Of a stretch of DNA of 64,000 bases, positions 1 through 64,000 are shown one piece after another. The position numbers and the translations under genes are program-made. A model generated the notes under the pieces. It saw only the letters and a list, made by a program, of their open reading frames with translations, ran no database searches and was not told where the DNA came from. Each line of letters starts with the position of its first letter. Position 1 is the first letter of the stretch. Source of the stretch: Bacillus bingmayongensis (lineage in GTDB: Bacteria; Bacillota; Bacilli; Bacillales; Bacillaceae_G); NCBI RefSeq assembly GCF_000299035.1, contig NZ_JH921517.1:919317-983316 (forward strand). The letters are read 5' to 3'.

Positions 1-288
1 TTTCTCATAATTAAATTGCGGGAAGTCATCACCGTCGTTAAGTGTAACGGATAAGTCATGCCCATCAAAGAACCACTCATCATCACCTTCAACGAAGAAA
101 GTAATACCTTCTTCTTGAATTTGAACAGCAGGATGCGCAGGATCGTCTTTACGGATTCCTAAAGAAAGTCCTTTTTGAACAGTACTGCAACCACCATATT
201 GTACGAAAAAGCGAAGTGTATCGCCAGATTGTAAGTTTAATTCATCTTTATACCAATTTACTGCTTCTTTTGTTACGGAAAGATTCAT
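1..288 (-). CDS. yneR: HesB/IscA-like YneR protein (3' end cut by window)
   Basis: Small HesB/IscA-fold protein of the YneR type. The frame is open from ATG at 288 to the window edge, giving 96 codons that end with Phe-Asn-Tyr-Glu-Lys. B. subtilis YneR is about 95 residues, so probably only the stop codon is missing. The protein has the conserved Gly-Gly-Cys and a C-terminal acidic stretch, but not the full three-cysteine set of classical IscA, so an iron-sulfur role is unproven. A good ribosome binding site (GGAG) precedes the ATG. It lies downstream of plsY on the same strand, as in B. subtilis, with a terminator between them. Confidence 0.8.
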   Translation of the reverse strand, partial: MNLSVTKEAVNWYKDELNLQSGDTLRFFVQYGGCSTVQKGLSLGIRKDDPAHPAVQIQEEGITFFVEGDDEWFFDGHDLSVTLNDGDDFPQFNYEK

Positions 289-334
289 GTATAGTTCCTC
301 CAAGTTATATTGCTTTTTCTTTAGTATAAAAAAT

Positions 335-381
335 AACGCAAAAAGACGCTATTAATATGCTTTGCGTTTTCTTTTTGCGTT
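335..381 (-). terminator. Terminator after plsY
   Basis: Inverted repeat AACGCAAAAAG / CTTTTTGCGTT at 335-345 and 371-381. On the minus strand it is followed by a T-rich run. It lies just past the plsY stop and separates plsY from yneR. Confidence 0.65.
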
Positions 382-396
382 ATGTGGGTCACAACC

Positions 397-993
397 TTAC
401 TTTTGTTTCTTTGTAAAATTCGCTTTCGGTTCAGTTTTATTTATAATTCGTCCAATATTAGCACGGTGTCTATAAATAACCATACCAGCTAATAAACACA
501 TCGCAACAATGAAGATTTTATCCCCAGTAACAATTGATGCGATAACAGCAACAACAGCTGTTACCATAGAAGAAAGTGATACGTATCTCGTTGTAAATAG
601 AAGGGTGAAAAAGACAACGGCTAATATTGCAAAAATAATTGGCGCGTAGCATAAGAGTACTCCAGCAGAAGTTGCAACTGCTTTTCCGCCGCGGAATTTT
701 GCAAAAATCGGATATACATGTCCAAGAACTGCAGCTAATCCAAACCAAAGGGGATGGATATCTAAGGCAAAAATTAACGGTAGAGCTGTCGCTAACGTTC
801 CCTTTAAAATGTCAGCAATTGTAACGATAAAACCTGCTTTTTTCCCTAGCGTCCGAAATGTATTCGTTCCTCCTAAATTACCGCTACCATGCTCGCGAAT
901 ATCGATTCCGTAACCAATTTTTCCGACAACAAGTGCAAATGGAATCGAGCCAAGTAAATAGGCAACGATAAATAAAAGATATGTAATAAGCAT
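397..993 (-). CDS. plsY: Glycerol-3-phosphate acyltransferase PlsY
   Basis: Integral membrane acyltransferase of 198 residues. It moves the acyl group of acyl-phosphate (made by PlsX) to the 1-position of glycerol-3-phosphate, giving lysophosphatidic acid for phospholipid synthesis. Visible features are the N-terminal YLLGSIPFA signature, the [14 protein letters not shown] glycine-rich loop, the KGTLA segment and the GKAVATSAG loop, with about five hydrophobic membrane spans, all standard for PlsY (formerly YneS). Length is normal. ATG at 993 is preceded by AGGAGAC. Its neighbour yneR is the same as in B. subtilis, whereas the next gene upstream differs, because nrdD to htrA lie between plsY and yneT here. 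Confidence 0.95.
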
Positions 994-1123
994 AAGTTCA
1001 GTCTCCTTTATTCAAATGTGTTGATAAAGGGTAAAAAGAGTTTTTCCCGTATATTGTACCATACATTTGTAAAGAGCACATTTCTTTTTTGTAAATGAAA
1101 AATTCAAAGTTTCTTAAAAAAAC

Positions 1124-1150
1124 TTTCACAAGAATGTTAAATTTCTCACA
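1124..1150. promoter_or_regulatory. TTCACAAGAA element upstream of nrdD
   Basis: TTCACAAGAA at 1125-1134 is identical to a decamer in the htrA promoter at 4358-4367. A related TTCTCACA follows at 1143-1150. TTGTGAA, the inverse heptamer, occurs at 1184-1190 and resembles ResD-type half sites. It may be a site for the response regulator encoded in this operon, or for ResD or Fnr; this is inferred from sequence only. Confidence 0.3.
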
Positions 1151-1159
1151 GACCTACCA

Positions 1160-1207
1160 GGACTATATGTTGTATCATTTTGTTTGTGAATCAACAATAT
1201 ATAGTTG
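1160..1207 (+). promoter_or_regulatory. Paired NrdR boxes upstream of nrdD
   Basis: Two boxes with cores CTATATGTTG (1163-1172) and CAATATATAG (1195-1204) match the NrdR palindrome (core CWATATATWG), the first with one mismatch. Their spacing is 32 bp, about three helical turns, which is the usual arrangement for NrdR. The second box runs into the ribosome binding site of nrdD. This predicts repression by the ATP-cone repressor NrdR, whose gene is not in the window. Confidence 0.7.
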
Positions 1208-1219
1208 GAGGTCTGGGGA

Positions 1220-3076
1220 ATGATAAAACAAAGTGCACGTGGAGAAGAATTAATGAAGATTTTTGAAACAATTGTCTACGGGAATGAGCAAGATTTAATG
1301 CAAGAAAATGCAAATGTTGATGGACGGTCTCCGATGGGAATGATGGGAACATTTGCATCGGAGAGTGCAAAATATTATGCAATGGAACAATTGCTTTCTG
1401 AGCGAGTAAAAAAAGCAATTGACCAAAATATATTATACCCACATGATTTAGATTTTTATGCGACAGGTACGACAACATGTTCGCAAATTCCTTTAGCACA
1501 AATGTTTGAAAAAGGATTTCATACCGGGCATGGACATATGAGGCAACCACAAGATATTAAAAGTGCGTTGGCACTTTCTTCGATTATTTTTCAAGCAAAT
1601 CAAAACATGCAACACGGCGGTCAATCATTTGCGTTATTTGACATTGATTTAGCACCGTATGTGAGAAAAACATTTGAGAGAAATAAGAACAGATTAGGAA
1701 CGTATCCGCTAACAAAAGAGCAAGTAGAAGAGTTTGCATGGAAAGAAACAGAAAACGATACGTATCAAGCTTGTGAAGCTTTTATTCATAATTCCAATAG
1801 TATGCACAGCCGAGGAGGTGGGCAAGTTCCATTTATTTCTATTAATTACGGAACGGACACATCGAAAGAAGGAAGATTGTTAATTAAACAATTATTACGA
1901 GCGACGCAGGCGGGATTAGGAAAAGGTGAAACACCTATCTTCCCTATTCAAATCTTTAAACTGAAAAAAGGTGTCAATTTTGAAGAGAATGATCCGAACT
2001 ATGATTTATTTGAATTGGCATTAGAAACGACAGCAGAAAGATTATTCCCGAATTTTTCATTTTTAGATGCGCCATTTAATGCAGTGCATTATGATGGTCG
2101 TCCAGAAAGCGAAGTATGTTATATGGGCTGTCGTACTCGTGTTATGTCTAATATTCATGGTGAAGAGACCGCAATTGGAAGAGGGAATTTATCGTTTACT
2201 TCCATTAACCTAGTGAAATTAGGATTGATTAGCGGATCGAAAGAAACATTTTTTGAAGCTTTAAATTATTATGTGGATCTTGGTATTCGTCAACTACTAG
2301 AAAGATTTGCTTACCAATGTACGAAAAAGGCAAGAGATTTTCACTTTTTATATTCACAAGGAGTATGGCGGGGCGGAGAAAGATTGCATCCTGAAGATTC
2401 TGTTGCTGAAATTTTAAAACAAGGAACGTTAAGTATTGGGTTTATCGGTCTTGCAGAATGTTTAGTTGCTTTAACAGGAAAACATCATGGGGAAGATAAA
2501 GAATCATGGGATCTTGGGAATGAAATCGTAACTTTTATGAGGCAGAAGATGGATCAAGCGACGGAAGAACATCAGCTGAATTTCTCTTTAATTGCCACTC
2601 CTGCAGAAGGGTTATCAGGAAAGTTTGTTAAAAAAGATCGAGATGAATTTGGAATCATTAGCGGTGTGACAAATCATAATTATTATACAAATTCATTCCA
2701 TATTCCAGTTTATTACCGGGTTCAAGCAATTGATAAAATACGTTTAGAAGGACCGTTTCATGCACTTTGTAATGGTGGACATATAACGTATATTGAATTA
2801 GATGGAGCGGCAGTTCATAACCAAAAAGCATTGAAGCAAATTGTCCAGGCAATGGCGCAGTATGGGGTAGGATATGGATCGATTAATCACCCTGTGGATC
2901 GTTGTAAAAGCTGTGGCTATCACGGTGTAATTGATAATGAATGTCCAAGTTGCGGGAATGAAGAAGAGCATCAAATAGAAAGAATTCGTCGTATTACCGG
3001 ATATCTTGTAGGTGATATGTCCAAATGGAATAGTGCAAAGCGCAGTGAAGAAGCGGATCGGGTGAAACATAAATGA
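1220..3076 (+). CDS. nrdD: Anaerobic (class III) ribonucleoside-triphosphate reductase
   Basis: Glycyl-radical enzyme that reduces ribonucleoside triphosphates to deoxyribonucleotides without oxygen. ATG at 1220 is preferred (618 residues) because GGAGG lies at 1207-1211; an upstream in-frame TTG at 1205 overlaps that site. The C-terminal zinc site CKSCGYHG...CPSCG and the glycyl-radical motif RRITGYL are intact, and the catalytic core cysteines lie mid-protein (MGCRTRV region). The N-terminal ATP-cone typical of many NrdD proteins is short or absent, so allosteric activity control may differ. The stop overlaps the nrdG start by 4 bp (ATGA), which implies translational coupling. Confidence 0.95.
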   Translation: MIKQSARGEELMKIFETIVYGNEQDLMQENANVDGRSPMGMMGTFASESAKYYAMEQLLSERVKKAIDQNILYPHDLDFYATGTTTCSQIPLAQMFEKGFHTGHGHMRQPQDIKSALALSSIIFQANQNMQHGGQSFALFDIDLAPYVRKTFERNKNRLGTYPLTKEQVEEFAWKETENDTYQACEAFIHNSNSMHSRGGGQVPFISINYGTDTSKEGRLLIKQLLRATQAGLGKGETPIFPIQIFKLKKGVNFEENDPNYDLFELALETTAERLFPNFSFLDAPFNAVHYDGRPESEVCYMGCRTRVMSNIHGEETAIGRGNLSFTSINLVKLGLISGSKETFFEALNYYVDLGIRQLLERFAYQCTKKARDFHFLYSQGVWRGGERLHPEDSVAEILKQGTLSIGFIGLAECLVALTGKHHGEDKESWDLGNEIVTFMRQKMDQATEEHQLNFSLIATPAEGLSGKFVKKDRDEFGIISGVTNHNYYTNSFHIPVYYRVQAIDKIRLEGPFHALCNGGHITYIELDGAAVHNQKALKQIVQAMAQYGVGYGSINHPVDRCKSCGYHGVIDNECPSCGNEEEHQIERIRRITGYLVGDMSKWNSAKRSEEADRVKHK

Positions 3077-3525
3077 GAGTAATGAATATTATTCATGATA
3101 GTGTAGTAGATGGGGAAGGATTGCGGACAGTCGTGTTTTTTGCGGGCTGTCCGCATCGTTGTTTAGGATGTCATAATCCGAAGTCATGGAATATTTGTAA
3201 TGGAACTGAAATGACTGTAGAAGAAATTGTGAAAGAGATTGCCAAAAATCCGCTTACTGATGTAACATTTTCAGGTGGGGATCCATTTTTTCAAGCTGCA
3301 GAAGTAAAAGAAGTAGCAAAAGCAGTGAAGGCTTTGAAGAAAAACTTATGGATTTACACAGGTTATACGCTAGAAGAGATACAGAGTTCTCAAAATAATG
3401 ATATGATAGAGTTGTTACATTATGGGGATGTTCTGGTCGATGGAAGGTTTGAACTTGAAAAAAGAGATTTAACACTTCCATTTCGCGGAAGCTCCAATCA
3501 ACGTATTATTCGATTGAAAGAGTAA
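3073..3525 (+). CDS. nrdG: Anaerobic ribonucleotide reductase activating protein (radical SAM)
   Basis: Radical-SAM activase of 150 residues that uses S-adenosylmethionine and a 4Fe-4S cluster to place the glycyl radical on NrdD. The cluster motif CPHRCLGC (CxxxCxxC) is near residue 27, followed by the HNPKSW segment, and TFSGGDPF is the SAM-binding GGE-like motif. Length is normal. It overlaps nrdD by 4 bp, and the response regulator starts only 18 bp after its stop, so all three are likely one transcript. Confidence 0.94.
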   Translation: MRVMNIIHDSVVDGEGLRTVVFFAGCPHRCLGCHNPKSWNICNGTEMTVEEIVKEIAKNPLTDVTFSGGDPFFQAAEVKEVAKAVKALKKNLWIYTGYTLEEIQSSQNNDMIELLHYGDVLVDGRFELEKRDLTLPFRGSSNQRIIRLKE

Positions 3526-3543
3526 AAAGGCGGGATAGGTCAG

Positions 3544-4221
3544 ATGAATAAAACAGTATTACTTGTTGAAGACGAAAGAAGATTACGCGAAATTGTTAGT
3601 GATTATTTTCGCAATGAAGGTTTTGAAGTGATAGAAGCTGAAGATGGAAAACAAGCGTTAGAATTATTTGCTGAACATACAATTGATTTAATTATGTTAG
3701 ATATCATGTTGCCAGAGATAGATGGTTGGTCTGTTTGTCGTCGTATTCGCAAAGAGTCAGCGGTACCAATTATTATGCTTACAGCACGTTCTGACGAAGA
3801 TGACACATTGTTAGGTTTTGAACTTGGAGCTGATGAATATGTAACAAAGCCTTTTAGTCCAAAAGTACTAGTAGCTAGGGCGAAAACTTTATTAAAGCGT
3901 GCTGATGGGGCAGTAGGAGTTGTAGAAGAGAATGTACTTTCTATGGCTGGAATCGATGTAAATCGTCTTTCGCGTACTGTATTGGTAGACGGAGAAGAAA
4001 TTATATTAACGCATAAAGAATTTGAACTTCTTGTTTATTTAATGGAGAATAAAGGAATCGTATTATCGCGTCAGCATCTATTAGATCAACTTTGGGGATA
4101 TGATTATTATGGTGATGATCGTACTGTCGATACACATATAAAAAAATTGCGAAATAAGTTAGGGGATAAAGCAAAACATATCGGAACGGTTATTCGAGTT
4201 GGATATAAGTTCGAGGAATAA
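3544..4221 (+). CDS. OmpR/PhoB-family response regulator, no adjacent kinase
   Basis: A 225-residue two-component response regulator. The receiver domain (about 1-120) has the acidic pair in VEDE, phospho-acceptor Asp in IMLDIMLP, Thr in IMLTAR and Lys in YVTKPF. The C-terminal winged helix (about 130-225) has the usual TVDTHIKKLRNKLG recognition region. It starts 18 bp after nrdG and therefore probably shares the nrdD promoter. No sensor kinase is next to it or anywhere in the window, which is unusual because most such genes are paired. The next gene is htrA, whose promoter has three 11-bp spaced repeats that fit an OmpR-type dimer array, so htrA is a plausible target. CssR-like function is possible by analogy only. 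Confidence 0.93.
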   Translation: MNKTVLLVEDERRLREIVSDYFRNEGFEVIEAEDGKQALELFAEHTIDLIMLDIMLPEIDGWSVCRRIRKESAVPIIMLTARSDEDDTLLGFELGADEYVTKPFSPKVLVARAKTLLKRADGAVGVVEENVLSMAGIDVNRLSRTVLVDGEEIILTHKEFELLVYLMENKGIVLSRQHLLDQLWGYDYYGDDRTVDTHIKKLRNKLGDKAKHIGTVIRVGYKFEE

Positions 4222-4345
4222 TTTTTAAATACTATGCAATTCAACTTGAGAATATAGTACATTTACACTCTCTTTTGTAGATGAAAATGTACAAATTATA
4301 GATTTTTTGTCTACAATAATGAATAAGAGTATTTTTTTAATTGGA

Positions 4346-4389
4346 TTTCACGATGAGTTCACAAGAAGGACACAAAATGTGACTATACT
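4346..4389 (+). promoter_or_regulatory. htrA promoter with three 11-bp spaced repeats
   Basis: TTTCAC (4346), GTTCAC (4357) and GGACAC (4368) are exactly 11 bp apart, one DNA turn, on the same face, and lead into a -10 like TATACT at 4384-4389. No good -35 exists, which suits an activated promoter. OmpR-family regulators bind such tandem repeats. The regulator identity is inferred from the neighbouring gene. Confidence 0.5.
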
Positions 4390-4424
4390 GAAAATACGAA
4401 TTCAGCAGAGAGGGGATATCAATT

Positions 4425-5666
4425 ATGGGATATTATGACGGACCAAATATGAATGAAGAGCATAGTGAAACGAGAGAAGTTAGAAAATCAGGCAGTAAAA
4501 AAGGATATTTTTTCACTGGTTTAATTGGAGCGGTTGTCGGAGCTGTTTCCATTAGTTTTGCAGCACCGTATATGCCATGGGCAAATGGAAACGGGACGGC
4601 TGTTTCATCGCCACAATCTTCTAATTCAAAAGTAGAGGGAACTGTGGTTCCTGTTGTAAATAAAGCAAAAGGTGAAACGGATTTACCTGGTATGATTGAA
4701 GGAGCTAAAGAGGTTGTTGTAGGTGTCATCAACATGCAAAAGAGCATAGATCCATTTGCAATGGAGCAAGTAGGTGAAGAACAACAAGCTGGAACAGGAT
4801 CGGGCGTAATTTATAAAAAAGCTGGAAATAAAGCTCTTATCGTTACGAATAATCATGTAGTAGATGGAGCGAATAAACTTGCAGTAAAACTAAGTGATGG
4901 TAAAACAGTAGACGCAAAATTAGTTGGGAAAGACCCTTGGTTAGATTTGGCTGTTGTAGAGATTGATGGATCTAATATAAATAAAGTAGCAACACTTGGT
5001 GATTCCAGTAAAATTCGCGCTGGCGAATCAGCTATTGCAATTGGGAATCCATTAGGCTTTGATGGCAGTGTAACAGAGGGAATCATTAGTAGTAAAGAAC
5101 GCGAAATTCCAGTGGATATTAATGGTGACAAACAGGCGGATTGGCAAGCACAAGTTATTCAAACAGATGCAGCAATTAACCCTGGGAACAGTGGTGGTGC
5201 CTTATTTAACCAAAACGGTGAAGTTATCGGGATTAACTCTAGTAAAATTGCACAGCAAGAAGTAGAAGGAATTGGTTTTGCGATTCCAATTAATGTTGCA
5301 AAACCAGTGATTGAATCTCTTGAAAAAGATGGTACAGTAAAACGTCCAGCGATGGGAGTAGGTGTTGCATCGCTTGCGGATTACCCACCGTATGCATTAG
5401 GGCAATTAAAATTACCAAAAGATGTTACAGATGGTGTTCTCTTAAACAAAATTTATCCCGTTTCACCAGCTGAAAAGGCAGGACTTCAGCAGTATGATGT
5501 TGTTGTAGCATTAGATGGACAAAAAATTGAAAATGCGCTTCAATTCCGTAAATATTTATATGAAAAGAAAAAAGTAGGCGACAAAATTGAGCTTACATTC
5601 TATCGAAATGGTGAAAAAATGACGAAAACAGCTACATTAGCTGATAACTCTGCTGCGACGAATTAA
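4425..5666 (+). CDS. htrA: HtrA-type membrane serine protease with PDZ domain
   Basis: S1C-family quality-control protease of 413 residues. A cytoplasmic N-terminus is followed by one membrane span (about 27-47), a low-complexity linker, the trypsin-like domain with catalytic His144 (TNNHVVDG), Asp174 (WLDLAVV) and Ser256 (NPGNSGGAL), and one PDZ domain (about 305-400). This is the layout of Bacillus HtrA/HtrB/YyxA proteins, which remove misfolded secreted proteins at the outer face of the membrane. ATG at 4425 has a GAGGGG site. It has its own promoter and terminator, so it is monocistronic. Confidence 0.93.
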   Translation: MGYYDGPNMNEEHSETREVRKSGSKKGYFFTGLIGAVVGAVSISFAAPYMPWANGNGTAVSSPQSSNSKVEGTVVPVVNKAKGETDLPGMIEGAKEVVVGVINMQKSIDPFAMEQVGEEQQAGTGSGVIYKKAGNKALIVTNNHVVDGANKLAVKLSDGKTVDAKLVGKDPWLDLAVVEIDGSNINKVATLGDSSKIRAGESAIAIGNPLGFDGSVTEGIISSKEREIPVDINGDKQADWQAQVIQTDAAINPGNSGGALFNQNGEVIGINSSKIAQQEVEGIGFAIPINVAKPVIESLEKDGTVKRPAMGVGVASLADYPPYALGQLKLPKDVTDGVLLNKIYPVSPAEKAGLQQYDVVVALDGQKIENALQFRKYLYEKKKVGDKIELTFYRNGEKMTKTATLADNSAATN

Positions 5667-5670
5667 TAGA

Positions 5671-5705
5671 GAAAGTCTCTTTCGTATTGAAAGAGACTTT
5701 CTTTA
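5671..5705 (+). terminator. Terminator after htrA
   Basis: Perfect 13-bp stem GAAAGTCTCTTTC / GAAAGAGACTTTC with a 5-base loop, then TTTAT. It lies directly after the htrA stop. Confidence 0.85.
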
Positions 5706-5738
5706 TCGGCTATACTAAAAGAATAGGAGGGATTTAAT

Positions 5739-6152
5739 ATGACAATTGAAAACCCAACTCGGACGGAAATTGGTGAAGTATTGAAAAATAGTAAAACAAT
5801 TGCGGTTGTTGGATTATCTAACAAACCAGAACGTACATCATATATGGTTTCAAAAGCGATGCAAGATGCAGGATATCGTATTATCCCAGTAAACCCGGCC
5901 ATAGATGAAGTGCTAGGGGAAAAAGCTGTCCCGTCATTAAAAGACATTAAGGAGCATGTCGATATAGTAAATGTATTTCGTCGTTCCGAATTTTTAATGG
6001 GCGTTGCAAAGGAATTTGTGGAGATTGATGCGGATGTTTTTTGGGCACAATTAGGAGTACAAGATGAAGATACATATAAATTTTTAAAGGAAAAGGGCTA
6101 TACTGTTATTATGGATCGTTGTATAAAGGTAGAGCATGCGATGACGAGGTAG
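5739..6152 (+). CDS. yneT: CoA-binding domain protein YneT
   Basis: A 137-residue Rossmann-type CoA-binding protein. The N-terminus has the IAVVGLSNKPERTSY nucleotide/CoA loop, then PVNPAIDEVLG and a C-terminal MDRCIKVEH. The family matches the CoA-binding domain of succinyl-CoA synthetase alone, and its biochemical role is not known. In B. subtilis yneT also sits between plsY and parE, so this gene marks the conserved edge of the block. Ribosome site AGGAGG at about 5727 suits the ATG at 5739. Confidence 0.85.
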   Translation: MTIENPTRTEIGEVLKNSKTIAVVGLSNKPERTSYMVSKAMQDAGYRIIPVNPAIDEVLGEKAVPSLKDIKEHVDIVNVFRRSEFLMGVAKEFVEIDADVFWAQLGVQDEDTYKFLKEKGYTVIMDRCIKVEHAMTR

Positions 6153-6229
6153 TATAGACATTGTAAACGAAAGGTCGATTCAGCTTTAGTTAACACTTAG
6201 GAACTAAGCAGATGAACGAGGTGTTCATC

Positions 6230-6325
6230 ATGAGATTTTTTAAAGGCTGTTTGTGGGGATTGCTACTTGTTATCCCATTTTGGATAATTGTCATTTGGGT
6301 AATTGTAAAATGGTGGAGTGTATAA
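6230..6325 (+). CDS. Small hydrophobic membrane peptide (31 aa)
   Basis: Short open frame with ATG at 6230, GAGGTG at 6218-6223 and a TAA at 6323. The product starts MRFFKGCLWG, is almost entirely one hydrophobic span (about residues 7-27, rich in Trp, Ile and Val), and ends KWWSV. Basic N-terminus and aromatic-rich end fit a single-pass membrane peptide. It sits alone between yneT and parE and is followed by a clear terminator, as expected of a real transcript. Function unknown; it could be a toxin-like or regulatory membrane peptide, but nothing shows that. Confidence 0.6.
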   Translation: MRFFKGCLWGLLLVIPFWIIVIWVIVKWWSV

Positions 6326-6387
6326 TTGGAATACATATCCATTTCTTGTTGACAAACGATTATTTTTCTGAAATAGTAGCCTAGAGG

Positions 6388-6418
6388 AATCCTTGTACAA
6401 AAACAAGGATTTTTCTTT
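6388..6418 (+). terminator. Terminator upstream of parE
   Basis: Stem AATCCTTGT / ACAAGGATT with a 6-base loop followed by TTTCTTTT. It closes the yneT/small peptide region. Confidence 0.8.
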
Positions 6419-6527
6419 TGAAAATGGTATATAAAAGACATAACACAACTTGCCAAAAGTAAGGTTAAGGCGTTATTCTATAATAGAAACATATGTTCTG
6501 ATTTTGATTAGGAAAGGGGCAAGGAGT

Positions 6528-8492
6528 TTGGCAAAGCATCAATTTCAATATAACGAAGATGCAATTCAAGTGCTTGAAGGTCTTGAAGCTGTGCGAAAAC
6601 GTCCGGGTATGTATATCGGGAGCACGGACAGCCGTGGATTGCATCATTTAGTATACGAAATAGTAGATAACTCCGTTGATGAAGCATTAGCGGGATTTGG
6701 CGACGAAATTTCTGTCGTAATACATAAAGATAATAGTATTAGTGTTATTGATAAAGGGCGCGGGATGCCTACGGGAATGCATAAGCTTGGAAAACCTACA
6801 CCTGAAGTGATTTTAACTGTACTTCATGCAGGAGGTAAGTTTGGACAAGGCGGATATAAAACAAGTGGCGGTTTACACGGCGTTGGTGCATCGGTTGTAA
6901 ATGCTTTATCAGAATGGCTTGTTGTAACAATTAAACGCGATGGAAATATATACGAGCAACGTTTTGAAAATGGTGGTGTTCCTGTAACGACACTAGAGAA
7001 AATCGGGAAAACAAAACAATCTGGAACAACGATGCATTTTAAACCAGATCCATCCATTTTCAGTACAACAAATTATAACTATGAAACGTTATGTGAGAGA
7101 TTACGTGAATCTGCATTTCTGTTAAAAGGTATGAAAATTACTATAAAAGATGAACGAAATGATCTAGAAGATGTTTTTCATTATGAAACAGGAATTGAAG
7201 CATTTGTTTCTTACTTAAACGAAGAAAAGGACTCTATACATCCAGTTGTTTACTTTGCTGGTGAACAAAATGAAATTGAAGCAGAACTAGCATTTCAATT
7301 TAACGATGGTTATTCAGAAAACATTCTTTCATTCGTAAATAATGTGCGTACAAAAGATGGGGGAACACACGAAGCTGGATTTAAAACAGCGATGACGCGT
7401 GTTTTCAACGAATACGCTCGTAAAGTTTCTCTATTAAAGGAGAAAGATAAAAACTTAGAAGGTACAGATATTCGCGAAGGGTTAGCGGCAATTGTTTCTG
7501 TACGTGTACCGGAGGATTTATTGCAATTTGAAGGTCAAACGAAAGGTAAGCTTGGTACAAGTGAAGGACGTTCATCTGTCGATGCGGTTGTTTCAGAGCA
7601 TTTAGCATACTTTTTAGAAGAAAATCCAGATGTAGCAACACTTCTTGTGAAAAAAGCGATTAAAGCGGCACAAGCTCGTGAAGCAGCACGTAAAGCTAGA
7701 GAAGAAGCGAGAACTGGTAAAAAGAAAAAACGTTCAGAAGGAACATTGAGCGGAAAGTTAACACCTGCGCAATCACGTAATCCACAAAAGAACGAATTAT
7801 ATTTAGTAGAAGGTGACTCTGCTGGTGGCTCTGCAAAGCAAGGGCGTGATCGTCGTTTCCAAGCTGTCTTGCCACTGCGAGGAAAAGTCATTAACACGGA
7901 AAAAGCAAAGCTTGCTGATATTTTTAAGAACGAAGAAATTAATACGATTATTTATGCAATCGGCGGTGGTGTTGGAAATGAATTTGCTGTCGAGGATATC
8001 AATTATGATAAAGTCGTAATTATGACCGATGCTGATACGGATGGCGCACATATTCAAGTGTTACTACTTACGTTCTTCTACCGTTATATGAAGCAGTTAA
8101 TTGAAGCTGGTAAAGTATTTATTGCTCTCCCACCTTTATATAAAGTAAGTAAAGGAAAAGGAAAAAGCGAAGTGATTGAATATGCATGGTCGGATGAAGA
8201 ATTAGATGGTGTAACGAAAAAGGTCGGTAAAGGATATATGTTGCAGCGCTATAAAGGTCTTGGTGAAATGAATGCTGATCAATTATGGGAAACAACAATG
8301 AATCCAGAAACGCGTACATTAATTCGCGTAAAAATTGATGATGCAGCAAGAGCAGAACGCCGCGTGACGACATTGATGGGGGATAAAGTAGAACCTCGTC
8401 GTAAATGGATTGAGCGTAATGTCCAGTTTGGTATGCAAGAAGAAGGTAATATTTTAGAGAATGAAATGATTATGGAGACGGAGGTGGAATAA
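6528..8492 (+). CDS. parE: DNA topoisomerase IV subunit B
   Basis: ATPase subunit of topoisomerase IV, which with ParC unlinks replicated chromosomes. TTG at 6528 is chosen (654 residues): an AAAGGGG site lies 8-9 bp before it, and the product [18 protein letters not shown] aligns with the known ParE N-terminus, whereas the longer frame from 6450 adds unrelated residues. The GHKL ATPase motifs [19 protein letters not shown] and the glycine-rich [14 protein letters not shown] are present. The TOPRIM metal site shows EGDSAGGSA and DADTDGAHI, and [12 protein letters not shown] follows. parC begins one base after the stop. Confidence 0.96.
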
Positions 8493-8493
8493 C

Positions 8494-10917
8494 ATGCAGG
8501 CAGAGAAGTTTCATGACCTCCCGCTTGAAGACGTATTAGGTGACCGCTTTGCACGTTATAGTAAATATATTATTCAAGATCGCGCGCTACCAGATGCGCG
8601 TGATGGCTTAAAGCCAGTACAACGTCGAATTTTATATTCAATGTATGTAGAAGGAAACGTACATGATAAGCCGTTTCGTAAATCAGCTAAAACAGTTGGT
8701 AACGTTATTGGTAACTATCATCCACACGGTGATTCTTCTGTATATGAAGCGATGGTACGATTAAGTCAAGAGTGGAAAGTGCGTAACGTATTAGTTGAAA
8801 TGCACGGAAATAACGGTAGTGTTGACGGCGATCCAGCAGCAGCAATGCGTTATACAGAAGCTCGTTTATCGCCAATTGCATCTGAGTTACTCCGCGATAT
8901 TGATAAAGAGACAGTAGAATTTGTATCAAACTTTGATGATACAAGTGAAGAACCAGTTGTTCTGCCAGCAATGTTCCCTAATTTATTAGTAAACGGTTCG
9001 ACAGGGATTTCAGCTGGATATGCAACAGAGATTCCACCGCATCATCTTGGAGAAGTGATTGATGCAACAATGATGCGTATTGATAAACCTAATAGTACGG
9101 TAGATGACTTATTAACGGTTATTAAAGGGCCTGATTTTCCAACAGGTGGCATTATTCAAGGACTTGATGGAATTAAAAAAGCGTATGAAACAGGAAAAGG
9201 AAAAATCATCATTCGCGGAAAAGCGGAAGTTGAAACGATTCGCGGTGGCAAACAGCAAATTGTCATTACAGAAATTCCATATGAAGTAAACAAAGCAAAT
9301 TTAGTAAAGAAAATGGACGAATTACGTCTAGATAAAAAACTAGATGGAATCGCTGAAGTCCGTGATGAGACAGATCGTACAGGTCTTCGCATTGTTGTGG
9401 AATTGAAAAAAGAAGCAAATGCAGAAGGTATTTTAAATTATTTATATAAAAATACCGATTTACAAGTTCCATATAACTTCAATATGGTAGCCATAAATAA
9501 TCGTCGTCCGACACTTATGACGTTGCCAAAGATTTTAGATGCGTACATTGGACATCAAAAAGAAGTTGTTACACGTCGTTCAGAATATGAACTTAGAAAA
9601 GCAGAAAATCGCCAGCATATTGTGGCAGGCTTAATGAAAGCATTATCAATTTTAGATCAGGTAATTGAAACAATTCGAGCATCTAAAGATAAGCGTAATG
9701 CAAAAGATAATTTAAGTGCAAAATTCGGATTTACAGAAGCGCAGGCAGAAGCGATTGTATCCTTGCAACTGTATCGTTTAACCAATACAGATATTACAGC
9801 GCTAGAAAAAGAAGCGGAAGAACTAGAGAAGAAAATTACAGAATTACAAGCGATTTTACAAAGTGAGAAAAAGCTTCTTCAAGTCATTAAAGCAGACTTA
9901 AAGAGAGTAAAGAAAACGTATAGCGATAATCGCCGTGCTGTGATCGAAGAGGAAATTGAAGAAATTAAAATTGATGTGGAAGTTATGATTCCGCAAGAAG
10001 ATGTCATCGTTACTGTAACGAAAGAAGGTTATGTAAAGCGCACCGGTTGGCGCTCGCATAATGCATCGAACGGAAAAGACTTCGGTATGAAAGAGGGCGA
10101 CATCTTACTCGAACGTTTCGATACAAACACAACAGAAACAGTTCTTTTATTCACGAATAAAGGAAATTATATTTATCTTCCGGTATACGAAATGCCAGAT
10201 ATTCGTTGGAAAGATTTAGGTCAGCACGTTGCAAATATAGTTTCACTTGACCGAGATGAGACGTTAATTTGGGCAACTGTTGTACCGAATTTCGAGGAAG
10301 AAAAGCGATTTATCGTATTTGTGACGCGAAATGGTATGATTAAGAAAACGGAATTAAATCAGTATAAAGTACAGCGTTATTCAAGAGCGTTTGTTGCCGT
10401 AAACTTGAAAAAAGATGATGAAGTTGTAGATATATTTGCAACAGATGGAACAAGTGATATTGTTCTTGCAACACACGGTGCATATGCACTTATCTTCAAT
10501 GAAGAAGAAGTAAGTCCAGTTGGTGTAAGAGCAGCTGGTGTAAAAGCGATTAATTTAAAAGAGGATGATTATGTCGCTTCGGGTAAACCGTTAAATGGTG
10601 AAAAGGATCAATTGATTCTCGTAACGCAGCGAGGCGCAGTTAAGCGATTAAAAGCTTCCGAAATTGAGAAGTCAACAAGGGCGAAGCGAGGTCTTGTTAT
10701 CTTTAAAGAGTTAAAACGTAATCCATACCGTATTGTCGGTATTGAAATTGTTCGGGATGATGAACTTGTTTACATGAAAACAGAAAAACAGATTGTAGAA
10801 GAAATAGATCCGAAAGCGTTCCGTAATAAAGACCGCTATAGTAACGGTAGTCTAGTGTTAGATGTTAGTGATACCGGTGAAGTGATTGAGACGTGGACGA
10901 AGAAACGGACAGAGTGA
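8494..10917 (+). CDS. parC: DNA topoisomerase IV subunit A
   Basis: DNA-breakage subunit of topoisomerase IV, 807 residues, normal length. The catalytic tyrosine is Tyr120 in [10 protein letters not shown]. The quinolone-binding region reads [12 protein letters not shown], with Ser81 and Glu85 in their wild-type form, so no resistance substitution is visible there. The mid-protein coiled coil (about 430-490) and the C-terminal beta-pinwheel repeats (from about 500) are present. ATG at 8494 follows GGAGGTGG within the end of parE. parE and parC form one operon. Confidence 0.97.
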
Positions 10918-10964
10918 ATAAACGATAGTAGGAATTCTAATTAAATAAACACATCTTATTAGTG

Positions 10965-11002
10965 AAAACCATGTTCTATATTATATAGAGCATGGTTTTT
11001 TA
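10965..11002 (+). terminator. Terminator after parC
   Basis: Long stem AAAACCATG-TCTATA / ATATAGA-CATGGTTTT followed by a T run. First strong hairpin after the parC stop. Confidence 0.85.
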
Positions 11003-11048
11003 TATTGGAAGCTTTAAGCTTATTACTATTCTAATAAATTTTAGGATT

Positions 11049-11204
11049 TATCCCGCATTAACGGACAGTAAGACTCTCACGTCAAAATTCAGTGAAAAGC
11101 AAAGGAGTGAGGTGAGAGAGGAACTGTCCGTAAAGGGCTGATTGGTGAGGGCTTTTCATCCGTAGGGGATGAAGAAAACCCCACTGATAGAAGTTTCACT
11201 TTAT
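11049..11204 (+). repeat. bcr1-type repeat, copy 1
   Basis: About 156 bp starting TATCCCGC and ending GTTTCACTTTAT, with the internal segments GTAAGACTCTCAC, CAAAATTCAGTGAAAAGC and CCCCACTGAT. It matches the copy at 51798-51952 along most of its length. The family is the bcr1 intergenic repeat of the B. cereus group. This stretch between parC and the next gene holds no coding frame. Confidence 0.85.
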
Positions 11205-11375
11205 AAAATTCGTGTTGTACAAAATAAGTATCTTTACATAAATTTTCTCAATATAGAATTACGTAAATTTTCGAATTAAATATTTAAAAATTTAGACTAT
11301 TGATTTACAATAATTTAAGAACTATGGAACAGTAACAAATGTATGAACTATATTCTGTAATAAAGGAGTTCATAA

Positions 11376-12026
11376 ATGAAAAAAATATCTTTCTTTTTAG
11401 CAGCTGTATCTTTAAGTATATTTATATCTGCTTGTTCTAATCAAACGAATTCTGAAAAAGAGGTGGAATCTGATACTAAAACAGCTCCCATAGCTGAAAC
11501 AAATGTACAAACTAAGCCTTACACAGAGCCATTAACACAAGTAGGACAAGAAGCAAAGCATCCACTTGGAACAGTGATTCTTAAGCAATTAAGTGAGCCC
11601 AATACAATGATAGAAGCAGGGCCTCTTCATATTCAAGTAGAAAGAATTAAGGTAATTCAGAGTACAGAAGTAAGTGAAATTGGGAAATACAACTTAAAAG
11701 AACGAGGACTAAGTACAGAGCAAATGAATGCAATACAATTTACAACCACTTTAGAAAATACTTCAGATCAAGTACTTGATTTAGAACAAGGGCCTTTTAA
11801 AACACTTGTTTTAAGTAATGGAGAACAAGTAGACGTATATAAAATGAATGCGGATCCAAAAAGTCGAAGCTTAAAAGCAAAAGAGAAAATGAAGTTTACA
11901 CTTATCTGTTTCTTATCTCAAGCTCCAAATGATGTTAAATCCGTAAAAATAATTACTGATGTGGTGCGAGAGGAACAAACAAAAAGTGAGGTGAGCCCGT
12001 TAACCACTACGGAGATTACTATGTAA
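11376..12026 (+). CDS. Putative lipoprotein (216 aa)
   Basis: Secreted lipoprotein candidate. Residues 1-20 form a lipoprotein signal with lipobox ISAC (Cys20), followed by an acidic, Ser/Thr-rich linker. The C-terminal 130 residues have the pattern of a small beta-sandwich (VERIKVIQSTEV, FTTTLENTSDQVLDL, MKFTLICF), similar in style to DUF4352/Ig-like extracellular domains. I do not recognise a specific family. ATG at 11376 follows AAAGGAG. It is monocistronic with its own terminator and is flanked upstream by a bcr1 repeat. Confidence 0.75.
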   Translation: MKKISFFLAAVSLSIFISACSNQTNSEKEVESDTKTAPIAETNVQTKPYTEPLTQVGQEAKHPLGTVILKQLSEPNTMIEAGPLHIQVERIKVIQSTEVSEIGKYNLKERGLSTEQMNAIQFTTTLENTSDQVLDLEQGPFKTLVLSNGEQVDVYKMNADPKSRSLKAKEKMKFTLICFLSQAPNDVKSVKIITDVVREEQTKSEVSPLTTTEITM

Positions 12027-12028
12027 AA

Positions 12029-12062
12029 AAGAAAACAGCCTGATGAGGCTGTTTTCTTATGT
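12029..12062. terminator. Bidirectional terminator
   Basis: Stem GAAAACAGCC / GGCTGTTTTC with 6-base loop, between convergent genes ending at 12026 and 12070. T-rich on the plus side, and A-rich upstream so usable in both directions. Confidence 0.8.
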
Positions 12063-12069
12063 TTTTCAA

Positions 12070-12420
12070 TTAAAAAGCACAGTATCCAACAACTGGTTTA
12101 GAAGAACCAGTTTTAATGAAATAGTCAGGAGCAAAGCCTTGATCTAACTCACCACCATAGCCATTATCATCTACAAAATCCCAAACCTTACTTCCCATAT
12201 AAGATTCGCCATTCACATAGCAATATAACCAAAGTTTAGTGCCATCTGGAATGTTTGATTCAGTCCGTAGGCCATTTATTGTCGGAGTCGTGCGAAGATC
12301 TAGCCCAGAACCTGTTTTTTGTACCGGATAAAAAGCAGCTTCCGTTACCGATTGACTTGCGAATAAAACTGAACCTGCTACTGCTACTGAAGCGATTGAT
12401 AGTGCAACTTTTTTAAACAT
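12070..12420 (-). CDS. Secreted SH3b-like small protein (116 aa)
   Basis: Exported protein with a Sec signal peptide (residues 1-28, hydrophobic core ending in VTEAA). The mature part reads like a bacterial SH3/SH3b fold: GLDLRTTPTINGLR resembles the LNVRSGPS motif, then DGTKLWLYCYVNGE and KVWDFVDDNGYGGELDQGFAPDYFI. Such domains usually bind cell wall or occur in wall-active proteins. Two cysteines (in YCYVNG and GYCAF) could form a disulfide, which is notable because disulfide-forming enzymes are encoded just upstream. Ribosome site AGGAGG precedes the ATG at 12420. Function unknown. Confidence 0.75.
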   Translation of the reverse strand: MFKKVALSIASVAVAGSVLFASQSVTEAAFYPVQKTGSGLDLRTTPTINGLRTESNIPDGTKLWLYCYVNGESYMGSKVWDFVDDNGYGGELDQGFAPDYFIKTGSSKPVVGYCAF

Positions 12421-12458
12421 ACGTGTTACCTCCTAATAAATTATATTTTATTGCAAAT

Positions 12459-12532
12459 GGGGAATCCCCCTCATACTTAACAAGTAAAAAATTAAACTGT
12501 ATTCAAGATTGGTAAGCATGAGGGAGAGCCCC
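12459..12532. repeat. Imperfect inverted repeat (large hairpin)
   Basis: Arms 12459-12480 and 12513-12532 pair as GGGG--TC-CCCTCAT-CTTA with four mismatches; the loop is about 32 bp. It may end the transcript coming from the oxidoreductase pair on the minus strand, or be a small repeat element. No strong T run follows. Confidence 0.5.
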
Positions 12533-12657
12533 CTTTTACTCCTCTATAAATTAATAGAATGTATAGTTAAAAACAAAAAATAAAGCTAATATTTGTTTCT
12601 TTATCAATACTCTAGTTATAAGTTTGAAAAATAGTGTTTTTGGTAAAATATAAATTC

Positions 12658-13083
12658 TTATTTGTTGTTTTCAAACCATGTTTGAAACGTTTGTAAAGAC
12701 TGTTCACCTAATATACGACTCATTTCTTTCCCATCTTTGTAAGAAATAATGGTAGGTGTCCCCTTTATTTGAAACATATCCCAACCTTGTTTATACTCTT
12801 CTAGATTCAAAACTTGCATATCAATATTCATATTTTTTGCCATAGGAACTACAATTGGTGAAACCTTTAGGCAATGTGGACAGGTCGTTTTGTAGAAATA
12901 AACTATTTTTGTTTTGTGGTTTGATAGATCTTGTTGCAATTGCTCAGGGGTAATTTGATTTTTATAATAATTTACCTTCTCAGCACTTATGGTTTTTTCA
13001 CTTTTTGTTCCTTTATTGGTTAGAATAATAATAAGTGTAAATATTGATAAAATAGTAATGATAAAAAAAAGCATTTTTTTCAT
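12658..13083 (-). CDS. Membrane-anchored thioredoxin-like protein
   Basis: A 141-residue thiol-disulfide oxidoreductase of the thioredoxin fold facing the outside. One N-terminal membrane span (about 4-21), then the domain with active site CPHC (Cys68, Cys71) and the cis-proline loop GTPTI. It resembles BdbA-type proteins in length and topology. It overlaps the BdbC-like gene by 4 bp, so the two are coupled. The partner would reoxidise it or accept electrons from it. The substrate is not known; the secreted two-cysteine protein at 12070-12420 is a candidate by proximity only. Confidence 0.85.
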   Translation of the reverse strand: MKKMLFFIITILSIFTLIIILTNKGTKSEKTISAEKVNYYKNQITPEQLQQDLSNHKTKIVYFYKTTCPHCLKVSPIVVPMAKNMNIDMQVLNLEEYKQGWDMFQIKGTPTIISYKDGKEMSRILGEQSLQTFQTWFENNK

Positions 13084-13517
13084 ATACTGTTTCTCTCCTT
13101 GTTTATTTTAATAAGAATAAAGCCACAAATAATAATAAGAAGAAAGGCTATTAGAGCGAGAAATGGAATTGTAATAAATCCGAACCAATCTAAATAATCC
13201 CCTGTGCAAGGTATTCTTCCGCATAATGTTCCGTTTTCAGATAAAAATGGGATTTTTTGAAGGGAATAGTGATAGGCAGCTATACATGCGCCAATGATAG
13301 CGAGAACCAAACTATAAATCCCAATTTTATAATCTTTGCGTATAATAGCTGTTCCTAGTAAAAGAACTAGTGGATACATGAGAATACGTTGATACCAGCA
13401 TAATGTACAAGGCTCATATTTCATTATTTCAGACAGATACAAACTCCCGAGGGTTGCGATAAGAGAAACACACCATGCGCTGAATAATATGTATTCTAGT
13501 TTTTTTGTATTGTCCAT
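13080..13517 (-). CDS. BdbC/DsbB-family disulfide oxidoreductase
   Basis: Four-span membrane protein of 145 residues. The redox cysteines are Cys37-Cys40 (PCTLC, followed by WYQR, the quinone-site motif of the family) in the first outside loop and Cys99-Cys104 (CGRIPC) in the second. Such proteins pass electrons from a thioredoxin-like partner to quinone and so drive disulfide formation in exported proteins. B. subtilis BdbC is about 138 residues. The partner here is the overlapping CPHC protein rather than a classical BdbD. Confidence 0.88.
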   Translation of the reverse strand: MDNTKKLEYILFSAWCVSLIATLGSLYLSEIMKYEPCTLCWYQRILMYPLVLLLGTAIIRKDYKIGIYSLVLAIIGACIAAYHYSLQKIPFLSENGTLCGRIPCTGDYLDWFGFITIPFLALIAFLLIIICGFILIKINKERNSI

Positions 13518-13728
13518 GACTTCAACCTTTCTTTTTTAAGAGATGGAAATAATGTAATAAATTCTCTAAGAAAATAGAATATAAAAAAAGAAAATTTAAA
13601 AATGATTAGCTCACAAGAGTTATTATAAATTATGTTTTTATTTTGTATATTGAGAAAATTTTGATTTTATAAAATCTGATAGAAGAATAAAGTAAATAAG
13701 ATGAGATAAATTGAAAGTAGGCGTATCC

Positions 13729-13890
13729 TTTTTTTAGGGAGCTGCCTATGCCCATCAAGTAAATATTTTAAAGTGTCTTCAAAACGAAAAAATTTTTTTA
13801 CAGTCATTTATAAGAATTCAGCTTGTTTTGTTATTTAGATAAGTCAATAGATTTCTTAGTTTGATGGTAATGAGGTTGCTCCCTAAAAAA
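13729..13890. mobile_element. Short MITE-like element with ~30-bp inverted ends
   Basis: Outer ends TTTTTTAGGGAGC (13729-13742) and GCTCCCTAAAAAA (13878-13890) are inverted. The match continues inward with CCT and CCATCAA blocks, one indel apart. The inside (about 100 bp) is AT-rich and has no coding frame. This is the form of a non-autonomous element or the ends of a deleted insertion sequence. No clear target duplication was seen. The source transposase is not identified. Confidence 0.55.
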
Positions 13891-13945
13891 TCGAAAAAGA
13901 TGTGAATATCCACATCCTTTACAATTCTATTTATCTTCTATACTT

Positions 13946-14068
13946 TTCCCGCTATTCGCGGGTAGTAAGACTCTCATCTCAAAATTTGGCAAGAGCAAAA
14001 GGGGGGAGGTGAGGGTTAATAATCAGTGGGGTATGAAGAAATCCTCACTGATTAAAGTTTCACTTTAT
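13946..14068 (+). repeat. bcr1-type repeat, internally shortened
   Basis: Starts TTCCCGCTATTCGCGGG, has GTAAGACTCTCATCTCAAAA, ends AAAGTTTCACTTTAT. Compared with the full copy at 51798 it lacks the middle segment carrying GCCCGATTGGTGAG. Between this and the MITE-like element there are no genes. Confidence 0.8.
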
Positions 14069-14162
14069 TTTTACCAATCTAAGAATGAGCAAATAGTTAT
14101 GTAAATAAAATAAAAATTGCTATAATAATTATGAAATCGTTCACATAGATGGAGGAATTAAT

Positions 14163-15191
14163 ATGAAAAAAATAGGCGTAGGGATTGTCGGATTTGGATT
14201 TTCAAGTACAACATTTCACATCCCTTTATTAAAAACGATAGATGAATTTGATATTCGTGCGATTGTATCTTCAAAAGAAGAGGTAGTGAAAGAAGCATTA
14301 CCGACTGTACAAGTGGTTCAAACGATTGGAGAATTAGTAAAACGAGATGATATAGAGCTTGTTGTTATTACATCACCAAATACAACGCATTTTCCATTTG
14401 TAAAAGAGGCTATTTTACATGGGAAACATGTTGTTGTTGAAAAGCCATTTGTTGTTTCAGTTGAAGAGGGTGAAGAACTTATTACATTGGCGAAAGAAAA
14501 TAATGTCTTTGTTAGTGTGTATCATAATCGCCGTTTTGATAATGATTTTTTAACAATAAAGAAAGCAATTGAAGAAAAACAAATTGGAAATGTGTACACA
14601 TATGAATCGCATTTTGATCGATTCCGTCCTCATGTACGTGATCGTTGGCGTGAAAAAAATTTACCAGGGTCAGGGATTTTATATGATCTAGGATCACATT
14701 TAATTGACCAAGCATTACATTTATTCGGAAAACCAGATGCTATTAGTGCGGATGTAGTAAAGCAACGACCTGGAGCAGAAACGGATGATTATTTCCATAT
14801 TGTACTTTACTATGGATTTAAGCGTGTCATTTTACATAGTAGCAGCTATGTGAAACATGCAGGACCTCATTTCAATGTTCATGGAGATAAAGGTTCGATT
14901 GTAAAATATGGTATGGATTCACAAGAAGATCAATTAAAAGCGGGTATGAAGCCAGGTAGTGCAGGATATGGAGAAGATAGTGAAGCTAATTTTGCTGTCT
15001 TAGAAACAGAAGAAGAATTAAATCATATTCCGACAGAAGTTGGATGTTATGATATGTATTACAAAGGAATTCGTGATAGTATTGTAAATGGAGCGCCAGT
15101 TCCTGTAACAGCCGAAGAAGGTTTACAAGTTATCCGTGTTATTCAAGCAGCTATTGAAAGTAATGAAACAGGTAGAGTCATTTCATTATAG
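14163..15191 (+). CDS. Gfo/Idh/MocA dehydrogenase, IolW-like
   Basis: NAD(P)-dependent sugar/inositol dehydrogenase family, 342 residues. The Rossmann loop is VGIVGFGFSS at the N-terminus; the family EKP motif reads VVEKPFVV; the catalytic region includes YHNRRFDNDF and the substrate-side GILYDLGSHLIDQALHLFG. These blocks, and the C-terminal VTAEEGLQVIRVI, are very close to what I recall of B. subtilis IolW (YvaA), an NADP-dependent scyllo-inositol dehydrogenase. No inositol genes are near, so the substrate remains open. GGAGG lies upstream of the ATG at 14163. Confidence 0.85.
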   Translation: MKKIGVGIVGFGFSSTTFHIPLLKTIDEFDIRAIVSSKEEVVKEALPTVQVVQTIGELVKRDDIELVVITSPNTTHFPFVKEAILHGKHVVVEKPFVVSVEEGEELITLAKENNVFVSVYHNRRFDNDFLTIKKAIEEKQIGNVYTYESHFDRFRPHVRDRWREKNLPGSGILYDLGSHLIDQALHLFGKPDAISADVVKQRPGAETDDYFHIVLYYGFKRVILHSSSYVKHAGPHFNVHGDKGSIVKYGMDSQEDQLKAGMKPGSAGYGEDSEANFAVLETEEELNHIPTEVGCYDMYYKGIRDSIVNGAPVPVTAEEGLQVIRVIQAAIESNETGRVISL

Positions 15192-15229
15192 ATCATAAAA
15201 AAGACACGATTTCGTGTCTTTTTTATGAT
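15192..15229 (+). terminator. Terminator after the IolW-like gene
   Basis: Perfect 18-bp stem with a 2-base loop (core AAAGACACGA / TCGTGTCTTT), T run within the right arm. Confidence 0.9.
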
Positions 15230-15281
15230 TTTTGGGATTGAAATATACGCTTAATTCGATTAGATATGCGATAAAATTCTT

Positions 15282-15464
15282 TTAGTATTTATTAAAAAAA
15301 TTTTTAATTGCTTCTAGCTGTATATTATGACTACATTGCTCACAATTGTATTTTCCCTTTCTATTTTCTTTAAAGCGTTTGTATATTTGAGTTCCTTCGT
15401 ATACCTTAAATATTTGTCTACAACTCATACAAATTACCTCATAAAAAAGCTTATTATGTGGCAT
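15282..15464 (-). CDS. Small zinc-ribbon protein (60 aa)
   Basis: Two CxxC pairs, VICMSCRQ (Cys12, Cys15) and YNCEQCSH, separated by a basic stretch, fit a one-zinc ribbon. The spacing and length are like the YlaI/DUF2197 group of small Bacillus proteins, but I cannot confirm that family. An AAGGGGAA site precedes the ATG at 15464. It lies alone between the IolW-like gene and the TetR regulator. Function unknown. Confidence 0.65.
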   Translation of the reverse strand: MPHNKLFYEVICMSCRQIFKVYEGTQIYKRFKENRKGKYNCEQCSHNIQLEAIKNFFNKY

Positions 15465-15509
15465 GTAATATTCCCCTTTAATCTTAATAAGTCAATTCAA
15501 ATTGTCATT

Positions 15510-16118
15510 TTAATTTTTGTGATTCATATTTTCAGGGTTAGAAAGTCCATAGAAAAACATCGTAACAATATCTTGTATATGCTTTTCACGATCTCCTTCC
15601 AAAAATTGAAGCCCGTAGTCATCACCAAGTTTACTAAACATTTGGATGTATAGTAACATCATTTCTTTTGAAAGATTAGGATTAATTTCATTTTTATGTT
15701 GTGCATTTTCTAATATCTTTAAAAACCAAGGTAGGACGGTTTCATTTTGATAACTATATATAAATGCACGAAGCTCTGAATCTTTTTGTATGATTTGCAA
15801 TAGCATGTCAGGGTGAAATATACCGCCTCTTTCCATCTTCCTAACAATCATTTTATGCATCATTTCATGAAAAGGCATGTTTTCAGATGCTAGCTCTTTA
15901 TAGTATTGGAATTCAGTTGTCGCAAATTCTTGAATAAGCTCCCTAAAAAGTGCATCTTTACTACCAAAATGATTATAAATGGTAACTTGAGATACTTTTG
16001 CTTTTTTTGCAATATCCTCTATTTTTACATTATTAAATCCACGTTCTGAAAATAATAACAATGCCGCGTCTTTAATAGCACGTTTTTTCTTTTCTTTTAC
16101 TTTTTCAAAACCGTTCAA
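15510..16118 (-). CDS. TetR-family transcriptional regulator
   Basis: A 202-residue repressor-type protein. TTG at 16118 is chosen because AGGTG lies at the right distance and the longer frame (to 16253) would run through the palindromic operators. The N-terminal helix-turn-helix covers about 10-55 with IEDIAKKAKVSQVTIYNHFGSKDALF. The rest is the helical ligand-binding domain. It is divergent from an ABC exporter pair, and two identical-arm palindromes lie between them. It very likely represses the exporter and itself; the ligand is unknown. Confidence 0.9.
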   Translation of the reverse strand: MNGFEKVKEKKKRAIKDAALLLFSERGFNNVKIEDIAKKAKVSQVTIYNHFGSKDALFRELIQEFATTEFQYYKELASENMPFHEMMHKMIVRKMERGGIFHPDMLLQIIQKDSELRAFIYSYQNETVLPWFLKILENAQHKNEINPNLSKEMMLLYIQMFSKLGDDYGLQFLEGDREKHIQDIVTMFFYGLSNPENMNHKN

Positions 16119-16168
16119 TACAATCACCTCATTTAAAATATACAAGAAAACAGAGAGGGAAACAATAA

Positions 16169-16200
16169 TTTTGAAATATAGACATAAAAATATTTCAAAA
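16169..16200. promoter_or_regulatory. Operator 1, TTTTGAAATAT-N10-ATATTTCAAAA type
   Basis: Arms TTTTGAAATATA (16169-16180) and TATTTCAAAA (16191-16200). The same arms recur 68 bp downstream. It lies upstream of the exporter -35 and next to the TetR gene start. Confidence 0.7.
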
Positions 16201-16205
16201 AGTTG

Positions 16206-16234
16206 TTGCCAATTTAAGGGGGGAGGAGTACAAT
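16206..16234 (+). promoter_or_regulatory. Exporter promoter between the two operators
   Basis: TTGCCA (16206-16211), 17-bp spacer, TACAAT (16229-16234): a good SigA promoter. It is flanked on both sides by the operators, an arrangement suited to full repression. Confidence 0.65.
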
Positions 16235-16236
16235 GA

Positions 16237-16268
16237 TTTTGAAATATAAACAATGGGATATTTCAAAA
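16237..16268. promoter_or_regulatory. Operator 2, same arms as operator 1
   Basis: Arms TTTTGAAATATA (16237-16248) and ATATTTCAAAA (16258-16268). It covers the likely transcription start and ends just before the ribosome site of the ATPase gene. Confidence 0.7.
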
Positions 16269-16282
16269 AATGAGGTGGAATA

Positions 16283-17176
16283 ATGATTTCAGTCCAAAAT
16301 GTCACAAAACAATTTTCAAGTGGGAAAGGGTTATTTGATATTACATTTCAAGTAAAAGAAGGTGAAGTTTTCGGATACCTTGGACCAAATGGTGCAGGGA
16401 AATCAACAACGATTCGTCATTTAATGGGCTTTATAAAGCCGACAGCTGGTCATACAGAAATTTTCGGATTAGACTGCTGGAATGAAGCTGCGAAAATTCA
16501 AAGAGAAGTTGGTTATTTGCCAGGAGAAATTTCTTTTATAGAAGGAATGAACGGATTAGAATTTTTAAAACTTATGCAAGGTATGCGGGGATTGAAAGAT
16601 ATAAAGAGACGTGATGAGCTCATTGAAAGATTACAATTTGATGTGAAAACGCCAATCCGAAAAATGTCAAAAGGGATGAAACAAAAAGTAGGAATTGTTG
16701 CTGCATTTATGCACGATCCAGAAGTGTTAATTTTAGATGAACCAACATCAGGATTAGATCCGCTCATGCAGCAAACTTTTATAGATTTAATATTAGAGGA
16801 AAAACAAAAAGGAAAGACAATTCTCATGTCATCACATATTTTTACAGAGATTGAGCGGACATGTGATCGAGTAGCTATTATTAAAGATGGTCGCCTTGTA
16901 ACGGTAGAAAATATTCATGATTTACAGGGCATGAGAAGACAAGTAATGGATATAACGCTTTCGGCTCAAGAAGAAATACGTTCTTTACAAAAGGAAAATT
17001 TACAATTTGAAGAGGTGAAGGGGAATACAGCATCCATTATTGTACAGGGGAATTATCAGAAAGTATTACAAATACTTGCACAATATAATGTGAAAGCACT
17101 TCAAACGAGAGCGATGGATCTAGAACATTTATTTATGCATTATTATGATGCGAAAGAGGGTGTGAAACATGAATAA
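16283..17176 (+). CDS. ABC transporter ATP-binding protein
   Basis: ATPase of an ABC-2 type exporter, 297 residues. Walker A GPNGAGKST (about residue 36), signature MSKGMKQKVG (a variant of LSGGQ), Walker B VLILDEPTSGLDP and the switch histidine in MSSHIF are all present. The C-terminal 80 residues are an extension common in drug or lantibiotic-type exporters. GAGGTGG precedes the ATG at 16283. It overlaps the permease gene by 8 bp. Regulation by the divergent TetR protein is strongly suggested by the operators. Confidence 0.92.
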   Translation: MISVQNVTKQFSSGKGLFDITFQVKEGEVFGYLGPNGAGKSTTIRHLMGFIKPTAGHTEIFGLDCWNEAAKIQREVGYLPGEISFIEGMNGLEFLKLMQGMRGLKDIKRRDELIERLQFDVKTPIRKMSKGMKQKVGIVAAFMHDPEVLILDEPTSGLDPLMQQTFIDLILEEKQKGKTILMSSHIFTEIERTCDRVAIIKDGRLVTVENIHDLQGMRRQVMDITLSAQEEIRSLQKENLQFEEVKGNTASIIVQGNYQKVLQILAQYNVKALQTRAMDLEHLFMHYYDAKEGVKHE

Positions 17177-17975
17177 ACAGCTGTTTTTAGCTAGTTTTAA
17201 GGAAAATCAAAAAAGTATATGGAGTTATTCGATTGGTGCGGCTCTTTATTTATGGTTATTAATTTGGATATTTCCATCACTCGTATCTGCAAAAGGGTTA
17301 AATGAAATGATAGGTGCCATGCCAGATAGTGTGAAAAAAATTGTTGGTATGGAAACTCCGATTCAAAATGTAAGTGATTTTTTAGCTGGTGAATACTATG
17401 GTATGTTATTCATTATCATATTGACAATTTTTAGTGTAACGGTTGCTACACATGTAATGGCTCGTTATGTAGATAAAGGAGCGATGGCTTATTTGTTGGC
17501 AACACCTGTATCTAGAGTGAAAATCGCAATAACACAAGGAGTAGTTCTTATTCTAGGATTACTGATTATTATACTTGCGACGTATGGAGCTGGTGTATTA
17601 GGAGCAGAGTGGTTCTTGAAAGATAACAATTTAAATCAAGAAGTATTTTTCAAAATGAATTTAGTTGGGGGGCTGTTATTTTTCGTAGTTAGTGCTTATT
17701 CATTTTTATTCTCTTGTATATGTAATGATGAAAGAAAAGCTCTTAGTCTATCTGCTAGTGTTACAATTTTGTTTTATTTACTAGATATGGTAGGGAAATT
17801 AAGCGATAAGCTAGAATGGATGAGAAATATATCATTATTTACGTTATTTCGACCAAAAGAAATTGTGGCAGGGACATATAACATATGGCCGGTAAGTATT
17901 GGATTAACTTGCGGTGCGATTTGTATTTTTACAGTAGCAATTGTGTTGTTCAAGAAGAGAGACTTACCACTATAG
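17169..17975 (+). CDS. ABC-2 type permease
   Basis: Membrane subunit of the exporter, 268 residues, about six spans (starting near 20-38, 73-95, 113-140, 163-185, 195-213 and 240-260). A large outside loop follows the first span. It overlaps the ATPase gene by 8 bp and so is translated with it. Substrate unknown; antibiotic or peptide export is the usual role for this class. Confidence 0.88.
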   Translation: MNKQLFLASFKENQKSIWSYSIGAALYLWLLIWIFPSLVSAKGLNEMIGAMPDSVKKIVGMETPIQNVSDFLAGEYYGMLFIIILTIFSVTVATHVMARYVDKGAMAYLLATPVSRVKIAITQGVVLILGLLIIILATYGAGVLGAEWFLKDNNLNQEVFFKMNLVGGLLFFVVSAYSFLFSCICNDERKALSLSASVTILFYLLDMVGKLSDKLEWMRNISLFTLFRPKEIVAGTYNIWPVSIGLTCGAICIFTVAIVLFKKRDLPL

Positions 17976-17992
17976 ACAAATAGGGTTGAAAA

Positions 17993-18028
17993 GATAGTTA
18001 GTTCATAAAGGAATTAACTATCTTTTTT
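17993..18028 (+). terminator. Terminator after the ABC exporter
   Basis: Stem GATAGTTA / TAACTATC followed by TTTTTTAA. Confidence 0.75.
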
Positions 18029-18054
18029 AATTTCTAGAAAATTTTTAAAAAAAC

Positions 18055-18083
18055 GAACCTTTTTCCTCACAAATCCGTCTAAT
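18055..18083 (+). promoter_or_regulatory. ECF-sigma type promoter of the sigma operon
   Basis: GAACCTTTTT at 18055 and CGTCTAAT at 18076-18083, with AACC and CGTC separated by 16 bp. This is the SigM/SigW/SigV-like form (AAC ... CGTC) and lies 45-70 bp upstream of an ECF sigma gene, as expected for autoregulation. Confidence 0.65.
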
Positions 18084-18127
18084 AAGTATAAAGTTTTATT
18101 GAGAGAAATAAAACAGGAGGATAAACA

Positions 18128-18661
18128 GTGAAAGTAATACCGTTATATAAAACTATAATGAAAGAAGAGACAGATGTTTCTTTAGCTAAAAAAGGTGATC
18201 ATGAAGCATTTACTTCATTAATACATACGCATAAAGTAAAACTTTATCGCATTGCGAAAGCGATGTTACATGATGAAGCTGATATAGAAGATTCGATACA
18301 AACAACAATTTTGAAAGCATATGAAAATATAAAAAAGCTTAAACATGAACAATTCTTTCAAACATGGTTAATACGAATTTTAATTAATCAGTGCAATGAA
18401 ATGATACGGTCTCATAAAAAGGTAGTGGCAATGGAAGAGAATAATTATCAGATGGTAGTATTCGATCACTATGAAGATTTAGATCTTCATAATGCAATTC
18501 ATTCTTTAAGTGAAGAATTAAGAGCTGTAACAGTTCTCTATTATTACGAAGATATGAATCAGGAAAATATTGCAACACTATTAGAAATTCCAAAAGGTAC
18601 AGTTAAATCCAGGCTGTCGAGAGCGAGAGAACAATTGCAAAAGTTACTAAAAATGGAATAG
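18128..18661 (+). CDS. ECF RNA polymerase sigma factor
   Basis: Extracytoplasmic-function sigma factor, 177 residues. Region 2 (about 15-85) includes LYRIAKAMLHDEADIEDSIQTTILKAY and FQTWLIRILIN, and region 4 (about 115-175) includes ELRAVTVLYYYEDM and IPKGTVKSRLSRAREQL. Start is GTG at 18128 with AGGAGG upstream. It is followed at once by a membrane protein with the position of an anti-sigma factor, then an LCP cell-wall ligase gene, which suggests an envelope-stress response. It resembles the SigV/SigM group but I would not assign a name. Confidence 0.92.
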   Translation: MKVIPLYKTIMKEETDVSLAKKGDHEAFTSLIHTHKVKLYRIAKAMLHDEADIEDSIQTTILKAYENIKKLKHEQFFQTWLIRILINQCNEMIRSHKKVVAMEENNYQMVVFDHYEDLDLHNAIHSLSEELRAVTVLYYYEDMNQENIATLLEIPKGTVKSRLSRAREQLQKLLKME

Positions 18662-18673
18662 GAGGTGTATACG

Positions 18674-19672
18674 ATGGATAAGAACCAATTCTTTGATGAA
18701 AAACTGAAAAAGCGAATAGAACGAGAGAAGGCAATATTACCAGAGCATTTGAATAAAAAAATTAATGATACATTACATAATCTCCCGGTTAAAAAGAAGT
18801 CTTATAGAGTTCAAGTTATGGCTGTTAGTGCGGCAATAATGGTATTTTCAATCATTTCTATGTTTGAATTTTCAGTGCAAAGCTTTGCACAAAAAGGTGG
18901 AGTATTTGAATATGTAACGAAAAAAGCATTTTCAGATTATGAAAATGAGGAAGAGACAAAATTTAACGTGAATTACCCTGAAAAAGAAAAAATTCACCAA
19001 AAAATGCTTGATTCAATTGATCATTTTAAAAATGTTACGGGGCAATTTGAAGAGTACTCTATTTCATCTCGCTTAATTACTACTTATAAGTATGCAATTG
19101 ATACAAGAAATCAGAAAGGTATTTCTTCTAAAGAGGATCGTCTGTCAAAAAAAATGACAGTTTTATATAACAAAGGAAAAAAGCAAGAATTTAATGATAA
19201 AGATTATACCTATAAAGAAGTGAGGTGGGAGCTAGAACCTAAAAATAAAGGGTTACTAAAATTAACGCCTACCGAAAGAGCATTTAATAAAGTGGGAGAG
19301 AAAAAGCGGTATGATGATGAATATGTCGGACTAGCTAAATATAGTATTCAATCGGAGTTTGCAGATTTGTTAATTAGATATAAAGATTGGAATTTTAAAG
19401 AGACAAAGTATCTAGGATTAGATTGTTATAAAATAGAAGGCGTTATAAATATAGAGATGCCTTTAAGTACATCTGAAGACTTACGAGGAAAATTCGAAAT
19501 GATTGTAGAGAAAAATACGGGGATTATGTTGAAATTTTTGAGCTTTCATAATGGAATGATCCAGTATTCGATTACTACGGAAAAGATACAAATAAACAAA
19601 GGGATTGATGAAAACGTATTTCAAAAAGATGTTTCTTCATATGAAAAATTGAAAAACGTATTGAATAAATAA
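18674..19672 (+). CDS. Probable membrane anti-sigma factor
   Basis: A 332-residue single-pass protein coded directly after the ECF sigma gene; AGGAGG overlaps the sigma stop and favours ATG at 18674 over GTG at 18665. The first 45 residues are charged and cytoplasmic, one span covers about 52-72, and about 260 residues are outside. No HxxxCxxC zinc motif is present, so it is not a ZAS-type anti-sigma. The outer part has no family I recognise and is rich in Lys/Tyr with beta-type strands (in the style of outer-membrane lipoprotein carrier-like folds). Anti-sigma function is inferred from position and topology. Confidence 0.75.
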   Translation: MDKNQFFDEKLKKRIEREKAILPEHLNKKINDTLHNLPVKKKSYRVQVMAVSAAIMVFSIISMFEFSVQSFAQKGGVFEYVTKKAFSDYENEEETKFNVNYPEKEKIHQKMLDSIDHFKNVTGQFEEYSISSRLITTYKYAIDTRNQKGISSKEDRLSKKMTVLYNKGKKQEFNDKDYTYKEVRWELEPKNKGLLKLTPTERAFNKVGEKKRYDDEYVGLAKYSIQSEFADLLIRYKDWNFKETKYLGLDCYKIEGVINIEMPLSTSEDLRGKFEMIVEKNTGIMLKFLSFHNGMIQYSITTEKIQINKGIDENVFQKDVSSYEKLKNVLNK

Positions 19673-19733
19673 TGATTTTGTTATTTTGTTAGTTTTTAAT
19701 TTGTATAGAATAATACATATCGGGGGAACTAAT

Positions 19734-20792
19734 ATGGAGAAGAATTTACTTTCACGCGAAAAAAAGAATAAGAAAAAATATAAAAAAAGAAAAGTGATAG
19801 GGATATTTTTAGGAGTGTTTTTGGCTGCTGGAATAGGATATGGTGCGTACCTGTATAATAAAGCTTCAAATGCGGTACAAAAAGCTTCTCTCAGTCTAGC
19901 ACGTGGTGAGAAATCTGATTTACGTGAGGAAGCTGTAAAGCCAATAACAAATAATGTTTCTCTTTTAATTATGGGGATTGATGAAAATCAAGAGCGCCAA
20001 AAAGAATATAATGGTGCATTTCATACAGATGCATTATTACTAGCGACTTTTAATAAGGATGATAAGACAGTTAAATTAATAAGTATACCACGTGATACGT
20101 ATACATATATTCCTATTGAAAAGAAAAAAGATAAAATAACACATGCATATGGTAGAGGTTTTGTAAAGAGCGGAAAGGATGGAGGACCACAAGCTTCTGT
20201 TGAAGCAGTAGAAAAATTATTACATGTACCGGTGGATTATTTTGTGAAATTTAATTTCAATTCCTTTATAAAAATCGTTGATGATTTAGGTGGTATTGAA
20301 GTAGATGTTCCGATTGAGTTTTCTGAACAAAATAGTAAAGATGAACCTGATGCTATTCATTTGAAAAAAGGGATGCAAAAATTAACGGGAGAAGAAGCAC
20401 TGGCTCTTGCGCGAACACGTCATATTGATAGTGATGCTATGAGAGGACAGCGTCAACAGCTTGTTATTGAGGCAATCTTGCAAAAAGTAAAAAGTGTAGA
20501 ATCTGTTACGAAAGTAGGAAAGATGATTGATGCAGTTGATGATGATTTTAAGACAAACTTAGCTCTGGCTGATATGCTGTCGTTTTATAAATATGGATTA
20601 AATACTTCAATAGAGAAAATTCAATTAGCTGGAGATGATTTATATTTACCGAATGGGCCGAAAGGTGAACGAGTCTATTATTATAATCCGGATACAAAGA
20701 GTTTAAGAGAACTTAGCAATATACTTCGAACGCATCTTGGATTAAGTGAAGAGCAAACTAAAAAAGAAAGTGGAGAGAGTTACGGGATATAG
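19734..20792 (+). CDS. LytR-CpsA-Psr family cell-wall glycopolymer ligase
   Basis: LCP protein of 352 residues. ATG at 19734 has GGGGGA upstream; the longer frame from 19686 has none. A strongly basic N-terminus, one span (about 22-42) and the outside LCP domain: LLIMGIDENQ, HTDALLLATFN, ISIPRDTYTYIP, DDLGGIEVDVP, GEEALALARTRH. The conserved Asp and Arg residues that bind the polyprenyl phosphate are present. Such enzymes attach teichoic acids or other polymers to peptidoglycan. It lies 60 bp after the anti-sigma gene and is a likely member or target of that regulon. Confidence 0.92.
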   Translation: MEKNLLSREKKNKKKYKKRKVIGIFLGVFLAAGIGYGAYLYNKASNAVQKASLSLARGEKSDLREEAVKPITNNVSLLIMGIDENQERQKEYNGAFHTDALLLATFNKDDKTVKLISIPRDTYTYIPIEKKKDKITHAYGRGFVKSGKDGGPQASVEAVEKLLHVPVDYFVKFNFNSFIKIVDDLGGIEVDVPIEFSEQNSKDEPDAIHLKKGMQKLTGEEALALARTRHIDSDAMRGQRQQLVIEAILQKVKSVESVTKVGKMIDAVDDDFKTNLALADMLSFYKYGLNTSIEKIQLAGDDLYLPNGPKGERVYYYNPDTKSLRELSNILRTHLGLSEEQTKKESGESYGI

Positions 20793-20887
20793 AAAACACA
20801 ATATAAGTATTTTTTAGTAAAGCAGATCATTATAAATATCTGTTTTTTTGTTTGAATAATAAAGTGAAGGTAAATAAATTCAGCGGA

Positions 20888-21045
20888 ATAAAGTGAAACT
20901 TTAATCAGTGGGGGGGTTCTTCATCCCCCACTGATTATCATCCCTTACCAATCGGGCTTTTACGGGCAGTTTATCTCCCATCTAACTTTTTTGTTCTTGG
21001 TGAATTTTGAGATAGGAGTTTTACTGCCCGCAAATAGCAGGATAA
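20888..21045 (-). repeat. bcr1-type repeat, full length, reverse
   Basis: Begins ATAAAGTGAAACTTTAATCAGT and ends GCAGGATAA read on the plus strand, so it runs in the minus direction. About 158 bp, with AATCGGGCTTTTACGGGCAG in the middle. It fills most of the gap between the LCP gene and the spore-type gene. Confidence 0.85.
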
Positions 21046-21143
21046 AAAATAAATAGGATGTGCGGTTCTTTTTCTGAGTTAGGGATTATTTAAAAATTAA
21101 ATTCTAATTGAATTGGACTCTTTTTGCACCAGAATCTACGTTT

Positions 21144-21878
21144 CTAACAATTATTGTTTGTATCAGAACCAAATTCCACTTGTTGCATTTGTAAAACTTT
21201 CAAAGTAAGATCTAATACTACTTTTTCACGAATCTTATCAAATTCTTTATTTATAGGTGTAGGACATGGAGCGAAATCTAGTTCAAAGAAATCTGCACGT
21301 ATTAATTCACAAAACGGTTGCTCATTATAGAAAACAGTATTTTCAAAGGAATATTTATCCAAACGAGGTAAATCGCCGTTTTTAGGATTAATGAATTGTG
21401 ATCTATTTGCAGAACCAGCAGCGATAAGTGGAAGAGTGATGAAGTCATCTTCAGTTAAATCAGAAAAACCAGAAAATGGAACATTCGCAGTTCGATATTG
21501 AAGGCTTCCATTACAATCATCAGTAGCATATTCGATATTTTTACGAATATAACCTTTCACAAATAATTTTGCTCGCGTTACTTCACGGTATCCTGTTTCA
21601 TTAAAGTCTTGGAACGCAACTGGTACAAGTTTACATTGTGTTAAAAATACATCCTTTAACACGCGTTTAATTTCAACTGCTGCAGGGCAAAGGTCAATAT
21701 TTGCTTCTACGACAATTTGAATTGTTCTCTCTGCTAAAACAACGGGGATTTTCACCCGCGCACTTGGTCTAACAATAGCTGGTGCAGGTGAATCAGTAAG
21801 CGGAATTTGAGTTTGTCCTGGAACTGAACATGGTACAAAAATTGGACAGTGCGCGTTATTTGAGCATTGTTTACTCAT
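21144..21878 (-). CDS. Probable spore-surface protein (244 aa, CsxC-like)
   Basis: No signal peptide or membrane span. The N-terminus MSKQCSNNAHCPIFVPCS has three cysteines, with a further one at the very end (NNNC), plus a Pro-rich stretch and a beta-rich core (VKIPVVLAERTIQIVVEANI, LFVKGYIRKNIEYAT). Cys-bearing ends around a beta domain are typical of exosporium and coat proteins of this group. From memory it resembles proteins labelled CsxC-family, but I cannot confirm this. A GGAGAG site precedes the ATG. Flanked by a bcr1 repeat and a stand-alone terminator. Confidence 0.6.
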   Translation of the reverse strand: MSKQCSNNAHCPIFVPCSVPGQTQIPLTDSPAPAIVRPSARVKIPVVLAERTIQIVVEANIDLCPAAVEIKRVLKDVFLTQCKLVPVAFQDFNETGYREVTRAKLFVKGYIRKNIEYATDDCNGSLQYRTANVPFSGFSDLTEDDFITLPLIAAGSANRSQFINPKNGDLPRLDKYSFENTVFYNEQPFCELIRADFFELDFAPCPTPINKEFDKIREKVVLDLTLKVLQMQQVEFGSDTNNNC

Positions 21879-22015
21879 ATTAATATCTCTCCTCTTTCTA
21901 ATACATTTAGAATTTGAACATTTTGGTTACGTTATTAATATATTCTCTTTTTCCATGTATGATTGTGCTTGTATAATAGTTGTTTTTATTACAAGACTGG
22001 TGTAAATAGCCGGAT

Positions 22016-22045
22016 AAAGAGTCAGCTTAGCTGACTCTTTTTATT
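22016..22045. terminator. Stand-alone terminator-like hairpin
   Basis: Stem AAAGAGTCAGC / GCTGACTCTTT with 3-base loop, then TTATTTTATT. No plus-strand gene is directly upstream. The stretch 21879-22369 otherwise holds only the oppA promoter and leader; a lost gene or a short RNA could explain this hairpin. Confidence 0.7.
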
Positions 22046-22241
22046 TTATTAAGAAAGGATTTTCTAAAATTATACACTATTTATTAACAATAATTTACAA
22101 ATATTTTCTTTAACTTTGGAATAAATAGAAGAAAAACCCTATGTGTATAGTAATAAAGGAAAAAATCCATATCAATATAATGGAATGTTTATGAATATTA
22201 CTGTAATAAAATAATTTTTCTAAAATTTTTAATAATAACAC

Positions 22242-22334
22242 TTTACAAAAATCAAAAAATTAGTAGAATAATAATTAATAGTAATCTTCTGATAAATATA
22301 TAAAGAAAAATAGAATTATCAGAAATTTCTTAAT
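22242..22334 (+). promoter_or_regulatory. Promoter and leader of oppA paralogue 1
   Basis: TTTACA (22242-22247), 16 bp, TAGAAT (22264-22269). The leader then has ATCTTCTGATAA paired with TTATCAGA. The same elements recur before the next two paralogues. Confidence 0.6.
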
Positions 22335-22369
22335 CTAGAAGCGTACAGGAAATAGGGAGGGTACAAAAA

Positions 22370-24079
22370 GTGAAAAAGAAAAAGATGAAAAAACTAACAG
22401 CAGTCGTAGCACCAGTTTTAGCAATGAGTATGGCATTAACAGCATGTTCTACATCAGGTGATGATAAGAAAGCAAGTACGAATTCAAGCGGAAGTGATAG
22501 CAAATCAGGTGAAAAATTAGCAGCAAAACAAGTGCTGAATCGTACAGAAACAAACGAAATTCCAACAATGGATACATCAAAAAATACAGACACTCTTGGA
22601 TCGCAAATTTTAGGGAATACAATGGAAGGGTTATATCGCCTTGATAAAGATAATAAGCCAATCCCAGCTGCAGCTGAATCAAGCACGAAAAGTGAGGATG
22701 GGAAAAAATATACATTTAAGCTTCGTAAAGATGCAAAATGGTCAAACGGTGATCCAGTAACAGCGAAAGACTTCGTGTTTGCATGGCAACGGTTAGTGGA
22801 TCCAAAGACAGCTGCAGAATATGCATTTATTGCGTACCCTATTAAAAATGCAGAAGCAATCAGTCAAGGAAAAGCAGAAGTTTCAACATTAGGTGTAAAG
22901 GCAGTTGACGATTATACACTTGAAGTTGAACTAGATAGTCCAGTACCATACTTCTTAAATTTAACAGCATTCCCATCGTATTATCCATTAAATGAAAAGT
23001 TTGTAAAGGAAAAAGGAGATAAATACGGTTTAGAATCTGATACAGTCGTTTACAATGGGCCGTTTGTTTTAACAGATTGGAAGCATGAAGAGGGCTGGAA
23101 GTTGAAGAAAAATGATAGTTATTGGGATAAAAAGAATGTGAAGTTAGACGAAATTAATTATAGTGTTGTAAAAGATATGGCAACTCGTGTAAATCTATAT
23201 GATAGCGGCCAAATTGACTTCACTTTATTAAGTGGGGAGTTTGTTGATAAATATAGAGCGAAAGAAGGAGAATTTGGCGTATATTCGGAACCAAGTACGT
23301 TCTTCTTACGTTTAAATCAAAAACGTGCTGGTCAAGATACGCCGCTAAAGAGCAAGAAATTACGTGAAGCAATTGCGCTGTCCATTAATAAAAAGGATTT
23401 AGCAAATGTAATTTTAAATGATGGTTCTAAACCAGCTGACTTCTTAGTACCAAAAGGGTTAGCGACTGGACCGGACGGTAAAGATTTCCAAGAAACATTT
23501 AAAAACGGTCTAAAACACGACACGAAAAAAGCAGCGGCAGCTTGGGAAGAAGCAAAGAAAGAGCTTGGTAAAGATCAAGTGACACTTGAATTTTTAAACT
23601 ATGATACAAGTAATGCGAAAAAAGTTGGTGAATATGTAAAAGATCAAATCGAGAAAAATTTAAAAGGTGTAACAGTAAATATTAAAATGCAGCCATTTAA
23701 ACAAAAGCTAAAATTAGAAACTGAGCAAGATTATGATTTCTCATATGGTGGTTGGAACCCAGATTATGCGGATCCAATGACATTCTTAGATATGTTTGAG
23801 TCTAATCATTCTCATAACCAAATGAGCTTCTCAGATTCTAAGTATGATGAAATCATTAATAAGGCATCAACGGAATTAATGGCGGATGCGAAGAAACGTT
23901 GGGAAGAGTTAGGGAAAGCAGAAAAACTGTTGCTTGAAGAAGATGTAGCGCTTGTACCATTACATCAAAATGCTAGATCGTATGTAATGAAACCAAACGT
24001 AAAAGGTGTTGTGAAACATAACATCAGTCCAGAATACAGCTTTAAGTGGGCTTACGTAACAGAAGAAAATAGTAAGTAA
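22370..24079 (+). CDS. Oligopeptide-binding lipoprotein (OppA type), paralogue 1
   Basis: Extracytoplasmic solute-binding protein of a peptide ABC importer (SBP family 5), 569 residues. Lipoprotein signal with lipobox LTAC at about Cys26, a Ser/Asp-rich linker, then the two-lobed binding fold with KYTFKLRKDAKWSNGDPVTA, the family signature region, and the C-terminal SPEYSFKWAYV. Start GTG at 22370 is set by GGGAGGGT eight bases upstream; ATG at 22385 is an alternative. No permease or ATPase genes are nearby, so it must use a transporter encoded elsewhere. About 80-90 per cent of residues agree with the two paralogues that follow. Confidence 0.92.
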   Translation: MKKKKMKKLTAVVAPVLAMSMALTACSTSGDDKKASTNSSGSDSKSGEKLAAKQVLNRTETNEIPTMDTSKNTDTLGSQILGNTMEGLYRLDKDNKPIPAAAESSTKSEDGKKYTFKLRKDAKWSNGDPVTAKDFVFAWQRLVDPKTAAEYAFIAYPIKNAEAISQGKAEVSTLGVKAVDDYTLEVELDSPVPYFLNLTAFPSYYPLNEKFVKEKGDKYGLESDTVVYNGPFVLTDWKHEEGWKLKKNDSYWDKKNVKLDEINYSVVKDMATRVNLYDSGQIDFTLLSGEFVDKYRAKEGEFGVYSEPSTFFLRLNQKRAGQDTPLKSKKLREAIALSINKKDLANVILNDGSKPADFLVPKGLATGPDGKDFQETFKNGLKHDTKKAAAAWEEAKKELGKDQVTLEFLNYDTSNAKKVGEYVKDQIEKNLKGVTVNIKMQPFKQKLKLETEQDYDFSYGGWNPDYADPMTFLDMFESNHSHNQMSFSDSKYDEIINKASTELMADAKKRWEELGKAEKLLLEEDVALVPLHQNARSYVMKPNVKGVVKHNISPEYSFKWAYVTEENSK

Positions 24080-24088
24080 TAAAGAGAG

Positions 24089-24134
24089 AAAAGCATTTCT
24101 ACAAGTAGTATATCTACTTTTGGAGATGCTTTTT
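24089..24134 (+). terminator. Terminator after oppA paralogue 1
   Basis: Stem AAAGCAT-TC / GA-TGCTTT with inner pairing AAGTAG / CTACTT, then TTTTT. Confidence 0.7.
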
Positions 24135-24338
24135 TCTATGTAGTGAATCTTGCTAAAAGATACGCTAGTTAATAGAAGGCGATGGTGATAGGAATACCGT
24201 ATATAAAGTATTTTAATATTAGCTTAAATAACGAGGAATTAATTGGCGTCATATAGTGAATGGCGGATTTTGTAAAGTAGTGTAACTAAAATATATGCTC
24301 ATTATAGTAGAAAATACTTTTGAGATTAAAAAAATAAC

Positions 24339-24400
24339 TTTACAAAACATAAAAAAACAGTAGAATATTAATTAATAAGAATTTTCTGATAATATATTAT
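24339..24400 (+). promoter_or_regulatory. Promoter and leader of oppA paralogue 2
   Basis: TTTACA (24339-24344), 16 bp, TAGAAT (24361-24366), then TTCTGATAA ... TATCAGAAA. Nearly the same as the elements before paralogues 1 and 3. The remaining gap sequence between paralogues 1 and 2 (24135-24338) has no gene. Confidence 0.65.
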
Positions 24401-24455
24401 ATATCAGAAAAATGACAAGGGTATCATCGTACATATAATTAGGGAGGGTATACAA

Positions 24456-26162
24456 ATGAAAAAGATGAAGAAGTTAACTGCGGTTGTAGCACCAGTTTTA
24501 GCAATGAGCATGGCATTATCTGCATGTTCGGGGTCAGGCGGAGATAAGAAGACAAGTACAACGTCTAATAGTGGTGAAGACAAGAAATCTAGTATTAAAT
24601 ATGCAGCAAAGCAAGTACTAAATCGTACAGAAAATCAGGAAATTCCAACAATGGATACTTCGAAATCAACAGATACACTTGGAGCGCAAATTTTAGGAAA
24701 TACGATGGAAGGACTATATCGGCTTGATAAAGATAATAAACCAATCCCAGCTGCGGCAGAATCTAGTACGAAAAGTGAAGATGGTAAAAAATATACATTT
24801 AAGCTTCGCAAAGATGCAAAATGGTCAAATGGTGATCCAGTAACGGCGCATGATTTCGTATTCGCATGGAAGCGCTTACTAGCTAAAGAGACAGCTGCCG
24901 AATATGCATTTATTGCTTACTACATTAAAAACGCAGAAGCAATTAATAAAGGACAAGCAGATGCATCGACATTAGGTGCAAAAGTAGTAGATGACTATAC
25001 ACTTGAGGTAGAATTAGAAAAACCTGTTCCATATTTCTTAAATTTAATGGCTTTCCCATCGTATTACCCATTAAATGAAAAATTTGTAAAAGAAAAAGGA
25101 GATAAATTCGGTTTAGAGGCGGATACAGTTTTATATAACGGACCGTTCGTTATGTCAGAGTGGAAGCATGAGCAAGGTTGGAAATTGAAGAAAAACGATA
25201 ATTATTGGGATAAAAAGAGTGTGAAACTAGAAGAAATTAATTATAGTGTTGTAAAAGAAGTAGCTACAAAAGTGAACTTATATGATACTGACGCAATTGA
25301 CTTTACATTATTATCAGGAGAGTTTGTTGATAAATACAAACCTAAGAAAGATGAATATGGTGAGTATGCAGAATCAAGTACTTTCTTCTTACGTTTAAAT
25401 GAAAAACGTGGTGGTCAAGATACGCCGCTGAAAAATAAAAAGTTACGTGAAGCAATTGCGTTATCAATTGATAAAAAAGGTTTAGCAAATGTTATCTTAA
25501 ACAATGGATCCAAACCAACGGATCAATTAGTACCAAAAGGACTAGCAAAAGGGCCAGATGGTAAAGATTTCACAGAGACATTTAAAAATGGTTTAAAGCA
25601 AGACACGAAAAAAGCAGCCGCAGCATGGGAAGAAGCGAAAAAAGAGCTTGGTAAAGACCAAGTGGCAATTGAATTGTTAAGTTATGATGATGGAACAGCG
25701 AAAAAAGTTGCTGATTATGTAAAAGACCAAATTGAGAAAAATTTAAAAGGTGTAACAATTAATACGAAAATCCAGCCATTTAAACAGAAGCTAAAACTAG
25801 AGACAGAGCAAGACTATGAAATCTCTTACGCAGGTTGGAGCCCAGACTATGCGGATCCAATGACATTTATCGATATGTTTGAAACGAAGAGCTCATACAA
25901 TCAAATGAGTTATTCCAATCCAAAATACGATGAAATGGTTAAACAAGCAGGAAATGAATTATTGTCTGATGTGAAAAAACGTTGGGAAGTGCTAGGAAAA
26001 GCAGAGAAATTATTGCTTGAAGAAGATGTAGCGATGATTCCTTTATATCAAAGAGGAAATGCGTATGTAATGAAACCAAATGTAAAAGGAATTGTAAAAC
26101 ATAATATCAGCCCAGAGTACAGCTTCAAGTGGGCGTATGTAGAGGAAAAAGGCGGAAAATAA
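24456..26162 (+). CDS. Oligopeptide-binding lipoprotein (OppA type), paralogue 2
   Basis: 568 residues, the same architecture: lipobox LSAC (about Cys23), linker rich in Ser and Lys, SBP family 5 binding domain. It is the most diverged of the three in the ligand-cleft half: for example SYDDGTAKKVADY replaces NYDTSNAKKVGEY and SYAGWSPDYADPMTFIDMF carries changes. That suggests different peptide preference. ATG at 24456 follows GGGAGGG. Own promoter and terminator. No transporter subunits adjacent. Confidence 0.92.
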   Translation: MKKMKKLTAVVAPVLAMSMALSACSGSGGDKKTSTTSNSGEDKKSSIKYAAKQVLNRTENQEIPTMDTSKSTDTLGAQILGNTMEGLYRLDKDNKPIPAAAESSTKSEDGKKYTFKLRKDAKWSNGDPVTAHDFVFAWKRLLAKETAAEYAFIAYYIKNAEAINKGQADASTLGAKVVDDYTLEVELEKPVPYFLNLMAFPSYYPLNEKFVKEKGDKFGLEADTVLYNGPFVMSEWKHEQGWKLKKNDNYWDKKSVKLEEINYSVVKEVATKVNLYDTDAIDFTLLSGEFVDKYKPKKDEYGEYAESSTFFLRLNEKRGGQDTPLKNKKLREAIALSIDKKGLANVILNNGSKPTDQLVPKGLAKGPDGKDFTETFKNGLKQDTKKAAAAWEEAKKELGKDQVAIELLSYDDGTAKKVADYVKDQIEKNLKGVTINTKIQPFKQKLKLETEQDYEISYAGWSPDYADPMTFIDMFETKSSYNQMSYSNPKYDEMVKQAGNELLSDVKKRWEVLGKAEKLLLEEDVAMIPLYQRGNAYVMKPNVKGIVKHNISPEYSFKWAYVEEKGGK

Positions 26163-26172
26163 TATGAGTTAG

Positions 26173-26218
26173 AAAAGCATCTCCAGAGGTAAGTACACTA
26201 CTTTTGGAGGTGCTTTTT
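26173..26218 (+). terminator. Terminator after oppA paralogue 2
   Basis: Stem AAAAGCA-CTCCA / TGGAG-TGCTTTT followed by T residues. Confidence 0.75.
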
Positions 26219-26460
26219 CATGGGAAGAAACTTGTTAATCAATTTCAATTGATTAAGAGTGGAAGAAAAAATAAAGGAAAGTCTTACATTCAAATGCTTT
26301 ATAACGAGAAAGAAGCATATATAATAGCGCTTAAAAAAATAGAAAAGAATAAGAAGGTTTTGATGCTCATATAGTAGATGGGGAGAATCTTGTAATTGTG
26401 CTATTAAAAAGTGAATTATTATTATAGAAAAATTATTTTCGGAATTTTATAAAAATAAAC

Positions 26461-26535
26461 TTTACAAACTCGAAAAAAACAGTAGAATATTAATTAATAA
26501 GAATCTTCTGATAACTTAATAGGTATCAGGATATC
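26461..26535 (+). promoter_or_regulatory. Promoter and leader of oppA paralogue 3
   Basis: TTTACA (26461-26466), 16 bp, TAGAAT (26483-26488), then ATCTTCTGATAA and GGTATCAGGATA. The rest of the gap from 26219 has no gene. Confidence 0.65.
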
Positions 26536-26579
26536 TCTCGAGAGTAGCATCGTACATATAAATTAGGGAGGGGACACAA

Positions 26580-28280
26580 ATGAAAAAGGTGAAGAAACTA
26601 ACAGCGGTTGTAGCACCAGTTTTAGCGGTAAGTATGGCATTATCGGCATGCTCAGGATCAGGTGGGGATAAGAAGACAGGTACGTCGTCTAATAGTGAGG
26701 AAGAGAAAAAATCTGATATTAAATATGCAGCAAAACAAGTGCTAAATCGTACAGAAACAAATGAAATTCCAACAATGGATGTTACGAAAAATACGGATAC
26801 ACTTGGATCACAAATTTTAGGGAATACAATGGAAGGCCTATATCGCCTTGATAAAGATAATAAGCCAATCCCAGCTGTCGCAGAATCTAGTACGAAAAGC
26901 GAGGATGGAAAAAAATATACATTTAAACTTCGAAAAGATGCAAAATGGTCAAACGGTGACCCAGTAACAGCGAAAGATTTCGTGTATGCATGGCAGCGGT
27001 TAGTAGATCCAAATACAGCTGCAGAGTACGCATTTATTGCATACTACATTAAAAATGCAGAAGCAATCAATCAAGGAAAGGCGGAAGTATCTACACTAGG
27101 GGCAAAAGCAGTAGATGATCACACACTTGAAGTAGAACTAGAAAGAGCAACACCTTACTTCTTAAATTTAACGGCGTTTGTATCATATTACCCATTAAAT
27201 GAAAAGTTCGTAAAAGAAAAAGGGGAGAAATTCGGTTTAGAATCTGATACAACACTTTACAACGGACCATTCGTGTTAACAGACTGGAAACATGAAGAGG
27301 GCTGGAAACTGAAGAAAAATGATAGTTATTGGGATAAAAAGACTGTAAAATTAGAGGAAATTAACTACAGTGTTGTAAAAGATGCAGCGACTCGAGTGAA
27401 TCTATATGATAGTGGTCAAATTGATTTTGCTTTATTAAGTGGAGAATTTGTTGATAAATATAGAAATAACAAAGAAGAGTTTGGAACATATTCGGAACCA
27501 AGTACGTTCTACTTACGTTTAAACCAAAAACGTGCTGGCCAAGATACACCACTAAAGAGCAAAAAATTACGTGAAGCAATTGCATTGTCCATTAATAAAA
27601 AGGATTTAGCAAATGTAATTTTAAATGATGGTTCTAAACCCGCGGATTATTTAGTACCAAAAGGATTAGCGGCTGGTCCTAATAGTAAAGATTTCCAAGA
27701 GACGTTTAAAAATGGGTTAAAACCGGATGCAAAAAAAGCAGCGGCAGCATGGGAAGAAGCGAAGAAAGAGCTTGGTAAAGATCAAGTAACGCTTGAATTT
27801 TTGAACTATGATACAAGTAATGCAAAAAAAGTTGGAGAATATGTAAAAGACCAAATTGAGAAAAACTTAAAAGGTGTAACAGTTAATATTAAAATGCAGC
27901 CATTTAAACAAAAGCTAAAATTAGAATCTGAGCAAGATTATGATTTCTCTTACGCTGGCTGGAATCCAGACTATGCGGATCCAATGACATATTTGGATAT
28001 GTTTGAATCAACAAACTCTCAAAATCAGATGAGTTATTCGAATCCAAAATATGATGAAATGATTAACAAAGGTAAGACAGAGTTAATGGCAGATGCGAAG
28101 AAACGTTGGGAAGAGTTAGGAAAGGCTGAAAAACTGTTGCTTGAAGAGGATGTAGCGCTTGTACCGTTATATCAAAATGCTAGATCGTATGTAATGAAAC
28201 CAAACGTAAAAGGAGTCGTAAAACATAACATCAGTCCAGAATACAGCTTCAAGTGGGCTTATGTAACAGAGGAAAAGTAA
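26580..28280 (+). CDS. Oligopeptide-binding lipoprotein (OppA type), paralogue 3
   Basis: 566 residues; lipobox LSAC near Cys23, the same binding fold as its neighbours. Its N-terminal linker is closest to paralogue 2, while the cleft and C-terminal half (FLNYDTSNAKKVGEY, VPLYQNARSYVMKP) are closest to paralogue 1. This mosaic pattern points to gene conversion or serial duplication. ATG at 26580 has GGGAGGGG. Terminator follows. Confidence 0.92.
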   Translation: MKKVKKLTAVVAPVLAVSMALSACSGSGGDKKTGTSSNSEEEKKSDIKYAAKQVLNRTETNEIPTMDVTKNTDTLGSQILGNTMEGLYRLDKDNKPIPAVAESSTKSEDGKKYTFKLRKDAKWSNGDPVTAKDFVYAWQRLVDPNTAAEYAFIAYYIKNAEAINQGKAEVSTLGAKAVDDHTLEVELERATPYFLNLTAFVSYYPLNEKFVKEKGEKFGLESDTTLYNGPFVLTDWKHEEGWKLKKNDSYWDKKTVKLEEINYSVVKDAATRVNLYDSGQIDFALLSGEFVDKYRNNKEEFGTYSEPSTFYLRLNQKRAGQDTPLKSKKLREAIALSINKKDLANVILNDGSKPADYLVPKGLAAGPNSKDFQETFKNGLKPDAKKAAAAWEEAKKELGKDQVTLEFLNYDTSNAKKVGEYVKDQIEKNLKGVTVNIKMQPFKQKLKLESEQDYDFSYAGWNPDYADPMTYLDMFESTNSQNQMSYSNPKYDEMINKGKTELMADAKKRWEELGKAEKLLLEEDVALVPLYQNARSYVMKPNVKGVVKHNISPEYSFKWAYVTEEK

Positions 28281-28290
28281 GTAACGAAGA

Positions 28291-28338
28291 AAAAAGCATT
28301 TCTAAGGAGAAATAACTCTACCTTAGAAATGCTTTTTT
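28291..28338 (+). terminator. Terminator after oppA paralogue 3
   Basis: Stem AAAAAGCATTTCTAAGG / CCTTAGAAATGCTTTTT with a loop of about 14 bases, ending in TTTTTT. Confidence 0.85.
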
Positions 28339-28400
28339 AGTTTGCACCGTTTTTTATTTGCATGAATATAGCTAATGTAGAAAAAATGAAGGAGAGTCCT

Positions 28401-29120
28401 ATGAAAAGGAACGTATATATTGATTTTTTAGCTTATTACGGAATTGGAAGTGCACACCCTGGCGGTTTTACGTTAACGAAACAGTTATTGGAACAGTTGC
28501 CATTACATCGTGAAGCAAATGTGCTTGAAATAGGATGCGGAACAGGGCGGACGGCAGCTTACATGAAAAAACGATTTGGTTGCAATGTAACGGCAATTGA
28601 AAATAATGAAATCATGATCCAAAAGGCAAAAGATAGATGGTTACAAGAGCAATTACCCATTGAACTGATTAAAGGGAATGCGGAACAGTTGCCATTTTTA
28701 AATGAGCAATTTGACCTTGTATTAGGAGAATCTGTACTTGCTTTTACAAACAAAGAGCAGGTGATTCCTGAATGTTATCGTGTCTTGCAAAAGAACGGGA
28801 AACTTGTGGTCATTGAAATGATCATTGAGAAGCATTTAACAAAAGAAGAAGAGGATAAAATAATACAATTATATGGAATAAAGGAGTTACAAACAGAAAC
28901 GGAATGGATTGATGTATTCCAAATGACCAAATTTAAACGAATAACGATTGTAGGTGGAGGAACGATTGCAGAGACAGTTGCAGGACATATGGAGCAGCCA
29001 GAATGGAACTTGTCACATTTTATTCCGGCCGAATTGTATGATGCATGGGTACAGCACGAGCAAGTATTGCAAATGTACCAACATATTTTAGGGCATCGTG
29101 TATTTATTTGTGAAAAATAA
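28401..29120 (+). CDS. Class I SAM-dependent methyltransferase
   Basis: A 239-residue methyltransferase. ATG at 28401 is chosen because AAGGAG lies at 28389-28394; an in-frame ATG at 28362 lies upstream but lacks a site. Motif I is VLEIGCGTGRTAAYM, the acidic post-I residue is in VTAIENN, and QFDLVLGESVLAF with GKLVVIEM form the following strands, typical of the UbiE/COQ5-like group. The C-terminal 90 residues are a less usual extension. Substrate unknown. Confidence 0.85.
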   Translation: MKRNVYIDFLAYYGIGSAHPGGFTLTKQLLEQLPLHREANVLEIGCGTGRTAAYMKKRFGCNVTAIENNEIMIQKAKDRWLQEQLPIELIKGNAEQLPFLNEQFDLVLGESVLAFTNKEQVIPECYRVLQKNGKLVVIEMIIEKHLTKEEEDKIIQLYGIKELQTETEWIDVFQMTKFKRITIVGGGTIAETVAGHMEQPEWNLSHFIPAELYDAWVQHEQVLQMYQHILGHRVFICEK

Positions 29121-29189
29121 AAAGCAGACTAAAAAATCTGCTTCATTTATTCGTGTATGGTAGGGTAATCCTATTTCATTATTTTTGAA

Positions 29190-29224
29190 AAAGGAGTTGA
29201 CTAAAAAACAAAGTCATCTCCTTT
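29190..29224 (-). terminator. Terminator after the Cys/Gly-rich gene
   Basis: Stem AAAGGAG-TGAC / GTCA-CTCCTTT; on the minus strand it ends in a T run. A weaker hairpin (GCAGA / TCTGC) at 29122-29143 may end the methyltransferase transcript. Confidence 0.7.
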
Positions 29225-29229
29225 GTATA

Positions 29230-29571
29230 TTAGATGAAAAATAATGCTGCTAAAGCAATACCGAAAATAAATCCAAAAGCTAATTCAATGGCGCCACTTC
29301 CGCAAAATCCTCTACCACAACCTCTATCAAAACCAAATCCACAACGGTTACATTGACGTAATCCACCACAAAAGTCACAGCCGCCATTTGCATATGCATC
29401 ATAGTATCCAAAACCGGTATCAAAAGATGGACGATGAAACGGCTCAATCCAAACAGAATCATCTGTTACGTCAACTATTTTACCTAGATGAATATAACCA
29501 TCGCGATCTTCAATTCGTACAACTTTACCAAAATAACGTCGGCAAGTATTATAACATTTTTGACGATGCAC
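29230..29571 (-). CDS. Cys/Gly-rich small protein with C-terminal membrane span
   Basis: 113 residues in three parts. The first 45 (KVVRIEDRDGYIHLGKIVDVTDDSVWIEP) look like a small beta-barrel of the LSm/SH3 style. The middle is rich in Cys, Gly and Phe, with CDFCGG, CNRCGF and CGRGFCG. The end (about 92-113) is a hydrophobic membrane span. Such Cys/Gly-rich proteins in Bacillus are often spore-associated, but no direct sign of that is visible here. A GGAGGAAAG site precedes the ATG. I do not recognise a named family. Confidence 0.65.
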   Translation of the reverse strand: MHRQKCYNTCRRYFGKVVRIEDRDGYIHLGKIVDVTDDSVWIEPFHRPSFDTGFGYYDAYANGGCDFCGGLRQCNRCGFGFDRGCGRGFCGSGAIELAFGFIFGIALAALFFI

Positions 29572-29711
29572 GTTCTTTCCTCCTTCCGTGTTACAGTAAT
29601 ACGATATGTTAACAGGACAAGTACGGCTTGTACGATTGACCTAAGTTTCATAATTGTTGCGAGAAAGGGAAAAGATAAGGGGAGAGTGTATGTGGAAAAG
29701 GAGTGGGACAT

Positions 29712-30047
29712 ATGGAACCTAAAGATCAATTTCAAACATATGAAGTTCCTTGGAATGAATTTACAAACGCCCTTCGTAGTGAAATGGAAAAGCAAATAGG
29801 GGCAGATATTATCGATAGGATTGTTTGTGATTTAGCAGATGGATTTGAAGTGTATACATATATACAAGGAGATTTGGATTTTGAATATGAAGAGGTACTT
29901 GAACGGAAATTTGGAAGTGATGGGGAAATCCCCAACTTGTTAACAGTTATGTTATTAGCAAGTATTTATCATACAAGCGAAGAGAATATCCGCCTGCACG
30001 CGGATCGTAAAGACAATCCTATTGTTGAAGTATATGTGAAGCAATAA
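29712..30047 (+). CDS. Hypothetical acidic protein (111 aa)
   Basis: Cytosolic, acidic protein without motifs I recognise. ATG at 29712 is preferred over GTG at 29703 because AAGGAG lies about nine bases before it. Mixed alpha/beta character: WNEFTNALRSEMEKQIGADIIDRI looks helical and VYTYIQGDLDFEYEEVL follows. A clear terminator comes right after the stop. Confidence 0.65.
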   Translation: MEPKDQFQTYEVPWNEFTNALRSEMEKQIGADIIDRIVCDLADGFEVYTYIQGDLDFEYEEVLERKFGSDGEIPNLLTVMLLASIYHTSEENIRLHADRKDNPIVEVYVKQ

Positions 30048-30076
30048 AAACACGCTGTTATAGGCGTGTTTTTTAT
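30046..30076 (+). terminator. Terminator after the 111-aa gene
   Basis: Stem AAACACGC / GCGTGTTT with a loop of about 8 bases and a T run. Confidence 0.8.
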
Positions 30077-30280
30077 TTGGATGATAAGATGATAGAAGAT
30101 TCTAACTTTTGGGAGGGAGGAAATGGTTTTGCAGTTATGTTTGATGATGATGGATTTATATTAACTTTGATGAAAGGGAAAGAGGTACAGTATCCTAAAA
30201 CATTTCATGTGGGATTTCCACAAGAAAATGAAGAACAGGTGAATAAGATTAATCAACGTTTGAAGTACTTTGCTAATTAA
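30077..30280 (+). CDS. Hypothetical short protein (67 aa or fewer)
   Basis: Open frame from TTG at 30077 (or ATG at 30089) to 30280. The sequence reads like a real protein (FWEGGNGFAVMFDDDGF, YPKTFHVGFPQENEEQ), but no ribosome site precedes either start and the 5' end runs into the terminator of the upstream gene. It may be a 5'-truncated gene. Function unknown. Confidence 0.4.
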   Translation: MDDKMIEDSNFWEGGNGFAVMFDDDGFILTLMKGKEVQYPKTFHVGFPQENEEQVNKINQRLKYFAN

Positions 30281-30385
30281 ACAGTATAAACCTTTATCAT
30301 AATAACCAAAGGCGTAATTGCTGAATACTTAAATAGAAAAGAATCCAACTTTTTTGTAAGAATTTTCTGCATGGAATGTATTAAG

Positions 30386-30426
30386 AGCCTGTTTTGATCA
30401 TTTTCTTTTCAAAACAGGTTTCTTAA
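30386..30426 (+). terminator. Terminator-like hairpin
   Basis: Stem CCTGTTTTGA / TCAAAACAGG, 11-base loop, then TTTCTTAATATT. The gap 30281-30632 has this hairpin and otherwise no gene. Confidence 0.65.
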
Positions 30427-30632
30427 TATTATAAAAAACAAACGCTATAAGACGTACAATCAATCAAAATTTACAAGAGGGTGGTCACCAAAATGGCTTT
30501 TTTATTTTAGTAATATTGTCTACATAATAAAATTATAGAAACTCGTTTATCCGAAAATACAAGTCATATATCTTGTTTCTTTTCATAAATTTAAACATAG
30601 GAATTTGTCTACAAAGGTGGCGAAGCCTCATC

Positions 30633-32732
30633 ATGAAGATTCGAATCTGTGCCACATTCATCTTTTTTCTATTATCGTGTTTGAATCCTTTTTCAACTTT
30701 TGCAAAAGGAGAGGAGGCAAAAGAAAGGGTCGTTTCACTTGTATATGATGATTCTGGCAGCATGAGAAATAACGATCGCTGGAAGTATGCCAATTACGCT
30801 TTGCAAAGTTTAGTTGCATTATTAGATGAAAAAGATAGCTTTTCATATGTTCCAATGAGTCGTCCTACTGAAGCAATTAGTGTCGGCTTAATGAATAAAA
30901 AAAGGCAAACAGAAATTGATCAAATTGGAGCATGGAAGAATTATTTAAATACGCCGTTTAGCGCAGTAGAGACCGCGATGCAATCTATTAAAAAGGAAGC
31001 AGACATAAATGGAAAACGTGAATTTTGGCTTATTGTATTAACTGACGGGGCATTTAATGAATTAGAAAAAGAAAAGACTGGCGGTAAAGAACAAATCACG
31101 CAGAAACTGGAACAATTTAAAAAAGAAATGGAAGCGAAAAAAATATCATTGCATCCAGTTTTAATAACAATGGAAGAAAACTTAGGACAGCAAGAACAAC
31201 AACAGATGAATACGTTCAAAGAAATTTGGAAGCAAAAAATAAATGGTATCATCATGCCGACGAGTGGGGAAGATGGAGTCATTCAAAGTGTAAATCAAGC
31301 AGCTGCCTTGGTTGCGAATCGAGATCCGTTTTCTTCTGTTGAATCTGTCGTGAAAACAAATATATCTGGTAATAAATTAGAGATTACTACGCCATTCCCA
31401 TTAAAGCGAATGACGTTCGTACAACAATCTACTAACGCATCGCAATATCGGATAGAACAACTTTCTAAACCATTAGAAGTACAATCGTCCTTTTCGATTC
31501 ACGCACCAGGAGAAGCAAAATTATATGGTGGTATTACTCATATCGGTGCTACGAACCATAAAGTAATTAACCCAGGGACATACAAATTAGAAATTGATAG
31601 AGATATTGTGAAAGAAGGATTGAAAGTACTTGTTGAACCAGCACTTGACTATACCGTTTCTACTTATGATAAAGAGGATAAAGCGAAAAAAAACGTTGAG
31701 AAAATGTATGAGGGAACGAAAGCAGTTATTGAAGCGAAACCGACAGATTTACCAATTCAATCTTCTTATTTCCAAGCAGAAATAGAACTAGATGGAAAGC
31801 TGTATCCAATGAAATGGGATAATAAAAGAAGCCTATTCTACTATGAGACACAAGTTGGAAAACAGCCAGTACGTGGGAAAGTTCATATGAATATAAAAGG
31901 GTTTTACAGACAAACGAGAGAGTTCCGAATCGATCCGATGCCAAAGGCAAAGTTGTCTTTGCAGGTCATAACGAAAGATTATGAGGAGAAGGTGACGAAT
32001 TTAGAAAAGAGTAAACCGTTTGTGTTGCAGCCATTACTAAATGGTGAACCAATGACAGAAGTGGAGGTAAAGAAACTACTGCAATCTACTGGTGTTACAT
32101 CTCATCAATCGATCAACTACGAACTGCGGCAACATGACAATCAAATTTATGTGTATCCTCGTCCTTACTACTCCGATACATTCAATTTTACAGATACCGG
32201 CACCATAGAAGCTACCATCACTATAAACGATTCAAGGTTACAAGAAGTAAAGAAAACGATTTCGTTTCATATTCAAAATGCACCATTCTGGGAACGTTAT
32301 GCGCTAATTTTTCAATTTGTAATCCCAGTTGCATTCCTACTTTTGCTGGTTGCGATTCTTATTTTAGGGTGGATTGTCCGGCCAAGGTTTCATCGGAAAG
32401 CAATGTTGTACTACGAATGGGATCAAGAAGTAGCGAAAGATTGGCTGTATCAATCTGAACCAGAATTACTAAGAAACAAATGGTGGAAACATTATTTTGG
32501 TATTCCATTTCGAGCAGAACGAAAGACGATACAATCCGTAACCTTTATAGCGAAAAAAGGTTCAAAGTCTATATTTGTAGCAAAGGAATCACAAGTGATC
32601 GGTATGATCATTGACGGTATGTTTATAACAGAGGAAGACGCTGGAAATGAGCATAAAACATTATATCCGAATGAAATTTTACTGATTGATCGTGGATATG
32701 GAAAAGAAATCTATCGATACGAATGTGAATAA
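30633..32732 (+). CDS. Exported von Willebrand factor A domain protein, membrane-anchored
   Basis: 699 residues from ATG at 30633 (AAGGTGG upstream, slightly long spacing). N-terminal export signal (about 1-25; an LLSC sequence might also be a weak lipobox). A vWA domain follows, about 32-230, with metal-site residues in YDDSGSM (Asp39, Ser41, Ser43) and VLTDGAF. The middle, about 240-545, looks like several beta-sandwich repeats. One strong membrane span lies at about 557-582, followed by 117 basic-to-aromatic residues predicted inside the cell. So the vWA domain would be outside and the tail inside. The next gene is a large tubulin-like cytosolic protein, suggesting a joint role across the membrane. 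No named family recognised beyond vWA. Confidence 0.85.
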   Translation: MKIRICATFIFFLLSCLNPFSTFAKGEEAKERVVSLVYDDSGSMRNNDRWKYANYALQSLVALLDEKDSFSYVPMSRPTEAISVGLMNKKRQTEIDQIGAWKNYLNTPFSAVETAMQSIKKEADINGKREFWLIVLTDGAFNELEKEKTGGKEQITQKLEQFKKEMEAKKISLHPVLITMEENLGQQEQQQMNTFKEIWKQKINGIIMPTSGEDGVIQSVNQAAALVANRDPFSSVESVVKTNISGNKLEITTPFPLKRMTFVQQSTNASQYRIEQLSKPLEVQSSFSIHAPGEAKLYGGITHIGATNHKVINPGTYKLEIDRDIVKEGLKVLVEPALDYTVSTYDKEDKAKKNVEKMYEGTKAVIEAKPTDLPIQSSYFQAEIELDGKLYPMKWDNKRSLFYYETQVGKQPVRGKVHMNIKGFYRQTREFRIDPMPKAKLSLQVITKDYEEKVTNLEKSKPFVLQPLLNGEPMTEVEVKKLLQSTGVTSHQSINYELRQHDNQIYVYPRPYYSDTFNFTDTGTIEATITINDSRLQEVKKTISFHIQNAPFWERYALIFQFVIPVAFLLLLVAILILGWIVRPRFHRKAMLYYEWDQEVAKDWLYQSEPELLRNKWWKHYFGIPFRAERKTIQSVTFIAKKGSKSIFVAKESQVIGMIIDGMFITEEDAGNEHKTLYPNEILLIDRGYGKEIYRYECE

Positions 32733-32740
32733 TAGAGGAA

Positions 32741-32883
32741 GTTCAAAAAGTCCGGTAAAGATAGCTGTCGTATTTCTTCGTGACGTTGCCAGTCCGGTAC
32801 TCATGTAGTTTTCAGCTACACTCCGTATTCAGCTGGCGTCTGCGCCTTGAACTACTTGGCTCTCTTTATCTTCCTTTTTGAAC
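32741..32883. repeat. 143-bp inverted-repeat element inside the vWA/tubulin operon
   Basis: Ends GTTCAAAAAG (32741-32750) and CTTTTTGAAC (32874-32883) are perfect inverted repeats. Matching continues with GGTAAAGA against TCTTTATC. The GC content inside is higher than the surroundings and there are internal hairpins, such as GTAGTTTTCAGCTAC. It is non-coding and resembles other small intergenic repeats of the B. cereus group. It would be part of the mRNA if the two genes are co-transcribed. Confidence 0.65.
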
Positions 32884-32908
32884 ACGCACTTATAGGAAGG
32901 TGGTTCAC

Positions 32909-35900
32909 ATGACATTACAAGTTCCCACAATTTTAATTGGTTTAGGTGGAATCGGTAGTACTGTTACACATCAAATATATGAAAAATTGCCAGAGGAACG
33001 ACGTAAAAAGGTAGCAATGCATGTCTTTGACACAGATGTGAATACATTAAGTAAATTTGAGCATATTCGTAAGTTCAAGACACAAACTAGCTCTAGTAAA
33101 ACACCGCGAGAATATATTGCGGGGGATCCGACGATTCCAGAATGGTTTCCGATGGACCCTACAATTCTAGATAAACCATTAACAGAAGGAGCTGGCCAAC
33201 TCCGTGTGATTTCACGCTTAGCCCTTCGGGCAGCGATGAAAGAAGATAAATTGACTGCTTTTTGGCAAGAAATCGAAAAGATTTTTCCTGTCACAAGTGA
33301 TCAAACAGAGTATGGTGTTCGCGTTATTATCGTTACATCATTAGCTGGTGGTACCGGTTCAGGTATGTTCTTACAAATTGCATTGTATTTACGCGAAATG
33401 CTTCGAAAAAAATTACAACATCATAACATTTTAATACGGGGTGCATTTTTAATGCCAGATGCACTTGTTAAGACGCGCACCGTTAGTGCGAAAGAATTTG
33501 AAACTGTGCAGGCAAACGGTTACGCGTCATTAAAAGAGTTGCATGCAATTACACTTGGTTCAACAGGTGAATTATCAAAGCGGGGCGGTGTAACAATTGA
33601 ACTAGAGTATCGTCCGGATCAAGTGGATGAAGACGGGAGAACGAATCATACAATTAAAGAACATCATTTACCATATAATTATTGTTTCTTATATGATTAT
33701 GAAAATTTACATGGTCATCATTTACACAATCTATCAGATTACATGGAACAAATGACAAACACGATTTATTTACAGCTATTTAGTCCGATGTCCACAAGTC
33801 ATTTTGCACAAGAAGATAATCAAATTCAGCAGTTGGCAGAATCGAATGGAAAAGCACGTTATTGCGGTGCTGGAACGGCAAAGCTCATTTATCCATATGA
33901 GCATGTTTTAAAATATTGTGCCTTGAAATGGGCTGTGCAAGGATTAGATGAATCATGGCTCCATTTAGATCAATTGTTTCAAGAGAAAAAACAGCGGTAT
34001 GAGCAAGATGTTCGCCGTGGTATGCAGCGTGAAAAGCCAGAGCGAGGGAAAAGTTATTTAGAAGATTTAGAGCATCTTGCCACTCGTCCGGAGCAAGCGC
34101 ATATTTTCTATAGACAAATGTATAATGAAACACGCGAAGGTGCAGAGGGAGGTAAGGTTGGCGTTGCGAAATCCAAGTTGTTTTTAGAAGCAGTTGAAAG
34201 TTATGTACAGCGTACTGTACAAAAAGACGAAGAGTTAAATAGGTTACAGCATGAATGTAAAATATCTGCTGCAAAGCTTAAAATGATGGAGCAAATGAAG
34301 GGGGAAGTGGCGAGAGTTGATCATGCAGTTCGGTTATATGCATACGCGATTCCAAGTCGTGTACATGAACATGTGACGACGCTTTTGTATGACATGATAG
34401 AATCGGATCGATATGCACCTAGTGGTTCAGAAGGACAGTCATATCAACTAAATACGTGGTTTTTAAAGAAAACAGAAGCTGTTCATCCAGTGGCTGCTCG
34501 TTTTATGCTATATGAAATTCGGAAGCAATTAGTAGAGAAGATGAATCGCTTACATGAGAATAATGAACAGAAGCGTAATTTAATTCAAAACTACGATAAG
34601 AAATTTAATGTAAGTAATATTGATGGTACAGTAACAGCAGTGCGCCGCGTTGAACTGGCGCAGCAGCAAGGTTGGTTTGGAAAGGTGTTCTACAATCAGC
34701 AGCGTACATTCCGAAAAGAATTTGAAGATATAGTCACGCAATATGTGCATAAGTTGAATGAATATCGTAAAGAAATGTTACTTGAACTCGTTTATCAATC
34801 CTTATATCAAGCAGTAAATAAAATGATCCAACATTGGGAAAGGTTCTTTGATAATTTACAAGAGACACGTGAAAATTTGCTGTTTGAAATTCAAAAACGA
34901 AGCAAAGAATTTGAAGGGAAAACAAATCCAACAAATGTATATGTATTAGCAGATGAAAAGCTACAAGAAAGAATATGGGAAGATATGCAGCAACATTTAA
35001 ATTTAGGTGTGCTTCCCAAGGATATATCAGCGGAGATTTATATGAGCTTGTATGCGGAATATTGTCGTGATACACAAGCGGAAGAAAGTCAATCTAAGAA
35101 GGTAGAGGATTTTTATCGGGAGCACATTTTAACGTATTGCTATGCCGAACTTCAAGTGCGATATCGTGACAAACTAGAGCTTAATATTATTGAAGCATTG
35201 CGAAAAGAAGCGGATTTTAAAAAACGTGATCGTAATGAGTATGTGAGAGAAAAAATTGAAGACCTTTTCCATTTAGCAAGTCCATTTATTCCGAAAGTAG
35301 CCCATCATCGTGAGTTACAATATTGGGGGGTACATCCTTCACTAAAACAGGAACTACAAGAAGAACTATTGCAAGAAATGTTTCAAGAAAAAGATACAGT
35401 GAATGAAGCATTTTCACCATTTGAAGTAATTTGTTACCGAGCACATTATGGATTGTCGTTACAAGATTTTCCTAAGCTTTCATCTGGACATCTTGCAAAT
35501 GGTTTTATGAATGATAAAGGTGACTATTTTCAGTCTTATTATCGCCGCGTGAATAAATTAAATATCAAAAAATCGAATTTAACACCACATTTAGATAAAT
35601 ATTGGCACTTACCAGCCTTTATGCCGGACTTAAATGCAACGCAGACCAAGTTAGATTATGATAAATGTAATCGTGCTCTTCTTTATGCATATATGTATCG
35701 GTGGATTAGTCTTGTTGCTGTCGATGGTCAATTTGTATATCAATACAATGGTGTAGGTCGCAGCTTTTTAATTCAGTCAATGGGAAAAAATATTTCAAGC
35801 GAAAGCTATAAATTGCATCGCGCATTGCTTCATAATCCGTTTATTTATGAAAATATTTTGTCACGTTTTGAAGAAGAGCAGGAAAAAGCAATGCTCCAAG

Positions 35901-36271
35901 GTGGGCATTTGTATACACAAGTCTTTGTGTTAGGTGCTCAAGATGTAAGATGGCTTCGCAAAGAGCATGTTCATAATATTTTAGATATCATTTTAATGTA
36001 TGACCGTGAGGCAAAGTATGATCCAACGCTAGAAGAAACATCAGATGAATTATTGCGTTTACTTCTAGATGAGATAAGGCTGTATTTTCAAAGTTATTAT
36101 GGTACGGGTGCAGAAATGGTGGCAAAGAAAGAAGCAGAGACGTTTGTAAAACAGCTATGGGACCGTTCGTATGCAAAAGGTTATGTGGATCCCAATAGTG
36201 CGCCTTATAAAAAGTGGCAACATGCATTACATGTTCAAGATGAGGAACAAGACACAAAAACGAATGTATAG
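32909..36271 (+). CDS. Large tubulin/FtsZ-like protein (Tubulin_2 type)
   Basis: 1120 residues from ATG at 32909 with AGGAAGG upstream. The N-terminal region has the nucleotide-binding marks of the tubulin/FtsZ superfamily: LIGLGGIGS (11-17, first glycine loop), VFDTD (39-43), GAGQLR (94-99) and the tubulin signature AGGTGSG (146-152). Its order and spacing fit the bacterial Tubulin-like (Tubulin_2) group. The remaining 850 residues are mostly charged helix, with likely coiled coils around 440-480 and 560-680, and no membrane span. It probably binds GTP and may polymerise; that is inference from the family. Placed after a membrane vWA protein and before a 47-residue acidic protein. Confidence 0.8.
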   Translation: MTLQVPTILIGLGGIGSTVTHQIYEKLPEERRKKVAMHVFDTDVNTLSKFEHIRKFKTQTSSSKTPREYIAGDPTIPEWFPMDPTILDKPLTEGAGQLRVISRLALRAAMKEDKLTAFWQEIEKIFPVTSDQTEYGVRVIIVTSLAGGTGSGMFLQIALYLREMLRKKLQHHNILIRGAFLMPDALVKTRTVSAKEFETVQANGYASLKELHAITLGSTGELSKRGGVTIELEYRPDQVDEDGRTNHTIKEHHLPYNYCFLYDYENLHGHHLHNLSDYMEQMTNTIYLQLFSPMSTSHFAQEDNQIQQLAESNGKARYCGAGTAKLIYPYEHVLKYCALKWAVQGLDESWLHLDQLFQEKKQRYEQDVRRGMQREKPERGKSYLEDLEHLATRPEQAHIFYRQMYNETREGAEGGKVGVAKSKLFLEAVESYVQRTVQKDEELNRLQHECKISAAKLKMMEQMKGEVARVDHAVRLYAYAIPSRVHEHVTTLLYDMIESDRYAPSGSEGQSYQLNTWFLKKTEAVHPVAARFMLYEIRKQLVEKMNRLHENNEQKRNLIQNYDKKFNVSNIDGTVTAVRRVELAQQQGWFGKVFYNQQRTFRKEFEDIVTQYVHKLNEYRKEMLLELVYQSLYQAVNKMIQHWERFFDNLQETRENLLFEIQKRSKEFEGKTNPTNVYVLADEKLQERIWEDMQQHLNLGVLPKDISAEIYMSLYAEYCRDTQAEESQSKKVEDFYREHILTYCYAELQVRYRDKLELNIIEALRKEADFKKRDRNEYVREKIEDLFHLASPFIPKVAHHRELQYWGVHPSLKQELQEELLQEMFQEKDTVNEAFSPFEVICYRAHYGLSLQDFPKLSSGHLANGFMNDKGDYFQSYYRRVNKLNIKKSNLTPHLDKYWHLPAFMPDLNATQTKLDYDKCNRALLYAYMYRWISLVAVDGQFVYQYNGVGRSFLIQSMGKNISSESYKLHRALLHNPFIYENILSRFEEEQEKAMLQGGHLYTQVFVLGAQDVRWLRKEHVHNILDIILMYDREAKYDPTLEETSDELLRLLLDEIRLYFQSYYGTGAEMVAKKEAETFVKQLWDRSYAKGYVDPNSAPYKKWQHALHVQDEEQDTKTNV

Positions 36272-36328
36272 CATGAAGATAGGGAACCCTTAATTATGTC
36301 AATACTATTTTTGAAAAGAGGGGTTCAG

Positions 36329-36472
36329 ATGCCGTTTTTAGGAAGCGTGTATCAAATATTTGGATTATATCCAGAGATTTATCATGCGATGATTTCGATG
36401 GAAATGCAGGAAGAAGAATTACGTAATGAGCATGTGGAAAAGAGCGATGTGGAAATAGAAATGGAAGATTAA
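36329..36472 (+). CDS. Small acidic protein after the tubulin-like gene (47 aa)
   Basis: ATG at 36329 with AAGAGGGG upstream; an in-frame ATG at 36296 lacks a site. The product begins MPFLGSVYQIFGLYPEIYH and ends in a very acidic helix (EEELRNEHVEKSDVEIEMED). It lies 57 bp after the tubulin-like stop and shares its terminator, so it is likely the third gene of that operon. An acidic tail could bind the basic parts of a filament protein, but that is speculation. Confidence 0.6.
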   Translation: MPFLGSVYQIFGLYPEIYHAMISMEMQEEELRNEHVEKSDVEIEMED

Positions 36473-36506
36473 AAAAGCCATGCAGATTTCATCTGCATGG
36501 CTTTTT
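36472..36506. terminator. Bidirectional terminator
   Basis: 16-bp perfect stem (core AAGCCATGCAGAT / ATCTGCATGGCTT), 3-base loop, between the 47-residue gene and brnQ, which converge. Confidence 0.9.
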
Positions 36507-37851
36507 AATGATTTGTTTTCGGGGAACTAGTAATGTATTTCATCCGGAATATATAAATGAAATAACCGATACATCCCCCAATAATTGCAGGACAAATCCA
36601 GCCTAAACCTGCATCGTATAAAGGAAGAATTTTAGAAAAAGTAACATTGATTACTTGAATAGGTATATTTGCTGCATTTAGTCCATCGAACAAACTAACG
36701 ACAAAAGTTAGGAATAAGCTCCATTGATATACCTCTGTTCGTCCTTTAAAGATAGGGTGTAAAAATGTTAATACAATGAGCATAATTGCCAGTGGATATA
36801 TTGCTGTAAGTACTGGTACAGAAATCGCAATTAATTCCGTTAATCCAAGGTTTGCAATAAATGTGCTAAAAACAGAAAGCATAACAGCAAATGTTTTATA
36901 AGATATTTTCGGGAATACTTTATGGAAGTATGAAGAGCATGATGTTACAAGCCCAACACTTGTTGTTAAGCAGGCGACAGTAATCATTAAGCCTAATAAT
37001 AAGTTCCCCAAAGAACTAAAATAATAATTAGCTACTTTTGCTAATACTTCACCGCCATTTGTTAGATGTCCTAGTTTAGACACGCTAGCGGCTCCCATAT
37101 AAGAGAGAGAAGTATAGACAATCGTTAATACAATTGCCGCAATACCAGCAGCTTTTGCGCAAACGCTCACTATTTCTTTTTTATCATAAGTACCCTTCTC
37201 TTTTATAGCATTGATAATAATAATGCCAAATACAAAAGATGCAAGTGTATCCATTGTTAAGTAACCTTCTTGGAAACCTTTAAAAAAAGAATTGTTCACA
37301 AATTCTTTTGCAGGTGCCTGAATAGGACCGATTGGTTGAACAAACGCTGCAACTACTAAAATCCCGATGAATGTAAGTTTGATAGGTGTTAAAAGTTTTC
37401 CAACAACATCTACAATTTTCGTTGGATTAAAGGAGAACCAACATGTAATACTAAAGAAAATGATTGTGAAAATAAGTAATGCAATCGTTTCTGTGCCGTT
37501 AGATAAAAATGGTTTTACACCTATTTCAAAAGAAACACTTCCAGCTCTAGGGAGTGCAAATAACGGGCCGATTGCTAAATAAAGAATAAAGGTGTACACA
37601 GTACTGAACCAAGGGTGAACACGATTCGCTAATGTTTGTAAATCATCGCTACCAGAAATGCCAAATGCTAGAACTCCTAATAAAGGAAGACCTACTCCTG
37701 TAATTAGAAATCCAGCAGTAGCCATCCACACATTATGCCCAGCTGCTTGTCCTAACATAGCTGGGAAAATTAAATTTCCAGCACCAAAAAACAGTGCAAA
37801 TAACATAAGACCGATTACAAGAACACGAGAAAAGGGTGCTTTATTTGCCAA
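36505..37851 (-). CDS. brnQ: Branched-chain amino acid transporter BrnQ
   Basis: Sodium-coupled importer of leucine, isoleucine and valine (LIVCS family), 448 residues, 12 membrane spans. The N-terminal FALFFGAGNLIFPAMLG block is the family signature. ATG at 37851 is preceded by GGAGG. A CodY-like site lies upstream, which fits the known CodY control of such genes in Bacillus. A bidirectional terminator covers its 3' end. Confidence 0.93.
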   Translation of the reverse strand: MANKAPFSRVLVIGLMLFALFFGAGNLIFPAMLGQAAGHNVWMATAGFLITGVGLPLLGVLAFGISGSDDLQTLANRVHPWFSTVYTFILYLAIGPLFALPRAGSVSFEIGVKPFLSNGTETIALLIFTIIFFSITCWFSFNPTKIVDVVGKLLTPIKLTFIGILVVAAFVQPIGPIQAPAKEFVNNSFFKGFQEGYLTMDTLASFVFGIIIINAIKEKGTYDKKEIVSVCAKAAGIAAIVLTIVYTSLSYMGAASVSKLGHLTNGGEVLAKVANYYFSSLGNLLLGLMITVACLTTSVGLVTSCSSYFHKVFPKISYKTFAVMLSVFSTFIANLGLTELIAISVPVLTAIYPLAIMLIVLTFLHPIFKGRTEVYQWSLFLTFVVSLFDGLNAANIPIQVINVTFSKILPLYDAGLGWICPAIIGGCIGYFIYIFRMKYITSSPKTNH

Positions 37852-37901
37852 CTTAAAACCTCCATTGAAATAATTCTTAAAAATACCATAATATCACATA
37901 G

Positions 37902-37916
37902 AAAATTCTGAATTTT
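37902..37916. promoter_or_regulatory. Possible CodY site upstream of brnQ
   Basis: AAAATTCTGAATTTT matches the CodY 15-mer AATTTTCWGAAAATT at 11 of 15 positions with symmetric mismatches. It lies 50 bp upstream of the brnQ start. The rest of the 37852-38512 gap is AT-rich and holds no gene. A TTGACA / ATAAAT pair at 38272 and 38295 could serve the next gene. Confidence 0.4.
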
Positions 37917-38512
37917 AAAATTGTTATATTCACAACGTTTTTAATTATACTAATATGAATTTTATATAGCAACAAAAAATTTATTATTTTGAATTAATAA
38001 TAAAGAATAAATTTATGATTTGAAACTTAAATCATGCAAATAATAGAGTTAAGATACAATCAAGTGACTATTGTTTTTATTTCACAAAAATAATTTTATT
38101 TATGAGATAGTTGAATGCATATGTATCTTGTAGGGGAGAGTGAATGAAGTTTTAATATTAGAAAAATAAATCAAGAGATATACCTGGTGATGATTGGAAT
38201 TTAAAGATTTAGTTTGTGAAATAATACTCTTTGTTACATAATTATCCATTAGAAAATGAGTGGTCTTATTATTGACAATTGAATTAATTATATGATAAAT
38301 TCAATCCTGTTTCGTAGTGATGCATCATTTGAAAGAATATCATATAGATAATTTTTAATGTATATTTTAAATTTTCTGTATTTTTAAAAACATCAAGTTT
38401 AGAAAAAAGTAAAATTTATAGTTATTGAAAAATAATAATTATAAAAACTCGAAAACGGAATAGAAGAGGTTGTACTTAGTAAGGGATTATATTGAAAACG
38501 AGGTTTTTACTA

Positions 38513-39895
38513 ATGAGTCTACTAATTAAAAAGGAAATGAATGAAGAAAAGAAAAGAGTATTGAACCAAACGTTAGGAGCATTTGACTTAACTCTTTTAG
38601 GAATCGGGGCAATTATTGGAACTGGTATTTTTGTATTAACAGGTATTGTGGCAGCGAAACATGCTGGCCCAGCAATTGTTCTATCTTTCGTATTGGCTGC
38701 AATCGTTTGTGCCTGCGTGGCATTTTGTTATGCTGAATTTGCTTCTACTGTTCCAGTATCCGGTAGTGTATATTCTTACACATATATTACGTTAGGAGAA
38801 ATTTTTGCTTTTATAGTTGGTTGGTGTGTCATGTTAGAGTATTTATTAGCAACCTCTGCGGTAGCAGCTGGATGGTCCGCTTATTTTCAATCATTACTTT
38901 TAGGATTTCATATTAAGATTCCTGCTCTTTTTGCTTCGGCACCGGGCATGGGAAAAGGTGGAATCATTGATTTACCTGCAGTTTTTATTATTTTAGTTGT
39001 TACATTTTTATTAAGTCGTGGTGCGAAAGAAAGTGCCCGTATTAACAATATAATGGTTATTATTAAAATTGCAGTTATTTTAGGGTTTATTATTGTAGGT
39101 GGACAATATGTAAAACCAGAGAACTGGCAACCATTTCTTCCGTTTGGATTTCACGGTGTTATTGGCGGGGCGGCTACTGTATTTTTTGCCTTTTTGGGTT
39201 TTGATGCAGTAGCTACAGCAGCTGAAGAAGTAAAACGCCCGCAACGCAATGTCCCAATCGGTCTTCTTGTATCGTTATGTATCTGTACAATTCTTTATAT
39301 TGGTGTTTCGTTTATTTTAACAGGAATGATACCATTTACTGAATTGAATGTAGCTGATCCAGTTGCATATGCATTACGTGCTGTAGGAGAGGAGAAAATT
39401 GCAGGTTTGTTATCAGTAGGAGCCATTGCTGGTTTAACTACAGTTCTTTTAGTAGCGATGTTTGCTTTTATACGGGTATCTTATTCAATGAGTCGCGATG
39501 GATTACTTCCAAAGAAGCTTTCAAGTGTGCATAAACGTTTTCAAACACCATTCCTTAATACATGGATTACAGGAATTCTCGCAGCACTTTTAGCTGGACT
39601 TGTAGATTTGAATTTATTGGCGAATTTAGTGAATATGGGAACGATAACAGCTTTTATATTTGTATCTATTGCTGTAATTGTACTGCGTAAAACAAAACCA
39701 AATATTAAAAGACCATTTCGTGCACCATTGGTTCCTTTTTTACCAATAATGTCAATAATAAGTTGTATGTATTTAGCTTTAAACCTTTCTCAAGTAACTT
39801 TAATCAGTTTTATGGTTTGGATTATGATAGGTATTTTCGTTTATTTTGTGTATGCTAAAAAACATAGCAATATAAGAAAAGGAAATAGCGCATAA
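38513..39895 (+). CDS. YfnA-like amino acid permease (APC family)
   Basis: 460 residues, 12 spans. ATG at 38513 has a GAGG site; a TTG at 38492 in frame has none. The N-terminal LTLLGIGAIIGTGIFVLTG is the APC signature; AFCYAEFASTVPVSGSVYSY and FFAFLGFDAVATAAEEVKRPQ follow. It is very close, block by block, to B. subtilis YfnA, a cationic amino acid transporter-type permease of 461 residues. Substrate is not shown by sequence. A long, 4-600 bp non-coding upstream region is unusual and could carry a leader; I see no T-box motifs in it. Confidence 0.9.
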   Translation: MSLLIKKEMNEEKKRVLNQTLGAFDLTLLGIGAIIGTGIFVLTGIVAAKHAGPAIVLSFVLAAIVCACVAFCYAEFASTVPVSGSVYSYTYITLGEIFAFIVGWCVMLEYLLATSAVAAGWSAYFQSLLLGFHIKIPALFASAPGMGKGGIIDLPAVFIILVVTFLLSRGAKESARINNIMVIIKIAVILGFIIVGGQYVKPENWQPFLPFGFHGVIGGAATVFFAFLGFDAVATAAEEVKRPQRNVPIGLLVSLCICTILYIGVSFILTGMIPFTELNVADPVAYALRAVGEEKIAGLLSVGAIAGLTTVLLVAMFAFIRVSYSMSRDGLLPKKLSSVHKRFQTPFLNTWITGILAALLAGLVDLNLLANLVNMGTITAFIFVSIAVIVLRKTKPNIKRPFRAPLVPFLPIMSIISCMYLALNLSQVTLISFMVWIMIGIFVYFVYAKKHSNIRKGNSA

Positions 39896-39943
39896 AGTGT
39901 AACAATCATCCTCTAAGACTGGTTGTTAGCTCTCATCAATTTT

Positions 39944-39973
39944 AGTTTTTACTGTACGCGAATAGTGGGATAA
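39944..39973 (-). repeat. bcr1 remnant
   Basis: Only the end of a reverse bcr1 copy is left: TTTTTACTG--CGC-AATAG--GGATAA. Inferred by comparison with the copy at 20888-21045. Confidence 0.5.
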
Positions 39974-39988
39974 GTAATTGAAATAACA

Positions 39989-40050
39989 GCTGTAGGCTGA
40001 AAAGATAACTTGTTTACAAGTTATCTTTTCAGCCTACAGCGATTTTTTAT
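39989..40050 (+). terminator. Very long perfect hairpin terminator
   Basis: 25-bp perfect stem (39989-40013 with 40016-40040, outer part GCTGTAGGCTG / CAGCCTACAGC) and a 2-base loop, then GATTTTTTATTT. It would end the permease transcript. The length and perfection are well beyond the other terminators here. Confidence 0.8.
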
Positions 40051-40122
40051 TTGTATAAAAATAAAATTGCTATTATTGTAGAAAGGATTAAATGGAAAAA
40101 GAAAGCGATGTGAGAATTAATA

Positions 40123-40377
40123 ATGTTCGTAAAATGTATGTATATAATATGTATTAGTGTTATTGCTTTTTCGATGGTGGGGCTTGATAAACGTAAAGCA
40201 GTGAAAAAACAATGGCGTACCCCTGAGAGTACATTGTTTTTAGTGTCTGCAGCAGGAGGAGCAATTGGAACGTGGATTGGAATGTATGTTTTTCACCATA
40301 AAACTCATAAAAATAAATTTAAAATGGGTATACCACTTCTTGTTGCTATAACTTCATATGCTATATGGGTGATTTAG
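40123..40377 (+). CDS. DUF1294 family small membrane protein
   Basis: 84 residues with two to three spans and the central GLDKRKAVKKQWRTPESTL motif, which marks DUF1294 (YsdA-like) proteins: a D-K-x-A-A-x-x-x-x-x-R-x-x-E pattern. Also GGAIGTWIGM in the second span. Function of the family is unknown. The ribosome site is weak (GTGAGAATT). It lies alone, after the long hairpin and 220 bp before rarD; that gap has no gene. Confidence 0.8.
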   Translation: MFVKCMYIICISVIAFSMVGLDKRKAVKKQWRTPESTLFLVSAAGGAIGTWIGMYVFHHKTHKNKFKMGIPLLVAITSYAIWVI

Positions 40378-40599
40378 GTTTAGTTGATTAATTAGAGTGG
40401 ATGCTACAAATTAGGTTTCTATGAGGATTCTAAAAGGAATTTAGCTGTTTTTACTAGGTTCTAAAGTATGTAATATAAAAATAATTAAGTTTTTTGGAAA
40501 GGGAATTATATTGTCGAAAAAGTTAGGGAGAGAATATTTGTAAAGATTTAAAGATACACCTTATAATGAAGAGAAAAAGAGAAGAGGAGAACAAGGAAG

Positions 40600-41541
40600 A
40601 TGGAGAGTCAAACAGCACTGCAAAGAAAAGGGATATTATATGCGGCTGGTGCTTATATGATGTGGGGAGTTCTTCCTGTTTACTGGAAATGGGTGGGGGA
40701 AGTTCCTGCAGAAGAAATATTAGCACATCGTATTGTTTGGGCGTTTGTTTTTATGTTACTGATTTTGGGGATATCAAAGCGATTGGGGAAATTTTTTAGT
40801 GAACTTGTGAGCCTTTTTAAACGACCTAAATTATTCATCTCGTTAACAATTGCTTCCATTTTAATTAGTGGGAATTGGTTTGTGTACATATGGGCTGTAA
40901 ATCAGAATCATATCATTGAAGCGAGTCTTGGTTATTATATTAATCCACTTGTAAGTATTTTACTTGGTACAGTTTTTTTGAAAGAAAAACTTAACTTTTG
41001 GCAATATGTTGCAGTTGGTTTAGCAGGAATAGGTGTTATTATTTTAACGTTTCGATATGGTTCGATTCCGTGGATTGCTCTTTCACTGGCGTTTACATTT
41101 GGATTATATGGGTTAACAAAAAAATTACTGAATTATGATGCAATGTTAGGTCTTACGATGGAAACAATGATTGTGACGCCACTTGCAGTTATTTACTTGA
41201 TTATGACTGGTGAGCATGGTTTTGGTTCATTTGGTTCTATTTCAAGTGCTTCAACGTTACTGTTAATGGGAGCAGGGATTGTGACGGCATTGCCGCTTTT
41301 TTATTTTGCAAAAGGAGCACAACTTATCCCGCTCTATATGATCGGTTTTTTACAATATATTGCACCGACCATCAATCTAATTTTAGGTGTATTTATTTTC
41401 CATGAGCATTTTACATCGGCTCATACGACAGCATTTTTCTTTATTTGGATTGCATTATTAGTATTTTCAATGGCAAAAACAAAGTTTTTACTACGGAAGC
41501 AACCTAAATTTCTTAAAAATAAATCAGCAAAAGTATCATAA
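40600..41541 (+). CDS. rarD: RarD-type EamA transporter
   Basis: 313-residue drug/metabolite transporter with ten spans in two EamA repeats. GILYAAGAYMMWGVLPVYWKW near the N-terminus, NWFVYIWAVNQNHIIEASLGYYINPL and IGFLQYIAPTINLILGVF are RarD blocks. The family was named for chloramphenicol sensitivity, but the true substrate is not established. Start at ATG 40600 with AGGAAG just upstream. Followed by its own terminator. Confidence 0.9.
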   Translation: MESQTALQRKGILYAAGAYMMWGVLPVYWKWVGEVPAEEILAHRIVWAFVFMLLILGISKRLGKFFSELVSLFKRPKLFISLTIASILISGNWFVYIWAVNQNHIIEASLGYYINPLVSILLGTVFLKEKLNFWQYVAVGLAGIGVIILTFRYGSIPWIALSLAFTFGLYGLTKKLLNYDAMLGLTMETMIVTPLAVIYLIMTGEHGFGSFGSISSASTLLLMGAGIVTALPLFYFAKGAQLIPLYMIGFLQYIAPTINLILGVFIFHEHFTSAHTTAFFFIWIALLVFSMAKTKFLLRKQPKFLKNKSAKVS

Positions 41542-41566
41542 AGCGTAGTATTTTCTACGCTTTTTT
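41540..41566 (+). terminator. Terminator after rarD
   Basis: Stem AAAGCGTAG / CTACGCTTT with a 6-base loop and T run; overlaps the stop codon. Confidence 0.85.
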
Positions 41567-41618
41567 CTTTATACTTATAGTATAGAATTTCCATTACAGT
41601 CAGTAGGGAGCTGAAAAT

Positions 41619-42044
41619 ATGGAAACAATTTTACATAATGATCCACTTATGGCGGCTGTACTTGCCTGGTTTTTGGCACAGTTAACGAAAGTCATTTTTA
41701 AATTAGTAAAGATGAGAGAATTTGATTTTGCACAGTTTTTTGCTTCTGGTGGAATGCCAAGCTCTCATTCTTCAACGGTTACAGCGTTAGCAACAGGTGT
41801 TGGAATGGTGGAAGGGATAACGAGTGCAGTATTTGCTGTCGCGACTATTTTTGCCATTATTGTCATGTATGATGCTTCAGGGGTAAGGCTTGCAGTAAGT
41901 AAGCAGGCAAAGATTTTAAATGATTTTTTTCACGGTAGACAAACGGAATATAAAAAATTAAATGAACTTGTCGGACATACACCTTATCAAGTTGTTGTTG
42001 GAGCTATTTTAGGAATTGTGGTTGGAATTGGATATTGTTTATGA
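41619..42044 (+). CDS. YuiD-like divergent PAP2 family protein
   Basis: 141 residues, about four spans. GGMPSSHSSTVTALATG carries the Ser-Ser-His of the PAP2 phosphatase core, and MYDASGVRLAVSKQAKILN is typical of the DUF212 group (B. subtilis YuiD). The full set of PAP2 catalytic motifs is not present, so catalysis is uncertain. AGGGAG lies upstream of the ATG at 41619. It is followed after 101 bp by the sporulenol synthase gene. Confidence 0.88.
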   Translation: METILHNDPLMAAVLAWFLAQLTKVIFKLVKMREFDFAQFFASGGMPSSHSSTVTALATGVGMVEGITSAVFAVATIFAIIVMYDASGVRLAVSKQAKILNDFFHGRQTEYKKLNELVGHTPYQVVVGAILGIVVGIGYCL

Positions 42045-42145
42045 GCAGAACGTGTATCTTTACATGTTCTGCTTTTATTTGTTTTACACATAATTGTTTA
42101 TCAAACGGAATATCGTATACGGATTTAGAAAGGGAGGTGAAGAGA

Positions 42146-44005
42146 GTGTTATTATATGAAAAAGTGTGTGAGGAAGTTAATCGGAAAATTACTGCACTGC
42201 AAATCATGCAACAGCAAGACGGAACATGGCGGTTTTGTTTTGAGGGATCACCATTAACAGATTGCCATATGATTTTTTTACTCAGATTATTAGGTCAAGA
42301 TAAAGAAATAGAGCCATTTGTTGCAAGACTTGCATCTCTTCAAACAAATGAAGGAACTTGGAAGTTATACGAAGATGAGCCTGTTGGTAACTTGTCCACT
42401 ACAATTCAGGCATATGCGGCTTTACTTGCCTCTAGAAAGTATACGAAAGAAGATATAAATATGAAACGAGCTGAAGCCTTTATTCGTGAACGGGGTGGGA
42501 TCGCACGTGCTCACTTTATGACAAAGTTTTTATTAGCGCTTCACGGAGGATATGAATATCCCTCATTATTTCACTTTCCAACCCCAATCTTATTTTTACC
42601 CGAAGATTCCCCTCTCAGTATATTTGAGCTAAGTAGTTCTGCACGTATTCATCTAATTCCGATGATGATTTGTATGAATAAACGATTTGCCGTGTCAAAA
42701 ATCATACTTCCTAATTTAGATCATATTTCAGGAGGGAGTAAGACGCAGTGGTTCCGTGAAGAACGTTCCCCATTTTTTCAAACGTTACTTAGAGATGTGA
42801 AAAAATTTTTATCGTATCCTTTATCTCTACATCATAAAGGATATAAGGAAGCAGAGCGTTTTATGATCGAACGGATTGATACAAATGGAACCTTATACAG
42901 TTATGCGAGTGCTACATTTTATATGATTTATGCATTGCTTGCGCTTGGATATTCGATTCAGTCTCCGCTTATTTCAAATGCAGTATTAGGACTGAAATCT
43001 TATATATGGAATATGAACAAGGGGGTACATCTTCAAAATTCCCCATCTACAGTGTGGGACACAGCTTTATTAAGCTATTCGTTGCAAGAAGGGGGTGTAC
43101 CATATGATAATCAAATGATTCAAAAAACGACAGATTATTTACTACAAAAACAGCATAAAGAGAAAAAAGATTGGAGTGTGCATGCCCCATCACTTGACCC
43201 TGGAGGTTGGGGATTTTCAAATATTAATACGACAATTCCTGACATTGATGATACGACAGCTGCCCTGAGAGCGTTAGCACGAAGTCGAGAGGGAAATCAA
43301 AGAGTAGAAGAATCGTGGAAAAAGGGAATCGAATGGGTAAAGGGATTACAAAATAACGATGGAGGTTGGGGAGCTTTTGAAAGAGGTGTCACAAGTAGTT
43401 TTCTGACCCATTTCCCCCTTGATAACGCAGGTGATATGATTACAGATCCATCTACGCCAGATATTACAGGCAGAGTATTGGAGTTTTTTGGAACATATAC
43501 TCCGCATGAATTAAAAGATGATCAAAAAAATCGAGCAATCAGATGGTTAATAAATGCACAGGAGAAGAATGGATCGTGGTATGGAAAATGGGGTGTAAGT
43601 TATATATATGGTACTTGGGCAGCCCTCACAGGTTTATGCGCTGTAGGAGTTCCATTTAATCATCCCACTTTACAAAAAGCAGCTACATGGTTAGAGAGTA
43701 TTCAACATAGCGATGGAGGTTGGGGTGAATCTTGCAGGAGTAGTATAGAAAAGCACTATATTTCGTTACCTTTTAGTACACCATCACAAACAGCATGGGC
43801 ACTCGATGCACTTATTGCTTTTTACGATAAGGAAACGCCTGTTATTCGAAAAGGGATTTCTTATTTACTTTCACATCCAACTCGGAATCAAGATTATCCT
43901 ACAGGTATAGGATTACCAGATGGATTTTATATTCGCTACCATAGTTACCCTCATATATTTCCATTTCTTACTTTTGCACATTATGTCAAAAAATATATGA
44001 AATAA
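42146..44005 (+). CDS. sqhC: Sporulenol synthase (squalene-hopene cyclase family)
   Basis: Triterpene-type cyclase, 619 residues. The family acid motif DxDD reads PDIDDTTAAL near the middle. Repeated QW motifs include QNNDGGWGAFE, QEKNGSWYGKWG and QHSDGGWGES. Blocks such as NLSTTIQAYAALLAS, TLYSYASATFYMIY and GIGLPDGFYIRYHSYP agree closely with B. subtilis SqhC (632 residues), which cyclises tetraprenyl-beta-curcumene to sporulenol in sporulating cells. GTG at 42146 is selected because AGGGAGGTGA lies just before it; the longer frame overlaps yuiD. Confidence 0.9.
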   Translation: MLLYEKVCEEVNRKITALQIMQQQDGTWRFCFEGSPLTDCHMIFLLRLLGQDKEIEPFVARLASLQTNEGTWKLYEDEPVGNLSTTIQAYAALLASRKYTKEDINMKRAEAFIRERGGIARAHFMTKFLLALHGGYEYPSLFHFPTPILFLPEDSPLSIFELSSSARIHLIPMMICMNKRFAVSKIILPNLDHISGGSKTQWFREERSPFFQTLLRDVKKFLSYPLSLHHKGYKEAERFMIERIDTNGTLYSYASATFYMIYALLALGYSIQSPLISNAVLGLKSYIWNMNKGVHLQNSPSTVWDTALLSYSLQEGGVPYDNQMIQKTTDYLLQKQHKEKKDWSVHAPSLDPGGWGFSNINTTIPDIDDTTAALRALARSREGNQRVEESWKKGIEWVKGLQNNDGGWGAFERGVTSSFLTHFPLDNAGDMITDPSTPDITGRVLEFFGTYTPHELKDDQKNRAIRWLINAQEKNGSWYGKWGVSYIYGTWAALTGLCAVGVPFNHPTLQKAATWLESIQHSDGGWGESCRSSIEKHYISLPFSTPSQTAWALDALIAFYDKETPVIRKGISYLLSHPTRNQDYPTGIGLPDGFYIRYHSYPHIFPFLTFAHYVKKYMK

Positions 44006-44031
44006 ACCGAGAAATCATCTCGGTTTATTTC
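44004..44031 (+). terminator. Terminator after sqhC
   Basis: Stem AAACCGAGA / TCTCGGTTT with a 5-base loop; overlaps the stop codon. Confidence 0.8.
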
Positions 44032-44088
44032 ATTTTTTATGGGTAGTAGTAGGTCCCAATTGCAAAAGGATAAGGGCGAGATAGCACC

Positions 44089-44238
44089 TTATTTTTGTTC
44101 AGACTGGCGTTTTTGACGTGCATCGGCGGCGTCAGCACGTGCGTTTGCTTCTAAGTCATCGTGATCAGCGAGTTCACGAGAGAATTCTACATCGATGCCA
44201 TCAGAAGTTTTATTTCGTCCTAGGTTCTTTTTGTTCAT
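44089..44238 (-). CDS. YfhD-like small hydrophilic protein (49 aa)
   Basis: From ATG at 44238 (AAGGAG ten bases before) the product is 49 residues, starting MNKKNLGRNKTSDGIDVEFS and continuing ELADHDDLEANARADAADARQKRQ. It is strongly charged, without hydrophobic core. This is like YfhD-family proteins, which are often spore-associated in Bacillus; recognition is tentative. Confidence 0.65.
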   Translation of the reverse strand: MNKKNLGRNKTSDGIDVEFSRELADHDDLEANARADAADARQKRQSEQK

Positions 44239-44370
44239 TCGACACAATCTCCTTGTGTTTATGCTATGTTGCAAGTTTAGTTTGACACAAATAGACTTTT
44301 TTATACAAAAAGGATTTAGAAAGCGCAGAGCCGAAATATACAGTATAAGTAATAGAAATGGGGGAGAGTA

Positions 44371-45111
44371 ATGGACTTTTTAAATGGGAAAACAGCTGTC
44401 GTAACAGGAGCTGCACAAGGGATAGGGAAAGAAATTGCTTGTACTTTTGCAAAATTAGGTGCAAAGGTACTAATCAGTGATGTAAATGAAGAGAAATTAA
44501 AAGAAACAACCAATGAATTAGTATCACAAGGATATGAAGTAAGTTTATACACTTGTGATGTAAGTAATCAAAGTGAGGCAAAATCATTAATTGAATACGC
44601 ATTTCAAACATTTGGAGAATTACATATTTTAGTGAATAATGCAGGGATTACAAGAGATGCGATGTTACATAAAATGGAGAAAGCAGCCTGGGAACAAGTG
44701 CTGCAAGTGAATTTAACAGGTGTGTTTTATTGCATGCAACCAGCACTTCTTTATATGAGACAGCAGCAATATGGACGCATCATAAATATTTCCTCCATTA
44801 GCTGGCAAGGGAATATTGGTCAAGCGAATTATGCGGCGACGAAAGCAGGAGTTATTGGTTTAACAAAAACGGCGGCGAAAGAAGCTGGGGGATTTGGAAT
44901 TACTTGCAATGCAATTTGTCCAGGTTTCATGGATACAAATATGACAAAGACAATACCAGATAAAGTGAAAGAGAAGATGGTTGGTGCGATTCCAGTTGGA
45001 CGAATTGGAACACCACAAGATATTGCAAATGCAGCAGCCTTTTTAGCTTCAGAGTATGCTTCATATATTACAGGAGAGGTTCTAAATGTTAGTGGCGGGC
45101 TGCAAGTGTAA
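44371..45111 (+). CDS. FabG-like short-chain dehydrogenase/reductase
   Basis: 246 residues of the classical SDR fold. NAD(P) loop TGAAQGIGKEI, structural NNAG motif, catalytic Ser in NISSIS and the YAATKAG Tyr-Lys pair; PGFMDTNMT and the C-terminal ITGEVLNVSGG match 3-oxoacyl-ACP reductases (FabG). No fatty acid synthesis genes are near, so it may be a paralogue that reduces another 3-oxoacyl substrate. GGGGGAGA precedes the ATG. Confidence 0.85.
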   Translation: MDFLNGKTAVVTGAAQGIGKEIACTFAKLGAKVLISDVNEEKLKETTNELVSQGYEVSLYTCDVSNQSEAKSLIEYAFQTFGELHILVNNAGITRDAMLHKMEKAAWEQVLQVNLTGVFYCMQPALLYMRQQQYGRIINISSISWQGNIGQANYAATKAGVIGLTKTAAKEAGGFGITCNAICPGFMDTNMTKTIPDKVKEKMVGAIPVGRIGTPQDIANAAAFLASEYASYITGEVLNVSGGLQV

Positions 45112-45147
45112 GGCAGGGGAATTGCTACTTTAATCTTTAAAATGTGG

Positions 45148-45180
45148 AAAGAGCCTGACTTCAAAAGCCAGGCTCTTTTA
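45148..45180. terminator. Bidirectional terminator fabG-like / aldehyde dehydrogenase
   Basis: Stem AAAGAGCCTG / CAGGCTCTTT with 11-base loop between convergent genes. Confidence 0.85.
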
Positions 45181-45181
45181 G

Positions 45182-46666
45182 TTAGTTCAGGTTCACCCAA
45201 ACACTCTTCACTTCTGTATAGTTGTTTAATGCATAGGATCCCATTTCACGACCAAGACCAGATTGCTTAAATCCACCAAATGGAGAAGCGGCATCAAATA
45301 CGTTATAACAGTTTACCCACACTGTACCAGCTCGTACTTTACTTGCAATATAGTGAGCATTTTTTACATTTTCTGTCCATACCCCAGCAGCTAAACCAAA
45401 AGATGATTTGTTTGCACGTTCAATTACTTCATCAATATCATTAAACGGCAACGCGGAGATAACAGGACCGAAAATTTCTTCTTTGGCAATTGTCATTTCA
45501 TCATTTACATCTGCGAATACTGTTGGGGCAACGAAATACCCTTCTTCAAACGGTTTATTTCCACCACAAAGTACTTCCGCACCTTCTTCAATTCCTTTTT
45601 CGATGTATCCCATTACACGTTTTTGTTGTTCTTCAGAAACAAGAGGTCCAATTGTAGTTTGAGGATCTAGGCCTGCACCTTGAGTTAATTTCTTTGAGTA
45701 AAGAACAAGGTCAGCCATAACGTTATCATACATTTTCTTTGGAATAAATAAACGTGACCCAGCACAGCATACTTGGCCTTGGTTAAACATAACGCCAGAA
45801 AGGGCTGCTGGAATTGCACGAGATAAATCAGCATCTGGTAGGATAATATTTGGTGATTTACCGCCAAGTTCTAGCGTAACGCGTTTCAATGTTTCAGATG
45901 CTTGTCTCATAATTTGTTTACCAACAGGGGTCGAACCTGTAAATGCAATTTTATCAACGAGAGGATGATTGACGAGAGCTTGTCCAGCTGTTTCACCGAA
46001 TCCTGGTACGATGTTAACAACACCTTTTGGGAATCCAGCTTCTTCAAATAATTCAGCTAAGTATAGAGCGGAAAGAGGTGTTTGTTCTGCTGGCTTCAAC
46101 ACGATTGTACAACCAGTTGCAAGAGCAGCACCCATTTTCCACATTGCCATTAGAAGAGGGAAGTTCCATGGAATAATTTGACCAACAACACCAACAGCTT
46201 CATGGCGTGTATAGTTAAAATATTCACCGGAGACTGGGATTGTTTGACCGACAATTTTTGTAGCCCAGCCAGCGTAATAACGCATATGTTCAATTGCAAG
46301 CGGAATGTCTGCTGCTAACGTTTCACGGATTGGTTTTCCGTTGTCTAATGTTTCTAGTTGTGCTAGTTCTTCTTTATGCTCTTCCATTAAATCTGCAAGT
46401 TTGTACATAAGACGGCTTCGTTCAGCGCCGCTAATACGTGACCAAGGACCTTCATCGAAGGCTTGTCTTGCAGCCATTACTGCTTTATGAATATCTTCGC
46501 GACCAGCTTCGGAAACGATAGCAAGTGTTTCACCAGTTGCTGGGTTAGGAGTTTTAAACGTCTTACCGGAAGCGCTTTCGATGAACGCTCCATTTACATA
46601 TAATTTTTTTGTTCCTTGCAGAAACTTCTCTACTTTTTCATGAAGATTTACAGCTAGTTGACTCAT
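45182..46666 (-). CDS. dhaS: Aldehyde dehydrogenase (DhaS type)
   Basis: NAD(P)-dependent aldehyde dehydrogenase of 494 residues. The general base Glu is in VTLELGGKSPN and the catalytic Cys in NQGQVCCAGSR; the cofactor loop is FTGSTPVGKQIM, and IPWNFPL and EEIFGPV are standard blocks. Length and C-terminus KQSGLGREMGSYALNNYTEVKSVW agree with B. subtilis DhaS. Aliphatic aldehyde detoxification is the likely role. GGGGG lies before the ATG. The upstream 270 bp (to 46940) has no gene. Confidence 0.9.
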   Translation of the reverse strand: MSQLAVNLHEKVEKFLQGTKKLYVNGAFIESASGKTFKTPNPATGETLAIVSEAGREDIHKAVMAARQAFDEGPWSRISGAERSRLMYKLADLMEEHKEELAQLETLDNGKPIRETLAADIPLAIEHMRYYAGWATKIVGQTIPVSGEYFNYTRHEAVGVVGQIIPWNFPLLMAMWKMGAALATGCTIVLKPAEQTPLSALYLAELFEEAGFPKGVVNIVPGFGETAGQALVNHPLVDKIAFTGSTPVGKQIMRQASETLKRVTLELGGKSPNIILPDADLSRAIPAALSGVMFNQGQVCCAGSRLFIPKKMYDNVMADLVLYSKKLTQGAGLDPQTTIGPLVSEEQQKRVMGYIEKGIEEGAEVLCGGNKPFEEGYFVAPTVFADVNDEMTIAKEEIFGPVISALPFNDIDEVIERANKSSFGLAAGVWTENVKNAHYIASKVRAGTVWVNCYNVFDAASPFGGFKQSGLGREMGSYALNNYTEVKSVWVNLN

Positions 46667-46940
46667 TGTATAACCCCCTTGAAAATATAATGTAAACGCA
46701 GTACGAGACGGCGTTTATTCCTGTAACAGGGTTGTAAAGAAACTAGGTGAAAGACCTCTAATTTTAATCATAAATAACAAAGACTGAAAATTCAAATTTC
46801 AATTGCGTTACAATTGTAAAAATTATGTAATAAATAACTGCATTCTACATGATTATAAAAATTCCTGTGCGTTTTTGTTTTCTAGTAGGAAAAACTAGAA
46901 AAACAATGGTACAATTATACCTCGTGAGAGGAGGGGAAAA

Positions 46941-47219
46941 ATGAAGAATCATCATGATGATCCACGTTTTCGAATTGCCCATAGAGAAGCGTTAATTGGT
47001 CTTGGACTCGCTTTTATTAATTTTATAATATGGTATGGATTTGCCTATGGGCTTGGTAGTAAGGATCCAAGTGAGTATACATATGTATTAGGTTTTCCGG
47101 CATGGTTTTTTTATAGCTGTATAGTTGGATTTGTTGTAATGGTTATCCTTCTTATTTTAGTTGTACGTTTTGTATTTCAAGATATTTCGCTCGATGAGGA
47201 AGAAAAAAGTGAGGAATGA
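46941..47219 (+). CDS. yhdT: YhdT-type small subunit next to PanF
   Basis: 92-residue protein with two spans (about 20-40 and 52-78) of the DUF997/YhdT family, FRIAHREALIGLGLAFINF being characteristic. It lies 3 bp before panF, and this pairing is common in bacteria; the protein is thought to accompany the symporter. GAGGAGGGG precedes the ATG. Confidence 0.85.
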   Translation: MKNHHDDPRFRIAHREALIGLGLAFINFIIWYGFAYGLGSKDPSEYTYVLGFPAWFFYSCIVGFVVMVILLILVVRFVFQDISLDEEEKSEE

Positions 47220-47222
47220 TAA

Positions 47223-48656
47223 ATGAATTGGTACGTAATAATTCCAATGATAATTTCTTTTATCATTGTATTTTTAATTGGTGTATATGCATCAAGGCGT
47301 GTACAAGCGACGGCTCATAATAAATTTTTACAAGAATACTTTCTTGGAGGCCGTGAGCTTGGCGGTCTATTATTAGCTATGACAATGATTGCTACGTACG
47401 GTAGTGCGAGTAGTTTTATCGGTGGACCTGGTATTGCATATAATATGGGGCTTGGATGGGTATTATTGTCAGCGATCCAGGTTGTAACGGGTTATATTGT
47501 CTTGACAGTAATTGGTAAAAAGTTTGCGATCATTGCAAGAAAGATGGAAGCAATTACGCTTATTGATTATTTAAAGGGAAGATACAATCATAAAGCAGTG
47601 GTCATTCTTTCAGCATTATGTATTATTATCTTTTTATTTTCAGCAACAGTTGCCCAGTGGGTTGGAGGCGGAAGGTTAATTGAATCATTAACAGGTCTTT
47701 CGTATACAACGTCTTTATTTCTTTTTACATTTTCTGTACTGGTATATGTTTTAATTGGTGGATTTCGAGCAGTTGCTTTATCTGACACATTACTCGGCAT
47801 TATTATGTTGGCGGGTACGACAATTATTTTAATTGCAACGGTGATTGCTGGTGGTGGAATTGAAAAGATCATGCAAGAACTCGTTCAAATTAATCCCAAT
47901 TTAATTACACCGTTTGGAGCGGATGGTAGTTTAACGAAAACGTATGTGACGTCATTTTGGATATTAATTGGTGTTGGTGTTGTTGGATTACCACAAATTA
48001 GCGTGCGCGCGATGTCTTATAAAAATTCAAAAGCAATGCATCAAGCGTTAATTATCGGAACAATTGTTGTCGGTACAATTATGATTGGTATGCACTTAAC
48101 GGGTGTGTTTGCTCGTGTAGTACTTCCAGGCATAAATGTACCTGACAAAGTGATGCCACTTCTTGCGATGGAAGTATTACCACCTTGGCTTGCGGGGATC
48201 TTTCTCGCTGCACCAATGGCGGCCATTATGTCTACTGTAAACTCACTATTATTACTTGTGAGTTCATCAATCATTAAAGATATATATGTGAACTATATCA
48301 ATGAAAAGGCTACGGACACGATTATCAAGAAAGGAAGCTTGTGGATTACTGGAATCGTCGGTTTACTCGTGTATGCAGCAGCTATCAAACCACCGGATTT
48401 CTTGATTTGGTTAAATTTATTTTCTTTTGGTGGATTAGAAGCAGCATTTATTTGGCCTATTGTTTTAGGACTATATTGGAAGAAGGGAAATGCAACTGGT
48501 GCACTCGCTTCAATTTTCGTTGGTGTTGGTTCTTATATGATATTTCACCTTTGTTTCCCAAAACCGTTTGATCTGCATACAGTCGTGTTTCCAATTTGTT
48601 TTGCTTTCATTGCGTATATAATAGGTAGTATACTAACGTCAAATAAAGTAGCGTAA
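47223..48656 (+). CDS. panF: Sodium/pantothenate symporter PanF
   Basis: Solute:sodium symporter of 477 residues, 13 spans. FLGGRELGGLLLAMTMIATYGSASSFIGGPG is in the family N-terminal block, and GVGVVGLPQISVRAMSYK corresponds to the sodium symporter signature region. The close match to PanF and the preceding YhdT gene support pantothenate uptake for CoA synthesis. Start at ATG 47223, three bases after yhdT. Confidence 0.9.
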   Translation: MNWYVIIPMIISFIIVFLIGVYASRRVQATAHNKFLQEYFLGGRELGGLLLAMTMIATYGSASSFIGGPGIAYNMGLGWVLLSAIQVVTGYIVLTVIGKKFAIIARKMEAITLIDYLKGRYNHKAVVILSALCIIIFLFSATVAQWVGGGRLIESLTGLSYTTSLFLFTFSVLVYVLIGGFRAVALSDTLLGIIMLAGTTIILIATVIAGGGIEKIMQELVQINPNLITPFGADGSLTKTYVTSFWILIGVGVVGLPQISVRAMSYKNSKAMHQALIIGTIVVGTIMIGMHLTGVFARVVLPGINVPDKVMPLLAMEVLPPWLAGIFLAAPMAAIMSTVNSLLLLVSSSIIKDIYVNYINEKATDTIIKKGSLWITGIVGLLVYAAAIKPPDFLIWLNLFSFGGLEAAFIWPIVLGLYWKKGNATGALASIFVGVGSYMIFHLCFPKPFDLHTVVFPICFAFIAYIIGSILTSNKVA

Positions 48657-48778
48657 AGATATAGATTTGAATAAAATATACAAATTAGATATGTTCAATA
48701 GTTTTTAATCAATGATTGAAAAAGATGTTTGGATTAGAGTAGAAGAGTTTATGCTCTAACCAAATAAATTTGTTATAT

Positions 48779-48825
48779 AAAAAGTAGAGCTCTAATAGAT
48801 TTCAATAAGAGCTCTACTTTTTATA
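48779..48825. terminator. Bidirectional terminator panF / doxX
   Basis: 15-bp stem AAAAAGTAGAGCTCT / AGAGCTCTACTTTTT with a 14-base loop. Confidence 0.9.
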
Positions 48826-48838
48826 ATAAAAAATCTAT

Positions 48839-49354
48839 TTATGATGCAAATTTACGTGTAGGATAGGTTGGACAGTTAGTTTTGTTTTTATGGAAAAGTT
48901 TTTGAAAAACAAATCCGTCTAAACCGACGCGTCCGGCATTATGGCCTGCTACTAAAATAAGTATAGATAATAGCATCATATTTGGATTCGTACTCACTGT
49001 TCCACTTAATAGAAAAGCAGTGTTCATGATAACCCCGAAAAATGCAGCAGTTTTAGTAAGCCCTCCAAAAAGAAGCCCAAGCCCGACTAAAATTTCTCCC
49101 CATTGTACGAGAAAGCTAAATAAATCAGCATGTGGAAGAGCAAAATGTTGTAGAAAATCAGCCCACCAACCTTGTACAGCTGGATGATCTCCACTCGCTT
49201 TCGCAATGGCACCTTTTAAAAATCCACTTGCGTTAAATGGCTGGCCGAAAAGCTTCCCTAATCCAGCAGATAACCAGGCATACCCTAAATATAAGCGAAG
49301 AGGTAATAGAATAAATAATGCTTTTTTGTCATTACGTAAAAAATCAATAAACAT
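48839..49354 (-). CDS. DoxX-family membrane protein
   Basis: 171 residues from ATG at 49354 with GGAGGAA upstream; the longer frame to 49453 lacks support. Four spans and the family blocks RLYLGYAWLSAGLGKLF, LFSFLVQWGEILVGLGLLFGG. A thioredoxin-free DoxX/DoxD-type protein, possibly linked to quinone or thiol oxidation; function not established. C-terminus CPTYPTRKFAS is unusual in having a Cys close to the end. Confidence 0.85.
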   Translation of the reverse strand: MFIDFLRNDKKALFILLPLRLYLGYAWLSAGLGKLFGQPFNASGFLKGAIAKASGDHPAVQGWWADFLQHFALPHADLFSFLVQWGEILVGLGLLFGGLTKTAAFFGVIMNTAFLLSGTVSTNPNMMLLSILILVAGHNAGRVGLDGFVFQKLFHKNKTNCPTYPTRKFAS

Positions 49355-49604
49355 AATAAATTCCTCCGATACATAATAAAATGTATTTACAAGTTTATTA
49401 TGTATTTTTGTGAATCGAATCACAATGAACGAAGTTTGAACAAATGGTTCCATCGAATGATTTTTTTGAATAATTCATTATTTGTTCAAAAAGCAGTGTG
49501 CGAATAATGCGTAATTATTATTTGGGGTGTTTATGCTCTGAAAAATAGCTAACATGTATTTTCGTTTATACCATAATAAGAGGTGAAGGAATGGGGGGAG
49601 TGCC

Positions 49605-50537
49605 ATGAAAAAGGTGCTTTTTTTAGGGGATCCTGGTATTGATGATTCTTTAGCCATTATGTACGGGCTGTTGCATCCTGAGATTGAAATTGTTGGGATT
49701 GTAACTGGATATGGAAATGTAACACAAGAACAAGCAACGAGCAATGCTGCGTATTTACTGCAACTAGCAGGTAGAGAAGATATACCGATTATAAATGGAG
49801 CGAAAATGCCGTTGTCAGGTGAATTTACAACATATTATCCTGAAATTCATGGAGCGGAAGGTTTAGGGCCAATTCGCCCTCCAAAAACCATTCAACCAAA
49901 TATTAAATCGTTTTGCACAATCTTTGACATTATTAAGCGTTACAAAAAAGAAATTATTATTGTTGATGCAGGGAGATCGACAAGTTTAGCAACGGCATTC
50001 ATATTAGGAAGAGATATAATGAAAGATGTAAAAGAGTATTATAGTATGGGTGGTGCCTTTCTTGTCCCAGGGAATGTTACGTCTGTAGCAGAGGCGAATT
50101 TTCATGGTGATGCACTCGCTGCAAATGTTGTGACACACTACGCAAAGAATTTGACACTAATTCCACTCAATGTTACAAAGGATGCGATTATTACACCAGA
50201 AACTGTTCAATATATAACGAAACATTCAAAAACAAAATTTAGGGAATTAATTGACCCTATTTTTAAGTATTATTATAAAGCATATAAGAAAATAAATCCG
50301 AAAATTACTGGAAGTCCCATTCATGATGTTGTTACGATGATGGCAGTTGTGAATCCGTCTATTATTGAATATGTATACCGGAAAGTAGATGTGGACTTAG
50401 AAGGGAGTGCAAAGGGCGAAAGTATTGCTGATTTCCGGCCGCAACCTGATGCAACAGCTCTTAAAAATTGGGTGAGAATTGGATGGAAATTAAATAATAA
50501 GAAGTTTGTTGAAAACTTTGTTCGAATTATGACATAG
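49605..50537 (+). CDS. Inosine-uridine-type nucleoside hydrolase with altered motif
   Basis: 310 residues of the IUNH family, which split nucleosides to base and ribose. The calcium/substrate motif DxDPGxDD reads FLGDPGIDDS: the first Asp (Asp8 in the Crithidia enzyme) is Leu, while the Asp pair and the preceding key Asp are kept. The later HD motif is in SPIHDVVTM, and EANFHGDALAA is the mid block. Activity may thus differ from standard. GGGGGAG lies upstream of the ATG at 49605. Confidence 0.88.
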   Translation: MKKVLFLGDPGIDDSLAIMYGLLHPEIEIVGIVTGYGNVTQEQATSNAAYLLQLAGREDIPIINGAKMPLSGEFTTYYPEIHGAEGLGPIRPPKTIQPNIKSFCTIFDIIKRYKKEIIIVDAGRSTSLATAFILGRDIMKDVKEYYSMGGAFLVPGNVTSVAEANFHGDALAANVVTHYAKNLTLIPLNVTKDAIITPETVQYITKHSKTKFRELIDPIFKYYYKAYKKINPKITGSPIHDVVTMMAVVNPSIIEYVYRKVDVDLEGSAKGESIADFRPQPDATALKNWVRIGWKLNNKKFVENFVRIMT

Positions 50538-50567
50538 ACATAATAGGAGAGTGCAAGTTACAATGAT

Positions 50568-50600
50568 AGAGACGATTATTTAGATAATCGTCTCTATTGT
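50568..50600 (+). terminator. Terminator after the nucleoside hydrolase
   Basis: Stem AGAGACGATTAT / ATAATCGTCTCT with 4-base loop, then TTGTTTTG. Confidence 0.85.
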
Positions 50601-50656
50601 TTTGTTTATAACTGTATATGATAGATAAAAGATATAAATTAGGAGAGGGAATTCAC

Positions 50657-51766
50657 TTGAGAAAAGTTATAATATGTGCGGGAATCATTAGTGTATTCAT
50701 AGTGCTTATATCCGGTAACTTTTTAGTGAAAAAAGTTTGGAGTTCTAATAATGATGATGCTGAATATATTGCTTCATTTGTTGAAGAACATAAAGATGAA
50801 AAAAATAGTGCCTTACTTATAAAAAGAAATGATAAAGTTGTTTATTCTGTAAATCCAAATGTTGTGTTACCAGTTGCCAGCACGATGAAATTAATTGTCG
50901 CATTTGAATTTACGAAACAAGTTGTAGACGGAAGAATTGATCCAAATAGTTATGTGTCAATTGATGATGTAAATCGTTATTATGTTCCAAATACAGATGG
51001 TGGTGCGCAGAATCGTTGGCAAAAGTATTTAATAAGAACTGGAAAAATGGATGAAAATGCAGTTTCTTTAGAAGAAGTTGCGAAAGGAATGGTGAAGTTT
51101 AGTTCAAATGCAAATACAGAATATTTAATGGATCGACTTGGACTAGATCATATTAATCAAAATTTACAAAATTTATCACTTCCTTCACATCAACCGTTAT
51201 TTCCTATCGTTTCTGCTCTATACATTCCGGGATATTTGCATAAGGAATTGCATGTTCCAAAAAACAAATTAGAGAAAAAGCTAAAAGAAATGTCTGCAGA
51301 AGAATATCGTCGCTATGCTATGTTAATACATGAAGGGTTAAAAGAAAAAGGACCATTATTACAAAAAGAAATTCCACTCTATTTAGAAGAAAAATATGAA
51401 AAAATGTGGTCAGATAAGTTGCCAGCTGCATCCGCGAATGATTATATGGTGCTTTTGGAAAAAGCGAACCATAAAACAGGATTTACAATAGCTGAAGAAA
51501 AAGAGTGGGCAAATCTCGTTGAAACGGACATGAAAGCAAAGAAGTATCGTAAGACATTCAGACATGCAGGGCAAAAAAATGGTTATACACCATGGACGTT
51601 AACAAAAGCTGTTTATGCTACTGATAAACTTGGGAATTGTACAGAAATCGTGTTTTTAGCAAACCAATTGGATGAAGATGATAGTGCAGAGCTTCGTAAG
51701 CACTTGCGGAATTTACATTTCCAGGTGCTACAAAGTGAAAAATATGATGCAACTGTTATTAAATAA
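50657..51766 (+). CDS. Membrane-anchored serine hydrolase (beta-lactamase-like fold)
   Basis: 369 residues from TTG at 50657, chosen because AGGAGAGGGA lies just before it. One N-terminal span (about 7-27). The SxxK motif is in VASTMKLI and an SxN motif in FSSNANTEY; the third motif seems to be HAGQKNG in place of KTG. This is the class A beta-lactamase/serine hydrolase fold facing outside. The atypical third motif makes true beta-lactamase activity unlikely; a peptidase or esterase is more likely. Confidence 0.8.
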   Translation: MRKVIICAGIISVFIVLISGNFLVKKVWSSNNDDAEYIASFVEEHKDEKNSALLIKRNDKVVYSVNPNVVLPVASTMKLIVAFEFTKQVVDGRIDPNSYVSIDDVNRYYVPNTDGGAQNRWQKYLIRTGKMDENAVSLEEVAKGMVKFSSNANTEYLMDRLGLDHINQNLQNLSLPSHQPLFPIVSALYIPGYLHKELHVPKNKLEKKLKEMSAEEYRRYAMLIHEGLKEKGPLLQKEIPLYLEEKYEKMWSDKLPAASANDYMVLLEKANHKTGFTIAEEKEWANLVETDMKAKKYRKTFRHAGQKNGYTPWTLTKAVYATDKLGNCTEIVFLANQLDEDDSAELRKHLRNLHFQVLQSEKYDATVIK

Positions 51767-51797
51767 ACCTGATGCGTGAAGCATCGGGTTTTATTTT
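51765..51797 (+). terminator. Terminator after the serine hydrolase
   Basis: Stem AAACC-GATGC / GCATC-GGTTT followed by TATTTTT; directly joined to a bcr1 repeat. Confidence 0.8.
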
Positions 51798-51952
51798 TAT
51801 CCCGCTATTTGCGGGCAGTAATACTCCCACTTCAAAATTCGATGGAAGCAAAGAAGAGAGGTGGGAGATAAACTGCCCGTAAAAGCCCGATTGGTGAGGG
51901 CTGATAATCAGTAGGAATGAAGAAAACTCCACTGATTAAAGTTTCACTTTAT
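51798..51952 (+). repeat. bcr1-type repeat, full length (155 bp)
   Basis: Runs from TATCCCGCTATTTGCGGGCA to GTTTCACTTTAT. It has all segments and serves as the reference copy for this window: CAAAATTCGATGGAAGC, AACTGCCCGTAAAAGCCCG, ATTGGTGAGGGCTGATAATC. Confidence 0.9.
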
Positions 51953-52016
51953 ACAAGCACCTTTTCAGAAGCTCAGGGTATGATGATTAGTAAACAACTG
52001 GGCGAAAGGGGAAAAG

Positions 52017-53528
52017 GTGATGAAACAAAATAAGGAAGAATTTATAAAGGGTGAAGGCGCTGATTTCCCTGGGGAAACCTATGTGAATTGTGTGTTACAG
52101 CATGTGTTCCAATTTCAGCGAGATTACTTATTGCAAGAGATGTTTATGATTCATCGTGCTCATATTATCATGCTTAGTGAACAAAAATTAATGAAACAAG
52201 AAGATGCAAAAGTTATTTTAACAGCGTTAGAGAAAGTAGCACAAATTCCAAAGAGTCAATTATTGTATGAGAAGGAACATGAAGATCTCTTTTTTTTAAT
52301 TGAACATTTAATTGTCAAAGAAGCGAATGATGATCTGGTAAGCAATATGCATATTGGCAGAAGCCGAAATGATATGGGAGTGACAATGTATAGGATGAGT
52401 TTACGTCGTTACCTACTACGTTTTATGGAGCATTTTATCTTACTACAAGAAAGTATATTACAACTTGCTGATGAACATATGGAAACAATTATGCCTGCTT
52501 ATACACATACGCAGCCTGCTCAACCAACAGCATTTGGTCATTATATGTTAGCTGTCTATGATGTGATGCAAAGAGATTTAGAACGCATTTGGAAGACCTA
52601 TTATCTTGTGAATTACTCGCCAATGGGTGCGGCAGCTCTTTCTACAACAAGTTTTCCTATTAACAGACAGAGAGTTGCTCAGTTACTTGGTTTTTCAAAT
52701 GTTATTGAGAATTCATATGATGCGGTCGCAGGTGCTGATTATTTACTGGACGTCAGTTCCTTGCTTATGATGACGATGACAAATATGAGTAGATGGCTCC
52801 ATGATTTCTTACTACTAGCAACAAAAGAATACAATGGGATTGCTGTTGCAAATCCTTATGTACAAATCAGCAGTATAATGCCACAAAAACGGAATCCTGT
52901 TTCAATTGAACACGCTCGTGCTCTCGCTAGCAGTGCACTTGGAGAAGCTTTTACTGTATTTCAAATGATTCATAATACACCGTTTGGAGACATTGTTGAT
53001 ACAGAAGATGATTTACAGCCGTATTTATATGGGGGAATCGAAAAAGCAATTCGTGTTTTTTGTATGATGAATGCAGTGATTCGAACAATGAAGGTGGAAG
53101 ATGAAATTTTAAGAAATCGCTCATTTAAACATGCGATTACAATAACAGATTTTGCAGACGTATTAACAAAAAATTATAATATTCCTTTCCGGCGTGCTCA
53201 TCGTGCTGCAAGTGATATCGCAACGATGTCTATACAGCAGAAAAAAGAGTTGCATGAACTAAAGTTCACAGAAGTAAATATGTACTTACAAGAAAACTTT
53301 AATATAATACTTTCAGAAAAAGAATGGAAAGACATTATATCACCAGAAGCGTTTGTTGAAAAACGGACTGTATATGGTGGGCCAAGTAAAAAAGAAATGA
53401 TGCGTATGATTGAAAAGAGGAAAGAGTTTTTTAAGAAAGAAGAAATTAAGTTTGAAAGGGAAAAACAACGGATCTCACAAGTTGAAAAAGAATTAATAAT
53501 GCGTGTTTTAAATATTGTTGAATCGTAA
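52017..53528 (+). CDS. Argininosuccinate-lyase paralogue
   Basis: 503 residues of the fumarase/aspartase superfamily. The signature SSIMPQKRNP, the early MHIGRSRNDM and the TQPAQPTAFGHY block match argininosuccinate lyase; the catalytic Ser is in the signature loop. No argG or other arginine genes are nearby, and the C-terminal helix is longer than in standard ArgH. It may act on another amino-acid-derived substrate. Start GTG at 52017 or ATG at 52020, with AAAGGGG upstream. Confidence 0.82.
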   Translation: MMKQNKEEFIKGEGADFPGETYVNCVLQHVFQFQRDYLLQEMFMIHRAHIIMLSEQKLMKQEDAKVILTALEKVAQIPKSQLLYEKEHEDLFFLIEHLIVKEANDDLVSNMHIGRSRNDMGVTMYRMSLRRYLLRFMEHFILLQESILQLADEHMETIMPAYTHTQPAQPTAFGHYMLAVYDVMQRDLERIWKTYYLVNYSPMGAAALSTTSFPINRQRVAQLLGFSNVIENSYDAVAGADYLLDVSSLLMMTMTNMSRWLHDFLLLATKEYNGIAVANPYVQISSIMPQKRNPVSIEHARALASSALGEAFTVFQMIHNTPFGDIVDTEDDLQPYLYGGIEKAIRVFCMMNAVIRTMKVEDEILRNRSFKHAITITDFADVLTKNYNIPFRRAHRAASDIATMSIQQKKELHELKFTEVNMYLQENFNIILSEKEWKDIISPEAFVEKRTVYGGPSKKEMMRMIEKRKEFFKKEEIKFEREKQRISQVEKELIMRVLNIVES

Positions 53529-53594
53529 AAGCAGGATTTTATGAATTAGTCGCCAATATTCTATTTAAATATAAATAGAAGGAAGAGATTGTCG

Positions 53595-54431
53595 ATGATT
53601 CAATTACAGGTATATGAAGATGTTTCTCATTTTAAGAAAGAAGTCAGTCCTATTTTAGAAATGAATGAACAAGAAAATAATTTATTATTAGGGGTGTTAC
53701 AGTCTACGGAGAATCCGTTGTTTATGGCAGTAGCAAAGCAAAATGAAAAAATTGCCCTTATATTTTTACAAACTGAGGAGAAGCAAATGATCGTTGCTAA
53801 GGCTGAGGTTTCACAAGAAATTATAGTGGAAATAGCAAAACAATTAACAAAGGTATATCCTAATATTCCTGGATTGATTGGTGAAAAGAGAGTTGTAACA
53901 CAATTAGCTAAAGAGATTGCACAACTAGAACAAAAGAAGCTTTCTATCCATATGAAGCAAGGTGTATATGAACTAAAAAAAGTAAAGAAGAAATGGGATG
54001 AACATGGCTTTTTCCGTCAAGTAAATAGTGGTGAACTAGCATTAATTGAAAAGTGGGTGTACCAATTTTGTGAAGGTGTTCATTTGCCTACTACAGAAGA
54101 AAAAGCAAAGCGAATTGCAAACACATTAGTAAGTACAAATCGCTTGTTTGGATGGGAAGTAGATGGGAGATTAGTTTCGTTAGCTGCCATAACAAGACCG
54201 ACTAAGAGTAATGTTACAGTCAATTTTGTATATACGCCGAAAGAAGAACGTAAAAAAGGGTACGCTTCTAATTGTGTAGCTGCTCTCAGTCAGCGCATGT
54301 TAGACTTAGGCTATAAAACAACTACTTTATATACGGATTTAGCAAACCCAACGTCGAATAAAATTTATCAAGAGATAGGATATGAACCAATAATGGAATC
54401 TGTATTAATATTTTTAGAACCGATAAAATAA
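53595..54431 (+). CDS. GNAT-family N-acetyltransferase
   Basis: 278 residues, ATG at 53595 with AGGAAG nine bases upstream. The C-terminal half is the GNAT fold: VNFVYTPKEERKKGYASNCV contains the acetyl-CoA loop (R/Q-x-x-G-x-A) and NPTSNKIYQEIGYEP is the last helix. The N-terminal half is an extension found in a number of Bacillus GNAT proteins. Substrate unknown. Confidence 0.82.
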   Translation: MIQLQVYEDVSHFKKEVSPILEMNEQENNLLLGVLQSTENPLFMAVAKQNEKIALIFLQTEEKQMIVAKAEVSQEIIVEIAKQLTKVYPNIPGLIGEKRVVTQLAKEIAQLEQKKLSIHMKQGVYELKKVKKKWDEHGFFRQVNSGELALIEKWVYQFCEGVHLPTTEEKAKRIANTLVSTNRLFGWEVDGRLVSLAAITRPTKSNVTVNFVYTPKEERKKGYASNCVAALSQRMLDLGYKTTTLYTDLANPTSNKIYQEIGYEPIMESVLIFLEPIK

Positions 54432-54459
54432 AAGGCTCGCTTATATGCGAGCCTTTTGC
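54431..54459. terminator. Bidirectional terminator GNAT / yueD
   Basis: Stem AAAGGCTCGC / GCGAGCCTTT with a 6-base loop between convergent genes. Confidence 0.85.
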
Positions 54460-54466
54460 TATGAAA

Positions 54467-55219
54467 TTATTTTTCATCAATACGAATGATGCCACCTTGT
54501 TCAAAGTCCTCAGTTTCTAATAGATGAACAACAGCTTTAGCGACATATTCAGGAGAAAGTAATTTTCCTTCTTCCTTTAAAGTGATAAAGCGCTCTAAGT
54601 TTGTAAAGTCTTCTTTTTTTGTTTGACGGATTTGCTGTTGCATATTTGTATCAACAACACCTGGGGCAAAGGCAATTGTTTTTACTGGATATTCTTTCTC
54701 AGTTTCCTCTGTAGCTACACATTGTGTAAACATGTTCACGCCAGCTTTCGTTGTACAATATGCTCCCCATCCAAAGTATGGTTTTTGACCAGCTCCTGAA
54801 GAAATGTTAATAATACGTTTGTCTACTTTCCAATCTTTTGTATGTTTCATAAACGAAGAAGTAAGAATCATCGGTGCAATTAAATTAATTTGTACATTTG
54901 CAATTAAAAACTCACTTTCTGATTTTTCAATGGGTTTCATTGGTGCAAGGGTACCGGCATTATTAATCAAATGGATAGACGATACGTTTTCTTCTTCAAT
55001 GGATGAAAAGATCGTTTCGAAATGATTTTCTAGATTATGTACATCTTGGAGATCGATTGAGTGAAATGTTAAAGGAATATCTTTTTGTTTTGCTTTTTCA
55101 ATGAGATGTTCATTTTGTCTTCTAGAAATACAAATGAGTCGTGTATCTTCCTCTAGTAATTGTGTAGCGATTGCTTCTCCTAATCCTTGTGAAGTACCTG
55201 TTACAATGACGTAGCGCAT
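54467..55219 (-). CDS. yueD: Benzil reductase ((S)-benzoin forming) YueD
   Basis: Short-chain dehydrogenase of 250 residues in the sepiapterin reductase-like group. TGTSQGLGEAIATQL is the NADPH loop, NNAGTLAPM the structural motif, ISSGAG with YCTTKAG the catalytic Ser, Tyr and Lys, and FAPGVVDTNMQ the substrate loop. It is very close to the B. cereus YueD that reduces benzil to (S)-benzoin as I recall it. Physiological substrate unknown. ATG at 55219 with GGGAGGAG before it. The 55220-55502 gap has only promoter-like sequence. Confidence 0.88.
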   Translation of the reverse strand: MRYVIVTGTSQGLGEAIATQLLEEDTRLICISRRQNEHLIEKAKQKDIPLTFHSIDLQDVHNLENHFETIFSSIEEENVSSIHLINNAGTLAPMKPIEKSESEFLIANVQINLIAPMILTSSFMKHTKDWKVDKRIINISSGAGQKPYFGWGAYCTTKAGVNMFTQCVATEETEKEYPVKTIAFAPGVVDTNMQQQIRQTKKEDFTNLERFITLKEEGKLLSPEYVAKAVVHLLETEDFEQGGIIRIDEK

Positions 55220-55502
55220 TTCTTTAAAACTCCTCCCATATTAAATATAATAAGTGGTGTCGATACGGTGTTTTATCTACATGTTATCGTATAGAGCATT
55301 TCATATAAAGAAATAAATCTCCTTAATGGAGAATTCATGAATGTTTTGTACATACTTGGAGAAGTTTTTCGACTTGATTGGAAAGAAGTGATGGTAATCC
55401 TTCTTTTGAAAACGATATTGAATAAGTCTTGCTAGATTTTCTATAACAAATGAAAAAAGAGTCGTAGGTTCTCATGTTAAAATAAACCAAGGTGGTGAGG
55501 AA

Positions 55503-55844
55503 ATGAAACATAAAATGAGCTTATATACTGAACCGTTTCAATCTATTCAATCTGGAAAAAAGGTATTTGAAGTACGCTTATATGATAAGAAGCGTCAGAG
55601 TATACAAAAAGAAGATGAAATTGAATTTACAAATCTAACAACAAAAGAAACAATTTGTGTAAAGGTAACGAAGTTGAAATGTTATAAAACATTTCAAGAA
55701 ATGTATAAGGACATTGATAAAGAGTTGCTGGACTGTGCAAACTGGAGTTTAGAAGAAATGCTAGCAAGTACATATGAAATATATACGAAAGAACAAGAAC
55801 AAAAGTGGGGAACAATTGCTATTGGGATTGAAGTAATAGCATGA
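55503..55844 (+). CDS. ASCH-domain protein
   Basis: 113 residues. The ASCH fold marks are HKMSLYTEPFQSIQSGKKVFEVRL (Gly-Lys-Lys then Glu-x-Arg) and DEIEFTN. ASCH domains are related to PUA and are proposed to bind RNA or nucleotides. The last codons overlap the Nudix gene by 4 bp (ATGA), giving translational coupling. GGTGGTGAGG lies upstream. Confidence 0.85.
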   Translation: MKHKMSLYTEPFQSIQSGKKVFEVRLYDKKRQSIQKEDEIEFTNLTTKETICVKVTKLKCYKTFQEMYKDIDKELLDCANWSLEEMLASTYEIYTKEQEQKWGTIAIGIEVIA

Positions 55845-56257
55845 GTCAAAATCGTGGTGCAGCTATTATTATACAGGAGGATAAAATTGCTCTTATAAAG
55901 CGTATTCGAGAAAATGAAGTGTATTTTGTATTTCCAGGTGGAGGAATTGAAGAGGGCGAAACTCCTGAAGAGGCAACGATACGTGAAGTTTATGAAGAAC
56001 TAGGAGTACATGTTGAAATTCAAAAGCTTTTTATAAAGTATGAATATAATGGCTCGCAGTTCTTCTACAAAGCTCGTATTATAGATGGGGTTTTTGGTAG
56101 CGGTAAGGCAGAAGAATTTAAGAAGGCTGACAGAGGACAATATGTTCCAGTATGGGTTCCTATGAAAGAGTTATTAAATGTAAATATAAAACCTTATAAA
56201 GTGGCAGAATATATCGTTCATTGTTACGAAAATATGAAGCCTGACAACATACAATAA
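55841..56257 (+). CDS. Nudix hydrolase
   Basis: 138 residues. The Nudix box GGGIEEGETPEEATIREVYEELG has all the key Gly, Glu and Arg residues of the GX5EX7REUXEEXGU pattern. Such enzymes split nucleoside diphosphate compounds. It overlaps the ASCH gene by 4 bp, so the two proteins probably act on related nucleotides or RNA ends. No terminator follows; a promoter for the next gene begins within 10 bp. Confidence 0.88.
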   Translation: MSQNRGAAIIIQEDKIALIKRIRENEVYFVFPGGGIEEGETPEEATIREVYEELGVHVEIQKLFIKYEYNGSQFFYKARIIDGVFGSGKAEEFKKADRGQYVPVWVPMKELLNVNIKPYKVAEYIVHCYENMKPDNIQ

Positions 56258-56263
56258 AAACCA

Positions 56264-56292
56264 TTGACATAACCTTTTGATTTGAGTATTGT
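56264..56292 (+). promoter_or_regulatory. Promoter of the acetate-transporter-type gene
   Basis: TTGACA (56264-56269), 17-bp spacer, TATTGT (56287-56292). Confidence 0.6.
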
Positions 56293-56325
56293 ATTCAGGT
56301 ATGTGTTCAAAATCAGGAGGTTTTT

Positions 56326-56943
56326 ATGAGTAATCAAACTACACATCATGTAAAAATGACAACAGCGGATCCATCTGGAATTGGTCTATTTGGATTAGCA
56401 ATGGTAACACTTGTAGCATCATCACAAAAATTAGGATTAACTGATGGCGTTTCATTTGTATTACCATGGGCGATCTTTTTAGGAGGATTTGCACAACTTT
56501 TTGCTTGCGTTCACGATGCAAAGCATAATAATACGTTCGGTACAACTGCATTTGGTGCATATGGTCTATTTTGGCTAGGCGTTGGAACATCATGGTTGAT
56601 TCAACTAGGTGTATTCGGTGAAAAATTAGCACAAGCTGTAGATCCGAAACAACTTGGGGTAGCCTTCATTGGATATTTAATCTTTACGATTTTTATGACA
56701 ATTGGAGCAATGGAAACACATAAAGTATTATTTATGATTTTTGTACTTATTGATTTCTTATTTATTGGTCTTTCATTTAGTACTTTAGGTGTTATGCCGC
56801 ATGCTATGCATAACTTAGCAGCGTATTCTGAACTATGTATTTCATTACTATCTTTCTATGGTTCAGCAGCTGCTGTATTAAATACACATTTTGGAAAAGT
56901 TGTATTACCAGTAGGAAAGCCATTTGGCATTTTTAAAAAATAA
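56326..56943 (+). CDS. AceTr (GPR1/FUN34/YaaH) transporter
   Basis: 205 residues, six spans. ADPSGIGLFGLAMVTLV holds the NPAPLGL-like family motif in variant form (ADPSGIGLFG), and FGTTAFGAYGLFWLG is the second block. The family transports acetate or succinate. AGGAGG lies before the ATG at 56326. Own promoter and terminator. Confidence 0.88.
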   Translation: MSNQTTHHVKMTTADPSGIGLFGLAMVTLVASSQKLGLTDGVSFVLPWAIFLGGFAQLFACVHDAKHNNTFGTTAFGAYGLFWLGVGTSWLIQLGVFGEKLAQAVDPKQLGVAFIGYLIFTIFMTIGAMETHKVLFMIFVLIDFLFIGLSFSTLGVMPHAMHNLAAYSELCISLLSFYGSAAAVLNTHFGKVVLPVGKPFGIFKK

Positions 56944-56950
56944 GAATAGG

Positions 56951-56989
56951 AAAGCACGAATGACGAGAATAGTCATTCGTGCTTTTTTT
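56951..56989 (+). terminator. Terminator after the acetate-type transporter
   Basis: Stem AAAGCACGAATGAC / GTCATTCGTGCTTT, 7-base loop, T run. Confidence 0.9.
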
Positions 56990-57018
56990 ATAAATAAATA
57001 GCTGAGTTTTTGATTGTA

Positions 57019-57052
57019 CAAAGCCCGATTGGTGATGGAAGTTTCACTTTAT
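57019..57052 (+). repeat. bcr1 fragment
   Basis: Only AAGCCCGATTGGTGATGG and AGTTTCACTTTAT are left, the two segments being joined directly. Remnant by deletion. Confidence 0.65.
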
Positions 57053-57085
57053 TACATGTAGTAAGGAGAAAAACCAAAAATATAA

Positions 57086-57132
57086 TTGAAATTGATTCTC
57101 ATTATTAATATAATGAGAATGAGAATCAATTA
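57086..57132 (+). promoter_or_regulatory. Promoter overlapped by Fur box
   Basis: TTGAAA (57086-57091), 17 bp, TATAAT (57109-57114). The region ATTGATTCTCATTAT ... ATGAGAATGAGAATCAAT (57091-57130) contains overlapping Fur-type 7-1-7 motifs across the spacer, -10 and start. Predicts iron repression of the flavodoxin operon. Confidence 0.75.
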
Positions 57133-57149
57133 TAAAGGGGGATGTCGAC

Positions 57150-57593
57150 ATGGCGAAAATTTTAATAGCATTTGCAAGTATGTCAGGAAATACAGAAAGT
57201 ATTGCTGATTTAATTAAAGTGAGTTTGGATGCATTTAATCATGAAGTGGAATTAAAGGAAATGGAAGGAATGGACGCAGAAGAACTATTAGAATATGATG
57301 GTATCATTTTGGGATCTTATACGTGGGGAGATGGAGAGCTGCCGTTTGAAGCAGAAGATTTCCATGATGATTTAGAAGGTATAGATTTAGCTGGAAAAAA
57401 AGTTGCTGTATTTGGATCTGGTGATACGGCTTATGAGCAATTTTGTGAAGCAGTAACAATTTTTGAAGAACGTCTTGTAGAATGTGGTGCAGAACTTGTA
57501 CAAGAAGGCTTAAAAATTGAGTTAGCTCCAGAAGAGGAAGAAGATATCGAGAAATGCAGTAACTTTGCAATCGCATTTGCCGAAAAGTTTTAA
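57150..57593 (+). CDS. Flavodoxin
   Basis: 147 residues of short-chain flavodoxin. FMN phosphate loop SMSGNTESIADL, then LGSYTWGDGELP for the ring and FGSGDTAYEQFCEA. Flavodoxin carries electrons in place of ferredoxin and is commonly made when iron is low; the Fur box upstream agrees. GGGGGATG precedes the ATG at 57150. It is followed after 16 bp by a beta-propeller gene on the same transcript. Confidence 0.92.
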   Translation: MAKILIAFASMSGNTESIADLIKVSLDAFNHEVELKEMEGMDAEELLEYDGIILGSYTWGDGELPFEAEDFHDDLEGIDLAGKKVAVFGSGDTAYEQFCEAVTIFEERLVECGAELVQEGLKIELAPEEEEDIEKCSNFAIAFAEKF

Positions 57594-57609
57594 GAATGGG
57601 AGTGTCATC

Positions 57610-58509
57610 GTGGAAACAATGTTAAGTGCAACTGCCGTAACGAAATTAGAAGATGGGAAGCTTATATTGGCAACTACATATGATGGTCTATTTATGGCAC
57701 AAAGTGGCGAATGGAAACAAGTATTAACAGGGTTTCAAAAACGAATACGAGATTTATGTAGTAATGGAAAAATGATTTACGGCGTGGGTGACGAAGGGAT
57801 TTTTGTTCGTAGTATGGATGGCGGGGAGAACTGGAGTGTCAAAAGATTTCCAACAAAAGCAACGAGTTGGAATGTATGCAGTAATGAACATGGAAAAGTT
57901 ATTGCACATGGTGATAAAACGGTATATGTTTCAAATAACTTCGGTACTACATGGGAAACCATTCGTCCATTTCATTGTTACAGCATTGACGCACCATCGA
58001 TTCGTTCGTTATTTTTATTCAAACATTTCTTATTTATTGGCACAAAGATTCATTCTAAATATGGTGGTGTTTGGCTTTTTGACTTGCGAAGACGTAAGCT
58101 GAAAAGAATTAAAGTGACAACAAATCAGATGATTTCCGCTTTGGCATTACATAACTCCTATTTAGTAGCGGCAAGCGGTTCGTGCAGAGGTACAAGTGGC
58201 AACATTTCTTTTTGTGTGATAGACGAGGTTATTAAACATAAAAAGCTAAATTGGAAAATTTGTCAAAGTGAACAAAAAGAAAGCAGCTATTTAGACTTAA
58301 GTGTTGATCAACAAGTATTGTACACAACTTCAACTAAAAATAAAGCTGGAATAGGAACGATTTTCCGAGTGTTTTTAGAGGAAGGTATAATAACGGCGTG
58401 TGGATCAATTAAAGGACATGGATGGCGCATTGTCAATGAAAGGGAAGATTATGTTGTAGCAGGGTCTGGGGAATCGAAAGTGATGCACTGGGAGAAAAGC
58501 GTTGTGTAA
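57610..58509 (+). CDS. Beta-propeller (BNR/Asp-box) protein with flavodoxin
   Basis: 299 residues from GTG at 57610 (GGGAG at 57598-57602). Asp-box repeats SMDGGENWS and SNNFGTTWE indicate a sialidase/Ycf48-like beta-propeller. No signal peptide, so it is cytosolic. It is encoded 16 bp after flavodoxin, so it would be iron-regulated. Role unknown; an assembly or partner protein for an electron-transfer complex is possible. Confidence 0.75.
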   Translation: METMLSATAVTKLEDGKLILATTYDGLFMAQSGEWKQVLTGFQKRIRDLCSNGKMIYGVGDEGIFVRSMDGGENWSVKRFPTKATSWNVCSNEHGKVIAHGDKTVYVSNNFGTTWETIRPFHCYSIDAPSIRSLFLFKHFLFIGTKIHSKYGGVWLFDLRRRKLKRIKVTTNQMISALALHNSYLVAASGSCRGTSGNISFCVIDEVIKHKKLNWKICQSEQKESSYLDLSVDQQVLYTTSTKNKAGIGTIFRVFLEEGIITACGSIKGHGWRIVNEREDYVVAGSGESKVMHWEKSVV

Positions 58510-58622
58510 GATGTACAAAAAAAAATAGGAAATTCAGCTTTACTTTTATTATATTGATATGATATAGTGATTGTAAACCATTTTACTTTTAATAATATAG
58601 AGATTTAAATGAGCTGTAACTT

Positions 58623-58668
58623 CAGAGGAGGATAGCAATGTTAAATCTCCTCTGCGGTTGCAGTTTTT
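58623..58668 (+). promoter_or_regulatory. Hairpin that can mask a ribosome site, upstream of csp
   Basis: CAGAGGAG (58623-58630) pairs with CTCCTCTG (58647-58654) and covers the AGGAGG of the small frame at 58638. An alternative short hairpin CTGC/GCAG followed by TTTTTT lies at 58651-58668. The two pairings exclude each other, as in attenuators. Confidence 0.4.
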
Positions 58669-58691
58669 TAATGTCTTTATTATTGTTGTAA
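58638..58691 (+). CDS. Possible 17-residue leader or membrane peptide
   Basis: ATG at 58638 with AGGAGG eight bases upstream; product MLNLLCGCSFLMSLLLL, hydrophobic. It ends 52 bp before the cold-shock gene. Might be a leader peptide or a small membrane peptide. The codon count is too small to judge coding bias. Confidence 0.35.
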   Translation: MLNLLCGCSFLMSLLLL

Positions 58692-58743
58692 AGTGGTCGA
58701 AAATGAATATGTACATATAGGTACATTGTAGGAGGATTTTTTC

Positions 58744-58944
58744 ATGCAAAACGGTAAAGTAAAATGGTTTAACTCAGAAAAAGGTTTCGGATTCATCGAA
58801 GTTGAAGGCGGAGAAGACGTATTCGTTCATTTCTCAGCTATCCAAGGCGAAGGATTCAAAACTTTAGAAGAAGGTCAAGAAGTTACTTTCGAAGTAGAAC
58901 AAGGTAACCGTGGACCACAAGCTACTAACGTAGTTAAGAAGTAA
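58744..58944 (+). CDS. Cold-shock protein (CspA family)
   Basis: 66 residues, one CSD fold. RNP1 KGFGFIEV and RNP2 VFVHFSAI are perfect. Binds single-stranded RNA/DNA as a chaperone. AGGAGG lies ten bases before the ATG. The transcript may have a long leader; hairpins lie in it. Strong terminator downstream. Confidence 0.95.
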
Positions 58945-58951
58945 TTGAATT

Positions 58952-58988
58952 AAAAGGAGAAGGGCTTGCCCTTCTCCTTTTTTTTGTT
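58952..58988 (+). terminator. Terminator after csp
   Basis: 14-bp stem AAAAGGAGAAGGGC / GCCCTTCTCCTTTT with 2-base loop and T run. Confidence 0.95.
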
Positions 58989-58992
58989 TTTT

Positions 58993-59100
58993 TATCCCGC
59001 TATTAGCGGGCAATAAGACCCTCACCTCAAAATTCAGCGAAAGCAAAGAGGTTAGGTGGGGGATCAAGAAAAACCCCACTGATTAAAGTTTCGCTTTATG
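58993..59100 (+). repeat. bcr1-type repeat, internally shortened
   Basis: Starts TATCCCGCTATTAGCGGGCA, keeps CTCACCTCAAAATTCAGCG and ends TTTCGCTTTAT; the middle GCCCGATTGG segment is missing, similar to the 13946 copy. Confidence 0.85.
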
Positions 59101-59246
59101 TACAAAAAAATTTTTTTGTTTTTTATCTTAATATTCAAAAAATAAAACGAGATACTCAAAATCTTTTTATAAATTTTGTTTTGTGTGTTTGCACAGTGGG
59201 GACTCTATAATTAAGAATATAATTAGATAAGGAAGAGGTATGTGAC

Positions 59247-60092
59247 TTGAATGAACCTAAATATTATATTGTATTTGATGTTGAACGGAATTTTCGGCCA
59301 TATAAATCGCAAGATCCATTGGAAGTGGTTGATATTGGAGCAATCAAGGTAGAAGCAAGTACAATGCAGATTATAGGACGATTTTCTTCACTTGTTAAAC
59401 CTACCGCACCTCTAACCCGCCATACAACAAAATTAACAGGAATTACAAAGAAAGATCTAAAAGAGGTAGAAAAGTTTCCGATGGTAATGAAGCGATTCCT
59501 TCAATTTGCTGGAGATGATTATATATTTATAACATGGGGAAAGGAGGACTATAAATTTCTCGCGCAAGATTGCCAACTACATAATATAGAATGCCCTAAT
59601 ATAGAGAGTGAGAGAAAATTCGATTTACAAAAATTTGTATTTCAAGCATATGAGCAATTATTTATACATACACCAAGTTTGAAATTTGCGGTGGAACAAT
59701 TTGCTTTAGAGTGGGAAGGGAAACAGCACCGTGCTTTTGCAGACGCTAAAAACACCGTAAATATCTTTCTTAAAGTATCCAAGGAAAAGGATATTTATAA
59801 GCGATATAAAAGAAATGAAGAGCTCGTACTTGCAAAGAATGGTGTATTAACTGAAAAAGCAAAAAAGAAAATGAAGAGATGGGTATTTAAAGAATTAAAG
59901 AAAAAAGAACACATTCAATTTACTTGGAATGATTTTCAAAATAGCAAGACATGGGAAAATATAACGGAACGATATTATATTGACAATAATACAATATTGC
60001 TTTTACAAAATTACTTTACTATTGCTGTAAAGAAAGGTGAGCGGCAATTGCGAGTGTTAGAGGAAATGAATAACAAAATGAATGATGAGTAG
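59247..60092 (+). CDS. DEDDh 3'-5' exonuclease
   Basis: 281 residues from TTG at 59247 (GGAAGAGG eight bases before). ExoI motif FDVER, the ExoII Asp in TWGKEDYKFL and the ExoIII HRAFADAKNT (H-x4-D) give the DEDDh set; similar to KapD-type exonucleases. The C-terminal 90 residues are basic and helical, probably nucleic-acid binding. Monocistronic. Confidence 0.85.
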   Translation: MNEPKYYIVFDVERNFRPYKSQDPLEVVDIGAIKVEASTMQIIGRFSSLVKPTAPLTRHTTKLTGITKKDLKEVEKFPMVMKRFLQFAGDDYIFITWGKEDYKFLAQDCQLHNIECPNIESERKFDLQKFVFQAYEQLFIHTPSLKFAVEQFALEWEGKQHRAFADAKNTVNIFLKVSKEKDIYKRYKRNEELVLAKNGVLTEKAKKKMKRWVFKELKKKEHIQFTWNDFQNSKTWENITERYYIDNNTILLLQNYFTIAVKKGERQLRVLEEMNNKMNDE

Positions 60093-60158
60093 TCAGAGTG
60101 AAAAGTTAAAAATGGTCGTGTAAATGAATATATATACGTATTTTTTTGAGGTGAATAG

Positions 60159-60503
60159 ATGAAAAAATTGTACTTAGTAATAAGTGTGCTTCTAAATTTT
60201 ATTTTTGGTTTTCTTTTTGAGTATGTTCTTTTAGGGGTGTTAATAACTGTTTATTCAATTAACTGTCTATTTAATGGTTGCTCAGATATGGTAGGAGAAG
60301 AATGGGTGGGTATCGTTATGGGCTTAGTTATCACTTTGATAATAGGTGGTATTCTTTTTCCAATGATCATATTTACGAACAGAAAGTTTTTGCATGTTGT
60401 GAAGATGAGAAAAAAACATTCCTTTCTTGTTAATTCCTCTTTTTTTATTCTCGGTACTTTTTTTAGTTTTTACTTAAGATCGAACAATATCGGTCCATTT
60501 TAA
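60159..60503 (+). CDS. Hypothetical membrane protein (114 aa)
   Basis: Three to four spans (about 5-30, 48-70 and 90-106) with a short Cys-bearing outside loop (INCLFNGCSDM). TTTTTGAGGTG lies before the ATG at 60159. No family recognised. The following bases start a decayed bcr1 repeat. Confidence 0.6.
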   Translation: MKKLYLVISVLLNFIFGFLFEYVLLGVLITVYSINCLFNGCSDMVGEEWVGIVMGLVITLIIGGILFPMIIFTNRKFLHVVKMRKKHSFLVNSSFFILGTFFSFYLRSNNIGPF

Positions 60504-60506
60504 ATA

Positions 60507-60616
60507 ATAAAGTAAAACTTTAATCAGTGTGACATTTTCCATTGGTTATTATCCCTCATTAATCGGGCCTTTATGAGTAATTAGCCCTGATCTCTCTTAT
60601 TTAAAATTCTACTATT
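60507..60616 (-). repeat. Degenerate bcr1-type repeat, reverse
   Basis: AATAAAGTAAAACTTTAATC, ATTATCCCTCATTAATCGGGC and TTAAAATTCTAC match the reverse copy at 20888-21045 with many changes. The rest of the 60504-61009 gap is AT-rich and has no gene. Confidence 0.6.
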
Positions 60617-60762
60617 TAATATCAAATGCTTTTAGATAATGTAAATATCGATATAACACGAAGCTGGTCATTTACTTATGAGTTATATAACTGTTATATG
60701 TATTGATGTTATTTATTATAAAAATATCTTTAAATTTATTGATATAATTGAGGTAAAATAAC

Positions 60763-60795
60763 AAAAGCCCTTCTCATGTGAGAAGGACTTTTTAT
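60763..60795 (+). terminator. Stand-alone terminator
   Basis: Stem AAAAG-CCTTCTC / GAGAAGG-CTTTT, 4-base loop, T run, preceded by a TTGATATAAT-like stretch; no gene on the plus strand immediately upstream. Confidence 0.7.
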
Positions 60796-60901
60796 TTTTA
60801 CCATTAACATGTATTTTATTTATCCATTTTTCTATATTTTTATTATAACTTACTTTTAAAATACCGAGCAAATTGAACTCCTCGTTTTTAGACAAAAATA
60901 A

Positions 60902-60925
60902 AAATCACCTCTTTTGAAGTGATTT
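60902..60925 (-). terminator. Terminator after the Imm70-like gene
   Basis: Stem AAATCAC / GTGATTT with extra pairs; followed on the minus strand by TTTATTTTTG. Confidence 0.6.
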
Positions 60926-61009
60926 CTATTATGATAATATTCTATTCTGACAAATTTTGTTGAATCTAATTTATATTATAAAGACCTGTTTTGAATTTTG
61001 TTGCCAAAT

Positions 61010-61429
61010 TTATCTCCCAACCTTTTCAATCGTTACATCCATTTTACATTCCTCTGATTCCTTTAATGCATTTTTTAGTAAATCTAAAAAAGACGTTCCT
61101 TGAATAGTATGATAGTTTGCTAAGCTAGTTATTTTAGCAGGAATTTTATCTCCATAAGGTGGTTTTTTTGTTATATCCTCAATATCCCATATTACCTCTG
61201 ATGGAGGGATTTTGCTCAATTTTTCTCTAATTTCTTCCACATTTTTTAATGCCTCAGGCACATTCCCACATTTTAATTTTTCAAAATATAGGTCCTTCAT
61301 TAATAAAGGGTATTTAGTTCCCCAACCATCAGGCTCACAGTGGTATGACACTGTTGAGAAAAAGCTGTGTAAAAAGTCAGGGTGTCCTGCCTCATAGAAA
61401 AACATGTCTACAGAAAATCCTACTGTCAT
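61010..61429 (-). CDS. Imm70-like immunity protein
   Basis: 139 residues; the N-terminus MTVGFSVDMFFYEAGHPDFLHSFF resembles what I recall of the Imm70 family of polymorphic-toxin immunity proteins. SYHCEPDGWGTKYPLLMKDLYFEKL and PPYGDKIPAKITSLANY follow. It starts 7 bp after the stop of a nuclease-like toxin fragment, the standard order toxin then immunity. Family call from memory, moderate certainty. Confidence 0.6.
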   Translation of the reverse strand: MTVGFSVDMFFYEAGHPDFLHSFFSTVSYHCEPDGWGTKYPLLMKDLYFEKLKCGNVPEALKNVEEIREKLSKIPPSEVIWDIEDITKKPPYGDKIPAKITSLANYHTIQGTSFLDLLKNALKESEECKMDVTIEKVGR

Positions 61430-61436
61430 TTTTTCA

Positions 61437-61787
61437 TCAGTCCTTTTTAATAAATTTTATTTCAGGTAAGGTATTAGCTTTTTTACTTATTCCCGCCTTT
61501 ATTTCCATCAAAATTTCATTAGTAACAATTTGCCCCCTTGTGTCAATAATAACAGTCTGTCTTGTTCCTTGAGGTAAGTGGAGATCTCTGTAATTTAGTT
61601 GTTTAACAATTACATTCACTAAATTAGTTCTTTTTGATTTGGTAGATATATCATAATTTTTTAGTTCTACACTATGACCTTCTATATGAAAATCAGGTCT
61701 AGTACTACCTTTTGTGTTCTTAGATACTTCATCTCCATCTTTGAAAGCCACTTGGTCATCATAATATAGAAGGAAGTAGTCAGACAT
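61437..61787 (-). CDS. Orphan toxin C-terminal domain, nuclease-like (116 aa)
   Basis: The frame from ATG at 61787 has no good ribosome site, and it is open further upstream to a stop near 61850, so this may be the 3' end of a truncated toxin gene. PDF (31-33) then VELKNY (40-45) gives the D...ExK pattern of PD-(D/E)xK nucleases. Such domains occur at the C-terminal ends of contact-dependent or LXG/RHS-type toxins. No delivery domain is present. Followed directly by the Imm70-like gene. Confidence 0.6.
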   Translation of the reverse strand: MSDYFLLYYDDQVAFKDGDEVSKNTKGSTRPDFHIEGHSVELKNYDISTKSKRTNLVNVIVKQLNYRDLHLPQGTRQTVIIDTRGQIVTNEILMEIKAGISKKANTLPEIKFIKKD

Positions 61788-61889
61788 TCGATTGGTCAGC
61801 GATATAATAGTAAATAAATTAGGGGATTTTGGTATCCATATATCTTAAGTGACTGTTGAAGTGTCACCTAAAGTAATTACAAATAAAAA

Positions 61890-61911
61890 GAGCACCTTAT
61901 AAAAAGTGCTC
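61890..61911 (-). terminator. Terminator after the DUF3900-type gene
   Basis: Stem GAGCAC / GTGCTC with a 10-base loop; on the minus strand followed by TTTTTATTT. Confidence 0.6.
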
Positions 61912-61992
61912 ATAAAAATCAGGGAAACCGTTCGTTGTCGATTAAATATTAATTTCTATACGGAATATTGAATATAAATAACTAGTAAAAGC

Positions 61993-62023
61993 GTCACTTA
62001 ATCCGTCACCTCAAGAGTCACTT
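61993..62023. repeat. Three heptamers GTCAC(C/T)T at 12-bp spacing
   Basis: GTCACTT (61993), GTCACCT (62005) and GTCACTT (62017), exactly 12 bp apart. Related AAGTGAC and GTGTCACCT occur at 61846-61870. No known element recognised; could be a decayed coding repeat or a binding array. Confidence 0.45.
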
Positions 62024-62048
62024 ACGTGTTACACTAAAGGGTATAAAC

Positions 62049-63128
62049 CTAATAATCATGCGGATTAGAGGACTTTTTCTCAATCCGCTCAATCACATCC
62101 TGCAGCTCATCCGGCTTCAAAAATTCAATCGGAGAGAATCCCTTTTCAAACGTAAGTGTATCTGCCTCTATCATGAGCACATATCTGTCATTAACCTTCG
62201 CAATATGAATTTGGTCTCCAAAATCCGCAAGTAAGGCCTTCACAGAAATATGATCTGCTTTTACTTTCAATTCAACTTCAGGAGCATGCTCGACGATTTG
62301 GGCCGTTGCTTCCATTACTTCCTCCGTTGAAAACTGTTCCATAATTTCACGTTTAGGACTCGCAGCCCATACTTCCATCGCTTGGTCGAATTGTTCACGT
62401 TCTTCTGTTCCTTCTTCAAAGACGTCTTCGATTTGGTCGTATACCATATCCATGACTTGTGTTTTCATGATTTCGGGCATGGAACGCTCGTATTCTACGA
62501 ATTTTAAGAAGTCTTCGAAGTAGCGGGCATGTGATGCTTGGTGGATTTTTAATTCGCCTACTTCTACCATGCCTTCTTCTGGCATATATGGGTATTGAAT
62601 GGATTTCATATTTTTTGTCGTAATTGCCATTTCAACATTACGAATAAGTGTTGCTTCGTCAGAAATGGAAGCAACTTTTGGCTCGAAGTCACACTTCATA
62701 ACGAATACGAATGGATCGTCAAAGTATTTACGTAGTTTTGCTTGGGCAACTAAAAATACACCACCACGTACTGCACTCGTATCAATATATGTATAAACGA
62801 GAGGTTCACTCATATCTTTAAAATTCTCTTTCGTTTCCGCAAAGCGGATGCGATTAAATAAATTATAATGCGGGTTTGAATCGAATTCGTGCCCAGTTTC
62901 TACAATAAATCGGCCGATTTTTGTTGGGGCTTGTTCGGTTTTTGCATGACGTTCTACTTTTCGTTTAGATATTTTTAATAATTCACCATCTAAGAACTCT
63001 TTTAAGGAACTATCTTCATATTCTTCAGCATCTAACGTTTGGAAATGTTTATATCGTTTATCTGCTTGTTCACCTTTTCCTTCTATTTGTACGACATAGA
63101 AGGAGAGGAAATTTATTTCAAAATCCAT
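62049..63128 (-). CDS. DUF3900-type conserved protein (359 aa)
   Basis: Cytosolic protein, start ATG at 63128 with AAGGTGA before it. The N-terminus has INFLSFYVVQIEGKGEQADK and the middle VYTYIDTSAVRGGVFLVAQAKLR, and the C-terminal half is acidic. It agrees in length and style with the DUF3900 proteins of Bacillus, which somewhat resemble nucleoid-associated NdpA-like proteins; function unknown. A short SAIL-like terminator lies 140 bp after the stop. Confidence 0.65.
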   Translation of the reverse strand: MDFEINFLSFYVVQIEGKGEQADKRYKHFQTLDAEEYEDSSLKEFLDGELLKISKRKVERHAKTEQAPTKIGRFIVETGHEFDSNPHYNLFNRIRFAETKENFKDMSEPLVYTYIDTSAVRGGVFLVAQAKLRKYFDDPFVFVMKCDFEPKVASISDEATLIRNVEMAITTKNMKSIQYPYMPEEGMVEVGELKIHQASHARYFEDFLKFVEYERSMPEIMKTQVMDMVYDQIEDVFEEGTEEREQFDQAMEVWAASPKREIMEQFSTEEVMEATAQIVEHAPEVELKVKADHISVKALLADFGDQIHIAKVNDRYVLMIEADTLTFEKGFSPIEFLKPDELQDVIERIEKKSSNPHDY

Positions 63129-63245
63129 ATTTATCACCTTGTTTCATTTCATTGACTCTTATCAGTATAGAGATGGAGAAAACTTTCGTCAATTTAATAA
63201 AGTAAAACGAATAACAAAGACTTACTATTTGTTAATTCGGAATAT

Positions 63246-63268
63246 AGGAAGGGGGAGAGCCCCTTCCT
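63246..63268 (-). terminator. Hairpin after the coiled-coil gene
   Basis: Stem AGGAAGGGG / CCCCTTCCT with a 5-base loop. It has little T run on the minus strand, so termination is likely but not certain. Confidence 0.55.
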
Positions 63269-63291
63269 TATATAGTTCTTTGTTTTACTAA

Positions 63292-63639
63292 TTAAAATCC
63301 ATCCTCAAGTGCTGAAAATGGAATGTTGAGTCGATTCTCTACAGTACGTAAACGTTGATTTAATCGATTGAGTCTACGTGTATGACGTTCTACTGTCTGC
63401 TGAAGTTGATTTACTTGACGGTTTAATTGATTTACTCTTTGTTCTAGCTCATTTACTCGTCTTTCTAACTGACGGCCGCCACCACCTGGGAATGAAATTG
63501 GAATTTGAAATTGTCTGTTTGGATCATAGGGATCAATTTGTTCAGTTTGTTCTATATATGGTTGGTATTGCGGTTGTTCGTCATATTGCCCTTGATAATT
63601 ATAAGGGGGGTAGGGGATATATGAATTGTAGGGATACAT
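63292..63639 (-). CDS. Tyr/Pro-rich coiled-coil protein (115 aa)
   Basis: From ATG at 63639 with GGAGG six bases before. The first 45 residues are rich in Tyr, Pro, Gln and Asn (MYPYNSYIPYPPYNYQG). Then GGGG and a heptad coiled coil (about 56-105) made of regular LERRVNELEQRVNQLNRQV-type repeats follow. No signal or span. Such Tyr-rich plus coiled-coil proteins are often coat or spore-crust components in Bacillus, but this is inference. The last 290 bp of the window hold no gene that I can see. Confidence 0.65.
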   Translation of the reverse strand: MYPYNSYIPYPPYNYQGQYDEQPQYQPYIEQTEQIDPYDPNRQFQIPISFPGGGGRQLERRVNELEQRVNQLNRQVNQLQQTVERHTRRLNRLNQRLRTVENRLNIPFSALEDGF

Positions 63640-64000
63640 AAACATCCTCCGTTCTCTAAATTTAGTTGAATTCATCATAATGTATGTGTAAGAGCGGATG
63701 GGTGGCACGGCAAATACCTATTTTGAATAGGGGACTTCACCAAACGTATTTAAGAGGATTTGTGAAGTTTTTTATGAATGATGATTATTTTTTAAAAAAT
63801 TCAAAATTATTAATGTGTTAAAATTGTTTTTGAATTATTGTTTGGTATATACTGGTTAAATAAGAGAAAGATTACAATCTTAACAAACTTAAGTTTTTTA
63901 AGTAAATATGTGTAGACATTTCTTAAAGAAAAGAGTAATTTTAATATAGTGGAAATCAAATTGTAATATTTTGTAGTTATATTGCAAAGTCATGTAATCA

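What the first reader, a model, noticed from the sequence alone, without database searches (positions are those of the whole stretch)
30633..36472. vWA membrane protein + giant tubulin-like protein + small acidic protein: a possible transmembrane cytoskeletal system
Seen: an exported vWA protein with an intact metal site (DDSGSM), one span and a 117-residue inside tail. It is followed by a 1120-residue protein with tubulin/FtsZ glycine loops (GLGGIG, AGGTGSG) and long charged helices, then a 47-residue acidic protein ending in a strong terminator. All are on one strand. Known: vWA domains bind ligands via metal; the bacterial Tubulin-like group has no settled function. Inferred: the outside domain senses or binds a ligand and the tail couples to a GTP-dependent filament inside. 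A conflict/defence, envelope or sporulation role is open.
Basis: partly seen in the sequence, partly recalled or inferred. Interest (0 to 1): 0.75.

Follow-up and report, generated by a model that had tools for sequence, protein, structure and literature searches.

The report
Membrane-receptor-linked bacterial tubulin gene pair
The two large genes are a real, tightly paired unit made of an outside-facing metal-binding receptor and a giant relative of the cell-division protein FtsZ; the pairing was described in 2010 and 2020, and what it does is still unknown.

Summary
Observation confirmed. Gene 1 (30633-32732) encodes an exported vWA protein with the metal-site signature, one membrane span and a 118-residue tail. 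Gene 2 (32909-36271) encodes a Tubulin_2/FtsZl1 protein (PF13809, E 2e-79). The 47-residue ORF is there but is not a conserved part of the system.

The pairing is known: FtsZl1-vWA operons (Makarova & Koonin 2010; a reviewer there names a Bacillus thuringiensis vWA gene) and GTPase/tubulin/vWA systems (Kaur 2020).

New here: in 397 genomes of one order the vWA profile hits 12 (one copy broken), exactly the 12 with this FtsZl1 type. Relatives carry a third, apparently membrane-spanning protein of about 720 residues (8 of 15 genomes) that the window's clade lacks (0 of 5); it also lacks the DO-GTPase (0 of 5). The window's type is thus a minimal two-gene version at a conserved chromosomal place. 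A 143-bp insert splits the pair in the window, not in 12 same-type relatives.

Membrane-anchored, GTP-dependent assembly is the likeliest mechanism but is inferred. AlphaFold failed (pLDDT 39), so the fold rests on sequence profiles.

The parts
30633..32732 (+). vWA membrane protein, 699 aa (P0001)
   Evidence: vWA gene directly upstream of FtsZl1 in 20 of 23 loci read
30747..30764 (+). metal-site (MIDAS) core DDSGSM, residues 39-44
   Evidence: invariant in 12 of 12 aligned proteins, with T107 and D138
32292..32393 (+). single transmembrane span of P0001, about residues 554-587
   Evidence: hydropathy; followed by RPRFHRK (positive-inside rule, recalled)
32376..32729 (+). predicted cytosolic tail of P0001, residues 582-699
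   Evidence: most conserved region of the protein in the window's clade, 64% mean pairwise identity of 5 sequences against 58% for the vWA domain and 39-48% for the beta-rich middle
32741..32883 (.). 143-bp insert with exact 10-bp inverted ends (GTTCAAAAAG/CTTTTTGAAC) between the two genes
   Evidence: absent in 12 of 12 same-type relatives with an intact vWA gene
32909..36271 (+). FtsZl1 / Tubulin_2 protein, 1120 aa (P0002); GTG 32900 is an alternative start
32939..32959 (+). T1 loop GLGGIGS, residues 11-17
   Evidence: G11, L12, G13, G14, G16 invariant in 13 of 13; matched to FtsZ
33344..33364 (+). T4 signature loop AGGTGSG, residues 146-152
   Evidence: residues 147-152 invariant in 13 of 13; matched to FtsZ
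33809..33826 (+). QEDNQI, candidate T7-like acidic loop, residues 301-306
   Evidence: EDNQI invariant in 13 of 13; the equation with T7 is by eye (inference)
36329..36472 (+). 47-aa acidic ORF (P0003), judged not part of the system
36472..36506 (+). intrinsic-terminator-like site

Best explanation
This is a minimal, two-gene member of the FtsZl1-vWA family of systems. Shown by sequence: an exported vWA domain with an intact metal-site signature, a beta-rich stem, one span and a conserved cytosolic tail, closely paired with a giant FtsZ-like protein that keeps the GTP-binding loops and has a long, probably helical C-terminal part. Inferred: the outer domain binds a wall or surface ligand through the metal; the tail recruits or caps the FtsZ-like protein at the membrane; GTP-dependent assembly there organises or remodels the envelope. 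The vWA protein would be the membrane anchor that FtsZ gets from FtsA, SepF or ZipA (recalled). A constant chromosomal place points to a housekeeping envelope role rather than a mobile defence cassette. Identity about 0.95; mechanism about 0.35.
For: PF13809 E 2.3e-79; FtsZ profile match from T1 to H6; pairing in 12 of 12 genomes out of 397 (chance 3e-21 if genomes were independent, which they are not); vWA gene directly upstream in 20 of 23 loci; tail is the best conserved part of the vWA protein in the window's clade; the order signal, vWA, stem, span, tail also holds in the other FtsZl1 subfamily; shared neighbours in Ectobacillus and Bacillus sp. 165; conventional ftsZ present as well in 8 of 8 genomes tested; a Tubulin_2 gene interruption in Synechocystis impairs phototaxis (PMC9880817, section 9 read).
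Against: No test of GTP binding, polymerisation or interaction. The T6, H7 and T7 elements needed for FtsZ-type filaments were not matched by the profiles, and the 2010 paper could not identify T6-H7 either; EDNQI is not kept in the DO-GTPase-type FtsZl1 proteins. The AlphaFold model failed. One of 23 loci (L062) has FtsZl1 with no vWA gene in the stretch read. In clade 2 the tail (39%) is less conserved than the vWA domain (47%), and the tails of the two FtsZl1 subfamilies are only 13-14% identical.
Confidence: 0.45

Rival explanations
1. FtsZl1 is a GTP-dependent switch or scaffold that does not form filaments; the long helical part does the work and the vWA protein reports an outside signal to it.
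For: No confident T6-H7-T7 match to FtsZ; most of the protein beyond residue 330 is predicted helical (low-confidence model); the 2010 authors list absence of filaments as a possibility.
Against: EDNQI and YENxxG are invariant in 13 of 13 where T7 and T6 would lie (placed by eye); the 2010 authors state that all characterised FtsZ/tubulin proteins form filaments.
Confidence: 0.3
2. It is a conflict (anti-phage) system, a stripped relative of the DO-GTPase/GAP1-N2 tubulin systems of Kaur et al. 2020.
For: Homologous FtsZl1 and vWA proteins sit in such gene clusters (L030, L031, L065-L067).
Against: No DO-GTPase in 5 of 5 window-clade genomes; no effector-like gene in the two-gene unit; shared chromosomal neighbours; no PADLOC match for the three proteins, and two matches among ten neighbours that look generic (a methyltransferase to 'mad2', an amino-acid transporter). 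FtsZl1 (77-79% to Ectobacillus) is better conserved than the neighbours compared (45-75%) except an aldehyde dehydrogenase at 84%.
Confidence: 0.15
3. It supports a surface machine such as transport, a pilus-like assembly or adhesion rather than membrane shape.
For: [quoted passage not shown] a 2010 reviewer proposed transport or signalling; transporter genes (OppA-like, branched-chain and other amino-acid permeases, EamA) lie near the pair in the window.
Against: The two amino-acid transporters next to the pair in the window gave no match in the stretches read from L001-L004, and no pilus gene was recognised among the ten neighbours scanned. The Synechocystis protein itself was not compared here.
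Confidence: 0.15

Closest known systems
FtsZl1-vWA operons (Makarova & Koonin 2010, PMC2875224; parts 1-3 of 5 read)
   Same: N-terminal FtsZ-like domain, long middle and C-terminal helical parts, adjacent vWA gene, metal site mostly intact. A reviewer names the Bacillus thuringiensis konkukian vWA protein BT9727_3336 among those checked, so a pair of this bacterial group is very probably already in print (I could not compare the sequence).
   Different: The paper lists kinases, a GTPase and OmpA-like genes as frequent or occasional further parts; none was found beside the window's pair (ten neighbours).
DO-GTPase / GAP1-N2 systems with tubulins and vWA (Kaur et al. 2020, PMC7159879; section 29 and passages read)
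   Same: Homologous FtsZl1 and homologous exported vWA proteins.
   Different: No GTPase, second tubulin or second vWA gene among the ten neighbours scanned; no DO-GTPase anywhere in 5 of 5 clade genomes.
FtsZ with its membrane anchors
   Same: GTP-binding loops T1-T4; a membrane partner (inference).
   Different: About three times as long as FtsZ (1120 against 375-403 aa); an outside-facing vWA receptor as partner; conventional ftsZ is present as well.

Membership tests
FtsZl1 (PF13809 Tubulin_2) | Tubulin_2 domain over the curated cut-off | tested here: met
   267.7 bits vs 27
FtsZl1 (PF13809 Tubulin_2) | GG(G)TG(S/T)G loop and T1 glycine loop | tested here: met
   AGGTGSG and GLGGIG
FtsZl1 (PF13809 Tubulin_2) | long coiled-coil or helical middle and helical C-terminal part | tested here: inconclusive
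   helices predicted from about residue 330 onward, but model pLDDT is 39
FtsZl1 (PF13809 Tubulin_2) | adjacent vWA gene in most members | tested here: met
   20 of 23 loci directly upstream, 1 more three genes downstream
vWA domain protein | DxSxS...T...D metal site | tested here: met
   invariant in 12 of 12; that these T and D are the metal-site ones is recalled knowledge of the fold
vWA domain protein | Pfam VWA model over its cut-off | tested here: not met
   21.6 bits vs 27; but profile-profile match to proteins that pass it
DO-GTPase/GAP1-N2 system | DO-GTPase gene | tested here: not met
   0 of 5 window-clade genomes; none among ten neighbours in the window; the window's own whole genome is not held
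DO-GTPase/GAP1-N2 system | GAP1 protein | not tested
   not searched for in genomes; no Pfam match of that kind among the ten neighbours
FtsZ-type cytomotive filament | T7 catalytic loop and helix H7 | tested here: inconclusive
   conserved EDNQI and YENxxG by eye; not aligned by hhalign
FtsZ-type cytomotive filament | GTP-dependent polymerisation | not testable with these tools
   needs protein

The most novel reading that the evidence does not exclude
The window's clade holds the irreducible core of a bacterial outside-in cytoskeleton: one metal-dependent surface receptor directly coupled through its tail to one giant tubulin relative, with the usual GTPase, kinase and third membrane protein absent. 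It would be a prokaryotic counterpart, in working principle and not by descent, of integrin-to-cytoskeleton coupling.
Probability: 0.2. Interest if true: 0.8.

Novelty: new member of a known kind. Interest (0 to 1): 0.42.

Why it matters
FtsZl1 proteins are among the most diverged FtsZ/tubulin relatives, and in the open-access library held here I found no paper with a biochemical function for them (searches). A two-gene version without an accessory GTPase, kinase or third membrane protein beside it is the simplest setting in which to ask whether they polymerise and whether an outside ligand controls it. The 720-residue protein of the sister clade is a concrete candidate for a further membrane partner.

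Tried and rejected
Third partner by homology: the 720-residue protein (A1) shows no relation to FtsZl1 or to the second tubulin of DO-GTPase-type clusters by hhalign. A weak link to the 653-residue protein after FtsZl1 in L063 (HMMER E 1.7e-4 in a set of 9, hhalign probability 8%) is left open. Whether the third gene was lost by the window's clade or gained by the other is not resolved: the third-gene group is supported at only 49/91.

Small acidic protein as partner: rejected. Mobile or phage origin: three protein scans of viral contigs found no relative (each rests on 2-6 short peptide patterns). In the phage set one unverified human-gut scaffold (L060) carries a vWA-FtsZl1 pair, probably a bacterial contig (inference). 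Seven plasmid records have relatives at 23-32% identity. Defence: PADLOC negative for the three proteins. Rfam: nothing in the window at gathering thresholds. The insert: no second copy in the window, none in plasmids or, for a 23-base probe, in viral contigs; chromosomes of the window's own group could not be searched. Its fold is only modestly better than chance (z -2.0, 5 of 200 shuffles as good). PDB sequence searches gave no relevant hit for either protein (best E 0.14, to FIS). A literature search with five gene tags, one from the 2010 paper and four guessed, showed nothing relevant in the 5 of 13 papers listed.

Mistakes: one search used wrong coordinates and was replaced; the hopene-cyclase rows were out of frame and were redone.
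Full report
WHAT IS THERE. The window holds an exported vWA protein (P0001, 30633-32732, 699 aa), a 1120-aa Tubulin_2 protein (P0002, 32909-36271) and a 47-aa acidic ORF (P0003, 36329-36472), all on the + strand, ending at a terminator-like site at 36472-36506. P0002 matches PF13809 at E 2.3e-79 and, below its cut-off, PF00091 at 1.4e-6. P0001 has the metal-site core DDSGSM plus T107 and D138, invariant in 12 of 12 aligned proteins, one hydrophobic span and a 118-residue tail. Its Pfam vWA match is below cut-off, but its family matches clear vWA proteins by profile comparison (96%, E 3e-9). The window looks like a Bacillus cereus-group chromosome; that is recall, not a tool result, and no genome is held for it.

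CO-OCCURRENCE. One scan of the genome collection found 4 relatives, 3 in Ectobacillus and 1 in Bacillus sp. 165, at 65-79%. In 397 genomes of the same order, 22 have a Tubulin_2 match at E up to 1e-3; 14 are full-length (open frame over 1100 aa, E 1.3e-63 or better) and 8 are weak partial matches that I did not follow. A profile of the vWA protein hits 12 of 397 genomes (by the handles the same draw). These are exactly the 12 with the window's type of FtsZl1; one of the 12 copies (G252) is partial with a stop codon. The other two full-length genomes (G162, G171) carry a different vWA subfamily and a DO-GTPase. The genomes are related to each other, so the hypergeometric value of 3e-21 overstates the case. 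Of 23 loci that I read (some nearly identical), 20 have a vWA gene directly upstream on the same strand, 1 has it three genes downstream (L061), 1 has it broken (L034) and 1 has none in the stretch read (L062). In a phylum-wide draw, 14 of 398 genomes match, 10 of them at E 7.4e-49 or better (one of these, G002, was also in the order draw). Of the 9 new ones I fetched 6; G466, G731 and G771 were not fetched.

VARIANTS. Type 1 (window, L001-L004, L032): vWA + FtsZl1 only. Type 2 (L033, L035-L040; L034 broken): vWA + FtsZl1 + a third protein of about 720 aa; no Pfam match in the 2 of 7 scanned, and a hydrophobic stretch about two thirds along that looks like two spans (by eye). The third-protein profile hits 8 of 15 FtsZl1 genomes (in G252 in two pieces) and none of the 5 type-1 genomes. 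Type 3 (L030, L031, L065-L067): vWA + FtsZl1 + a protein of 772-815 aa that is probably a diverged second tubulin (2 of 5 match PF13809, best E 8.5e-4), a P-loop protein in 5 of 5 and a second, multi-span protein with a DxSxS motif in 4 of 5. The P-loop protein was tested for DO-GTPase in L031 and in the genomes of L030 and L031, and matches. This fits the Firmicute GAP1-N2 systems of Kaur et al. 2020, although I did not identify GAP1. DO-GTPase2 is found in 3 of 15 FtsZl1 genomes: in the operon in G162 and G171, and on another contig in G038; in 0 of 5 type-1 genomes. The FtsZl1 tree puts the window in a type-1 clade with full support (100/100).

CHROMOSOMAL PLACE. Relatives share neighbours with the window: an oligopeptide-binding protein and a methyltransferase (L002), the DUF1294, EamA and DUF212 proteins (all four of L001-L004), hopene cyclase (three of four). 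FtsZl1 is 77-79% identical to the Ectobacillus versions, the vWA protein 50-56%, the EamA protein 56-66%, the DUF212 protein 73-75%, the cyclase 54%, and an aldehyde dehydrogenase 84%. The window has a branched-chain amino-acid transporter and a permease between the pair and these neighbours, which gave no match in L001-L004. This is a vertically inherited chromosomal locus (inference). G+C is unremarkable.

HOW IT MAY WORK. Mean pairwise identity within type 1 (5 sequences) is 85% for the GTPase part and 65-76% for the rest of FtsZl1; in the vWA protein it is 58% for the vWA domain, 39-48% for the stem, 36% for the span and 64% for the tail. A conserved inside tail next to a faster-changing outside stem is what one expects of a receptor that holds a conserved cytosolic partner. 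In type 2 the tail is less special (39% against 47% for the vWA domain), and between types 1 and 3 the tails are only 13-14% identical. The N-terminal part of FtsZl1 matches FtsZ from T1 through T4 to H6 (143 columns, 90.5%, E 1.3e-6). Beyond that, YENxxG and EDNQI are invariant in 13 of 13 and lie where T6 and T7 would be; the 2010 paper could not find T6-H7. My placing is by eye, was not reproduced by hhalign, and EDNQI is not kept in type 3. The AlphaFold model of the whole protein failed (pLDDT 38.8; only 5 close sequences could be used), though its order of strands and helices in the first 310 residues is compatible with the FtsZ core. A second job on the N-terminal domain could not be started.

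THE INSERT. In the window 143 bp with exact 10-bp inverted ends lie between the two genes (32741-32883). Type-1 and type-2 relatives with an intact vWA gene have at most 27 bp there (12 of 12); one type-3 locus (L031) has 63 bp. It looks like a small repeat element of the kind known in this group (recall). It may weaken translational coupling of the two genes (inference).

THE SMALL PROTEIN. Its first 18 residues are 61% identical to the start of a 100-aa protein downstream of FtsZl1 in L003 (E 2e-4), and 53% over 19 residues in L004 (E 0.002); L032 carries the same 100-aa protein. The rest differs, and L001 and L002 gave no such match. It is probably a shortened relative of a neighbouring gene, not a component (inference).

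LITERATURE. PMC2875224 (parts 1-3 of 5 read): defines FtsZl1, its vWA partner and the membrane-remodelling idea; a reviewer lists the vWA protein BT9727_3336 of Bacillus thuringiensis konkukian. I could not compare its sequence, so I can only say that it is likely the same gene. PMC7159879 (passages and section 29): conflict-system reading. PMC9871819 (passages): treats Tubulin_2 proteins as a separate, sparse group. PMC9880817 (section 9 read): interruption of sll0445 (Tubulin_2) in Synechocystis impairs phototaxis and alters photosystem II fluorescence; this is the only mutant phenotype I found for the family (searches).

VERDICT. A real, closely paired, conserved system of a known kind; the window's lineage carries its smallest version. 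Function open.

Noticed in passing
window 32741-32883: 143-bp insert with inverted ends between the two genes, absent in relatives; single copy in the window.
   Followed up: partly
window 22370-28280: Three tandem, similar oligopeptide-binding (OppA-like) genes.
   Followed up: no
L033, L035-L040: A conserved third protein of about 720 aa with two apparent spans follows FtsZl1; no Pfam match in the two scanned.
   Followed up: partly
L034 (G252:C57): Same operon with a broken vWA gene and a split third gene but an intact FtsZl1 frame: decay or assembly error.
   Followed up: no
L060 (MT836542.1): A record labelled Bacteriophage sp. from human faeces carries a vWA-FtsZl1 pair; probably a bacterial contig.
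   Followed up: partly
G001 (Ectobacillus panaciterrae): Three strong ftsZ matches (E 1.1e-130 or better) on three contigs of one genome.
   Followed up: no
L062: FtsZl1 gene without a vWA neighbour, beside a 313-aa and an 830-aa protein.
   Followed up: no
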